From Clostridia bacterium (GTDB taxonomy: Bacteria; Bacillota_A; Clostridia; Christensenellales; Aristaeellaceae): a stretch of 35,702 nucleotides of DNA. This document shows positions 1 to 35,702 of this stretch, piece after piece (positions within the stretch are counted from its first letter, which is position 1; each line of letters opens with the position of its first letter). Under the pieces are notes generated by a model. The model worked only from the letters and a program-made list of their open reading frames with translations. It did not search any database and was not told the DNA's origin. Where the stretch lies: NCBI GenBank assembly GCA_017525805.1, contig JAFXSH010000134.1, positions 1-35,702 on the forward strand. The letters run 5' to 3'. A program made the position numbers and the translations under genes.

Positions 1-125
1 CGGCAACCTGCCAAGGCCAAGCCGCTTTCGCGGTGGCTGCGTTCGTGGTCATCCCGCGCTGTAACCTCAGGCTCCGGAAATCATTTGTGCGTCGCAGTTC
101 GCTCGCTTACAGAAATTCTTGAACA
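1..125. other. Unassigned left-edge sequence
   Basis: No confident gene is visible. All three plus-strand frames fail to continue the IS5-type transposase that starts to be recognisable near position 123. On the minus strand an open stretch ends at a TGA at 67-69 and reads ...NFCKRANCDAQMISGA, but it has no start in the window and I do not recognise it. The break in homology near position 125 suggests either an internal IS deletion or an artificial join at the contig end. Confidence 0.4.
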
Positions 126-230
126 CCGCCACTGAAAGAATTTCGCCGCGTCGCTACCCGCTATGATAAGCTCGCTGACCGTTTTCTGGCTTTTGTCTAT
201 CTGGCCTGTATTCGCATACTTCTTGCATAA
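123..230 (+). pseudogene. IS5-family transposase, C-terminal fragment
   Basis: The frame beginning after a TGA at 120-122 reads FRRVATRYDKLADRFLAF and then a hydrophobic tail ending at TAA 228-230. The ATRYDKLA(R/D)xFLA motif followed by an LAxIRxxL tail is the hallmark of the C-terminus of IS5-family DDE transposases (IS427-like groups). Only about 35 residues are present. The DDE catalytic core should lie upstream but is absent, because the frame is closed by a stop at 120 and the other frames show no transposase sequence. Because the match is short I am sure of the family but not of the subgroup. The fragment is non-functional as it stands. Confidence 0.75.
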
Positions 231-261
231 TGCAGGCGGGTATACTTTTAGAAACACACTC
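231..261 (+). mobile_element. Probable right end of the IS5-type element
   Basis: After the transposase stop the sequence runs to GAAACACACTC at 251-261. Read inward from the end it begins GAGTGTGTTTC, similar to the GAG..GTTT termini common in the IS427 group of IS5 elements. The next bases outside are TA within CTAG (261-264), and TA or CTAG-like targets are typical of this family. The left end is not in the window, so the inverted-repeat partner and the target duplication cannot be verified. The exact boundary is inferred. Confidence 0.5.
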
Positions 262-376
262 TAGAACCATCTTCGCGGTTATACGTCAATACATTACTAT
301 CCCAGCCGAACACCAGCAAACCTCCCGCAACCTGTTCGAGCAATTCTTCATTGACCGGCTTTTTTTCCATAGACAT
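248..376 (-). CDS. Double-glycine leader peptide, 3' end replaced by the IS
   Basis: A 42-residue reading frame with an excellent ribosome site: AGGAG, then seven bases, then ATG at 376 (a second ATG is at 370). The N-terminus is charged and reads EELLEQVAGG, with Gly-Gly at residues 18-19. This is the classic double-glycine leader of peptides cleaved by C39-protease exporters (bacteriocins, some RiPP precursors, signalling peptides). The putative mature part begins LLVFGWDSNVLTY. The last residues (RVCF) and the stop are encoded by the presumed IS terminus, so the native gene was probably longer. Another candidate double-glycine ORF lies 82 bases upstream on the same strand. Neither the modification class nor the function is identifiable from the core. 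Confidence 0.6.
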   Translation of the reverse strand: MSMEKKPVNEELLEQVAGGLLVFGWDSNVLTYNREDGSRVCF

Positions 377-458
377 GTAGAAGCTCCTATATTATTCGCA
401 AAATGTGAATGGGGGAACCATTACAGTTTTCAGGGCCGGATTTCCATCTGGTTGGCGG

Positions 459-674
459 CTATTTCTTCACGGGCCCTTTTATTGGGTTCATATTCTCCAT
501 CGCCGCATTGAGCGATGCCTGGATCTGTTCAGGCGCCATAAGGTCCTTCAGGGCGCCTTCTTGATCATCTGCTAACTTCACCGGCAGGTCTCTCTGTCTT
601 CCCCTCTGGTAAATGGACTCTTGTCTGCTTTCTTCTCCGCCCACAACCTTGTCCAATTCTTCCATATCCGGCAT
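459..674 (-). CDS. Possible second double-glycine-type peptide, 71 aa
   Basis: The frame starts MPDMEELDKVVGG and runs 71 residues to a TAG. The EELDKVVGG motif (Gly-Gly at residues 12-13) resembles double-glycine leaders, and the open frame extends upstream through DGKKISRK until a TGA, giving a more typical leader length. There is no good ribosome site before the ATG at 674. An overlapping frame starting at 777 may be the original N-terminal part separated by a frameshift. The remainder is charged and glutamine-rich, with no recognisable domain. It lies downstream of a near-perfect promoter at 828-855. It may be a decayed gene, or a chance ORF whose motif is coincidental. Confidence 0.35.
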   Translation of the reverse strand: MPDMEELDKVVGGEESRQESIYQRGRQRDLPVKLADDQEGALKDLMAPEQIQASLNAAMENMNPIKGPVKK

Positions 675-778
675 TTTTCTGCTGATCTTCTTTCCGTCGC
701 TTGTCCTTACCTTTCATCTTGTCGCGCGCCGGAAGGCGGATGTCAGGGAACCCGTTCTGCATATTGATACGCGGCATT

Positions 779-792
779 CTGCCAGATGGCAG
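779..792. promoter_or_regulatory. Short perfect palindrome downstream of a promoter
   Basis: CTGCCA-GA-TGGCAG is a perfect six-base inverted repeat. It lies about 30-40 bases downstream of the expected start point of the promoter at 828-855, in the leader of the peptide region. It could be an operator or an RNA hairpin. No U-tract follows on either strand, so a terminator is unlikely. Confidence 0.3.
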
Positions 793-827
793 CTATGGCA
801 AAAAAGTAAAAATTTATCTGTAATGAA

Positions 828-855
828 ATTATATGGCAATTGTCCCAAATGTCAA
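828..855 (-). promoter_or_regulatory. Sigma-A promoter for the peptide region
   Basis: On the minus strand TTGACA (850-855) and TATAAT (828-833) are separated by 16 bases. Both hexamers match consensus exactly. The -35 overlaps the miaA stop codon, and the surrounding 790-850 region is AT-rich compared with the rest of the window. Transcription would run toward the double-glycine peptide ORFs and the IS end. Confidence 0.75.
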
Positions 856-1796
856 TGTACAGTTCCCGGTTCTTTATTGCGGATACATTGCTGATAGATC
901 AAATCCGCCAGCAGTTCCAGCTCCTGCCCCGGCGTCCAAGGGAGCCATTGGATGCGTTCGTCCCGCTTGAACCAGGTTAGTTGCCGCTTGGCATAGTGCC
1001 GGGTGCGGAGCTTTAAGAGGGAAACTGCGTCAACTAAAGACGTTTCCCCGGTCAGCACGGGCCACAGCTCCTTATAACCGAGCCCTTGCATGCTCTGAGC
1101 TTCGGGGAAAAGACCGCCGTCCTTCAAACGCCGCACTTCGTCCAATAGCCCTTGACGCATCATTTCATCCACCCGGCGCTCTACCCGGTCATATAGAATA
1201 TTCCGGGGCAAATCGATGGCGTACAACTGGAAATCATAAGGCGCGTCTTCGGGTCCCGGCATTTTCTGGCTGGACAGGGGAACGCCGGTCAGGTCGTATA
1301 CCTCTAAGGCCCGCACCACCCGGCGCACGTCGTTGGGGTGGAGCTTTTGGGCGGACAGGGGATCGACCCGCTTGAGTATATCATGCAGGGCTTCCACCCC
1401 CTGAGTATCGGCGATTTCGTGATACTTTTTCCGGATTCCTTCATCCCCGCCTACCGCCCCGTAATCCATGGGCAGGGACAGGGATTGCAAGTACATGCCC
1501 GTGCCGCCCACCAGAATGGGGACTTCCACCCGTTCGATCACTTCCCGGGCTTTCTGGGCGTACTGGGACACGGAAAAGCTTTCATCCGGGTTCAGAAAGC
1601 TGTGGAGGTGGTGGGGCACCCGGGCCTGTTCTTCCTTTGTGGGCTTGGCCGTGCCGATGTCCATGCCCCGGTAAATCTGCATGGAGTCCATGCACAGGAT
1701 TTCGCCCCTCAGCCTTTCCGCCACCAGCAGGGACAGGGCCGTTTTCCCGCTGGCCGTGGGGCCGACGAGGCCCAAGACACGCTTCTTTGTGGTCAT
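852..1796 (-). CDS. miaA: tRNA dimethylallyltransferase MiaA
   Basis: Transfers the dimethylallyl group from DMAPP to N6 of adenosine 37 in tRNAs that read codons starting with U, the first step of the ms2i6A modification that MiaB later completes. The P-loop GPTASGKT lies near the N-terminus, followed by DSMQIYRGMDIGTAKPT, a hallmark of the family. Length 314 aa is usual. I place the start at ATG 1796 (MTTKKRVLG) because the preceding in-frame residues overlap the end of mutL and are not MiaA-like. AGGG lies about eight bases upstream. It is the last gene of the mutS-mutL-miaA series, 31 bases after mutL. A promoter for downstream genes overlaps its stop codon. Confidence 0.97.
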   Translation of the reverse strand: MTTKKRVLGLVGPTASGKTALSLLVAERLRGEILCMDSMQIYRGMDIGTAKPTKEEQARVPHHLHSFLNPDESFSVSQYAQKAREVIERVEVPILVGGTGMYLQSLSLPMDYGAVGGDEGIRKKYHEIADTQGVEALHDILKRVDPLSAQKLHPNDVRRVVRALEVYDLTGVPLSSQKMPGPEDAPYDFQLYAIDLPRNILYDRVERRVDEMMRQGLLDEVRRLKDGGLFPEAQSMQGLGYKELWPVLTGETSLVDAVSLLKLRTRHYAKRQLTWFKRDERIQWLPWTPGQELELLADLIYQQCIRNKEPGTVH

Positions 1797-1827
1797 CTGT
1801 TTTCCCTGACCTCTCCACACTCCAAAC

Positions 1828-3768
1828 TCAGGATTGTATCCTGCGAAATCGCTTTTCCAATTCATTCCTCGTGATCTGTACCATTAAGGGCCGCCCGTGG
1901 GGGCAGGTGGGGGTGACCTTCTGCTCGATCACATCCCGGATGAGCTGCTTCACGCTTTCCTCCGGCAGGCGTTCGCCGCCCTTCACCGCGTGTTTGCAGG
2001 CCATTTGGATCACCCGGCCGGTGCGGTCGGCGGGGGGCAGGGAAGGATTTTCCATCAGCTCGTCCAGGGCTTCCCGGAGGCAGTTTTCCGCCTGGGGCTG
2101 GCCTAATATAATGGGCACGCCCCGCAGCTGCACCGCCCCGTCCCCGAAGGGAGCAAGGTCGAAGCCCGCTTTTTCCAGGGCTTCCCGGTTTTCCTCGTAG
2201 CAGGCGTATTCCGCCGGGGACAGGTTCACCGCCAGAGGAATCATCAGGGATTGACTTGCCGGGGCGGCGGCGGTCTCCCGCATGAACCGCTCGTACAGCA
2301 GCCGTTCATGCACCGCGTGCTGGTCGGACAGGATCAGCAGGTCGCCGTATTCCATAACGATGTAGGTGTTGAACGCCACGCCCAGCACCCGCAGGGGGAT
2401 TTGGTTGAACCGCTGCTCCACCAGGGGGGCCTGCACCTGCTCCGGCTCGGCAAGCGGGGCGGGCGTTTCCGGGGGCTTTTCCATGATGGGCTGGGGCGGC
2501 AGCAGGGACGCTCCGGAATCCCGCAGCAGGTTGGGCCGGGCGGGGACGGGGGGCGGCGGGAGGGGAGCTGCTTCCTTCCTGGGCGCGGGGGGCGCGAAGG
2601 TGGGCAGGGCCCCGTCCTCCGTAAAGGCGCTCAACCGGTTATCCGGCTTTTTCAGGGGCGCGGGGGCGTCCTCCGGCGGGGGCGCGGGCTGAGTCACCTG
2701 GATTTTCGCCGGGGCGGGGGCCGGGGCCGCGTTTTCCGGCGGCAGATACATGGGCGGGATGGGCGGCGCGGCATTGGTCTTTTCCAGCGCTTCAAACACG
2801 ATGGTTTCCACCGCCGCCCGCACGCCCCGTTCGTCCTGGAAGCGCACCTCCCATTTGTTGGGGTGCACGTTCACGTCGGCGTTTTCAAAGGGCATGGTCA
2901 GGTGCAGCACGCACATCGGGAACCGCCCGATGGTCACCCGCTGGCGGCAGGCGTTTTCCACGGCGGAGGACAGAATGGGGCTTTTCATGGCCCGTCCGTT
3001 CAGGAAGAAATGCTCGTGGGCCCGGTTGCCCCGGCCCGCGTCGCCCACGCCCACGAAGCCGGAAAGCATCACGCCGTTCATATTTCCGTCGATTTTTGTC
3101 AGCAGCTTCAGGGTGTCCGTGCCGTACACGCTCATAATCGCGCTGTCTAAGTTCCCGTCCCCGGCGCTGAAATAGACCAGCTTCCCGTCCGCCATGAAGC
3201 GGAAGGAGGTGGCGGGGTGGCTTAAAATCAGCCGGGCCATGAGCTCGGACACGGCGACAGTTTCGGCGGCGGGCTTCTTTAAGAATTTCCGGCGCACCGG
3301 GGCGTTGTAAAACAGCTCCTTCACCGTGAAGGTGGTGCCCTCCGGGCAGGCGGCGTCCTGAATGTCCAGAATGTCCCCGCCCTCGTTGCGCACCAGCACG
3401 CCCATGTCCTGGCCCTTGGCCCGGGTCTGGCAGGTCAGCTTGCTCACCGCCGCGATGGAGGCCAAAGCCTCCCCCCGGAAGCCCAGGGAACGCACGCCGT
3501 ATAAATCCTCGGCGGTGCGGATCTTGCTGGTGGCGTGGCGGGCGAAAGCCAGGCGGATGTCGCTGGGCAGGATGCCGCTGCCGTTGTCCGCCACCCGGAA
3601 GGAACTTAGCCCCCCTTCCTTGATGTCCACGGTAATGGCCGTGGCCCCGGCGTCCATGCTGTTTTCCACTAATTCCTTGATGGCCGCCGCGGGGCGCTCC
3701 ACCACCTCCCCGGCGGCGATTTGACCGATGACTTCGGGGGGGAGTTGACGAATGTGGGCGATTTCCAT
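1828..3768 (-). CDS. mutL: DNA mismatch repair protein MutL
   Basis: MutL couples mismatch recognition by MutS to strand incision. The N-terminal GHKL ATPase is clear: IAAGEVVERPAAAIKELVEN, then DNGSGI and GFRGEAL. A proline/alanine-rich linker runs from about residue 340 to 440. The C-terminal dimerisation domain contains DQHAVHERLLYE near residue 487, the metal-binding DQHA(x)2E(x)4E endonuclease motif, and ACKHAVKGG and CPHGRP near the end. It is therefore the nicking type of MutL expected in bacteria without MutH. Length is 646 aa. The start is ATG 3768, with GGAG six bases upstream, in preference to earlier in-frame codons. Unusually, four accessory genes separate it from mutS. Confidence 0.97.
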   Translation of the reverse strand: MEIAHIRQLPPEVIGQIAAGEVVERPAAAIKELVENSMDAGATAITVDIKEGGLSSFRVADNGSGILPSDIRLAFARHATSKIRTAEDLYGVRSLGFRGEALASIAAVSKLTCQTRAKGQDMGVLVRNEGGDILDIQDAACPEGTTFTVKELFYNAPVRRKFLKKPAAETVAVSELMARLILSHPATSFRFMADGKLVYFSAGDGNLDSAIMSVYGTDTLKLLTKIDGNMNGVMLSGFVGVGDAGRGNRAHEHFFLNGRAMKSPILSSAVENACRQRVTIGRFPMCVLHLTMPFENADVNVHPNKWEVRFQDERGVRAAVETIVFEALEKTNAAPPIPPMYLPPENAAPAPAPAKIQVTQPAPPPEDAPAPLKKPDNRLSAFTEDGALPTFAPPAPRKEAAPLPPPPVPARPNLLRDSGASLLPPQPIMEKPPETPAPLAEPEQVQAPLVEQRFNQIPLRVLGVAFNTYIVMEYGDLLILSDQHAVHERLLYERFMRETAAAPASQSLMIPLAVNLSPAEYACYEENREALEKAGFDLAPFGDGAVQLRGVPIILGQPQAENCLREALDELMENPSLPPADRTGRVIQMACKHAVKGGERLPEESVKQLIRDVIEQKVTPTCPHGRPLMVQITRNELEKRFRRIQS

Positions 3769-3797
3769 GTGATTCTCCTTCATAATGCCGGATTCAG

Positions 3798-4793
3798 TCA
3801 ATCCAACTGATCAGAAAAAACGAAAGAAATGCCGTTTTCCCGGCAGTATTGTTCAGCATAACTTCCTCGACCCACAAGGGCGGTCAGGTCAGGGTTATCA
3901 CAAAAAGCATCCTCCCCGATCACTGTAACGCTGTCGGGAATGGAAATGACGGTCAAGCCGCATGATTCAAACGCGCAGTCGCCGATCTCCGCTACGCTGT
4001 CCGGGATGAACACTTCAGTCAGACCGTCGCAGTCGAAAAACAAAGCATAGTCGATCACCGAGAGGCGGCTGGGAAGGGTAATACCGGTCAGGCTTTCGCA
4101 GTATTCAAATGCACCGTATCCAATCGCCGCGAGGCTGTCTGGCAGGGAGATTTGGGTCAGGCCGGTGCAGCGTTCAAAGGCGTAAGCGCCGATTACGGCA
4201 ACGCTGTCCGGGAGGAAAAGGGCGGTCAGGCCCGAGCATTGGCAAAACGCGCCGTCGCCGATCACTGTAACGCTGTCGGGGATGGAAACGCCGGTGAGAC
4301 TGGAACAGCAGCAAAACGCCAGTTCGGCAAGCTTCCGGGTTCCCTGGGGGACGGTGTATTCAGTTTCCATTTTCCCCGTGGGGCGGCATATCAGCGTTTG
4401 GTTTGTCTGATCAAAAAGCACGCCATCAATCACGGCCCAGGTGGGATGATCCGAAGATACCGTAATGGTTGAAAGATTATTGCAAAATGCGAAAGGATTC
4501 CCCTCCGCCGTTGTTATGCTGTCCGGGATGGTGACGCTGGTCACCAAGGAACAGGCAGCAAACGCCATGCAACGGATTTGAGTCACAGCATACCCGTCCA
4601 GCGTGTCGGGAATAACGACGACTGTGTCCTCGCCAGAATAGTGCCCGATTTCCGCCGTTCCGTCGTCCAGAAGGAAATACTGATAATCTCCGCAGATATA
4701 CCAGGGCGGAGCGGATGGGTCGTCGGCCAGGACAAAGGATGGGGGCAGAAGAAAACAGAGAAACAGTAAAAAAGATAAGCAAGCGCGTTTCAT
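3798..4793 (-). CDS. Secreted BspA-like leucine-rich repeat protein
   Basis: 331 aa. A signal peptide (lysine/arginine start, long hydrophobic stretch, cleavage near VLA-DD at about residue 24) is followed by successive repeats of about 23 residues of the LRR_5/BspA type, with the pattern IGxxAFxxCxxLTxxxxPDSVxxI. The C-terminal unit, SYAEQYCRENGI, is the usual closing segment of such proteins. BspA-like repeats mediate protein or host-surface binding in gut bacteria and protists. No sortase, S-layer or membrane anchor is visible, so it is probably released or held non-covalently. GGAG precedes ATG 4793. It lies 25 bases after a small ORF and 29 bases before mutL, so it is likely cotranscribed with both. 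Its repeats differ in character from the housekeeping neighbours, suggesting acquired cargo. Confidence 0.85.
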   Translation of the reverse strand: MKRACLSFLLFLCFLLPPSFVLADDPSAPPWYICGDYQYFLLDDGTAEIGHYSGEDTVVVIPDTLDGYAVTQIRCMAFAACSLVTSVTIPDSITTAEGNPFAFCNNLSTITVSSDHPTWAVIDGVLFDQTNQTLICRPTGKMETEYTVPQGTRKLAELAFCCCSSLTGVSIPDSVTVIGDGAFCQCSGLTALFLPDSVAVIGAYAFERCTGLTQISLPDSLAAIGYGAFEYCESLTGITLPSRLSVIDYALFFDCDGLTEVFIPDSVAEIGDCAFESCGLTVISIPDSVTVIGEDAFCDNPDLTALVGRGSYAEQYCRENGISFVFSDQLD

Positions 4794-4818
4794 CGTTTGT
4801 TCTCCTTCATAGTGTGGT

Positions 4819-5049
4819 TTAGACCAAAACAGGGAATGTCTTTCTCCTTTCGGCTTCCTCCGTAAACAGCCCGGAAATATACAAAGCGGATTGTCCGTAC
4901 AACCCCGTTTCGTCGTCCGCGTAGTTCGCGCCCGTGGCGGACAAATAAAACCTGTCCAGAGCTTCTTCCTCCGTCCAGCGATAACGCTCCATCAGCAGAT
5001 GGATAATACTTGGCAAATTCACAGCGCGTATGGTAGCGTGCATGGTCAT
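4819..5049 (-). CDS. Small protein of a DUF3791/DUF3990-type cassette
   Basis: A 76-aa acidic, helix-rich protein with no signal or membrane segment. Its ATG (5049) overlaps the stop of the DUF3990 gene as ATGA, showing translational coupling. A second ATG at 5043 is better spaced from the GGGGG ribosome site. The central part (LLMERYRWTEEEALDRFYLS...) resembles small helical proteins that I have seen accompany DUF3990 genes, but I cannot assign it to a named family with certainty. By position it could be an immunity or antitoxin partner. That role is inference. Confidence 0.65.
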   Translation of the reverse strand: MTMHATIRAVNLPSIIHLLMERYRWTEEEALDRFYLSATGANYADDETGLYGQSALYISGLFTEEAERRKTFPVLV

Positions 5050-5540
5050 TCCCCCACTTCGTAAGCATACAGGAAGCGCAGTTCTTTCAAAGCGGCTTCG
5101 GTGCAGAATGCCAGTTGATTGTTGATCTGCTCGAATTTCAGCCGTTCCACCGCGTCCTCCCGGCGCATGATGCCCTGTACTACATAGCCGACAGTTTCAC
5201 CCACATTATCATTGGCAATTTTCCCAATGACAATATCATAAGGGTGCTGAAAATCCAGGTCGCTTCTGCATTTTACCACCATGTCCAGCCATTCCAGGGA
5301 AGGCCCGTCAAAGGCTTTCACCTTCAAAATGGTTTCCGGGTTCCATTCGTACACGTTCACGATGGGTTTTATCGTTTCTCTGCTGATTCTGGAAGAAATT
5401 TTTGCCCGACGGACGGCCCATCGTTCCGCCTGAGATTGAATATCCGTTGTGTAGAAGGCGAAGCCAAAGTCCCTGCCGACCTCCTGGCGAATGATACGGG
5501 GGGACTGAATTTCCATGGTGGTTCCATGAAATAATTTCAT
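5046..5540 (-). CDS. DUF3990 protein, ADP-ribosyltransferase-like
   Basis: 164 aa. It begins MKLFHGTTMEI, followed by RDFGFAFYTTDIQSQAERWA. This HGT...DFGxxFYTT...QAxxWA pattern is that of DUF3990 (PF13151), whose fold is thought to be ADP-ribosyltransferase-like: the early H-G-T corresponds to the NAD-binding H-x-T and the YTT segment to the second strand. The family is common beside DUF3791 genes in Clostridia and Bacteroides and is suspected to be a toxin-like component, but no biochemical function is established to my knowledge. Both gene boundaries are four-base ATGA overlaps (upstream DUF3791 at 5537, downstream small ORF at 5049), forming a compact three-gene operon between mutS and mutL. 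Confidence 0.8.
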   Translation of the reverse strand: MKLFHGTTMEIQSPRIIRQEVGRDFGFAFYTTDIQSQAERWAVRRAKISSRISRETIKPIVNVYEWNPETILKVKAFDGPSLEWLDMVVKCRSDLDFQHPYDIVIGKIANDNVGETVGYVVQGIMRREDAVERLKFEQINNQLAFCTEAALKELRFLYAYEVGE

Positions 5541-5758
5541 GTCGTTTCAGCCCCCTTCAAATATTCATCGCAGAACTGCATCATGTACTCCAGGCCCATG
5601 CCGTGCAGGTCGCCGTAATCGGAACGCAGCAAATCCAGCAATCCTTCCCGCTTGAAAAGCTGATAAACCTCATTGCTGGGGCGGTGGACATGATCCGCGT
5701 AATGCTCCACGCAGAAGCAAATAAAGGATAACTGGCTCACCTTTTCACGACCTTTCAT
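5537..5758 (-). CDS. DUF3791 family small protein
   Basis: 73 aa. The sequence FICFCVEHYADHVHRPSNEVYQ, in pieces, and the ending DLHGMGLEYMMQFCDEYL match the DUF3791 family: small helical proteins almost always encoded directly upstream of DUF3990. They may act as antitoxin or accessory partner, which is inference from linkage. The ATG at 5758 lies only seven bases after the mutS stop and has a poor ribosome site. An in-frame GTG at 5740, preceded by AAAGG, would start at SQLSFICF and may be the real start. Its stop overlaps the DUF3990 start. Expression is probably by read-through from mutS. Confidence 0.8.
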   Translation of the reverse strand: MKGREKVSQLSFICFCVEHYADHVHRPSNEVYQLFKREGLLDLLRSDYGDLHGMGLEYMMQFCDEYLKGAETT

Positions 5759-5765
5759 GGAATCA

Positions 5766-8363
5766 TTACAATTTCATGGCCTTTTCTTTCAGCAAAAACA
5801 GCTTGTTCAGCGCGTCGATGGGGGTCATGGCCATCACATCCAGGGCGCGGACTTCCTCGATGAACTCCGTTTTCTGGTACTCCATCAAATCTACTTGCTC
5901 GTTCTTCTTTTTGTGGCCCGCGCCCAAAATGTTCTGGCCGATGGTGTTCTGGTTCACGTTGTTGACTTCGAGCCTTGCCATGATCTCCTGGGCCCGCGCC
6001 ACCACGGGCCGGGGCACGCCCGCCAGGTGCGCCACGTACACGCCGAAGCTCTTGTCCGCGCCGCCGGGCACGATCTTGCGCAGGAAGATCACTTCCTCCC
6101 CGTGCTCCTTGACCGACACGCAGAAGTTGTTGACTCCCTCCAAATGCCCTTCCAGCTCGGACAGTTCGTGGTAGTGGGTGGCGAACAGGGTCTTGGCCCC
6201 GGACTTTTTCTGGTCGGCTAAGTATTCCACCGCCGCCCAGGCGATGGAAAGGCCGTCGAAGGTGGAGGTGCCGCGCCCGATCTCGTCCAGAATCACCAGG
6301 GATTTGCTGGTGGCGTTGCGCAGGATATAGGCCATTTCGCTCATTTCCACCATGAAGGTGCTCTGGCCCGTGGCCAAATCGTCCGACGCGCCCACCCGGG
6401 TGTACACTCCGTCCACCAAAGAAATATCCGCTTCCCGGGCGGGCACGAAGGAGCCCATGTGGGCCATCAAGGTAATCAAAGCCACCTGCCGCATATAGGT
6501 GCTTTTGCCCGCCATGTTGGGGCCGGTGATGATCTGCACCCGGTGCTCCTGGGTGTCCAAATAGGTGTCGTTGGGCACAAATTCCATGTCCGGCAGGGTG
6601 TTTTCCACCACGGGATGGCGGCCGTCCTTGATATCGATGACGCCGTCCTCGTTGATCCGGGGCCGGGTGTAGTGGTTGAGCAGGGCCACACGGGCCAGGG
6701 ACAAAAGGGCATCCAAAGTCTTATACGCTAAGGCGGTGGACTGCAAACGGCCCATGTTGGCGCTGATCTCGTCTCGGATCTGGTCGAACAGGGTCATTTC
6801 CAGCTTGGCGGCCTGCTCCTGGGCGCCGGTCACCTTGCTTTCGATCTCCTGCAATTCGTCGGTGGTGAAGCGCTCGCTGTTGGCCAGGGTCTGGCGGCGG
6901 CGGTAGCGCAGAGGCACCAGGGAATAATTGGACTTGGTCACTTCGATGTAATAGCCGAACACCCGGTTGTACTGGATGCGCAGGTTCTTGATGCCCGTTT
7001 CTTCCCGTTCCTTGGCTTCCAGATCCAAAATCCACTGCTTGCCCTCGGTGGAGGCCCGGCGCAGCTCGTCCAGCTGTTCATTGTACCCGGCGCGGATGAA
7101 ATTGCCGTCGGACAGTTGCAGCGGCGCGTCAGGGGAAATGCCCCGGCGCAGAAGGTCGGTGAGCTCCGGCAGGGGATCCAGCAGGTCCTTAAAGAAGGAA
7201 ACCGCGTCTCCAGGCACGTTGCCCAGCAGCGTGATGATTTCCGGGGCCTTTTCCAGGGAGCGCAAAAGGCTCAAACAGTCCCGGGCGTTTAACGTATGGT
7301 AGGACACTTTGGACAGCAGCCGTTCCATATCGTACACCTGGGAAAGCTGGTCCCGCAGGTTTTGGGAAAGCACGTGCTGGCTGTAAAACGCCTCCACGGC
7401 GGAGAGCCGGGCTTCGATTTTCTCCCTGCTCAAAAGGGGCTTTTCCACCCAGGAACGCAGAAGCCGCCCGCCCATGGCGGTGACGGTTTCATCTAAAATG
7501 GACAGCAGCGACCCCTTGGCGCTGCGGCTTCGGATGGTTTCGGTCAGCTCCAAATTCCGGCGGGTGGATGCGTCCAGGGGCATCACGTCGCCCTTTTCGA
7601 TCACCCGCAGGGAGGAAATATGCTGGAGGGAATTTTTCTGGGTTTCGCTTAAGTACCGCATGAGCGCCCCGGCGGCCTGGGCGGCCACGGAAAGGGAAGC
7701 GTCCAGGCCCAAAGCGATCAGGGAAGAAACGCCAAAATGGGAAAGCAGCGTTTCCTTGGCGTTCTGGCTCTGGTACGCGGCGGCGGCGTAATTGCGGCAC
7801 ACGATGGACGCGCCTGGCTGGACCGTTTCCGGGTTGTTGGTGATGATCTCGCCGGGGGTCAGGGCGTCTAAGGCCGCTTTCAGGGCGGCGGGGGTATTTT
7901 CCATCTGCTGTACGTAAAATTCTCCCGTGGACACGTCGCAGGCCGCCACGCCGCAGCGTTTGCCGTTCACGCACACGGAGCACAGGAAATTGTTCCGCTT
8001 TTCCCCGATAACGGAAGAATCGGTGAGGGTGCCCGCCGTGACGATGCGAATGATGTCCCGGTCTACCAGGCCTTTGGCAAGCGCTGGATCCTGCATCTGC
8101 TCCCCGATGGCCACCCGATAGCCCCGTTCCACCAGCCGGGCCACGTAGGTGTCCACGGCGTGGTAAGGAACGCCGCACATGGGGGCGCGCTCCTGGAGGC
8201 CGCAGTCCTTGCCCGTCAGGGTCAGTTCCAGTTCCCGGCTGGCGGTGAGGGCGTCCTCAAAGAACATTTCGTAAAAATCGCCCACCCGGAAAAAAAGCAG
8301 GGTGTCCGGGTTCTGTTCTTTCAGGCGCATGTATTGCTGCATCATGGGGGAGAGGGTAGCCAT
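5766..8363 (-). CDS. mutS: DNA mismatch repair protein MutS
   Basis: Recognises mismatches and small loops and signals to MutL. At 865 aa it is a full-length MutS1. The mismatch-wedging Phe-x-Glu motif is present as GDFYEMF (Phe30, Glu32). The ATPase domain carries GPNMAGKSTYMRQ near residue 615, DEIGRGTSTFDG near 694 (Walker B and D-loop) and ATHYHEL. The C-terminal helix-turn-helix tail is present. GGAG lies about nine bases before ATG 8363. The upstream neighbour is a PAP2 phosphatase. Downstream, the DUF3791-DUF3990 cassette starts seven bases after the stop, instead of mutL. Confidence 0.98.
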   Translation of the reverse strand: MATLSPMMQQYMRLKEQNPDTLLFFRVGDFYEMFFEDALTASRELELTLTGKDCGLQERAPMCGVPYHAVDTYVARLVERGYRVAIGEQMQDPALAKGLVDRDIIRIVTAGTLTDSSVIGEKRNNFLCSVCVNGKRCGVAACDVSTGEFYVQQMENTPAALKAALDALTPGEIITNNPETVQPGASIVCRNYAAAAYQSQNAKETLLSHFGVSSLIALGLDASLSVAAQAAGALMRYLSETQKNSLQHISSLRVIEKGDVMPLDASTRRNLELTETIRSRSAKGSLLSILDETVTAMGGRLLRSWVEKPLLSREKIEARLSAVEAFYSQHVLSQNLRDQLSQVYDMERLLSKVSYHTLNARDCLSLLRSLEKAPEIITLLGNVPGDAVSFFKDLLDPLPELTDLLRRGISPDAPLQLSDGNFIRAGYNEQLDELRRASTEGKQWILDLEAKEREETGIKNLRIQYNRVFGYYIEVTKSNYSLVPLRYRRRQTLANSERFTTDELQEIESKVTGAQEQAAKLEMTLFDQIRDEISANMGRLQSTALAYKTLDALLSLARVALLNHYTRPRINEDGVIDIKDGRHPVVENTLPDMEFVPNDTYLDTQEHRVQIITGPNMAGKSTYMRQVALITLMAHMGSFVPAREADISLVDGVYTRVGASDDLATGQSTFMVEMSEMAYILRNATSKSLVILDEIGRGTSTFDGLSIAWAAVEYLADQKKSGAKTLFATHYHELSELEGHLEGVNNFCVSVKEHGEEVIFLRKIVPGGADKSFGVYVAHLAGVPRPVVARAQEIMARLEVNNVNQNTIGQNILGAGHKKKNEQVDLMEYQKTEFIEEVRALDVMAMTPIDALNKLFLLKEKAMKL

Positions 8364-8404
8364 AGCGGTGATGCTCCTTTTTCTATTGCTTGCTCATGTG
8401 TTTT

Positions 8405-9343
8405 TTAGTTCTTGGCATTTTTCCACAGTCTGCCCGTATACCGGAACGTCATGGGATAAATGCCGAAGAGGACGAAAGCGGTGACGACGTAGCGTAGGCC
8501 CCGCACGATGAGGGAGGCGAAGGAGGCGCTGTTCAGGAAATCCTTGGGGAAGGGCAGCTTGAGCAGAGAGTTCAGCGCGAAGAAGACCAGCGCGCCGCCC
8601 ACGGCCCGCAGGACGCAGCGGAAAATGTTGGACGTATTTTCAAAGCGTACTTTCTTCTGCTCGAACAGGTCCCCCGCCATGAAGCCGATCATCAGGCCCA
8701 TGCTGGTGAAGTAATCGGCGCTTTTGCAGTAGAAAAGGCCCGGAATGGCCGTGAGCAGCAGCACCCCATAAAACGCCAGTTCATTTTTGACGGCTTTCCG
8801 CAGGAGGGATACCACGCAGATGCTCAGGCAGCCCAGGGCCCATCCCGCCAGCACGTCGGTGGGATAGTGGGCGCCGACGACGACGCGGGAAAAGCCCACC
8901 AGCAGGGGCAGGATCAGCGCAAAGCACGCCATCCACCGCTTCTTCAGCTGCGTGGCAATGGAGGTGTACACGGTCACGGCGTTGGTGGAATGGCCGCTGG
9001 GGAAGGAAAAGCCCTGGGCGGCGATGTCGTTTGCGTCGGCGCTCTTGTCCACCACCCGCAGGATTTTGATCCCTTCGTGGTCGAAATAAGGGCGGCGGCG
9101 CAGGAACACATTCTTGATCATGGGGTTCCAGATCAGGCCCATCAGCACGTTGACGCCCACGGTTTTGCCCATTTTTTTATCAAAGCCCCAGTACAGGAGG
9201 CCCAGAATCAGCACCAGCAGCAGTTCTTCCCCAAAGGCGGAAAAGAAGGAGATCACCGAAATGAATCCGTCGCCCAGGTTCGTTTGCAGCCATTCCATCA
9301 GGCTGACTTCCCAATCAAATGCGAAGCTGTTTCCCGTCAACAT
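8405..9343 (-). CDS. PAP2-family membrane phosphatase
   Basis: 312 aa integral membrane protein with about seven hydrophobic segments. The three parts of the PAP2 phosphatase signature are present: K(x)6RP as KNVFLRRRP (Lys77, Arg84-Pro85), PSGH (residues 115-118) and SRVVVGAHYPTDV near 150-162. Such enzymes dephosphorylate lipid substrates such as undecaprenyl diphosphate or phosphatidic acid. The substrate cannot be told from sequence. The C-terminal third (about residue 200 onward) is extra hydrophobic sequence beyond the minimal PAP2 core. Position between a ylbF-like gene and mutS does not indicate function. Confidence 0.88.
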   Translation of the reverse strand: MLTGNSFAFDWEVSLMEWLQTNLGDGFISVISFFSAFGEELLLVLILGLLYWGFDKKMGKTVGVNVLMGLIWNPMIKNVFLRRRPYFDHEGIKILRVVDKSADANDIAAQGFSFPSGHSTNAVTVYTSIATQLKKRWMACFALILPLLVGFSRVVVGAHYPTDVLAGWALGCLSICVVSLLRKAVKNELAFYGVLLLTAIPGLFYCKSADYFTSMGLMIGFMAGDLFEQKKVRFENTSNIFRCVLRAVGGALVFFALNSLLKLPFPKDFLNSASFASLIVRGLRYVVTAFVLFGIYPMTFRYTGRLWKNAKN

Positions 9344-9396
9344 GTATCATCATCCCTTTTGTATCATCTGTTTTTGTCCTGAACCGGCGTTTTTCG

Positions 9397-9792
9397 TCAG
9401 CCGCACCCGCCGCAGGCGGCGCAGTTGCCGCTGCATCCGCTCTGACTGCCGCCCGGATTCAATACGCTGGAAAGCTCGGCGTTCACCTGGCCCATCATAT
9501 CGGAAAACTGCTTCCGGGCGGCCTGAAGGGCCTGATACATGGGCATGGCTTTGATTTGCTGCTGCACTTCCTCCAGTTCCCGCGCCAAAGCGTCCATCTG
9601 GTCGAAGTCCGGTTCCTTTTTCAGGGTGATTTCCTCGATGTCCCGATGGATGCCGTCGTACTTTTTGAACAGTTCCTGCAATGCCTCGTCCTGCCCTGCC
9701 GCGTCCTCCGTGGCGCGCATGGCGATGTATTCCGGGGACTGAGCGATCACGCCCGCCAATTCCTTGGATTTTTCAATGACTGCCTGACTCAT
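9397..9792 (-). CDS. YlbF/YmcA-family protein with Cys-rich tail
   Basis: 131 aa, soluble and strongly helical, matching the Com_YlbF family (PF06133): an N-terminal AxxIAxSPEY-like helix and a long glutamate/lysine helical hairpin. In Bacillus subtilis YlbF and YmcA form the Ric complex with YaaT, which carries [4Fe-4S] clusters and affects mRNA maturation by RNase Y, sporulation and competence. The last 12 residues hold four cysteines (120, 124, 127, 130; C-x3-C-x2-C-x2-C), a plausible cluster or metal site. In B. subtilis ymcA also lies between miaB and mutS, so its position here is conserved synteny. GGAG precedes ATG 9792. Confidence 0.85.
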   Translation of the reverse strand: MSQAVIEKSKELAGVIAQSPEYIAMRATEDAAGQDEALQELFKKYDGIHRDIEEITLKKEPDFDQMDALARELEEVQQQIKAMPMYQALQAARKQFSDMMGQVNAELSSVLNPGGSQSGCSGNCAACGGCG

Positions 9793-9825
9793 GACGTTTC
9801 TCCTTTTCTTGATTGATGTGTGCCA

Positions 9826-10326
9826 TTAGCGATGAACTTCAAGCGCGTCGATATGCCGTTTTATTTCTTTCACGGTTTCGCGGACGCTTTTGCCGTCCGT
9901 ATCAATGACGGTATCTCCCGGATACGGCGGCAGGTGAAGCCAATAGTAATTCGTTTCGCCCGGATCGCCGCGTTTGTCGTGTCGTTTTTTCAGGGTTTCC
10001 TCGGAACAGGTCAGCGTAAAGCCAACGATGGCGTAATCCTTAGCCGTGATCCCCTTTAATATCCCCTCGCGGATTCGGGCGTCCGTCAGCACGACGGAGG
10101 TGAAAAACACGTATTCAAAATCCGAATCCAAATAGTTGGACAGGATAAACGACATGGCTTTGTCCCCGTTGCGCAGCCGACTGTCCGTTACGGAGAACGG
10201 ATGAACGCACCAGCACCAATCTCCGTCCAGATAGGCGCTGTTTTGATAGCTTTCAAACAGTCTGGTGCCTACAGCCGTCTTCCCCACACAGGGCGACCCG
10301 CTGATGAGGATCAACTTTTTCTGCAC
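9826..10326 (-). CDS. P-loop nucleotide-kinase-like protein
   Basis: 166 aa. The Walker A GSPCVGKT is at residues 10-17, with a hydrophobic first strand (KLILIS). A DGDWCWCVHPF segment then resembles the acceptor-binding part of small kinases, and a helical lid-like region KKRHDKRGDPGE follows near residue 115. The C-terminus, PPYPGDTVIDTDGKSVRETV, is typical of AAA_33/shikimate-kinase-like small-molecule kinases. The substrate is unknown. It sits between a GNAT gene and a ylbF-like gene. Together with the GNAT it forms an accessory pair inserted between miaB and the ylbF homologue. The kinase fold is well supported and the function is not. Confidence 0.75.
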   Translation of the reverse strand: MQKKLILISGSPCVGKTAVGTRLFESYQNSAYLDGDWCWCVHPFSVTDSRLRNGDKAMSFILSNYLDSDFEYVFFTSVVLTDARIREGILKGITAKDYAIVGFTLTCSEETLKKRHDKRGDPGETNYYWLHLPPYPGDTVIDTDGKSVRETVKEIKRHIDALEVHR

Positions 10327-10341
10327 GGCGCGCCACCTCCT

Positions 10342-10824
10342 TTACGGGGTGAATCGGAACAGCGGATCGCCGTTGTCTTCTGTGCCGTACTGTGTCATGC
10401 CGCCTTTTTCCATGGCCCTGCGGGAAGCGATGTTGTCTTTGGCGCATCCCCCGTGAACGCCCGGAAGGGAAAATTCCTCCGCCGCGACGCGCAACAGCTC
10501 TTTCACGCATTGCGTTCCATAGCCCTTATGGCGGTATGCTTCGTCTAGCAGGATGAAGACCTCCGGCTCTGTGCGGCATCTGCTGCCATCCAGGCCGCAC
10601 CAGCCCATGATGGTGCGGGGAGCGTCCTTCCCGCAGACCGCGAGGCACAGGTGATAAACGCAGCCCTTGGTATTCCGGGCATAATTGCCTCGCATGGAAG
10701 CGATTGCCTCCCGGGCTTCCGGTTCGGAAACTGGACGGTGATCGGAGGGCCACGTCCGGGCGACCTCGGCTAAATCGTCCTCCGTGACAAAATGAAGAAT
10801 CAGTTTTTCTGTTTGATAATCCAC
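10342..10824 (-). CDS. GNAT acetyltransferase (RimJ/RimL type)
   Basis: About 160 aa. It starts with the TEKLIL strand typical of Acetyltransf_3 proteins. The acetyl-CoA loop is present as YRHKGYGTQ near residue 105 (the Q/RxxGxG/A motif), followed by NIASRRAMEKGGM, the conserved helix-turn of RimL-like enzymes. The acceptor is unknown. The long form could start at TTG 10839 or ATG 10830, but AGGGGG lies directly before that ATG and six bases before a GTG at 10824, so I prefer GTG 10824. It starts about 20 bases after miaB. Confidence 0.8.
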   Translation of the reverse strand: MDYQTEKLILHFVTEDDLAEVARTWPSDHRPVSEPEAREAIASMRGNYARNTKGCVYHLCLAVCGKDAPRTIMGWCGLDGSRCRTEPEVFILLDEAYRHKGYGTQCVKELLRVAAEEFSLPGVHGGCAKDNIASRRAMEKGGMTQYGTEDNGDPLFRFTP

Positions 10825-10843
10825 AGGCATCCCCCTCAAAGAA

Positions 10844-12253
10844 TTACGCTTCTTCGATCTGCCCTTTCAGGGTAGTTTTGCTGGCGGCGGTGATCTTCAC
10901 CGGCACGATTTTGCCCACCAAATCGGGGCTGCCTTCAAAATTGACGCTGATGTTCCGGGAGGTTTTGCCGGTGATCTGGTTTTCGTTTCGCTTGGACGCG
11001 CCGGTGACTAAAACGGATTCCGTTTTCCCGATCATTTCCGAAAAGCGCTTCTGGGTCATTTCCTCCTGGAGGGCGATCAGGCGTTCGATGCGCTCGGTGG
11101 CAAGGGCCGGGTCGATACGGCCCGGCATGTCGGCGGCCCGGGTGCCCGTGCGGGGGGAATAGATGAAGGTGAAGGCGCTGTCGTACTGAACGGTACGCAC
11201 TAAATCCATGGTGTCCTCAAAGTCCGCGTCGGTTTCGCCGGGGAAAGCCACGATGATGTCCGTGGTCAGGCCTACGTCCGGGGCGGCTTTGCGGATTTTT
11301 TCCACCTTTTCCAAATAGCTTTCCCTGGTGTAGCGCCGGTTCATGGCCTGCAAGATCCGGTTGCTGCCGCTTTGCACGGGCAGATGCAAATGGCGGCACA
11401 GGGTGGGGTTTTCCGCCATTTCCTGAATCAGCGCGTCGGACAAATCCTTGGGGTGGCTGGTCATGAAGCGGATGCGGGGGATGCCGGTTTCCGCAACCTT
11501 ATGCAGCAACTGGGGAAAGGTAAGGCCGCCGGGCACGTCGTTGCCGTAGGAATTGACGTTCTGGCCCAGCAGCATGATTTCCTGTACGCCCTGCTTTTGC
11601 AGGCTTTCCACCTCCCGCAGGATGTCGTCCGGGGTACGGCTGCGCTCCCGCCCCCGCACATAGGGCACGATGCAGTAAGAGCAGAAATTGTTGCAGCCGT
11701 ACATGATGGTCACATAGGCCTGGAAATCGCTTTCCCTTCGGATGGGCAGGCCCTCGATCAGGGTGCTTTGCTCCTCCGGCACGGCCACCGTGCGGCGGCG
11801 GGTGGAAGCGGCGCGGTACAGCAATTCAGGCAGTTGGTAAATGTTCCCGGTACCGAAGGCCACGTCCACGAAGGGATACTGGCGCAAAATCTTTTCCGCC
11901 ATGCCCGGTTCCTGCACCATGCAGCCGCAGACCCCGATGAGCATTTCCGGCCGCTCTTTCTTGATTTCCTTGAGCCAGGTCACGTTGCCCAGGGCCTTGC
12001 GCTCGGCGTTGTCCCGGATGCAGCAGGTGTTGTGCAGAACGAAGTCCGCTTCCTCCCGAGTGGGGGCGGCGGTCAGGCCCATGTCTTCCAGCATGCCCGC
12101 TAACTTTTCCGAATCGTGGGCGTTCATCTGGCAGCCGTAGGTGACGATGTGGTAAGTCTGGGGCCGGTCGGCAAGCGCCTGAAATTCTTTGGCAAACTGC
12201 CGCTGGGCCGCCATTTCTTCCGGCGTGACCCGGACGGTGGTTTCTTGTTTCAT
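10844..12253 (-). CDS. miaB: tRNA-2-methylthio-N6-dimethylallyladenosine synthase
   Basis: A radical-SAM methylthiotransferase that converts i6A37 to ms2i6A37 in tRNA, acting after MiaA (also in this window). 469 aa. The N-terminal UPF0004 domain carries three cluster cysteines (YGCQMN near residue 40, then NTCC and VCGCM). The radical-SAM motif CNNFCSYC lies near residue 188 and is followed by PYVRGRERSR, diagnostic for MiaB rather than MtaB or RimO. A C-terminal TRAM domain ends the protein. A charged N-terminal extension of about 30 residues precedes the domain. GAGGAAG lies before ATG 12253. It begins 11 bases after the RNase G gene. Confidence 0.97.
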   Translation of the reverse strand: MKQETTVRVTPEEMAAQRQFAKEFQALADRPQTYHIVTYGCQMNAHDSEKLAGMLEDMGLTAAPTREEADFVLHNTCCIRDNAERKALGNVTWLKEIKKERPEMLIGVCGCMVQEPGMAEKILRQYPFVDVAFGTGNIYQLPELLYRAASTRRRTVAVPEEQSTLIEGLPIRRESDFQAYVTIMYGCNNFCSYCIVPYVRGRERSRTPDDILREVESLQKQGVQEIMLLGQNVNSYGNDVPGGLTFPQLLHKVAETGIPRIRFMTSHPKDLSDALIQEMAENPTLCRHLHLPVQSGSNRILQAMNRRYTRESYLEKVEKIRKAAPDVGLTTDIIVAFPGETDADFEDTMDLVRTVQYDSAFTFIYSPRTGTRAADMPGRIDPALATERIERLIALQEEMTQKRFSEMIGKTESVLVTGASKRNENQITGKTSRNISVNFEGSPDLVGKIVPVKITAASKTTLKGQIEEA

Positions 12254-12264
12254 GGTTCTTCCTC

Positions 12265-13341
12265 TTAATTCTTTTTTCTCGTCATTTCCATCAGCCCCAA
12301 GGTGGTGAACCCGTGCACCACGGCCTTGACGGGATCGTCCCGCAGGGCGTCTTCCAGGGCCTTCTGCACGGCGGCGCGGCTTTCCTCGTGTTCCATATCC
12401 ACAAAGTCGATGATCACGATGCCGCCGATATTCCGCAGGCGCAGGATGCGGGCGGCTTCCTGGGCCGCTTCCACGTTGAGCTTTACAAAGGTGTTTTCCG
12501 TGCCGGTTTTATTACCGGTAAACTTGCCGCTGTTCACGTCAATCACCGTGAGAGCTTCCGTCTTATCGATGACCAGATACCCGCCGCAGTCCAGCCACAC
12601 CTTGCGCTGCATGGATTTTTCCAGCTTCGCCCGCACGCTGTACAGATCGAAGGGGTTTTCGCAGGGGCGCACGGGGAGGGGCAGGGGCGGCAGGGCTTCC
12701 GGGGCGTTGGTCAGGATCTCGGAGATTTCCCCGTGCTCGTCCCGCAGGAGCCGGGAAAGCGCGTCCTCCCGGCCTTTCAGCAGGCAGGGGGCCTGAGCCG
12801 TTTTCTGCTTTTCCTGGATTTCATGCCAGGCGGCGGATAAAGCGTCAATGTCGGCGGCTATGTCCGTTTCGGTCGCGTCGGCGCTTTCCGTGCGCATGAC
12901 CAGCCCCATGCCCGCCGGGGCGACGCGCTCCGCCGTCTGCCGCAGCCGGGCCCGTTCCTCTTCCGCTGTGATCTTCTGGGAAACGGCGAAGCGGGGAGTA
13001 AATGGCGTCAGGATCGCATACCGCCCGGCCAGGGCGATATCGGCGGTGAGATAGGGCGCTTTCTCCCCGATGGGCGGCTTTTTCACCTGCACCAGCAGCT
13101 TGTCCCCGGAGCGGGGCCTTTTCTTACACTCGGAAAAAGGCAGGAACCCCATCTGATCTTTGGTAAGGCGCACGAAGCAGGCTTCCATGCCTTTTACAAT
13201 GCGGTCCACTATGCCGAAATACACCTGCTCGGTTTCGACGCCGCCCCCCGCGTCCTGGAAAAAGGCCAGCAGGCGCTTACCGTCCAGCAGGGCGATTTCA
13301 CGTTTTCCATCCCGGACTTCCACTAAAATTTGTTTGCTCAT
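12265..13341 (-). CDS. rng: Ribonuclease E/G family protein, short form
   Basis: 358 aa. An S1-like RNA-binding segment occupies about residues 35-110, with YFGIVDRIVKGMEACFV. The catalytic DNase I-like domain follows, with both magnesium-ligand aspartates in place: IDVNSG (Asp268) and IIDFVD (Asp312). Family members cut single-stranded A/U-rich RNA and help mature 16S rRNA. The protein stops at LGLMEMTRKKN, just before the position where RNase E/G normally continues with the zinc-link cysteines (CPxCxG) needed for tetramer formation. No frameshift remnant is seen before miaB. Its ATG overlaps the DUF2344 stop by four bases. This gene order after TIGR03960-DUF2344 is common in Clostridia. Confidence 0.92.
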   Translation of the reverse strand: MSKQILVEVRDGKREIALLDGKRLLAFFQDAGGGVETEQVYFGIVDRIVKGMEACFVRLTKDQMGFLPFSECKKRPRSGDKLLVQVKKPPIGEKAPYLTADIALAGRYAILTPFTPRFAVSQKITAEEERARLRQTAERVAPAGMGLVMRTESADATETDIAADIDALSAAWHEIQEKQKTAQAPCLLKGREDALSRLLRDEHGEISEILTNAPEALPPLPLPVRPCENPFDLYSVRAKLEKSMQRKVWLDCGGYLVIDKTEALTVIDVNSGKFTGNKTGTENTFVKLNVEAAQEAARILRLRNIGGIVIIDFVDMEHEESRAAVQKALEDALRDDPVKAVVHGFTTLGLMEMTRKKN

Positions 13342-14000
13342 AGGCTTTCCAGAGGCACCAGCGCCCCATCCTTTTCACCCAATAACTGGGTGCGGGTGAT
13401 CAGCGCCCGGGGCCGCTCCGTTCCGGCAAATTCAAACAGGGAGGAAAGCAGCAGGTCCGGCTTGCAGGTGGCCTGCTCGCACAGGGCCAGCACCATGGTG
13501 AGGGTGTTCCCGTTCAGGCTCAGGCCATAGATCATGGGCCGCAGGTCGCAGGGCTTCATGCCCGTTTTGGTCTTGCGGACGGCGGGGATTTCCTTCTGCG
13601 CCAAGAATTTTCCCACCGTTTCCGAAAAGCCCTCCGGCACGGTTTCCAAGTCCGCCTGGTAGATGGCGGCGGAGAGCAGCGCCATGGGGGCGGGGTGCCG
13701 GTCGTCCACGGGCTGGACGGAAAGCGCCGGCAGATCGGGCGGCAGGGCGGCGGAGAGCTTTGCAAGGAACGCTTCCCCCGTCATTTCTCCCTCAATGGGC
13801 ACCTCCATGATCTCCCGCTTCCCCGGCATGCCCACGGACAGGGGCGCGGCAAAGGTGAGCAGGATGTGGGGATTGAACCCCTGGGAATAGCGCAGCGGCA
13901 GCCCGCTCCGCCGCAAGGCCCGCTGCATGGCCCGCATCAGGTCCAAATGTCCGATGTGGCGCAGGCGGGGAGCCTTTTCAAATACGACGATCATCTTCAT
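13338..14000 (-). CDS. TIGR03936 / DUF2344 radical-SAM-linked protein
   Basis: 220 aa. MIVVFEKAPRLRHIGHLDLMR, in pieces, with LPLRYSQGFNPHILLTFA and PLSVGM is the signature of DUF2344 (TIGR03936). The protein is encoded next to, and sometimes fused with, the TIGR03960 radical-SAM protein. The pair is widespread in Firmicutes and Actinobacteria, and its biochemical role is not known to me. I start at ATG 14000 because GGGGGG lies nine to ten bases upstream and earlier in-frame sequence lies within the upstream gene. Spacing to the upstream gene is 14 bases, and the downstream end overlaps the rng start as ATGA. Confidence 0.92.
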   Translation of the reverse strand: MKMIVVFEKAPRLRHIGHLDLMRAMQRALRRSGLPLRYSQGFNPHILLTFAAPLSVGMPGKREIMEVPIEGEMTGEAFLAKLSAALPPDLPALSVQPVDDRHPAPMALLSAAIYQADLETVPEGFSETVGKFLAQKEIPAVRKTKTGMKPCDLRPMIYGLSLNGNTLTMVLALCEQATCKPDLLLSSLFEFAGTERPRALITRTQLLGEKDGALVPLESL

Positions 14001-14014
14001 AGCGTAAGCCCCCC

Positions 14015-15916
14015 TTAATCCGCTAGCGGCGCGCTGGTCTGTGCCTTCCCCTTCAGCGGCGGGTTCTTCACCCAGTCGCATACGCCCCAGGTGTGCAGGC
14101 CGCAGCCGTTGCAGCCGTGGCGGCAGTCCGGGGTGGTTTTCACCTGCTTGGCCTTTTCGTTTTCCTTTTGCAGATAAGCCATGCTCACGCCCGCGTCGAT
14201 GAACTGCCAGGGCAGCAATTCGTCATAGGGCCGCTCCCGGTAGGCGTAGAAGGCGGGGTCAAGCCCGCAGTCGGCGAACGCGCCCATCCACTGGTCGAAT
14301 TTGAAATGCTCCACCCAGCTATCCAGGCGGCAGCCCCGCTTCCAGGCGGCGTAAATCACGTCGCCGATGCGGCGGTCGCCCCGGGAAATGCAGGCTTCCA
14401 GCAGGGAAAGCTCGCTTTCGTGCCAGTTGAAATGCACGTTCTTGAGCTTTAAGTACTGCCTTAGCTTGGCCTGCTTTTCATGCACCGTTTCCAGGGTGTC
14501 CTGAGCGGCCCACTGGAAGGGGGTGAAGGGTTTGGGCACGAACACGCTGGCCGAGGCTATCACCCGCACGCCGTTTTTGCTGCGCTTTTCCTTGGGCAGG
14601 GAATAATAGGCGTCCACCACTTTTTTGGCAAGGCGGCCGATGCCCTGCAAATCCTCGTCCGTTTCCGTGGGCAGGCCCATCATGAAGTAGAGCTTTACTG
14701 AGCTCCAGCCGCACTCAAAAGCGTCGGTGACGGAACGGATCAGGTCTTCCTCCGTCACGCCCTTGTTGATCACGTCCCGGAGCCGCTGGGTGCCCGCCTC
14801 CGGGGCCAGGGTCAGGCCGGATTTTTTCACCTGCTGAGTTTCTTCTAAGCTCTGCTTCACGATATTGTCGATGCGCATGCTGGGAAGGGAAACGCTCACC
14901 CGCTTTTCCTTGTACCGGTCCATGAGCGCCTGAATCAGCTGGGGCAGGCAGGTGAAATCTCCGGAGGACAGAGAGGAAAGGCTCATTTCCTCATAGCCGG
15001 TGGACTGCTGCAATTTATCCGCCAGCTCCAAGAGCCTGTCCATGCTGCGCTCCCGCACGGGGCGGTACAGCATGCCCGCCTGACAGAAGCGGCAGCCCCG
15101 GGTGCAGCCCCGCATGATTTCCAGCACCATGCGGTCGTGCACGATTTCCGTATAGGGCACGGGGATGTTTTCAGGGTACACGGCGGCGGACAGATCCTTC
15201 ACCACGCGCTTTTTCACTGTTTTGGGCGCGGCGGGGTCGTTGGGCGCAAAGGATTTGAGGGTGCCGTCCTCGTTGTATTCCACGTCGTACAGGGAGGGAA
15301 CATATACGCCTTCCAGCTTCGCCAAATTCCGGAAAATATCTTTCCGGGAAAGCCCCGCTTCCCGTCCGTCCCGGATCACGTCGATCAGCTCGTGCATCAC
15401 GTCCTCCCCGTCGCCGATCATGAAGGCGTCGATGAAGCTGGCGATGTTTTCGGGGTTGAACGCGCAGGGGCCTCCCGCCACCACGATGGGGTCGGTTTCC
15501 CCTCGGTCCTTGCCGTAAATGGGGACGCGGCCCAGGTCCAGCATTTCCAAAATGTTGGTATAGCTCATTTCGTATTGCAGGGTGAAGCCCACGATATCGA
15601 AATGGTTCAGGGCCCTGCGGTTTTCCAGGGAAAAGAGGGGGATATCTTCTTCCCGCATTTTGTCCGCCATGTCGGCGTCCGGCATGAAAAGCCGCTCGCA
15701 CAGGGCGTCGGGCCGCTGGTTGATGAGATAATACAAAATCTTCATGCCCAGGTGGCTCATGCCGATCTCATAGGTATCGGCAAAGCAGAAGCCGAACGTG
15801 CAGCGCACGGAATTCCAGTCCTTGACCACGCTGTTCATTTCCCCGCCGATGTAGCGGGCGGGCTTCTGTACGGTTTCCAGCAATCGCTCCAGCCGGGCGT
15901 TTTCCAGTTCGTTCAA
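14015..15916 (-). CDS. TIGR03960 family radical-SAM protein
   Basis: About 633 aa. An N-terminal B12-binding-like domain (EIGMSHLGMKILYYLIN and GGPCAFNPE) is followed by the radical-SAM core with RGCTRGCRFCQAG (C-x3-C-x2-C) and a downstream APEAGTQRLRDVINKG segment. The C-terminus has a second cysteine group, CRHGCNGCG. This layout matches TIGR03960. The function is unestablished, possibly a tRNA or rRNA modification given its partners. The start is decided by the ribosome site: GGAGG lies eight bases before TTG 15916. The alternative TTG at 15934 overlaps that site. A promoter lies at 15958-15986, making this the first gene of the long series. Confidence 0.93.
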   Translation of the reverse strand: MNELENARLERLLETVQKPARYIGGEMNSVVKDWNSVRCTFGFCFADTYEIGMSHLGMKILYYLINQRPDALCERLFMPDADMADKMREEDIPLFSLENRRALNHFDIVGFTLQYEMSYTNILEMLDLGRVPIYGKDRGETDPIVVAGGPCAFNPENIASFIDAFMIGDGEDVMHELIDVIRDGREAGLSRKDIFRNLAKLEGVYVPSLYDVEYNEDGTLKSFAPNDPAAPKTVKKRVVKDLSAAVYPENIPVPYTEIVHDRMVLEIMRGCTRGCRFCQAGMLYRPVRERSMDRLLELADKLQQSTGYEEMSLSSLSSGDFTCLPQLIQALMDRYKEKRVSVSLPSMRIDNIVKQSLEETQQVKKSGLTLAPEAGTQRLRDVINKGVTEEDLIRSVTDAFECGWSSVKLYFMMGLPTETDEDLQGIGRLAKKVVDAYYSLPKEKRSKNGVRVIASASVFVPKPFTPFQWAAQDTLETVHEKQAKLRQYLKLKNVHFNWHESELSLLEACISRGDRRIGDVIYAAWKRGCRLDSWVEHFKFDQWMGAFADCGLDPAFYAYRERPYDELLPWQFIDAGVSMAYLQKENEKAKQVKTTPDCRHGCNGCGLHTWGVCDWVKNPPLKGKAQTSAPLAD

Positions 15917-15957
15917 AGAGCATACCTCCAGCAAGTCAGCATATCATTCCAATTTAT

Positions 15958-15986
15958 ATTGTAGCATTTTTAGGGGCGTTTGTCCA
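15958..15986 (-). promoter_or_regulatory. Sigma-A promoter of the radical-SAM/mut gene series
   Basis: On the minus strand TGGACA (15981-15986) and TACAAT (15958-15963) are separated by 17 bases, one mismatch each from consensus. The 5' leader would be about 35 bases before TTG 15916. Confidence 0.7.
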
Positions 15987-16021
15987 TGAAAAAACGGCGC
16001 TTGCTTATGGCAGGCACAAAT

Positions 16022-16063
16022 GAATAGAACACAGGCCGCCGGACCGCAGCCTGTGTTCTATTC
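16022..16063 (-). terminator. Strong stem-loop after the glycosyltransferase gene
   Basis: GAATAGAACACAGGC (16022-16036) is perfectly complementary to 16049-16063, a 15-base-pair stem with a 12-base loop. It starts 22 bases after the stop of the minus-strand glycosyltransferase gene and just before the next promoter, so it most likely ends the traB-galT-glycosyltransferase transcript. The following minus-strand bases (ATTTGTG) form only a weak U-tract, so termination may be inefficient. Confidence 0.6.
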
Positions 16064-16084
16064 GGAGATATTTCCAGTTTATAT

Positions 16085-17308
16085 CTACGGGTTCCTTTCC
16101 TCCGCCGCGCGCTGCCACAGCTCCGCGTACCGGTCGGCGATCATCTGCCAGCGATAAGCTTCCGCGACCCGTTCTTTGGCTTTCCAGCCCAGGGCTTCGA
16201 TTTCCGTTTCGGGCATACGCTCCGCCTGCTCGATCAGGGCGCGCAGGCTGCCTGCGTCCTTCTGCCAGTACAGGGCCGCGTCCTGGCCCACTTCCCGGTT
16301 GAATACCACGCTGTACAGCAGGTTCAGCTTCGTGGCGGCCAGTCCTTCCAGCAGGCTGGGGTTGGTGCCGCCCACCTCGTGGCCATGGAGATAGGCAAAG
16401 GCGTTTTCACGGATCTTGTACAGCAGCGCTTCGTCATACACCGTGCCCGCGAAGCGGATGCGCGGATCGCCGGAATAATGCAGCTTTTCTTCCAGCCTGC
16501 GGAGCAGGCCCTCGTTCAGGTCGGTGATCAGGATCAGGGAACGGCGGGTTCCGCTGAGCATAAATTCCCGGAGGATGGTTTCATAATTGTTTTCCGGCAC
16601 GCACCGTCCCACCGCCAGGTAATAATCGAAGGGCTGGGTGCGCCACTGGGAAAGCCAGCCCACGAAACGCTCGTCCCGGTCGGATAGGGGAGAGGGCGCC
16701 GTTTCCGCCCCATAAGCTACATACGTGGTATGAGGGTGATAGGAAGCGTAGGTTTCCCGAATGTAGCATTCAATAAACTGGCTGTCGCAGATCAGCAAAT
16801 CGGCGTGCTTCACAGTCAGTTTTTCTGAAAACTTCCAGTATTTCCGAATGGGCGGGGCCCACTTGGAGCGCATCCATTCATGCCCGTCGGGATTATCGTA
16901 CAGCACGCCGCCCAAGGCATGCACCCGCTTTTTCATGAAGCGCATCAGCGGGCCGATCCGGCAGGTGAGCAGATAGAAAATGGGGTTTTTGATGTGATGC
17001 GCTTTGCAATAGCGGAGGCAGTAACTTAGGGCGATATAATCGTAATAAACCGCCACGGCGGGCCCGATCTTGGGCACCCGCAGCTTCACGCAGTGGGCGT
17101 TATGGTACATAAATTCCCGGTCGCTGATCTTTTCCACGCCCGCCAGCCTGCTTTCATCCATGCAGCCCGCCCCGTTGGCCTTGCAGATGATGTGATAGTG
17201 GAAATCCGTCCGGTCCTGGTGATACTGGGTCAGCTTATCCACAAAGGTTTCATATCCGCCGTACTGCCCCACAGATTTCGCACCGCAGATAAAAATATGC
17301 GTTTCCAT
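16085..17308 (-). CDS. DUF1972 family glycosyltransferase
   Basis: 407 aa cytoplasmic glycosyltransferase with GT-B organisation. The N-terminal domain begins with a hydrophobic strand and GQYGGYETFVDKL, the DUF1972 signature found in capsule/rhamnan enzymes such as WchF (beta-1,4-rhamnosyltransferases). The C-terminal GT4-like domain has AVGRCVPENNYE and the nucleotide-sugar motif HEVGGTNPSLLEG near residue 330. It probably adds a deoxyhexose or similar sugar in cell-surface polysaccharide assembly, but no other polysaccharide genes flank it, so the acceptor is unknown. It starts 21 bases after a membrane-protein gene and is the last gene before the stem-loop at 16022-16063. Confidence 0.85.
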   Translation of the reverse strand: METHIFICGAKSVGQYGGYETFVDKLTQYHQDRTDFHYHIICKANGAGCMDESRLAGVEKISDREFMYHNAHCVKLRVPKIGPAVAVYYDYIALSYCLRYCKAHHIKNPIFYLLTCRIGPLMRFMKKRVHALGGVLYDNPDGHEWMRSKWAPPIRKYWKFSEKLTVKHADLLICDSQFIECYIRETYASYHPHTTYVAYGAETAPSPLSDRDERFVGWLSQWRTQPFDYYLAVGRCVPENNYETILREFMLSGTRRSLILITDLNEGLLRRLEEKLHYSGDPRIRFAGTVYDEALLYKIRENAFAYLHGHEVGGTNPSLLEGLAATKLNLLYSVVFNREVGQDAALYWQKDAGSLRALIEQAERMPETEIEALGWKAKERVAEAYRWQMIADRYAELWQRAAEERNP

Positions 17309-17329
17309 CCTCTCGCCCTTTCAGAGCAG

Positions 17330-18019
17330 TTATCTGATTTTCGCGCTGTATTGCCGCGCCGCCTGGATCAGCAGCGCGGTGAGCAGACCCTCCCGTCCCA
17401 CGCATAACAGGGAGGCGATGACGCTGAAAAAACCGCTGGGCCAAATCACGCTCATGGCCAGGAGCGTCAGGGCATACAGGCCCGAAGCCACGGCGGCGGG
17501 CAGGAACCAGTTCCTCACGGTGGTATCCCGATGCTCCATCAGGCCAGCGCACATGCCCAGAGCTTTCCACAAAAACAGCATTTCGATCCCACTCAGCCCG
17601 GCGGCCACCACGGTGGCGATCATGGAGGGCATACCGTTGGCTATGTCGGCCTCCGCCCAAAACTGCATGATTTCCTCGGTTTTCGCGCTGTATTCCATGT
17701 TCAGCGTCATCACCACCGCGCCTAAAAACACGCACAGCGTCAGCGTCACGATCATGCCGATCAGGCAGAAGATGGACAGGTGCTTCAGGTTCCGGCTTTC
17801 CTTCCGCTGGTACAGCATGATGCTTTCGGCGGTGACGAAGCCCTGGGCCAGGATCGAAACCAGGCTCAGGGACAGTGTGCTGCCGTCCAGGATGCTGGAA
17901 GCGAACAGCAGCCCGTAATATATCCCGCTGATGATCGCGAAGCCCAGCATGAGCTTGCTGTTCAGGGCGTCCCGCACCAACTGCGTAGCCGCCGGGGACA
18001 GGCGAACGGTTCTTTTCAT
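17330..18019 (-). CDS. Unrecognised polytopic membrane protein
   Basis: 229 aa with about six predicted membrane segments (roughly residues 24-44, 50-70, 81-105, 133-155, 170-190, 195-220) and a short positively charged N-terminus. No conserved catalytic motif is visible and I do not recognise a family. It lies 13 bases downstream of galT and 21 bases upstream of the glycosyltransferase gene, so it belongs to that transcript. A role in surface polysaccharide export or regulation is possible but unsupported. Confidence 0.7.
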   Translation of the reverse strand: MKRTVRLSPAATQLVRDALNSKLMLGFAIISGIYYGLLFASSILDGSTLSLSLVSILAQGFVTAESIMLYQRKESRNLKHLSIFCLIGMIVTLTLCVFLGAVVMTLNMEYSAKTEEIMQFWAEADIANGMPSMIATVVAAGLSGIEMLFLWKALGMCAGLMEHRDTTVRNWFLPAAVASGLYALTLLAMSVIWPSGFFSVIASLLCVGREGLLTALLIQAARQYSAKIR

Positions 18020-18032
18020 TCTTTTCTCCCCT

Positions 18033-19496
18033 TCAGAACACGGTATTCAGGAAACGCTTTAAGCCCTCCTGGCCCGCTTCGTCCTGCTTGTACACGCCCG
18101 CGTCGCACAGCACCTGATAGCAGGTATCGGCCACCGCCTGGTGCAGCGCTTCTTCCGCTTGCTTTTGGTTTAAACTCCGCCCCGTTTTTTCCGCGATTTC
18201 TTTTGCCCACGCTTCGTGGCTGCTTCCCTCGGGGATATCGCCCGCGCCCATCAGATAAGGTTCCAGGGCCTTCAGTTCCGTCTTGAGCCGTCCGGGCAGG
18301 ATGAACAGGCCCATCACCTCGATCAGGCCGATATTCTCTTTTTTAATGTGATGCAGGTTGGCGTGGGGATGATAGATGCCCAAGGGGTGCTCGGCGCTGG
18401 TGCGGTTGTTGCGCAGCACCAGGTGCAGCTGATACCGGCCATCCGGCAAGACGCGCAGGGTGGGCGTCACGGTATTATGAGGCGCGTCGGTTTCGGCGTA
18501 AATGCCCAAGGATGGGTCGCTGTACTTCCGCCAGGCTTCCAGCACCTTCATGGCGATGTTTTTCAGTTCTTCCGCATCGGCACTCACAAAGCGCAGGCAG
18601 GTCATGGGCCAGTCCACCACCCCGGCGCTGGCTGGGCCGTCAAAAGTCCATTTGACGGGGGCCTTGTCCATGGGGAACAGGTGCCGCCCGCCCTGATAAT
18701 GGTCGTGGGTGAGGATAGAGCCGCCCACGATGGGCAGATCGGCATTGGCTCCGATGAAATAGAAGGGGAATTTGTCCACGAAATCGAACAGCCGGTCGAA
18801 GCTCTTCCGGGTCAGCTTCATGGGTTCGTGCACCCCGTCCAGCACGATGCAGTGCTCGTCGAAATAGAGATAGGGGGAATACTGGAAATACCATTCCTCC
18901 CCCGCCAAGTTCAGGGGAATGATGCGGTGGTTTTCCCGGCCCGGAAAGCCCGCCCGGCCCGCGTAGCCGGGATTTTCCTTGCACAGCATGCACAGGGGAT
19001 AGCCGGATTTGGGGGCATTCCGCGCGGCGGCGATGTCCCGGGGGTCCTTTTCAGGCTTGGATAGGTTGATGGTGATTTCCAAATCGCCGCAGGGGGAGGG
19101 GGCCGTGTATTGGATATTCTGGGCGATGCGCTTCACCCGGATATAATCGATATCCCGGCACAGCTGATAAAACCAATTGGCGGCCGCTTCCGGGCCTTGG
19201 CTTCCCATGGTTTCATAAAAGGTCCTCCGCACCGCCGCCGGGTGAGGGGTGAAAGTCCCCGCCAGTCGGGCGATGATCCGGTCTTTTTCATCGTTGGTAT
19301 TGGGAATCATATCCGTCTGCGCGGCCCATTCCGCCAGTTCCGCCAGGCAGTCGGGAATATCTTCGCCGATCAGTTCCCCTTCGGCGGGGGCGTCCAAATG
19401 CAGGGCGTCCAGCAGCAGATTTTGGGTATAGGCCCGGTCCTCGGGCAGCACTAAGCTTTTTTGTTCCAGCAAATCCAGCAGCCGATCCAGCAGCAT
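18033..19496 (-). CDS. galT: UDP-glucose-hexose-1-phosphate uridylyltransferase, class II
   Basis: Leloir-pathway enzyme exchanging UMP between UDP-glucose and galactose-1-phosphate. 487 aa, the length of the Firmicutes-type (class II, GalT2) family. The nucleotide-transfer histidine motif appears as THDHYQGGRH, following GANADLPIVGGSI. YPLCMLCKEN supplies a cysteine pair, and GIYHPHANLHHIKKENIGLIEVMG is the conserved C-terminal segment, given here in parts. The start is ATG 19496, with GGGAGG eight bases upstream inside the end of the TraB gene. Longer in-frame sequence upstream overlaps traB and is not homologous. No galK or galE is in the window. Confidence 0.95.
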   Translation of the reverse strand: MLLDRLLDLLEQKSLVLPEDRAYTQNLLLDALHLDAPAEGELIGEDIPDCLAELAEWAAQTDMIPNTNDEKDRIIARLAGTFTPHPAAVRRTFYETMGSQGPEAAANWFYQLCRDIDYIRVKRIAQNIQYTAPSPCGDLEITINLSKPEKDPRDIAAARNAPKSGYPLCMLCKENPGYAGRAGFPGRENHRIIPLNLAGEEWYFQYSPYLYFDEHCIVLDGVHEPMKLTRKSFDRLFDFVDKFPFYFIGANADLPIVGGSILTHDHYQGGRHLFPMDKAPVKWTFDGPASAGVVDWPMTCLRFVSADAEELKNIAMKVLEAWRKYSDPSLGIYAETDAPHNTVTPTLRVLPDGRYQLHLVLRNNRTSAEHPLGIYHPHANLHHIKKENIGLIEVMGLFILPGRLKTELKALEPYLMGAGDIPEGSSHEAWAKEIAEKTGRSLNQKQAEEALHQAVADTCYQVLCDAGVYKQDEAGQEGLKRFLNTVF

Positions 19497-19503
19497 ATGA
19501 TGA

Positions 19504-20403
19504 TTACCTCCCGATTTCTTCCACGGTATAGCCCAATCGGGCCAGTTTTTCCGCCAATCCGTTTTCACCGATGATATGGAACGCGCCAATGGCGATCAGC
19601 GCCGTTTTTCCGCTGTTCAGGTACGCGATGGCCTGTTCTTCAAAGCCGTCGTTGCGGCTGTCGATCAGGGTAGCGCTGTATTCGGCGTAGGCGTCGCTCA
19701 ATTCTTCGTCCCCTTCGGTGGACGCTTCCAGCAGGGTGCGCAGGCCTGCTTCGTCTCCCTGCCGCCAGGCTTCAAACAGCGTAAGCAGGCCCTGAGCGGA
19801 TTCCTCGGGGTAGGTCAGCATGGCCTGCACCTCGTAATCGATCACATCCTCGGGAATCGCCAGCAGCGTGGCCATCTGTTCTTCCAGGCTTTCCAGCTCG
19901 TCGATTTGCTTCCCGTCCCTGTGGGCCTGTTTCAGCAGGCCGTAATCCACGCCCTTCGTTGCGTCAAGCCCGGCTTTTTCAATGATATAGTTTTCCGCCA
20001 GGGAATACCACATGGCGGGCTTCATCCGCTGGAGCGCGATCTCCGGCATGCCTAAGCATTTTACCCCCAAATCGTAGGTTTCGGGGGACAGATGATTCCT
20101 GATATTGTCCTGCACGCCGTACATGAGGGAGAAAGCGGTCTTCATGGTGCTCAGCAGATTGCCGCCGTAGGCGTACACGTCCATTTCCACCGCCACGACA
20201 TCGGCGTTTGCATACGCCTCCTCTACCGCACCGCCCAGGGGGTACATGTTGTCATTGCCCACGTGGATGGTGCCCAGCAGATACAGCACGTGCCCCTGCC
20301 CGTCCGTGACACGGTAAACCAGCGGCGCGCTTTCGGCCCCCGCCGCGTAGGGCTGCAAGAGCAGCGCGGCGGCAATCAGGCCGGTCAACAGTCTCTTTTT
20401 CAT
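19504..20403 (-). CDS. TraB/GumN family (TIKI-like) secreted protein
   Basis: 299 aa with a signal peptide (KKR, hydrophobic core, AGAES cleavage region near residue 23). The mature part opens with YLLGTIHVGN, the GxxH motif (Gly44, His47), and ends with IAIGAFHIIGENGLAEKL, the second conserved glycine/histidine motif of the TraB/PrgY/GumN superfamily. Eukaryotic TIKI members are metalloproteases that use these residues. Bacterial homologues such as GumN are of unclear function. No lipobox, so probably exported into the wall space. It is the first gene of a four-gene unit, with galT following after seven bases. GGAGG precedes ATG 20403 by about ten bases. Confidence 0.88.
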   Translation of the reverse strand: MKKRLLTGLIAAALLLQPYAAGAESAPLVYRVTDGQGHVLYLLGTIHVGNDNMYPLGGAVEEAYANADVVAVEMDVYAYGGNLLSTMKTAFSLMYGVQDNIRNHLSPETYDLGVKCLGMPEIALQRMKPAMWYSLAENYIIEKAGLDATKGVDYGLLKQAHRDGKQIDELESLEEQMATLLAIPEDVIDYEVQAMLTYPEESAQGLLTLFEAWRQGDEAGLRTLLEASTEGDEELSDAYAEYSATLIDSRNDGFEEQAIAYLNSGKTALIAIGAFHIIGENGLAEKLARLGYTVEEIGR

Positions 20404-20455
20404 TCTAATTTTTCCTCCAAATAAGAAAATTCAGAAAGTGTGAAGTTTTTTATAG

Positions 20456-20484
20456 ATTGCAATGCCGCCCAGGAAGCTTGTGAA
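20456..20484 (-). promoter_or_regulatory. Possible promoter of the traB-galT unit
   Basis: TTCACA (20479-20484) and TGCAAT (20456-20461) on the minus strand, 17 bases apart, lie in the AT-rich gap 20404-20560. One and two mismatches from consensus. The gap also holds a GTGTGGAGCGTGGAGTGTGG near-repeat and nothing else recognisable. Confidence 0.4.
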
Positions 20485-20560
20485 CAAAGCATATACACAT
20501 AATATAACACCACACTCCACGCTCCACACTCATTGATCACAAACTGGGAATTTCCAATAT

Positions 20561-21385
20561 TCAAGGAACAACGCTTTCCGCCTCCGCGGGCCGCTTCCGT
20601 CCGGCGGTGAGCAGCGCCAATGCCGTCAGGATGGGCAGAATATACAGCACGCTTTCCGGCGCGCCGAACCATGCCGCGATGCCCCGGATCAGAGTGAGCA
20701 GCAGGACGGCCCCCAGTGTGCGGAAGGGGCCGTACTTCCCGGTCCAGGCAATGGCCAGGGCCGCGTAGCCCAAACCGCCCACGCCCCAGGCCATGCGCCA
20801 GCCGGCGCCTAAGGAAAGCAGGGCCGAAAGCCCTCCGACGCCCCCTAAGAACCCGGAAAACACGAGGCCCAAGCCCCGCGCCCACCGAACGCGCGCCCCG
20901 AGCCTTTCCGGCGCGGCGCTTTGGCCGCACAGACGCAGACGCAGGCCCCAGCGGGTATGAAAAAGCAGCAGCCAGGCGATCAGGGTCAGGACGAGAGCCA
21001 CGGGCAAAAACACCGTCACGTTTTCCCCGTACAATTCCAGCCAATAGCCCTTACGGGTATAGCTGACGCCCCCCATCAATTGAGCGGCGGCCATGGCAGC
21101 GGCGGCGGCGAAGCCGTTGAAGGCCACCCCTGCCAGGACTTGATTTTGCCTGCGCCGCAAAAGGAGAAGACCCCAAAGCAGGGCCGCCGCCGCGCCCGCG
21201 CCCCCCGCCGCCAGCAGGGAAATCCAGGCGGGCTCGTGGGAAAACAGCACGCCGGTGAGACCGCCGCTTAGCATCACGCCCTCCAAGGCGAAAAGCGTCA
21301 CGCCGCCGCGTCCGGCGGCGTTGGCGGCCATGGCGCCCAGCAGCAGGGCCGCAAAAAACAGCGAAAGAGAAGCGGTAAAGGTCAT
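20561..21385 (-). CDS. Divergent nucleoside-type ABC permease (second copy, C-like)
   Basis: 274 aa, about eight membrane segments, alanine/glycine/leucine-rich. It is alignable by eye with the canonical permease at 23935-24963: LFALEGVMLSGGLTGVLF corresponds to LALEGIMIFGAFMGVLF, and TRWGLRLRLCG to TRFGMRLRSCG. This places it in the BPD_transp_2 family that includes YufQ/NupC-type nucleobase and nucleoside importers. It is about 70 residues shorter than the canonical copy. It overlaps the preceding permease by four bases (ATGA) and is the last gene of its unit. No clear terminator is visible after it. Confidence 0.8.
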   Translation of the reverse strand: MTFTASLSLFFAALLLGAMAANAAGRGGVTLFALEGVMLSGGLTGVLFSHEPAWISLLAAGGAGAAAALLWGLLLLRRRQNQVLAGVAFNGFAAAAAMAAAQLMGGVSYTRKGYWLELYGENVTVFLPVALVLTLIAWLLLFHTRWGLRLRLCGQSAAPERLGARVRWARGLGLVFSGFLGGVGGLSALLSLGAGWRMAWGVGGLGYAALAIAWTGKYGPFRTLGAVLLLTLIRGIAAWFGAPESVLYILPILTALALLTAGRKRPAEAESVVP

Positions 21386-22371
21386 GCTTTCCGTCCCCCT
21401 TTCCCGCGCCGGAGCGCAAAACAGGCGCAGCAGTACAGTATCAGCGCCAGCACCGCTTCACCCATTTCCGGGGAGAACACAGCGCCGTTCATGGCGCCCG
21501 CCCCCAAGGACAGGTATTTCACCGCCGCGGCGGCAAGCACGGCCCCTAAGGGATGTCCTCCCGCCAGGGCGGCGGCGGCCAGCCCGTGCAGCCCCGGCCC
21601 TGTGAGCGCCAGGGAAAGGTCGGGCAGTTGATTCACACCGCCCAGCAGGTAATCCAGGCCCCCCGCCGCGCCGCCCAGCAGCCCGGATAAGCACAGGACC
21701 AGAAACATGGTTTTTCCCGTATCCGCGCCAGCGTACCGGGCCGTTTTTTCCGACGCGCCCAGCAGCCGGATGTCCAGCCCCGGCACGGTGAATTTGAGGC
21801 CAAGCCAGACGAGCAGGGCCAGCCCTCCCGCGATCAGCGCCGCCGGAAGAAATAAACCGGCCTCCTGAGGCTGTTCCCATACGATCAAATCGGAAAGCGC
21901 CTGCAGGGCATACAAGGCCAGCCAGGCGGTGAGCGCCGTGCCTAAGGCTTCTTTGAGACGGAGCCGCGCTTTCAGCACTCCCGGCACAGCGCCCCACAGG
22001 GCGCCTGTTATGGCGGAAACGGCTAAACAGACGTACCACGGCAGACCCGCCAGCGACGTGCACAGCATGGCGGCGGCAGCGCCCAAGGCGTAGAGCCCCG
22101 CGCCGCCTAATTGCGGCATGCCCCCCCGCCAGGCCAGAGAAATTCCCAAGGCCAGCAGCGCGTCCGGGGCGGCCCTGCCCAGCAGGGCAAGGGGGCCGTC
22201 CCGCCAGCCGCCGGTGAACAGGGGCAGCAGCCCTTCCCGCCAGACGGTTTCCAGCCGGATTTCCCCCAGGGACAGCCAGCTGACACCTATCATCGCCGCC
22301 GCGCCAAGGAGCAGTCCCATGCACAGGCAAAGCGCGGCCCGCGGAAGCGAACGGAAGCTCTTATTCTTCAT
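21382..22371 (-). CDS. Divergent nucleoside-type ABC permease (second copy, B-like)
   Basis: 329 aa, with about nine membrane segments. It resembles the YufP/NupB-type permease at 24963-26219 in GALWGAVPGVLKARLRLKEALGT (in part) versus GALWGAIPGLLKAYLNINEVLAC, and in LLGASEKTARYAGAD versus ACGANRYAARYAGIQ. The periplasmic insert of about 60 residues present in the canonical copy is missing, which explains the shorter length. It overlaps the degenerate ATPase gene by 11 bases and the next permease by four, so all three are translationally coupled. The composition is unusually rich in Gly/Ala/Leu, with high GC at third positions. Confidence 0.8.
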   Translation of the reverse strand: MKNKSFRSLPRAALCLCMGLLLGAAAMIGVSWLSLGEIRLETVWREGLLPLFTGGWRDGPLALLGRAAPDALLALGISLAWRGGMPQLGGAGLYALGAAAAMLCTSLAGLPWYVCLAVSAITGALWGAVPGVLKARLRLKEALGTALTAWLALYALQALSDLIVWEQPQEAGLFLPAALIAGGLALLVWLGLKFTVPGLDIRLLGASEKTARYAGADTGKTMFLVLCLSGLLGGAAGGLDYLLGGVNQLPDLSLALTGPGLHGLAAAALAGGHPLGAVLAAAAVKYLSLGAGAMNGAVFSPEMGEAVLALILYCCACFALRRGKGGRKA

Positions 22372-23770
22372 CGAAGCGCTCCTCTCCGCCCTGCCGCCGT
22401 CCGGTCATATACAGGCCCAATTCCTTTTCCGTGGTTACGGAGGGGTCAAATTCCCCGGTGATTTCGCCCTGATACAAGGTCAGCACCCGATCCCCCGCCA
22501 GCAGCGCTTCCCGGGCGTCCGAGGTGAAAAGCACCACCGCCCGCCTTTCATCCCGCAGGGTGATCAGGCGGTTCCAAATATCCCGGGCCGCGTTCTCTGA
22601 AAGGCCCTGGGTCGGGTCCAGCACCGCCAGGGCGTGTATATTCCCGTCCGTTTCCCGTGTCAGGGCGCAGCGCCGCCTGTTTTCGGAGGTTTCTTCCTCT
22701 CCCCGCCGAATACTCAGCCAGGTCATGGCGTCCTCGGCGTAGCGGCCCATTTCGCCCTTGCGAAGAAACCCGCTTTCCTGAAACGCCGGCTCCCTGTACC
22801 GGCGCAGGGCCATGCTTTCTCCCATCGAAACGTTGCCCAGAGGGAAGCCATAATCCATTGCAGGCCCCGGCACGCAGGCAATGCCCGCCCGCACGCGCTC
22901 CCGCACAGAATAATCGTTGATTTCCCGCCCGTTCAGCCGAAAACGCCCCCCGGAAAGGGGCAGCGCGCCGGTCAGAGCGTCCAGCAAAGCCTGCTTGCCG
23001 CTGCCGGGCAGACCCGCGATTGCTAAAATCTCCCCCGTCCGGGCTTCAAAAGAAACGTCCTTTAAACCGTTGCCCGTTATATTCCTCGCTTCCAGCACCA
23101 CGCTGCCCACGGCGATGTCCAGCCGATCCGGGGGCGTGTCGTCCGGTTCCGGGGAAAGAACGTCGCGGGCGTCCGCCAAGGCGGCGGCATAGTTACGGCA
23201 GGTAAGCATCAGCACGATTTTCCCCTGCTGGCAGGCTTTGCGCATTCCCGCCGCCAGCGTTTCCAATTCCAGGGGCGTCAGGGCCGCTTCCGGCTGGCAC
23301 AGCACAAGGATTTCGCTATTCCGCAGCAGGGCCAGCAGGATTTCGCCCCGATACCGATCCCCGGCGGAAAGATTTCCGGCGGGCTCGATCAAATCCACGG
23401 AAAACCCGTATGCTTCGCACAGGGCTTCGGCCTTTTCCCGTGCTCTTTTCCTGCCGCCTAACATGCCGGGCAGCAGCCGGATATGATCCGTAAGATTCAG
23501 ATTCGGAGCCAGAGCGCTTTCCGGCGCAACCACGGAAACGCCCCTTTTCAGCGCGGCCCTGGGCGAACGGGGAAAAAAAGGCTTCCCGTGAAGTGTATAT
23601 TTCGCTCCACCGTCGCGGGAAAAGCCCCCCAGCCCACCCGAAAGGAGCGCGCAAAGAGACGGCTCCGTCAGCGCGGCACGGAATTCTCCCGCACGCGCTT
23701 TCAGCGAGCCTTCTCCGTTCCCTTCCGAGGGAATATGCTCAATTTCAAGGGCGTAATCTGTCATGGGCAA
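22361..23770 (-). CDS. Degenerate double ABC ATPase (nucleoside/sugar type)
   Basis: 469 aa, parallel to the canonical ATPase at 26216-27769 but eroded. In the first half the Walker A site is replaced by ALLSGGLGGF (residues 41-50, no lysine-serine pair) and Walker B reads ILVLCQPEAAL, with Cys158-Gln159 instead of Asp-Glu. The signature survives only as LSAGD. The second half keeps a full Walker A (GLPGSGKQ, 253-260) and a Walker B-like LAVLDPTQGLS, but the signature SGGNQQ is replaced by ALTRETDGN. The C-terminus RVLTLYQGEITGEFDPSVTTEKELGLYMTG, in parts, matches the family. TTG 23770, with AAGGA upstream, is the likely start. ATP hydrolysis would be impaired or confined to one composite site. 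Confidence 0.82.
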   Translation of the reverse strand: MPMTDYALEIEHIPSEGNGEGSLKARAGEFRAALTEPSLCALLSGGLGGFSRDGGAKYTLHGKPFFPRSPRAALKRGVSVVAPESALAPNLNLTDHIRLLPGMLGGRKRAREKAEALCEAYGFSVDLIEPAGNLSAGDRYRGEILLALLRNSEILVLCQPEAALTPLELETLAAGMRKACQQGKIVLMLTCRNYAAALADARDVLSPEPDDTPPDRLDIAVGSVVLEARNITGNGLKDVSFEARTGEILAIAGLPGSGKQALLDALTGALPLSGGRFRLNGREINDYSVRERVRAGIACVPGPAMDYGFPLGNVSMGESMALRRYREPAFQESGFLRKGEMGRYAEDAMTWLSIRRGEEETSENRRRCALTRETDGNIHALAVLDPTQGLSENAARDIWNRLITLRDERRAVVLFTSDAREALLAGDRVLTLYQGEITGEFDPSVTTEKELGLYMTGRRQGGEERFDEE

Positions 23771-23826
23771 AGCGTTTCCTTCTCCGTTCCCGATCCGCCG
23801 CGCGTCGCTTCGCGGTTTTCGCTTTC

Positions 23827-23855
23827 ATTATAAAGGAAACGGGAACGCTTGTCCA
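23827..23855 (-). promoter_or_regulatory. Sigma-A promoter of the degenerate ABC operon
   Basis: TGGACA (23850-23855) and TATAAT (23827-23832) on the minus strand, 17 bases apart. The -10 is perfect and the -35 has one mismatch. It lies between the terminator at 23889-23921 and the TTG start at 23770, so the second ABC set has its own transcription start. Confidence 0.78.
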
Positions 23856-23888
23856 GCGGGAAAACGCCATGCTTTTTGTTTTTACACA

Positions 23889-23921
23889 CAAAAAAGGACG
23901 CGCTCCCGCGGGAGAGCGTCC
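23889..23921 (-). terminator. Rho-independent terminator of the bmp ABC operon
   Basis: On the minus strand a GC-rich hairpin (GGACGCTCTCCCGCGGGAGC, then GCGTCC; 23896-23921) is followed directly by seven U residues (23889-23895). It lies 14 bases after the stop of the last canonical permease gene. Confidence 0.9.
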
Positions 23922-23934
23922 ATGAAAAGCCGCG

Positions 23935-24963
23935 TTACCGCATACCCTGATCGTAGGGAATGCCCTCCGCCTTGGGCGCCCGGGAGCTCTTGGACGTAAA
24001 GGCCAGCACCACCAGGGTAACCACATAGGGGAACATGCGGTAAATATTTGTGTTGATGTTCAGCTCCTTGAGCATATACACGCCGTCTCCGTTGATGTCC
24101 AGGGTGGAATAGGAAGCGGCGATGCATTTGAAGAGCCCGAACAGCAGGGCCGCGCCGCAGATATTCAGCGGTTTCCAGTTGCCGAAGATCATCACGGCCA
24201 GGGCCAGGAAGCCGAAGCCCGCCACATCGCCGTTGGCGGAGCAATTGGCGGTGGTGAGCACGTACACAAAGCCGCCCATGCCCGCCAGCGCCCCGGAAAT
24301 CACGGTGCCCGCGTAGCGCATCCTGATCACGTTGATGCCCAAAGAAGCGGATGCCTGGGGGTTTTCACCGCAGGACCGCAGGCGCATGCCGAACCGGGTC
24401 TTATACAGGATGATGGACATGATGACGAACACCAGGATGCAGATATAGGTGGCCACATAGACCTTATCCACGAAGGTAGAGCCGAAGAAGCCCATTTCCT
24501 CCTTGCGGCCGTAGCCGAACATGGATTTCTTCAGCATGAACCAGTCGGCCGCGCCGTTGCTGATATTCAGTGTGTTCTGGTTGGCGATCATGCGGATGAA
24601 GAACAGCACCACGGCCGGGGCCAGCAGATTCAGCGCCGTGCCGCCGATGGTCTGATCCGCCTTCAAATTGATGGCGGCGAAGGCCAGCAGCAGGCTGAAC
24701 AGCGCGCCCATGGCGGCGGCGAACAGCATCGCCAGGAAGCCGAAGCTCTGCAAGGCGAAAACGTTTTTGGCCTGATAGGCCTCCGCGAACCAGCCCCATT
24801 CCTGCACCGTGCGCACGAACAGCACGCCCATGAACGCGCCGAAGATCATGATGCCTTCCAGGGCCAGGTTGATGATGCCGCTGCGCTCCGCAAAGACGCC
24901 CGCCAGGGCCACCAGCATCAGCGGTACCGCGTAAATCAGCGTTTGACGAATCAAAAACGGCAT
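23935..24963 (-). CDS. Nucleoside ABC transporter permease (YufQ/NupC type)
   Basis: 342 aa membrane protein of the BPD_transp_2 family, about nine to ten segments. RSGIINLALEGIMIFGAF at residues 27-44 is the typical N-terminal motif of the second permease of Bmp-linked nucleoside or nucleobase importers. Another conserved stretch is TRFGMRLRSCGENPQAS..GI, followed by a second glycine-rich helix ALAGMGGFVY. It forms the channel together with the preceding permease. Its ATG overlaps the upstream stop (TAATG). It is followed by a terminator and ends the canonical operon. Confidence 0.92.
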   Translation of the reverse strand: MPFLIRQTLIYAVPLMLVALAGVFAERSGIINLALEGIMIFGAFMGVLFVRTVQEWGWFAEAYQAKNVFALQSFGFLAMLFAAAMGALFSLLLAFAAINLKADQTIGGTALNLLAPAVVLFFIRMIANQNTLNISNGAADWFMLKKSMFGYGRKEEMGFFGSTFVDKVYVATYICILVFVIMSIILYKTRFGMRLRSCGENPQASASLGINVIRMRYAGTVISGALAGMGGFVYVLTTANCSANGDVAGFGFLALAVMIFGNWKPLNICGAALLFGLFKCIAASYSTLDINGDGVYMLKELNINTNIYRMFPYVVTLVVLAFTSKSSRAPKAEGIPYDQGMR

Positions 24964-26219
24964 TACTTGTTCACCGCCTTTCTGCTGCGCAGCTTCCCGA
25001 TCCAGGTCTTGATCACCAGCATGAACGCGGACAGATACACGATCACGGCGATGATCACGTTGGTGATGTACTCGTTGTACGCCGTCAGTTCCGTCAGCTT
25101 CTGGCCGCAGATTTGCAGCATGGACATAAAGACCGCCGAGAAGATCACGCCCAGGGGATTGTTGATGGCCAGCAATGCCACCGGGATGCCGTTGAACCCT
25201 TCCGAGGGCAGGGACTGATAGGTGTTCCAGAAGAATTCCGTATTGCCGGACAGATAGTACAGCGCGCCGCCGCCCGCGGCCAAAGCGCCCGCCAAAGCCA
25301 TGGTGAGCACGATGTTCCGCCGATCCTGAATGCCCGCGTACCGGGCGGCGTAGCGGTTGGCGCCGCAGGCCTTGAGTTCATACCCCAGGGTGGTTTTCGC
25401 CAGCACGATGTAAATGACGACGGCAATGAGAATGGCCACCAGGATGCCGCCGTTGACTTGACTGCCGGAGAACAGCTGATCCAGGCCCAGCTTGGCCGTT
25501 GCTACGCCGCCCCGGGTGGCCACCACCTGGGCGCCCTCGGGCACGTTCGCGCCCACCGTCTGCCGGACGCCGTCGATGATCACGTCGTTCATCACCGTGG
25601 AGGTTTTGTAAATGTAACTGGACTTGGTGCCCTCCAGCACGTTTTTCAGGTTGCTCACGTCGAACAGCCAGGTGACCATGTTGGCGGCGATCCAGTTGGT
25701 CATGATGCAGGCCAGCACTTCGTTGATATTCAGGTAAGCCTTGAGCAGGCCGGGAATAGCGCCCCACAGCGCGCCCGCCATCATGCCGGCCAGGAACGCC
25801 GCCAGCCACACCAGCCACACAGGCAAAACATTGGTGGGAACGGACAGGGACACATACAGGCTGGCCGCGGTACCCGCCAGATACTGGCCCGCCGCGCCGA
25901 TGTTGAACAGGCCCGCCTTGTTGCCCAGGGCCACGGAAAGGCCCGTCATGATCAGGGGTACGGCCCGGAACAGCATGTTGCCGAAGGAGGCGGGATTAAA
26001 GCCGAAAACCAGGCTGCCCGCCGTGTCGCGGCCCTTGGCGAACAGGCCGGCCACCACCAGGCGGATGCCCTCCAGCGCGCCGCCTATGCCTAAGGTGGGG
26101 GTGGTCAGGCCCACGATCAGAATGACCAGGCCGCCCGCCAGCATGCCGATCAGGATGGCGACCAGGGACGCCAGCACGCTGCGGGTGCCGGCCTTATCCC
26201 AGAAAGATTCTTTCTTCAT
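24963..26219 (-). CDS. Nucleoside ABC transporter permease (YufP/NupB type)
   Basis: 418 aa membrane protein of the BPD_transp_2 family. AVPLIMTGLSVALGNKAGLFN (in part) and GALWGAIPGLLKAYLNINEV are characteristic of the first permease of Bmp-type nucleoside importers. A hydrophilic insert of about 60 residues (roughly 195-255, containing SYIYKTSTVMND and VATRGGVATAKLG) probably faces outward. The motif ACGANRYAARYAGI precedes the coupling region. AGGAGG lies ten bases before ATG 26219, which overlaps the ATPase stop (ATGA). Confidence 0.92.
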   Translation of the reverse strand: MKKESFWDKAGTRSVLASLVAILIGMLAGGLVILIVGLTTPTLGIGGALEGIRLVVAGLFAKGRDTAGSLVFGFNPASFGNMLFRAVPLIMTGLSVALGNKAGLFNIGAAGQYLAGTAASLYVSLSVPTNVLPVWLVWLAAFLAGMMAGALWGAIPGLLKAYLNINEVLACIMTNWIAANMVTWLFDVSNLKNVLEGTKSSYIYKTSTVMNDVIIDGVRQTVGANVPEGAQVVATRGGVATAKLGLDQLFSGSQVNGGILVAILIAVVIYIVLAKTTLGYELKACGANRYAARYAGIQDRRNIVLTMALAGALAAGGGALYYLSGNTEFFWNTYQSLPSEGFNGIPVALLAINNPLGVIFSAVFMSMLQICGQKLTELTAYNEYITNVIIAVIVYLSAFMLVIKTWIGKLRSRKAVNK

Positions 26220-27769
26220 GCGCTCGCCTCCTTCCCCGGCTGCTGCCGCTTCGCGCCCGCCATATATAGGCCCAGTTCCTCCACCGTGGTCTTCTTGGGA
26301 TCCAGCTCGCCCACGATCTCGCCTTCATACATGACCAGGATCCGGTCGGACAGGTTCATGACCTCATCCAATTCTAAGCTTACCAGCAGCACCGCTTTGC
26401 CCGCGTCCCGCTGGGCCACGATCTGCTTGTGAATATTTTCGATAGCGCCCACATCCAGGCCGCGGGTGGGCTGAACGGCCATCAGCAGCGGCAGGTCCCG
26501 GTCGATTTCCCGGCCTACGATGGCCTTCTGCTGGTTGCCGCCGGACATGGAACGGGCGATGGTGACGGGCCCCTGGCCGGAACGCACGTCGTATTCCTCG
26601 ATGAGCCGTTCGGCGTACTTGCGCACTTCCCCGAATTTGATAAAGCCCATCTTCTGGAAACGCGGTTCCTCATAGGATTGCAGCACCATGTTCTGTTCCA
26701 GCGTGTAATCCAGCACCAGTCCGTGCTTGTGCCGGTCCTCGGGGATATGGCTGATACCCGCCTCGCTGCGCTTACGGATGGGCGCGTGGGTTATATCCAC
26801 GCCGCCCAATTCGATTTTGCCGCCGGTGCACTTTTCCAGGCCGGACAAGCCGAACACCAATTCCGACTGCCCGTTGCCGTCGATGCCCGCGATGCAGACG
26901 ATTTCTCCCTTCCGCACCTCGAAGCTGACGCCCTTCACGGCGTCGTGCTTGTACAGCCGGGACGCCACGCGCAGGTCTTTTACCTTCAGCACCGTTTCCC
27001 CCGGGTTCGCGGGCGCTTTGTCCACCACCAGCTGCACGTCGTGGCCCACCATCATGCGGCTCAGCTCCACGGTGGTGGTTTCGCTGGTGTTCACGGTGCC
27101 GATATAGCGGCCCTTGCGCAGCACGCTGACCCGATCGGATACCTCCATGATCTCGTTCAGCTTATGGGAGATGAAGAGGATGGATTTTCCTTCCTTAGCC
27201 AGCCCCTTCATGATCTGCATGAGCTCGGTGATTTCCTGGGGCGTCAGCACGGCGGTGGGTTCGTCGAAAATCAGCACCTCGTTATCCCGGTACAGCATTT
27301 TCAGGATCTCCACCCGCTGCTGCATGCCCACGGTGATATCCTCCACTTTGGCGTCCAGATCCACCGCCAGCCCGTAGCGGTTGGACAGTTCCTCAATCTT
27401 TTTCCGGGCCTCCTTGCGCTGTACGAAGCCCAGCTTGGTGTCCTCCGCCCCCAAAATGATATTGTCCAGCACGGTAAACACTTCGATCAGCTTAAAATGC
27501 TGGTGCACCATGCCGATATGCAGCGCGGTGGCGTCGTTGGGGTTGTTGATCCTGACCGGCTTGCCGTCCTTGCGGATCTCACCCTCCTCCGGCTGGTACA
27601 GGCCGAACAGCACGCTCATCAGCGTGGATTTCCCCGCGCCGTTTTCCCCCAGCAGGGCGTGGATCTCTCCCCGCCGCAATTGCAGGGTAATATCGTCGTT
27701 GGCCTTGATCCCCGGGAATACCTTGGTAATATGCAGCATTTCGATCACATAATCGTTCTCGTGATCCAA
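26216..27769 (-). CDS. Nucleoside ABC transporter ATP-binding protein (YufO/NupA type)
   Basis: 517 aa with two fused nucleotide-binding domains, as in the sugar/nucleoside (CUT2-like) group. The first domain is complete: GENGAGKST, signature VGMQQRVEI, Walker B VLIFDEPTAVLTPQE. The second has the usual deviant Walker A GIDGNGQSE, with signature SGGNQQKAIV and Walker B-like LLMAVQPTRGLD. It energises import by the two following permeases. The likely start is TTG 27769, preceded by GGGGGTGA. An internal ATG at 27739 has a poor ribosome site. A terminator-like hairpin separates it from the upstream binding-protein gene, which would reduce its expression relative to bmpA. Confidence 0.93.
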   Translation of the reverse strand: MDHENDYVIEMLHITKVFPGIKANDDITLQLRRGEIHALLGENGAGKSTLMSVLFGLYQPEEGEIRKDGKPVRINNPNDATALHIGMVHQHFKLIEVFTVLDNIILGAEDTKLGFVQRKEARKKIEELSNRYGLAVDLDAKVEDITVGMQQRVEILKMLYRDNEVLIFDEPTAVLTPQEITELMQIMKGLAKEGKSILFISHKLNEIMEVSDRVSVLRKGRYIGTVNTSETTTVELSRMMVGHDVQLVVDKAPANPGETVLKVKDLRVASRLYKHDAVKGVSFEVRKGEIVCIAGIDGNGQSELVFGLSGLEKCTGGKIELGGVDITHAPIRKRSEAGISHIPEDRHKHGLVLDYTLEQNMVLQSYEEPRFQKMGFIKFGEVRKYAERLIEEYDVRSGQGPVTIARSMSGGNQQKAIVGREIDRDLPLLMAVQPTRGLDVGAIENIHKQIVAQRDAGKAVLLVSLELDEVMNLSDRILVMYEGEIVGELDPKKTTVEELGLYMAGAKRQQPGKEASA

Positions 27770-27822
27770 AGCGCCGTCACCCCCTGTTCATCATGCCGCA
27801 ATTGGTTTGTCTGCGGATTACA

Positions 27823-27854
27823 GAAAAACAGGAAGGGCCCGAGGCCCTCCCTGT
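27823..27854 (-). terminator. Intra-operon terminator after the bmpA-like gene
   Basis: On the minus strand ACAGGGAGGGCC, a three-base loop, and GGCCCTTCCTGT form a 12-bp stem with one mismatch, followed by UUUUUC. It lies 16 bases after the stop of the binding-protein gene and before the ATPase start, a usual way to make more binding protein than transporter. Confidence 0.85.
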
Positions 27855-27869
27855 ATGAAATGTGCCGGA

Positions 27870-28970
27870 TTACTGGATATAATCCACATTCACGTTGCTC
27901 CAGGGGCCCTTCACATTGGGATCGCCCTCGGCAGCCTGATCGTCGATCACCAGCGCGCCGGACACGATATCGGCCATCATGGCGTCGTAATCGGCGGCGG
28001 TGAAGGTTTCCAGCTTGGAGGTTTCCATGGGCAGGCCAACGGCGTTCTGGGCGGCGCCCAAGGTGATGACGCCGGGTTCCCAGGTGCCGTCAAACACCTT
28101 GGCCAGCGCCTGATAAGCGCCTTCCTGCACACCCTTCAGGGCGGAGATGATCACGGTATCGGACAGGAAGGACTGGTCGCTGTCCACGCCGATCACAAAC
28201 GCGTCGTTGGCGGAGGCGGCGGCGGTGATGGAGTCAAACATGGGGCCGCCGCAGGCGAACACGATTTCTGTGCCGGTTTCGTACCAGCCGGAAATCAGGG
28301 TCTGCAGTTCGGCGGAAGCGGAGAAGGAGGCGCCATAAGCCCAGCTGAACTTGATTTCAACGTTCTTGCCCAGCTTCGCGGCCGCGTCGTTGGCACCCTG
28401 GATGAAGCCGTAGCCGTAACGGCAGCAGGCAGGATTGGTGCCGCCGCCGCCGCCGGAGAAGCCCAGCTTCTCAAAGCCATCGATGACCACGGAATAGCCG
28501 GCCAGATAGCCGCACTGCTCTTCCTTGTACACAACGCCCACTTCGTTGTCCAGGCCCATGGCCCAGCCGTCGATGAAGATGAACTTCACTTCGGGGAATT
28601 CCTTGGCGGCCTTTTCCAGCGCGGCGCCCTGCATGAAGCCGGCGCATACGATAGCCTTGGCGCCCGCGTTCGCGGCGGCCTTCATGGCGTCGTAGCGGTC
28701 GTCGTCGGTGGCGGCGTTGCCGTTGGCGGGCTTGTAATACTTGTAGCTCAGGCCGTTGTCATAAGCGTAGAGCTTCACACCGTTCCAGGTGCCTTCGTTG
28801 AAGGACTTATCCTTCAGGTCGCCCACGTCGGTGACGAACGCGATTTCGTATTTGCCGTCGGCGGACGTCATGTTGTCTTCGATTTCATCGGGTTTGGCAG
28901 TCTCGGCCAGGACACTCACGGTGCCTAAGCACAGAGCCAGCGCCAGCAAGAGAGCAACGATCTTCTTCAT
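27870..28970 (-). CDS. BMP-family substrate-binding protein
   Basis: 366 aa extracellular binding protein of the Bmp/PnrA family (PF02608), which captures purine nucleosides or related compounds for the adjacent importer. After the signal segment (MKKIVALLLALALCLG) the mature protein opens with YEIAFVTDVGDLKDKSFNEGTW (in parts), the family's hallmark. Later FIFIDGW and VGVVYKEEQCGYLAGY follow, and the conserved acidic IGVDSDQSFL. The start is ATG 28970, with GGGAGG eight bases upstream. The longer frame from 29015 would cross the promoter. No canonical lipobox is seen: LALC lacks a small residue before the cysteine, and VLA-E could be a type I cleavage site. It is the first gene of the operon. 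Confidence 0.94.
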   Translation of the reverse strand: MKKIVALLLALALCLGTVSVLAETAKPDEIEDNMTSADGKYEIAFVTDVGDLKDKSFNEGTWNGVKLYAYDNGLSYKYYKPANGNAATDDDRYDAMKAAANAGAKAIVCAGFMQGAALEKAAKEFPEVKFIFIDGWAMGLDNEVGVVYKEEQCGYLAGYSVVIDGFEKLGFSGGGGGTNPACCRYGYGFIQGANDAAAKLGKNVEIKFSWAYGASFSASAELQTLISGWYETGTEIVFACGGPMFDSITAAASANDAFVIGVDSDQSFLSDTVIISALKGVQEGAYQALAKVFDGTWEPGVITLGAAQNAVGLPMETSKLETFTAADYDAMMADIVSGALVIDDQAAEGDPNVKGPWSNVNVDYIQ

Positions 28971-29023
28971 GAATTGTGCCTCCCATATTATAATGTAGAC
29001 GGCCCCACAGGTCATCTGTCGGT

Positions 29024-29052
29024 ATTATACCAGAAAAAGCGCCCATATGCAA
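29024..29052 (-). promoter_or_regulatory. Sigma-A promoter of the bmp ABC operon
   Basis: TTGCAT (29047-29052) and TATAAT (29024-29029) on the minus strand with 17 bases between. The 5' leader to ATG 28970 is only about 45 bases, too short for a purine riboswitch. Confidence 0.78.
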
Positions 29053-29145
29053 TCCGGATGAAAAAAAGAATCGAAATTTAAGATTTTCTTAAAACCTTGT
29101 GAAAATACGAAAAACGGAAAGAGATGCCGTTTCTGATTCAAAAAC

Positions 29146-29174
29146 TTGAATATTATCAGCAAATGTGATATAAA
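29146..29174 (+). promoter_or_regulatory. Promoter of the LOR/SDH-type gene
   Basis: TTGAAT (29146-29151) and TATAAA (29169-29174) with a 17-base spacer, 40 bases before ATG 29215. It is divergent from the bmp promoter, with about 90 bases between the two -35 elements. Confidence 0.6.
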
Positions 29175-29214
29175 CGGAAGCGGTTTTTCATCTACACCGA
29201 AGGAGGAGTTTTTC

Positions 29215-30303
29215 ATGACCTTTTCACTGGACCCGTATATGCCCCCGGATTTTCAGAACGAGCGGTTTCTTGCCGCGCCCTCCGTCCGGATGGAACCCGC
29301 CCCCAAGGACGGCGTAGCGCCGGAGGGATATCACGCCATGAGCATTTTCCCCGAGTATTTCAAAATCGGTGGGCAATGGCTGCTGGCGGAGGAAAGCCGT
29401 ATGGACTGCGTGCCGGTATTTGAGGATGGGAAAATAGCGGTGCGGGAATTCCGCAATTTGAAGCAGGGCGACCGGGTGATCTGCGGCCGGACGGAAAACT
29501 GTGAAGAAGGTATTTTCGTTTATCCCCAGGGCTTTGACGAACCCAGCGAAGCGCGGGAGACCTTTGCTTTCCGCCAGGGCCATACCCGGGAAAGCTCTTT
29601 CAGCCGGGATTACGACGAACTGTACGATCTGCTGCGGTATGAGCGCGACCATGGGAACATCCTGTGGGTGATGGGCCCGGCGTTTTCCTTTGACCACGAC
29701 GCGCGGAACGCTTTTTCCCGGATCGTGGCAGGGGGCTTTGCCCATGCCGTGCTGGCAGGCAACGCCCTGGCCACCCACGATCTGGAGGGAGCGTATTTGG
29801 GCACGGCGCTGGGACAGGATATCTATACGCAAAAGCACAGGCCTAACGGCCATTACAACCATTTGGACACCCTGAACCGGGTCCGCTATCACGGCTCCAT
29901 CCAGCGCTTTATGGAGGCGGAGCACATCGACAACGGCATCATTCACAGCTGCGAAAAATACGGCGTGCCCTACGTGCTGGCAGGTTCCATCCGGGACGAC
30001 GGCCCTCTGCCCTGCGTGTACGGCGACGTGTACAAGGCCCAGGACGCCATGCGCGCCTACGTTAAAAAGGCCACCACCGTCATCTGTATGGCCACTATGC
30101 TTCATTCCATCGCCGTAGGGAATATGACGCCCTCTTACCGCGTACTGCCCGACGGCATGGTGCGGAAGGTGTATTTTTACTGCGTGGACATTTCAGAATT
30201 TATGGTGAACAAGCTGACGGACCGGGGCAGCCTCACTTCCCGCGGCATCGTCACCAACGCCCAGGATTTTATCGTGAATATCGCCAACGGACTGGGAGTA
30301 TAA
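29215..30303 (+). CDS. LOR/SDH-type protein, ornithine cyclodeaminase-like
   Basis: 362 aa, the only confident complete plus-strand gene. The N-terminal 100 residues (PPDFQNERFLAAP, EGYHAMSIFPEYFKI, RMDCVPV) match the LOR/SDH bifunctional enzyme conserved region (PF04455). The remainder contains a nucleotide-binding fold like that of the TIGR00300 group: ILWVMGPAFSFDHDAR, VLAGNALATHDLEGAYLG, LAGSIRDDGPLP, ATMLHSIAVGNMTPSYRV. Related domains form the ornithine cyclodeaminase part of cyanobacterial AgrE/ArgZ and the archaeal enzyme that makes proline from ornithine, so a role in ornithine/arginine breakdown is plausible but not proven. The start is ATG 29215 with AGGAGG six to eight bases upstream. 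Its stop lies six bases from the stop of the convergent gene. Confidence 0.85.
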   Translation: MTFSLDPYMPPDFQNERFLAAPSVRMEPAPKDGVAPEGYHAMSIFPEYFKIGGQWLLAEESRMDCVPVFEDGKIAVREFRNLKQGDRVICGRTENCEEGIFVYPQGFDEPSEARETFAFRQGHTRESSFSRDYDELYDLLRYERDHGNILWVMGPAFSFDHDARNAFSRIVAGGFAHAVLAGNALATHDLEGAYLGTALGQDIYTQKHRPNGHYNHLDTLNRVRYHGSIQRFMEAEHIDNGIIHSCEKYGVPYVLAGSIRDDGPLPCVYGDVYKAQDAMRAYVKKATTVICMATMLHSIAVGNMTPSYRVLPDGMVRKVYFYCVDISEFMVNKLTDRGSLTSRGIVTNAQDFIVNIANGLGV

Positions 30304-30308
30304 AGAAC

Positions 30309-30841
30309 TTATACCGGCGCGTTCCTCCGCCCGGCCAAATAGGCTTTCAGTTTTTTCTGGGCCACGACGCGGTAGGCGGGGGCGTAGGCCAAACGGTAGG
30401 TGACGCTGTGATGCAGCGCCGGGCAGGAATCGGGATATCGGGCTAAAAATACATCCAAATCGATGGCGTCAAAAGGCGTTTCCTCCTCCTCCGCTAACTT
30501 TGCAGGGCGCGGAGGCTCTGGCGGAAACGCTTTTTGTCACCTTCCGTACTTTGGGCCGTTTCCACGAACAGGAGGTTGATGTCCTCCGCCGGGATGCCTT
30601 TTTCCCGGCAGGGACGCAGATTCAGGCGGCACAAGCCATTGCCGATGCTTTCATACAGGGCTTCCCCCGCGGGGCCCGCTGGCAGCCCGTCCATTTCTGC
30701 TTTCAAGGAGGACAGGCTTTTTCTCTCGTCCCTGATCATGTGCTCCGGGCCGAATTCCTGCTGGTAAATCAGCTTGACCGCGTCCTGGGGTTCCATCTTC
30801 GGGTACTGGGCAAAATGCTGCAATAAAACGTCCTCAAGCAC
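30309..30841 (-). pseudogene. Small conserved-type gene broken by a one-base frameshift
   Basis: Two overlapping frames together form one protein of about 177 aa. The first (to a stop at 30494) reads PQDAVKLIYQQEFGPEHMI and ends SLRALQS. The second reads KLAEEEETPFDAIDLDVFL and continues HHSVTYRLAYAPAYRVV to a stop at 30309. Adding one A in the AAA run at 30499-30501 joins them as ALQKLAEEEE, so a single base is missing (the total length is two more than a multiple of three). I recall similar uncharacterised Clostridia proteins with the combined ends, but the function is unknown. The best start is GTG 30841, with GGAGGAAGG upstream, overlapping the end of truA. A real mutation or a sequencing error is possible. 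Confidence 0.75.
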
Positions 30842-31616
30842 GGCTTCCTTCCTCCCGCTCAAAATCGTATTCCACCCGCGTCAATTCCAGCCCGCAGGCG
30901 GGGGCGGTCACACCCAAATCCAGGCGGTTTTTGCTTTCAATGGCCCGGGCCATGCAGCCTACGTCCAGCCTGCCGTGGCCCACGTCGATGAGCGTGCCCG
31001 CGATGATGCGCACCATGTTGTACAGAAAACCGTTGCCGTGCACCCGCAGGGTGATTTCCTCCCCGTTCCGGGCGATGTCAAAAAAATCGATGGTGCGCAC
31101 GGTGGTTTTGGCCTGGCCCCCGGCGGCGGCGAATGCCGCGAAATCGTGGGTGCCGATGAGCGCCCCGGCGCAGTGGCGCATAGCTTCGATATCCAGCGTC
31201 ACCGGCACGTGGGCGGTGCAGTTCCTAAGGATGGCGCTGGCGTGGGGGGCATTGTGGATGCGGTAGGTGTACATTTTGCCGGCGGCCATAAAACGCGCGT
31301 GAAAATCGTCCTGAACCTGCCGCGTTTCCGTCACCCGGACATCCTCCGGCAGATACCGGTTCAGCACGAAGGGGTATTTCTCCGGCGGGATGGAGGCGCA
31401 CACGTCCACGTGGGCCCGCTGGCCCAAGGCGTGCACCCCCGCGTCCGTGCGGCTGGCCCCCGTGACCCGGGAAAAGCGGCCCAGGGCCTTTTCCAGGGCA
31501 TCTTCCAGGGCCTGCTGGATGCTGGGCCCGTTTTCCTGGTACTGCCAGCCCACGTAATTGGTGCCGTCGTAGCTGACCGTCAGCAGCAGCCGCATGGGCC
31601 GCGCGTTGTTTCCCAT
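30834..31616 (-). CDS. truA: tRNA pseudouridine synthase A
   Basis: Forms pseudouridine at positions 38-40 of the tRNA anticodon arm. 260 aa. The catalytic motif GASRTDAGVHA holds the nucleophile Asp58. Also typical are YDGTNYVGWQ at the N-terminus, FHARF, YRIHN and GNGFLYNMVRIIAGTL in the second half. The start is ATG 31616, with GAGGGG about eight bases upstream, though an internal ATG (31595, MRLLLTVSYDG) is possible. It lies 21 bases after the endonuclease-IV-like gene and its 3' end overlaps the frameshifted small gene. Confidence 0.96.
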   Translation of the reverse strand: MGNNARPMRLLLTVSYDGTNYVGWQYQENGPSIQQALEDALEKALGRFSRVTGASRTDAGVHALGQRAHVDVCASIPPEKYPFVLNRYLPEDVRVTETRQVQDDFHARFMAAGKMYTYRIHNAPHASAILRNCTAHVPVTLDIEAMRHCAGALIGTHDFAAFAAAGGQAKTTVRTIDFFDIARNGEEITLRVHGNGFLYNMVRIIAGTLIDVGHGRLDVGCMARAIESKNRLDLGVTAPACGLELTRVEYDFEREEGSRA

Positions 31617-31637
31617 CCTTTTTCCCCTCTCATAGCC

Positions 31638-32492
31638 TCAATCGGACGGCAGGTTTTCATACATTTCCATCATGGCTTTCGCGTCCTCGGCCATGGTGCC
31701 TTTGCACTCGCAGATGACGCGGGGCTGATAGCCCCTTTCTTTCAGCAGCGGGGCCAGGTGCTGGAACCGGGGACCGTAGGCTTCCTCCGCGAAGGTGCGG
31801 TGGCGCTTTTCCCCGGCGGCGGTATATTCGATGGTGGAAAAATGAATGTGCATTTCATGGGCGCGTTCCGGCCCCAGGGCGCTTTCGACGGCATCCAGCA
31901 CGGCGGCAAAGTCCTCGGTTTTATTCAGCGCGCCGCGACCCAAGGCGTGCAGGTGGGCGAAATCCACGCAGGGGATCAGCCTTTCGTCCAATTGGCAGAA
32001 GGAAAGGGTTTCCCGCAAATCGCCGATTTGACTGACGCGGCCCATGGTCTCCGGGCACAGGTGAACGTGGGATAAGCCCATATCGTCCAGCCGCGTGTAC
32101 GCTTCCTTGATCCCTTGACGGCAGTTGTCGATGGCTTCCTCCCGTTTCAGCTTCATCACCGCCCCCACGTGCACCACCACCCGGTCGCCGCCAAGGCGGC
32201 TGACAAGCCGGGCGCTATCCGTGATGTAGCGGAAGGAGGCTTCCCGCTTTTGCTGGTCGGGATTGGCTAAATTGATAAAATATGGCGCGTGGGCGCTGAC
32301 GGTGATATCGTTTTCCCGGGCGTGCCCGGCGATCTTTTCCGCCGCTTCCTCCGACAGGTTCACCCCGCGCCCGAAGGAATACTCATAGGCGGAAAGACCC
32401 ATGCCCCGCAGCCATCCGGGGGCCTGCCAGCTGGCCTTGTAGCCCTGGGCGTAAAAGGATTCGGAATTGCCCGCCGGGCCGAAACGGATCAT
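31638..32492 (-). CDS. Endonuclease IV-like TIM-barrel protein
   Basis: 284 aa, AP_endonuc_2 (PF01261) superfamily. Metal-ligand positions known from endonuclease IV are present in order: SAHAPYFINLANP (His), VVHVGA (His), CPETMG (Glu), CVDFAHLHA (Asp and His), HIHFS (His) and CECKG near the end (Glu). This set of strand-end residues fits the trinuclear zinc site of deoxyribonuclease IV (nfo), which cuts DNA at abasic sites. The start MIRFGPAGNSESFYAQG is less typical of canonical Nfo, resembling the archaeal/Clostridia branch annotated as TIM-barrel endonuclease or sugar isomerase. GGAGG lies before ATG 32492. A 63-base gap separates it from the upstream phosphoesterase gene. Confidence 0.85.
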   Translation of the reverse strand: MIRFGPAGNSESFYAQGYKASWQAPGWLRGMGLSAYEYSFGRGVNLSEEAAEKIAGHARENDITVSAHAPYFINLANPDQQKREASFRYITDSARLVSRLGGDRVVVHVGAVMKLKREEAIDNCRQGIKEAYTRLDDMGLSHVHLCPETMGRVSQIGDLRETLSFCQLDERLIPCVDFAHLHALGRGALNKTEDFAAVLDAVESALGPERAHEMHIHFSTIEYTAAGEKRHRTFAEEAYGPRFQHLAPLLKERGYQPRVICECKGTMAEDAKAMMEMYENLPSD

Positions 32493-32555
32493 GCGAAACC
32501 TCCTTCGGGAGCAAAAATCTTGTGGCTTTCTTGGAAGGGGGGTGGGGGAAACTTT

Positions 32556-33284
32556 TTACGGTTTTTCCCGCCCGTTGGCCCGGGCATAAATGCCGGTCAA
32601 GATTTCCTGTTCAAAAAAGCCGGCGTTGGGCATGCCGCGTTTTCCGGCTTCCCGGGTGTCCCGGATGGCCTGGTCCCGGTCGTATGGCACGGTGACCATG
32701 GCGATGTCCAGGGGAGCGGGTTCCAGGCTGTCCGGTTCGCACCGCAGGATGGCGTACTGGGCCATGGGCACGCCCAAGCCGTTGCCCACGCTTCCGGTAT
32801 TGAACAGGATGCCCTGGGTGTTCAGCAGGCGCACACCCTGGCGGTGGCAGTCCCCGTAGCCCACCACGTCGTAGTCTGGGAGGAAATAAGGGGAAAGCAG
32901 TTCCGCGTTCTCGTGAACGCCGTAAGGCGCGGGCATGGTGGAACGGCCGTGGAACAGGCGCGTTTTCCGGCCTGAAAGGAAGCATTCGTATTCAAAGGGC
33001 CATTGCGTCAGAGCCGCCATGCGCGTATCACCCAACTGATCATAATAGAATTGATCTTTGGGGAACTGCCGTTTGCCGATGCCCTCGTCCCAATTGCCTT
33101 GCAGGATGAATTCGCATCTTTCCGCCGCCCAATCGAAGGTGCGGTCGCTGGAGGGGCCTTTGCCCACCACGTCCCCCAAGCACCAGACGCGGCGAATACC
33201 ACGGGCGCGGATGTCTCGGTCTACCGCCTCCGTGGCGGGCCAGTTGCCGTGCAGGTCAGCCACCAGGGCGATTTCCGTCATCAT
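32556..33284 (-). CDS. YfcE/MJ0936-type metallophosphoesterase
   Basis: 242 aa, calcineurin-like phosphoesterase. Metal-binding motifs are in order: LVADLHGNW (D-x-H), CLGDVVGKGP (GDxxG), LQGNWDEG (GNWD), LFHGR (H) and GYGDCHRQG (GDCH in place of the usual GHTH), then INTGSVG-like FNTGSVGNGLG. Family members hydrolyse phosphodiesters or phosphomonoesters. The substrate is not deducible. ATG 33284 overlaps the amidotransferase stop as ATGA, followed by a second ATG. GGGAG is upstream. The longer frame beginning at 33359 would lie inside the upstream gene and is rejected. Confidence 0.88.
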   Translation of the reverse strand: MMTEIALVADLHGNWPATEAVDRDIRARGIRRVWCLGDVVGKGPSSDRTFDWAAERCEFILQGNWDEGIGKRQFPKDQFYYDQLGDTRMAALTQWPFEYECFLSGRKTRLFHGRSTMPAPYGVHENAELLSPYFLPDYDVVGYGDCHRQGVRLLNTQGILFNTGSVGNGLGVPMAQYAILRCEPDSLEPAPLDIAMVTVPYDRDQAIRDTREAGKRGMPNAGFFEQEILTGIYARANGREKP

Positions 33285-33976
33285 GTACAGGCTCCCACAA
33301 AAGCGTTGAACAGGGCCTGGGCCTCCGGGTAACGGTCGCTCAGGGATTCGGGATGCCACTGGATGCCCAGCACGAATTTCTTCCCCGGCAGTTCCACGCC
33401 CTCGATCAGCCCGTCCGGCGCGTGGGCGATAACTTTTAATCCTGGCCCCGGAGTTTTCACGGCCTGGTGATGGCGGCTGTTCACCTGAAACCGGGTCAGA
33501 CCCGTGATCCTGTGCAGCAGGGAGCCTTCCTCCACGGCCATGTCGTGCACTTTATCCCGAGGCGTATCGTACTGGGGGTGCTTGAGTTCGGGTCCGAACT
33601 GCTCGGCCACATCCTGGTACATGTTGCCGCCTAAGACGCAGGACAGAACCTGATGCCCCCGGCAGATGGCCAAAATGGGCTTATCCATTTCCAGCGCTAT
33701 GCGGCACAGGGGAAACTCGAACCGGTCCCGGTCCGGGGCCGTTTCGCCGCAGCAGGGCAGCTTTTCTTCCCCGTACATGTCCGGCCCCACGTCGGCCCCG
33801 CCGGTGAGCAGCAGGCCGTCCATCCGGCAGAGCATTTCCCGCATCACGGCTTCATCCTCCGTCAGGGGCAGCAGCACGGGCAGCGCCCCCGCCCGGAATA
33901 CCGCGTCCACATAATCCTGGTTCACAGTTATATTTCCTTTCTCGGTGAGAGAAGGAGTCACGCCGATCATAACCAT
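33281..33976 (-). CDS. Class I glutamine amidotransferase, PuuD type
   Basis: 231 aa, Peptidase_C26 family (gamma-glutamyl-gamma-aminobutyrate hydrolase-like). The catalytic triad is visible: the nucleophile elbow AICRGHQ (Cys105) and WHPE near the C-terminus (His208, Glu210). LLLTGGADVGPDMYGEE is the typical oxyanion-region segment, and NSRHHQAV is the family's second histidine motif. Such enzymes release glutamate from gamma-glutamyl amides, for example in putrescine breakdown. The substrate here is uncertain because no other putrescine genes are nearby. AGGAGG lies before ATG 33976, and a promoter at 34006-34034 makes it the first gene of this operon. Confidence 0.9.
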   Translation of the reverse strand: MVMIGVTPSLTEKGNITVNQDYVDAVFRAGALPVLLPLTEDEAVMREMLCRMDGLLLTGGADVGPDMYGEEKLPCCGETAPDRDRFEFPLCRIALEMDKPILAICRGHQVLSCVLGGNMYQDVAEQFGPELKHPQYDTPRDKVHDMAVEEGSLLHRITGLTRFQVNSRHHQAVKTPGPGLKVIAHAPDGLIEGVELPGKKFVLGIQWHPESLSDRYPEAQALFNAFVGACT

Positions 33977-34005
33977 GGGAAATACCTCCTTTGATTCCGG
34001 CTTTC

Positions 34006-34034
34006 ATCATAGCCCCGGCAGGCGAAAAAGTCAA
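34006..34034 (-). promoter_or_regulatory. Promoter of the amidotransferase-truA operon
   Basis: TTGACT (34029-34034) and TATGAT (34006-34011) on the minus strand, 17-base spacer, one mismatch each from consensus. Confidence 0.72.
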
Positions 34035-34132
34035 GGTGGCAAAAGACGATTGCGGCAGGGGTTTTCCGGCGATACCGTCTTTTTGGAGGCTTCACTAGAA
34101 GATGTGGGTAAATTGTCGAGGACAAACTTATG

Positions 34133-34284
34133 ATTTGCACGGGTTTACATGGAGTAGACATATGTGATAGCCTGTCTGGCGAGCCAGCCATCATTTCCCG
34201 CCTATACGGATGGCGGGAATAAATGCTGGCTCGTCAGCTGGCGTACATCACATGGGTCAGAGGCTCCATGTCAACCCTGCAAAT
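34133..34284. repeat. 150-base imperfect palindrome (MITE or structured RNA)
   Basis: The only long gene-free stretch with a structure (33977-34361). ATTTGCA (34133-34139) and the following GGGTTTACATGGA pair with TCCATGTCAACCCTGCAAAT (34265-34284), with one bulge and one mismatch. ATGTGAT (34062-34068 region: 34162-34168) pairs with ATCACAT (34247-34253). GGCGAGCCAGC (34178-34188) pairs with GCTGGCTCGTC (34225-34235), and TTCCCGCC pairs with GGCGGGAA around a nine-base apical loop near 34203-34211. The whole folds into one long hairpin on either strand. Mismatches are scattered as in an old inverted repeat. No ORF with a ribosome site lies inside. Next to it is a small palindrome TTGTC-GAG-GACAA (34113-34125). 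Confidence 0.7.
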
Positions 34285-34361
34285 TCTTTTATTTCCTTAC
34301 TTCTACGGTTTATGCCACCCACACTTTCTAGGGAAGAGCCTCTTTTTGTTCATGGAAGCGA

Positions 34362-35207
34362 TCACCGGAGCGTTTCTTTTTGCCGATAGGTTTTCCCGGC
34401 AAACCAGGGTTTCGTCCGGCTGTTGGTCTGGTAGGTAAACGCGGTGGGACGGTTCATCAGGATATGGGAAAAATAGAGGAACGAAATGAATTCGATGTAA
34501 GCCTTTCCCTGATAAATGGTCTTGTTCTGAGCGCCGGCGGCAAAGCGGGCTTTATCAATAAAATTGATGCTCAGCAGCCGCTCGATGATGCGTTCGGCTT
34601 CTTCCTGTGAAACAGAAAGGTTTTCCGCCAGGGCTTCCGCGTCAAAATAGGTGTAGCTTTCCGATACGATATAGTACATGGCCCGGAGAACATTGGGATA
34701 AGCCAGCGTCTCATACAGACGAACGAATGCTTCATCGTAGGGCGCGGCGCTTTCGTAGCCGTCTTTGGGTTCGGGGATCAGCAGGAAATACGGCTGTTTT
34801 TCATGCAGCCTGGCCTGAAAAAAGCCTTCATTCAGCGTGGCTTCCGTGCAGGCTTTTTCATCAACGTCGGCAAAGAGTATTTCATTGTATTGCTTCACCC
34901 GGAGGATGGACGCGCCGCACACCTGTCCGATGCGGTACAGCTCCCGCATGGTGTCTTCCCAGGGCACTTCCTTCATGTGCCGCAGGAATTGGTCGTAAAA
35001 GCTCAATTCTTCTTTCTTCCGCCCGAAAAGGGCGTCGATGGTCACGCCCAGGGCATCCGCGACGGCGGGCAGCAGCGCCGCGTCCGGCAGGCCGCCCTGC
35101 TCCCATTTGCTCACCGCCTGGGGCGATACGCCCACGGTTGCGGCTAATTCCTCCTGTTTCATATTTTTGGCTTTGCGCAGGGATTTGAGATCGAATGTGC
35201 TGTCCAT
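34362..35207 (-). CDS. XRE-family transcriptional regulator with a large C-terminal domain
   Basis: 281 aa. Residues 7-62 form a Cro/cI-type helix-turn-helix: LRKAKNMKQEELAATVGVSP, then QAVSKWEQGGLPD and ALGVTIDALFG. The remaining 215 residues hold no family I can name. A segment near residue 190 (AEALAENLSVSQEEAERIIERLL) resembles a second winged-helix-like unit. The cytoplasmic C-terminal part may sense a ligand. The start ATG 35207 is chosen because AGGAGG lies seven bases upstream. A longer open frame to 35414 crosses the promoter and palindromic sites. The upstream region has a good promoter and two inverted repeats, suggesting self-regulation. Confidence 0.85.
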   Translation of the reverse strand: MDSTFDLKSLRKAKNMKQEELAATVGVSPQAVSKWEQGGLPDAALLPAVADALGVTIDALFGRKKEELSFYDQFLRHMKEVPWEDTMRELYRIGQVCGASILRVKQYNEILFADVDEKACTEATLNEGFFQARLHEKQPYFLLIPEPKDGYESAAPYDEAFVRLYETLAYPNVLRAMYYIVSESYTYFDAEALAENLSVSQEEAERIIERLLSINFIDKARFAAGAQNKTIYQGKAYIEFISFLYFSHILMNRPTAFTYQTNSRTKPWFAGKTYRQKETLR

Positions 35208-35246
35208 GGATGGACCTCCTTTTTCGTTTTCTGCCGCGGCAATCGC

Positions 35247-35275
35247 ATTGTAGCATGAACCGGCGGTTGTTTCAA
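35247..35275 (-). promoter_or_regulatory. Promoter of the XRE regulator
   Basis: TTGAAA (35270-35275) and TACAAT (35247-35252) on the minus strand, 17-base spacer. The palindrome GTTG-TTT-CAAC (35266-35276) covers the -35 and could be a repressor site. Confidence 0.72.
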
Positions 35276-35295
35276 CGGAGCTATTCTCTGGAAAA

Positions 35296-35310
35296 ACAAC
35301 CTGTGGTTGT
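35296..35310. promoter_or_regulatory. Palindromic operator candidate
   Basis: ACAACC-TGT-GGTTGT is a perfect 6-3-6 inverted repeat about 20 bases upstream of the -35 of the XRE promoter. Its half-site GGTTGT is repeated at 35265-35270. Likely binding site of the adjacent XRE regulator. This is inference. Confidence 0.5.
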
Positions 35311-35356
35311 CTGAACGGCACACAAACAATAAACGTTTGTTTTGGATGGAAAGATG

Positions 35357-35384
35357 AAAAAACGCCGCTGGCAATGCAGCGGCG
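35357..35384 (-). terminator. Rho-independent terminator downstream of glnQ
   Basis: On the minus strand CGCCGCT-GCATTGCC-AGCGGCG is followed by six U residues (35357-35362). It ends transcription coming from the glnQ-like gene before the XRE promoter. Confidence 0.85.
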
Positions 35385-35395
35385 GCGGGAGGAAG

Positions 35396-35421
35396 ACAAA
35401 AGGGCAGTCCACAAGACTGCC
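35396..35421 (-). terminator. First of two tandem terminators after glnQ
   Basis: GGCAGT-CTTGTGG-ACTGCC on the minus strand, followed by CUUUUGU, lies 14 bases after the glnQ stop. It is weaker than the second hairpin at 35357-35384. Confidence 0.65.
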
Positions 35422-35435
35422 GAAAACAGTATGCA

Positions 35436-35612
35436 TTATAAAACCTTATTCAGGAAGTCCTTGGTTCTCTGCTGCGTCGGATGGGAGAAAATGTCGTTGG
35501 GCGTGCCCTCCTCCACGATCTGGCCCTCGTCCATGAACAGCACCCGGTCGGCCACTTCTCTTGCGAAGCCCATTTCGTGGGTGACCACCACCATGGTCAT
35601 GCCCACATGCTC
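35436..35612 (-). CDS. glnQ: Polar amino acid ABC transporter ATPase, C-terminal fragment
   Basis: The last 58 codons of a GlnQ/HisP-type ATPase: [20 protein letters not shown] contains the switch histidine (TH-EM), followed by [15 protein letters not shown] and a C-terminus typical of the family ([10 protein letters not shown]). It energises uptake of glutamine or other polar amino acids. Walker A, signature and Walker B lie beyond the break. At about 35607-35612 the sequence changes to a gyrase fragment on the opposite strand, so the gene is cut off artificially or by rearrangement. Two terminators follow the stop. Confidence 0.9.
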
Positions 35613-35702
35613 GCTAACGCCGAGATAAGGACTCTCATCACCGCGATTGGCTGTGGCTTCGGCGAGGAGTGGGATGTCTCAAAGGCGCGCTACCACAAGA
35701 TC
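35607..35702 (+). CDS. gyrB: DNA gyrase/topoisomerase IV B-subunit fragment
   Basis: The 32 codons to the window end read [19 protein letters not shown], then [13 protein letters not shown]. This is the highly conserved TOPRIM-proximal segment of GyrB (or ParE) just before the DADVDG metal site. It is internal to the gene: the ATPase and transducer domains should precede it but do not, and the initial ATG is merely an internal Met-Leu. It overlaps the glnQ fragment by six bases on the opposite strand. Probably a misjoined read end. Confidence 0.85.

Follow-up and report, generated by a model that had tools for sequence, protein, structure and literature searches.

A former BMP-dependent ABC importer, retained by selection with a degenerate ATPase, as a possible passive permease complex

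In a contig of a Clostridia bacterium (JAFXSH010000134.1; the window is the whole analyzed stretch of 35,702 nucleotides) we found an ABC importer gene trio whose ATPase, judging from its sequence motifs, has very probably lost ATP hydrolysis, and which is nevertheless maintained by purifying selection. Because both the ATP-consuming parts and the binding protein have been lost, the trio probably works without ATP, and its role may be that of a passive gate or a sensor. Our preferred reading, put forward tentatively, is that a former importer might now serve as a passive solute-conducting permease complex with the ATPase as a non-hydrolysing clamp. With the same reserve, the trio could be regarded as a natural ABC import complex, free of ATP use and of a binding protein, that was turned as one unit into a passive gate or a receptor.

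The trio consists of three open genes on the minus strand (20561-23764), one for an ABC ATPase with two cassettes fused in a single chain and two for permeases. The ATPase gene (22361..23764) codes for 467 residues from an ATG at 23764; this start, preceded by GGAGAAGG, is likelier than the TTG at 23770, up to which the open reading frame extends. Permease 1 (21382..22371; 329 residues) overlaps the ATPase gene by 11 nt and permease 2 (20561..21385; 274 residues) overlaps permease 1 by 4 nt. Pfam assigns PF00005 (ABC_tran) once to the ATPase, the threshold being reached in cassette 2 only, and PF02653 (BPD_transp_2) to each permease, as in BMP-dependent nucleoside importers. Those importers also have a linked BMP gene; Pfam detected none within the trio, a BMP being part of the neighboring canonical set, and domain profile searches revealed no regulator or signalling domain in the trio. 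The canonical importer, identified upstream by Pfam and open reading frames (23935..29015, minus strand), is complete, with BMP (27870-29015), ATPase (26216-27769) and two permeases (24963-26219 and 23935-24963). A preliminary description of this DNA had proposed such a second ATPase-permease-permease set lacking a binding protein beside a canonical importer, with tightly overlapping open genes and a good promoter, and all of this is borne out. The promoter (TGGACA-17-TATAAT, 23827..23855, minus strand) matches the consensus at 11 of 12 positions, and its hexamers are identical in the compared loci L001, L002 and L003; in L003, which has one spacer change, it is kept although the upstream DNA differs. 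Between the two sets a hairpin search found a terminator-like hairpin with a T run (23901..23918, minus strand), which has a counterpart at the equivalent place in L001 and L002; the region contains six such hairpins versus 5.9 in shuffled sequences, that is, no excess. The next gene after the trio, of the TraB/PrgY/gumN family (19504..20403, minus strand; PF01963), has the same position after the set in L001, L003, L016, L018 and other loci. The open reading frame of a galT-type uridylyltransferase (18033..19589, minus strand) provided a syntenic anchor for the locus comparison.

Taken together, profiles and a structure model place two ABC cassettes with the ABC fold in the single ATPase chain. 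NCBIfam models of sugar-importer ATPases match it below their own cut-offs, and the structure model (pLDDT 87), built from an alignment that included canonical rows, has fused ABC proteins among its matches. In cassette 1, TEPSLCALL stands at the place of the GENGAGKST Walker A motif (23642..23668) and LVLCQPE in place of LIFDEPT in Walker B (23288..23308), and a signature-like motif, LSAGDRYR, is kept (23348..23371); the P-loop of cassette 2 reads GLPGSGKQ (22991..23014; all on the minus strand). Signature 2 is absent. The Q-loop 1 Gln and the H-loop 1 His, which the preliminary description did not mention, are lost too, so that Walker A1, Walker B1, H-loop 1 and signature 2, the four elements of catalytic site 1, are all gone. 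Canonical relatives already carry one degenerate site.

To see how general these losses are, motifs were counted in 42 degenerate and 53 intact-type ATPase rows (the fragment P0035 was left out of the 42 and of the trees). The H-loop His and the first Gly of signature 2 occur in none of the degenerate rows versus all intact-type ones, and the Walker A1 Lys and the Walker B1 Asp in 8/42 each, again versus 53/53. The set of lost motifs varies by lineage. The loss of Walker A1 and signature 2 claimed earlier therefore holds for the window and is widely shared, as is that of the Walker B1 Asp and the H-loop. The Cys-Gln noted in place of the catalytic Asp-Glu is present in the window but limited to its subclade (the window and P0008-P0018, 12 of 31 aligned rows); in the remaining 19 rows the Asp is lost and the Glu kept. 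A proper second Walker A, also claimed, is not what we see: the window P-loop has the Lys without the following Ser/Thr, and this Lys, found in 12/42 degenerate rows versus 0/53 intact-type ones, is not general either. Eleven of the 12 belong to the window's subclade and lack the next Ser/Thr, the window included; in the remaining one, from genome G016, the Lys arose separately and Walker A2 is complete (GLKGSGKS).

The protein database contains 29 full-length orthologues of the degenerate ATPase (62-100% identity) and one fragment, and the loss of Walker A1, the Walker B1 Asp, the H-loop and signature 2 is common to all 29. For 10 orthologue pairs each, omega (dN/dS) is 0.18-0.23 for the ATPase, 0.16-0.24 for permease 1 and 0.18-0.30 for permease 2; five ATPase pairs involving L016 were left out of the range, their dS being saturated. 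Omega is thus 0.16-0.30 in 30/30 trio pairs, with a likelihood-ratio statistic against omega of 1 of at least 34.6 and no internal stops. These values argue, as had been suggested, for selection on a kept role, and neither broken frames nor an omega near 1, as expected of a pseudogene, were found. With orthologues that carry degenerate motifs in unbroken frames, and with omega well under 1, the decay alternatives considered earlier fail; decay specific to this strain is ruled out. In type B sets dS is saturated in many pairs (0.69 to 24.8), and their omega values are therefore only indicative. Synonymous identity along the ATPase gene is 0.70-0.85, except that it climbs to 0.93 in the final 16 scored codons, where the start region of the next gene overlaps; a hidden overlapping gene was accordingly rejected as the source of conservation. 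With the near-duplicates P0008, P0012, P0014 and P0016 removed, site conservation in canonical and degenerate ATPases is practically uncorrelated (0.06). Conservation of the site-1 motifs dropped from 0.978 to 0.807, a value as low being reached by 1/460 circular shifts, and the tightening of the helical part of cassette 2 is marginal (29/460 shifts as high). The constraint on the ATPase has moved.

Phylogenetic analysis places the degenerate ATPase not with its canonical neighbor but with the importer type of genomes G005 and G006 (support 96/80; 83 in a second tree), where complete BMP-linked importers occupy the same locus and stand alone there. Its affinity to another, intact type of importer means that the trio is not a recent copy of the present neighbor. 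After a long-branch warning the trees were rebuilt, once with type B and once with type A as the sole degenerate type; the degenerate stem still attaches near the G005/G006/G020 types, but these trees do not fix its exact place (a trichotomy, and 92/62). A further, midpoint-rooted tree that added G015 and G021 does not, taken alone, recover the degenerate rows as a single clade. Within one genus, intact, partly degraded and fully degraded importers are found, which could represent the steps of a conversion. Every degenerate set is without BMP, H-loop and signature 2; the cassette halves that would have been lost next differ by lineage, and in some the second permease is missing as well.

These observations suggest that a complete nucleoside-type ABC importer dependent on BMP gave rise to the trio and would have lost its binding protein and ATP-hydrolysis chemistry while the membrane complex was retained under purifying selection. 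The coupling-helix region that can still be recognized, the shortened permease-1 loop and the conserved promoter that the trio has for itself speak for this reading. The ATPase protein may now clamp the permease pair from its cytoplasmic side without hydrolysing ATP. The permeases could pass a nucleoside, nucleobase or related solute (the substrate being assumed from BMP homology) down its gradient by facilitated diffusion or exchange, for example letting out breakdown products of the active importer's substrate. In both permeases the most strongly conserved parts include hydrophobic stretches that probably lie in the membrane, as measured without a canonical control. Some observations count against a passive complex. 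The second permease is lost in seven genomes with a degenerate set, which would need a homodimer or a borrowed partner, and several motif residues persist: the Walker B1 Glu in 26/42 degenerate rows, the signature-1 Gly in 32/42, the P-loop 2 Lys in its minority of rows, and Walker A1 in type B.

The trio might instead be a transport-dead sensor or regulator, in which the permeases bind solute and the dead ATPase relays a signal or restrains the neighboring active importer, much like the SUR-type ABC proteins that have become regulators; we consider this unlikely, though it is the strongest competitor. Among 29 genomes of one genus, 15 have the degenerate second set and 13 others a single importer ATPase. 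Wherever a canonical ATPase of at least 90% identity is encoded (12 genomes), the degenerate set is present too, and canonical genes lie directly upstream of it in 11 of the 15 genomes, as they do in the window. In G003, where the best match to the canonical ATPase is 51%, a different nucleoside-type operon adjoins the trio, and the one-permease forms would also suit a sensor. However, the co-occurrence may reflect one inherited tandem arrangement, in G027 the canonical set, followed there by other genes, is on a different contig from the trio, and no regulator or signalling domain was detected in the trio. The degenerate sets occur in one group of bacteria from the gut.

Some lineages may bind nucleotide without hydrolysing it, given the P-loop 2 Lys (with a full Walker A in G016) and the Walker A1 of type B. 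A nucleotide at the remaining half-site, formed by P-loop 2 with signature 1 in type A and by Walker A1 in type B, could then set the conformation of a complex that is ATP-gated but does not hydrolyse. Type A largely keeps the P-loop 2 sequence GxPGSG and the signature 1 sequence LSxGDRYR, the Lys appears in two separate lineages, and type B keeps Walker A1 and the Walker B1 Asp in 6/6 rows. Such gating is nonetheless rather improbable: the Lys is absent in 30/42 rows and its Ser/Thr partner from the window's subclade, the segments expected to hold the adenine-stacking aromatic are shortened in both halves of core type A rows, type B has lost both signatures, and G021 is without the Walker B1 Glu.

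Slightly less probable still is that the degenerate subunits mix with canonical ones as accessories, borrowing the neighbor's BMP or second permease. The sets adjoin in most loci, one-permease forms exist, and the coupling-helix region is recognizable, types A and B having retained its residues. Nevertheless, a loop of permease 1 probably turned towards the binding protein is shortened in 46/46 degenerate rows measured (47-69 residues versus 74-104 in 15 BMP-linked rows; fragments P0138, P0153 and P0158 were excluded from loop and conservation analyses, and the intact row L108 is absent from the loop comparison). Moreover, type A sets bring two permeases of their own, and trios occur in G003 and G004 with best canonical ATPase matches of 51% and 36%, although these assemblies may be incomplete. 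The shortened loops, together with G003, which has no canonical ATPase match above 51%, and G027, make the proposed sharing of the neighbor's binding protein less likely. Slow decay of a redundant copy is very improbable: the degenerate ATPase has an omega at least four times the canonical 0.02-0.05 (3 pairs) and lost motifs differ between lineages, but omega stays far below 1 in every trio pair without internal stops, full-length orthologues occur throughout, the promoter is kept in L003, and the adjacent TraB gene, not suspected of decay, shows a similar omega (0.21-0.38).

The common view of ABC importers is that of pumps driven by ATP, with components that form a unit. Here an importer kept by selection in several species has an ATPase without its catalytic site, and complete relatives occupy the same locus, so that one can test what role an ABC permease has without its motor, and for what, apart from hydrolysis, the ATPase protein is needed. 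The case also calls for caution in annotation, as by Pfam families alone the trio looks like an ordinary ABC importer. A literature search of open-licence papers found no published description of such a system.

CFTR and SUR are ABC proteins turned channel or regulator, but they are exporter-type, animal, and still use nucleotide; they compare with the trio only in putting an ABC scaffold to non-pump use, with no membership implied. The best Foldseek matches to the ATPase model are OppD/DppD of Mycobacterium tuberculosis (PDB 8j5q and 8wdb; query TM-scores 0.64 and 0.70), which share 18% identity and belong to ATP-using peptide importers. The permease-1 model (pLDDT 82) weakly matches type II importer permeases in the PDB (best E 0.0024), and by sequence no permease relatives were found there at E 0.001. 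With BMP/PnrA-dependent nucleoside-type importers (BMP PF02608, fused ATPase PF00005, two PF02653) the trio shares gene order, domain families, the fused two-cassette ATPase and the permease pair; it differs in having no BMP, in the loss of catalytic site 1 and in the shortened permease-1 loop. Finally, in ABC exporters with one degenerate nucleotide site, as reviewed in PMC7756269, the other site still hydrolyses ATP; as in the trio, selection retains the protein despite lost catalytic residues, but, unlike the exporters treated there, the trio has lost the very site that is catalytic in its parent family.

The canonical importer of the window is encoded on the minus strand by a BMP gene (27870-29015), an ATPase gene (26216-27769) and two permease genes (24963-26219 and 23935-24963). 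It is followed on the same strand by a second ATPase-permease-permease set, the degenerate trio (20561-23764), and then by a TraB/gumN-family gene and galT. The trio has its own promoter (11/12 consensus matches), called good in the preliminary description. Its hexamers and spacing are the same in three related loci (L001, L002 and L003), including L003, where a different operon lies upstream. The 23 bases 5' of the trio ATG do not differ across the five loci compared. Around the promoter (23765-23855, minus strand), CGTTCCCG has an inverted copy, CGGGAACG, close to the ribosome site. Related loci conserve this stretch well, and the pair is perhaps an operator or leader structure. The gap between permease 2 and TraB (20404-20560) measures 157 bp versus 12 bp in loci L016 and L018, a possible small insertion.

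A search with the trio ATPase yielded 470 proteins at E ≤ 0.001. Among the best 120 of these, which were examined, P0008-P0037 share 62-100% identity with the window ATPase; 29 are full length and P0035 is a fragment. Only two aligned residues distinguish P0008 from the window protein. In the 31-row alignment, Walker A1 is missing from all 30 readable rows (the window and 29 others), none of the 31 rows has the Walker B1 Asp, the H-loop 1 His or signature 2, and the Q-loop 1 Gln persists only in P0015. The degenerate motifs first noticed in the window are thus conserved, except that Cys-Gln in place of Asp-Glu is confined to 12/31 rows, the other 19 keeping the Glu. When 42 degenerate and 53 intact-type rows (catalytic motifs kept) were considered, the H-loop His and the first Gly of signature 2 were each found in 0/42 versus 53/53. 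Other motifs are partly retained by the degenerate rows: the Q-loop 1 Gln in 1/42, Walker A1 Lys and Walker B1 Asp in 8/42 each, Walker B1 Glu in 26/42 and signature-1 Gly in 32/42. In type A, represented by the window, Walker A1 is gone but signature 1 and the glycines of P-loop 2 remain; the six type B rows retain Walker A1 and the Walker B1 Asp but neither signature 1 nor P-loop 2. The least degraded ATPase, that of genome G015, retains Walker A1, Walker B1 and a signature 2 remnant. This pattern fits early loss of hydrolysis followed by further losses differing by lineage. Canonical relatives have catalytic residues at site 1, composed of Walker A1, Walker B1 and signature 2, site 2 being already degenerate (GNGQ, AVQPT); the degenerate sets have lost the very site that is catalytic in these relatives.

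Selection was assessed as dN/dS (omega) under a pairwise codon model. Omega was 0.18-0.23 for the trio ATPase and 0.16-0.24 and 0.18-0.30 for its permeases (window and L001-L004, 10 pairs per gene). The canonical genes gave lower values (three pairs per gene): 0.02-0.05 in the ATPase, 0.005-0.10 in the permeases. The values for galT and TraB were 0.06-0.10 (10 pairs) and 0.21-0.38 (three pairs). Four named loci among those compared are metagenome assemblies (two from goat reticulum, one from red deer and one labelled uncultured Clostridiales). Judged by omega in trio versus canonical genes, the trio is under clear purifying selection, weaker than that on the canonical importer. Decay of the trio was rejected, as 29 ATPase orthologues are full length with common motif losses and omega (0.16-0.30) is far below 1. 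Between type B loci L065 and L067, dS is 0.69 for the degenerate ATPase versus 0.18 for the adjacent canonical ATPase, for which recombination, or rapid replacement of the degenerate set, is a possible cause.

Loci were compared in 29 genomes of one genus, that of G002, whose assemblies may be incomplete; the degenerate set is present in 15. The canonical importer is directly followed by the trio in the window, G001, G002, G015 and G016, and by a degenerate ATPase plus a single permease in G017, G019, G021, G022, G023, G024 and G028 (the G028 contig includes only the last of the canonical genes). In four genomes no canonical set adjoins the degenerate one: G003, where the best canonical-like ATPase reaches 51%; G004, where it reaches 36% and the contig ends; G027, with its canonical set on a separate contig, followed there by other genes; and G018, where a contig break leaves permease 2 alone visible and the canonical set is on another contig. 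In G003 (L003 5020-9748), the place that the canonical set has in relatives is taken by a different nucleoside-type importer, which runs divergently from the promoter side of the trio and whose ATPase shares 51% identity with the canonical ATPase. In G022 (L062 1700-4397), the canonical BMP match is in two pieces and the ATPase match lacks the first 67 residues, which may be assembly error or real damage. A lone complete importer followed by TraB and galT is found in G005 and G006 (type nearest the degenerate set) and in G007 and G008 (type nearest the canonical neighbour).

The trees place the degenerate ATPases in one clade with a long stem (33-row tree: support 100/100, length 1.48; 40-row tree: 100). 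This clade stands next to the G005/G006 type (96/80 and 83, respectively, with long-branch warnings). The intact importer of G020 has a permease 1 of 488 aa (L017 9505-10971) with an additional charged stretch after the first helix, missing in relatives.

The ATPase was modeled as a fused ABC protein (pLDDT 87, pTM 0.86; best matches OppD/DppD) and permease 1 as a bundle of helices (pLDDT 82), whose matches to type II importer permeases were weak (best E 0.0024; TM-scores 0.38-0.48 among the ABC hits). Both alignments contained canonical rows, which biases the models towards the parental fold. Across sites, conservation among 26 degenerate rows is nearly uncorrelated with that among 20 canonical rows (0.06). 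Conservation falls from 0.978 in canonical to 0.807 in degenerate rows at site-1 motifs (1/460 circular shifts as low) and rises from 0.719 to 0.869 in the cassette-2 helical part, which in ABC proteins generally touches the permease; the rise is marginal, as 29/460 shifts are as high. A stretch of permease 1 that we take for its coupling-helix region can be made out in the rows compared for type A, type B, G015 and G021. The permease 1 span W150-G198 comprises 47-69 residues in 46 degenerate versus 74-104 in 15 BMP-linked rows, the ranges being disjoint. In the model, the loop of this span sits at the helix end opposite the coupling region and so probably faces the binding protein.

Taken together, the trio has kept its membrane complex, has probably lost BMP docking and has very probably lost hydrolysis; it would act as an ATP-independent, binding-protein-independent membrane complex. 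The likeliest role, proposed tentatively, is a passive gate or exchanger, favoured by hydrophobic stretches that rank with the most strongly conserved segments of the two trio permeases (a comparison made without a canonical control). Its substrate, putatively a nucleoside or related solute, is suggested by BMP homology. Close behind, if rather doubtful in itself, comes a sensor or regulator of the neighbouring importer, in view of co-occurrence with that importer and of the forms with a single permease, for which a gate built from two permeases does not account on its own. A canonical ATPase of ≥90% identity occurs in 12 genomes, each of which carries the degenerate set; among the remaining 17 it occurs in G003, G004 and G028. 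In 13 of these 17, one importer ATPase (74-82%) and no second set were found at the threshold used, with motifs intact in 8/8 read; in G025 neither was found. This co-occurrence may reflect one inherited arrangement. A third alternative is a non-hydrolysing complex whose conformation is set by nucleotide at the remaining half-site. The P-loop 2 Lys, present in 12/42 degenerate versus 0/53 intact-type rows, favours nucleotide binding in those lineages. The proper second Walker A claimed for the window holds as to this Lys; eleven of the 12 rows belong to the window's subclade and lack the Ser/Thr, G016 alone has a full Walker A, and the other 30 degenerate rows lack the Lys.

We found no description in the open-licence literature of an importer that has lost its catalytic site genus-wide while keeping its permeases. 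In animals, some ABC proteins have turned into channels or regulators. ABC exporters with a single degenerate site are well known (PMC7756269).
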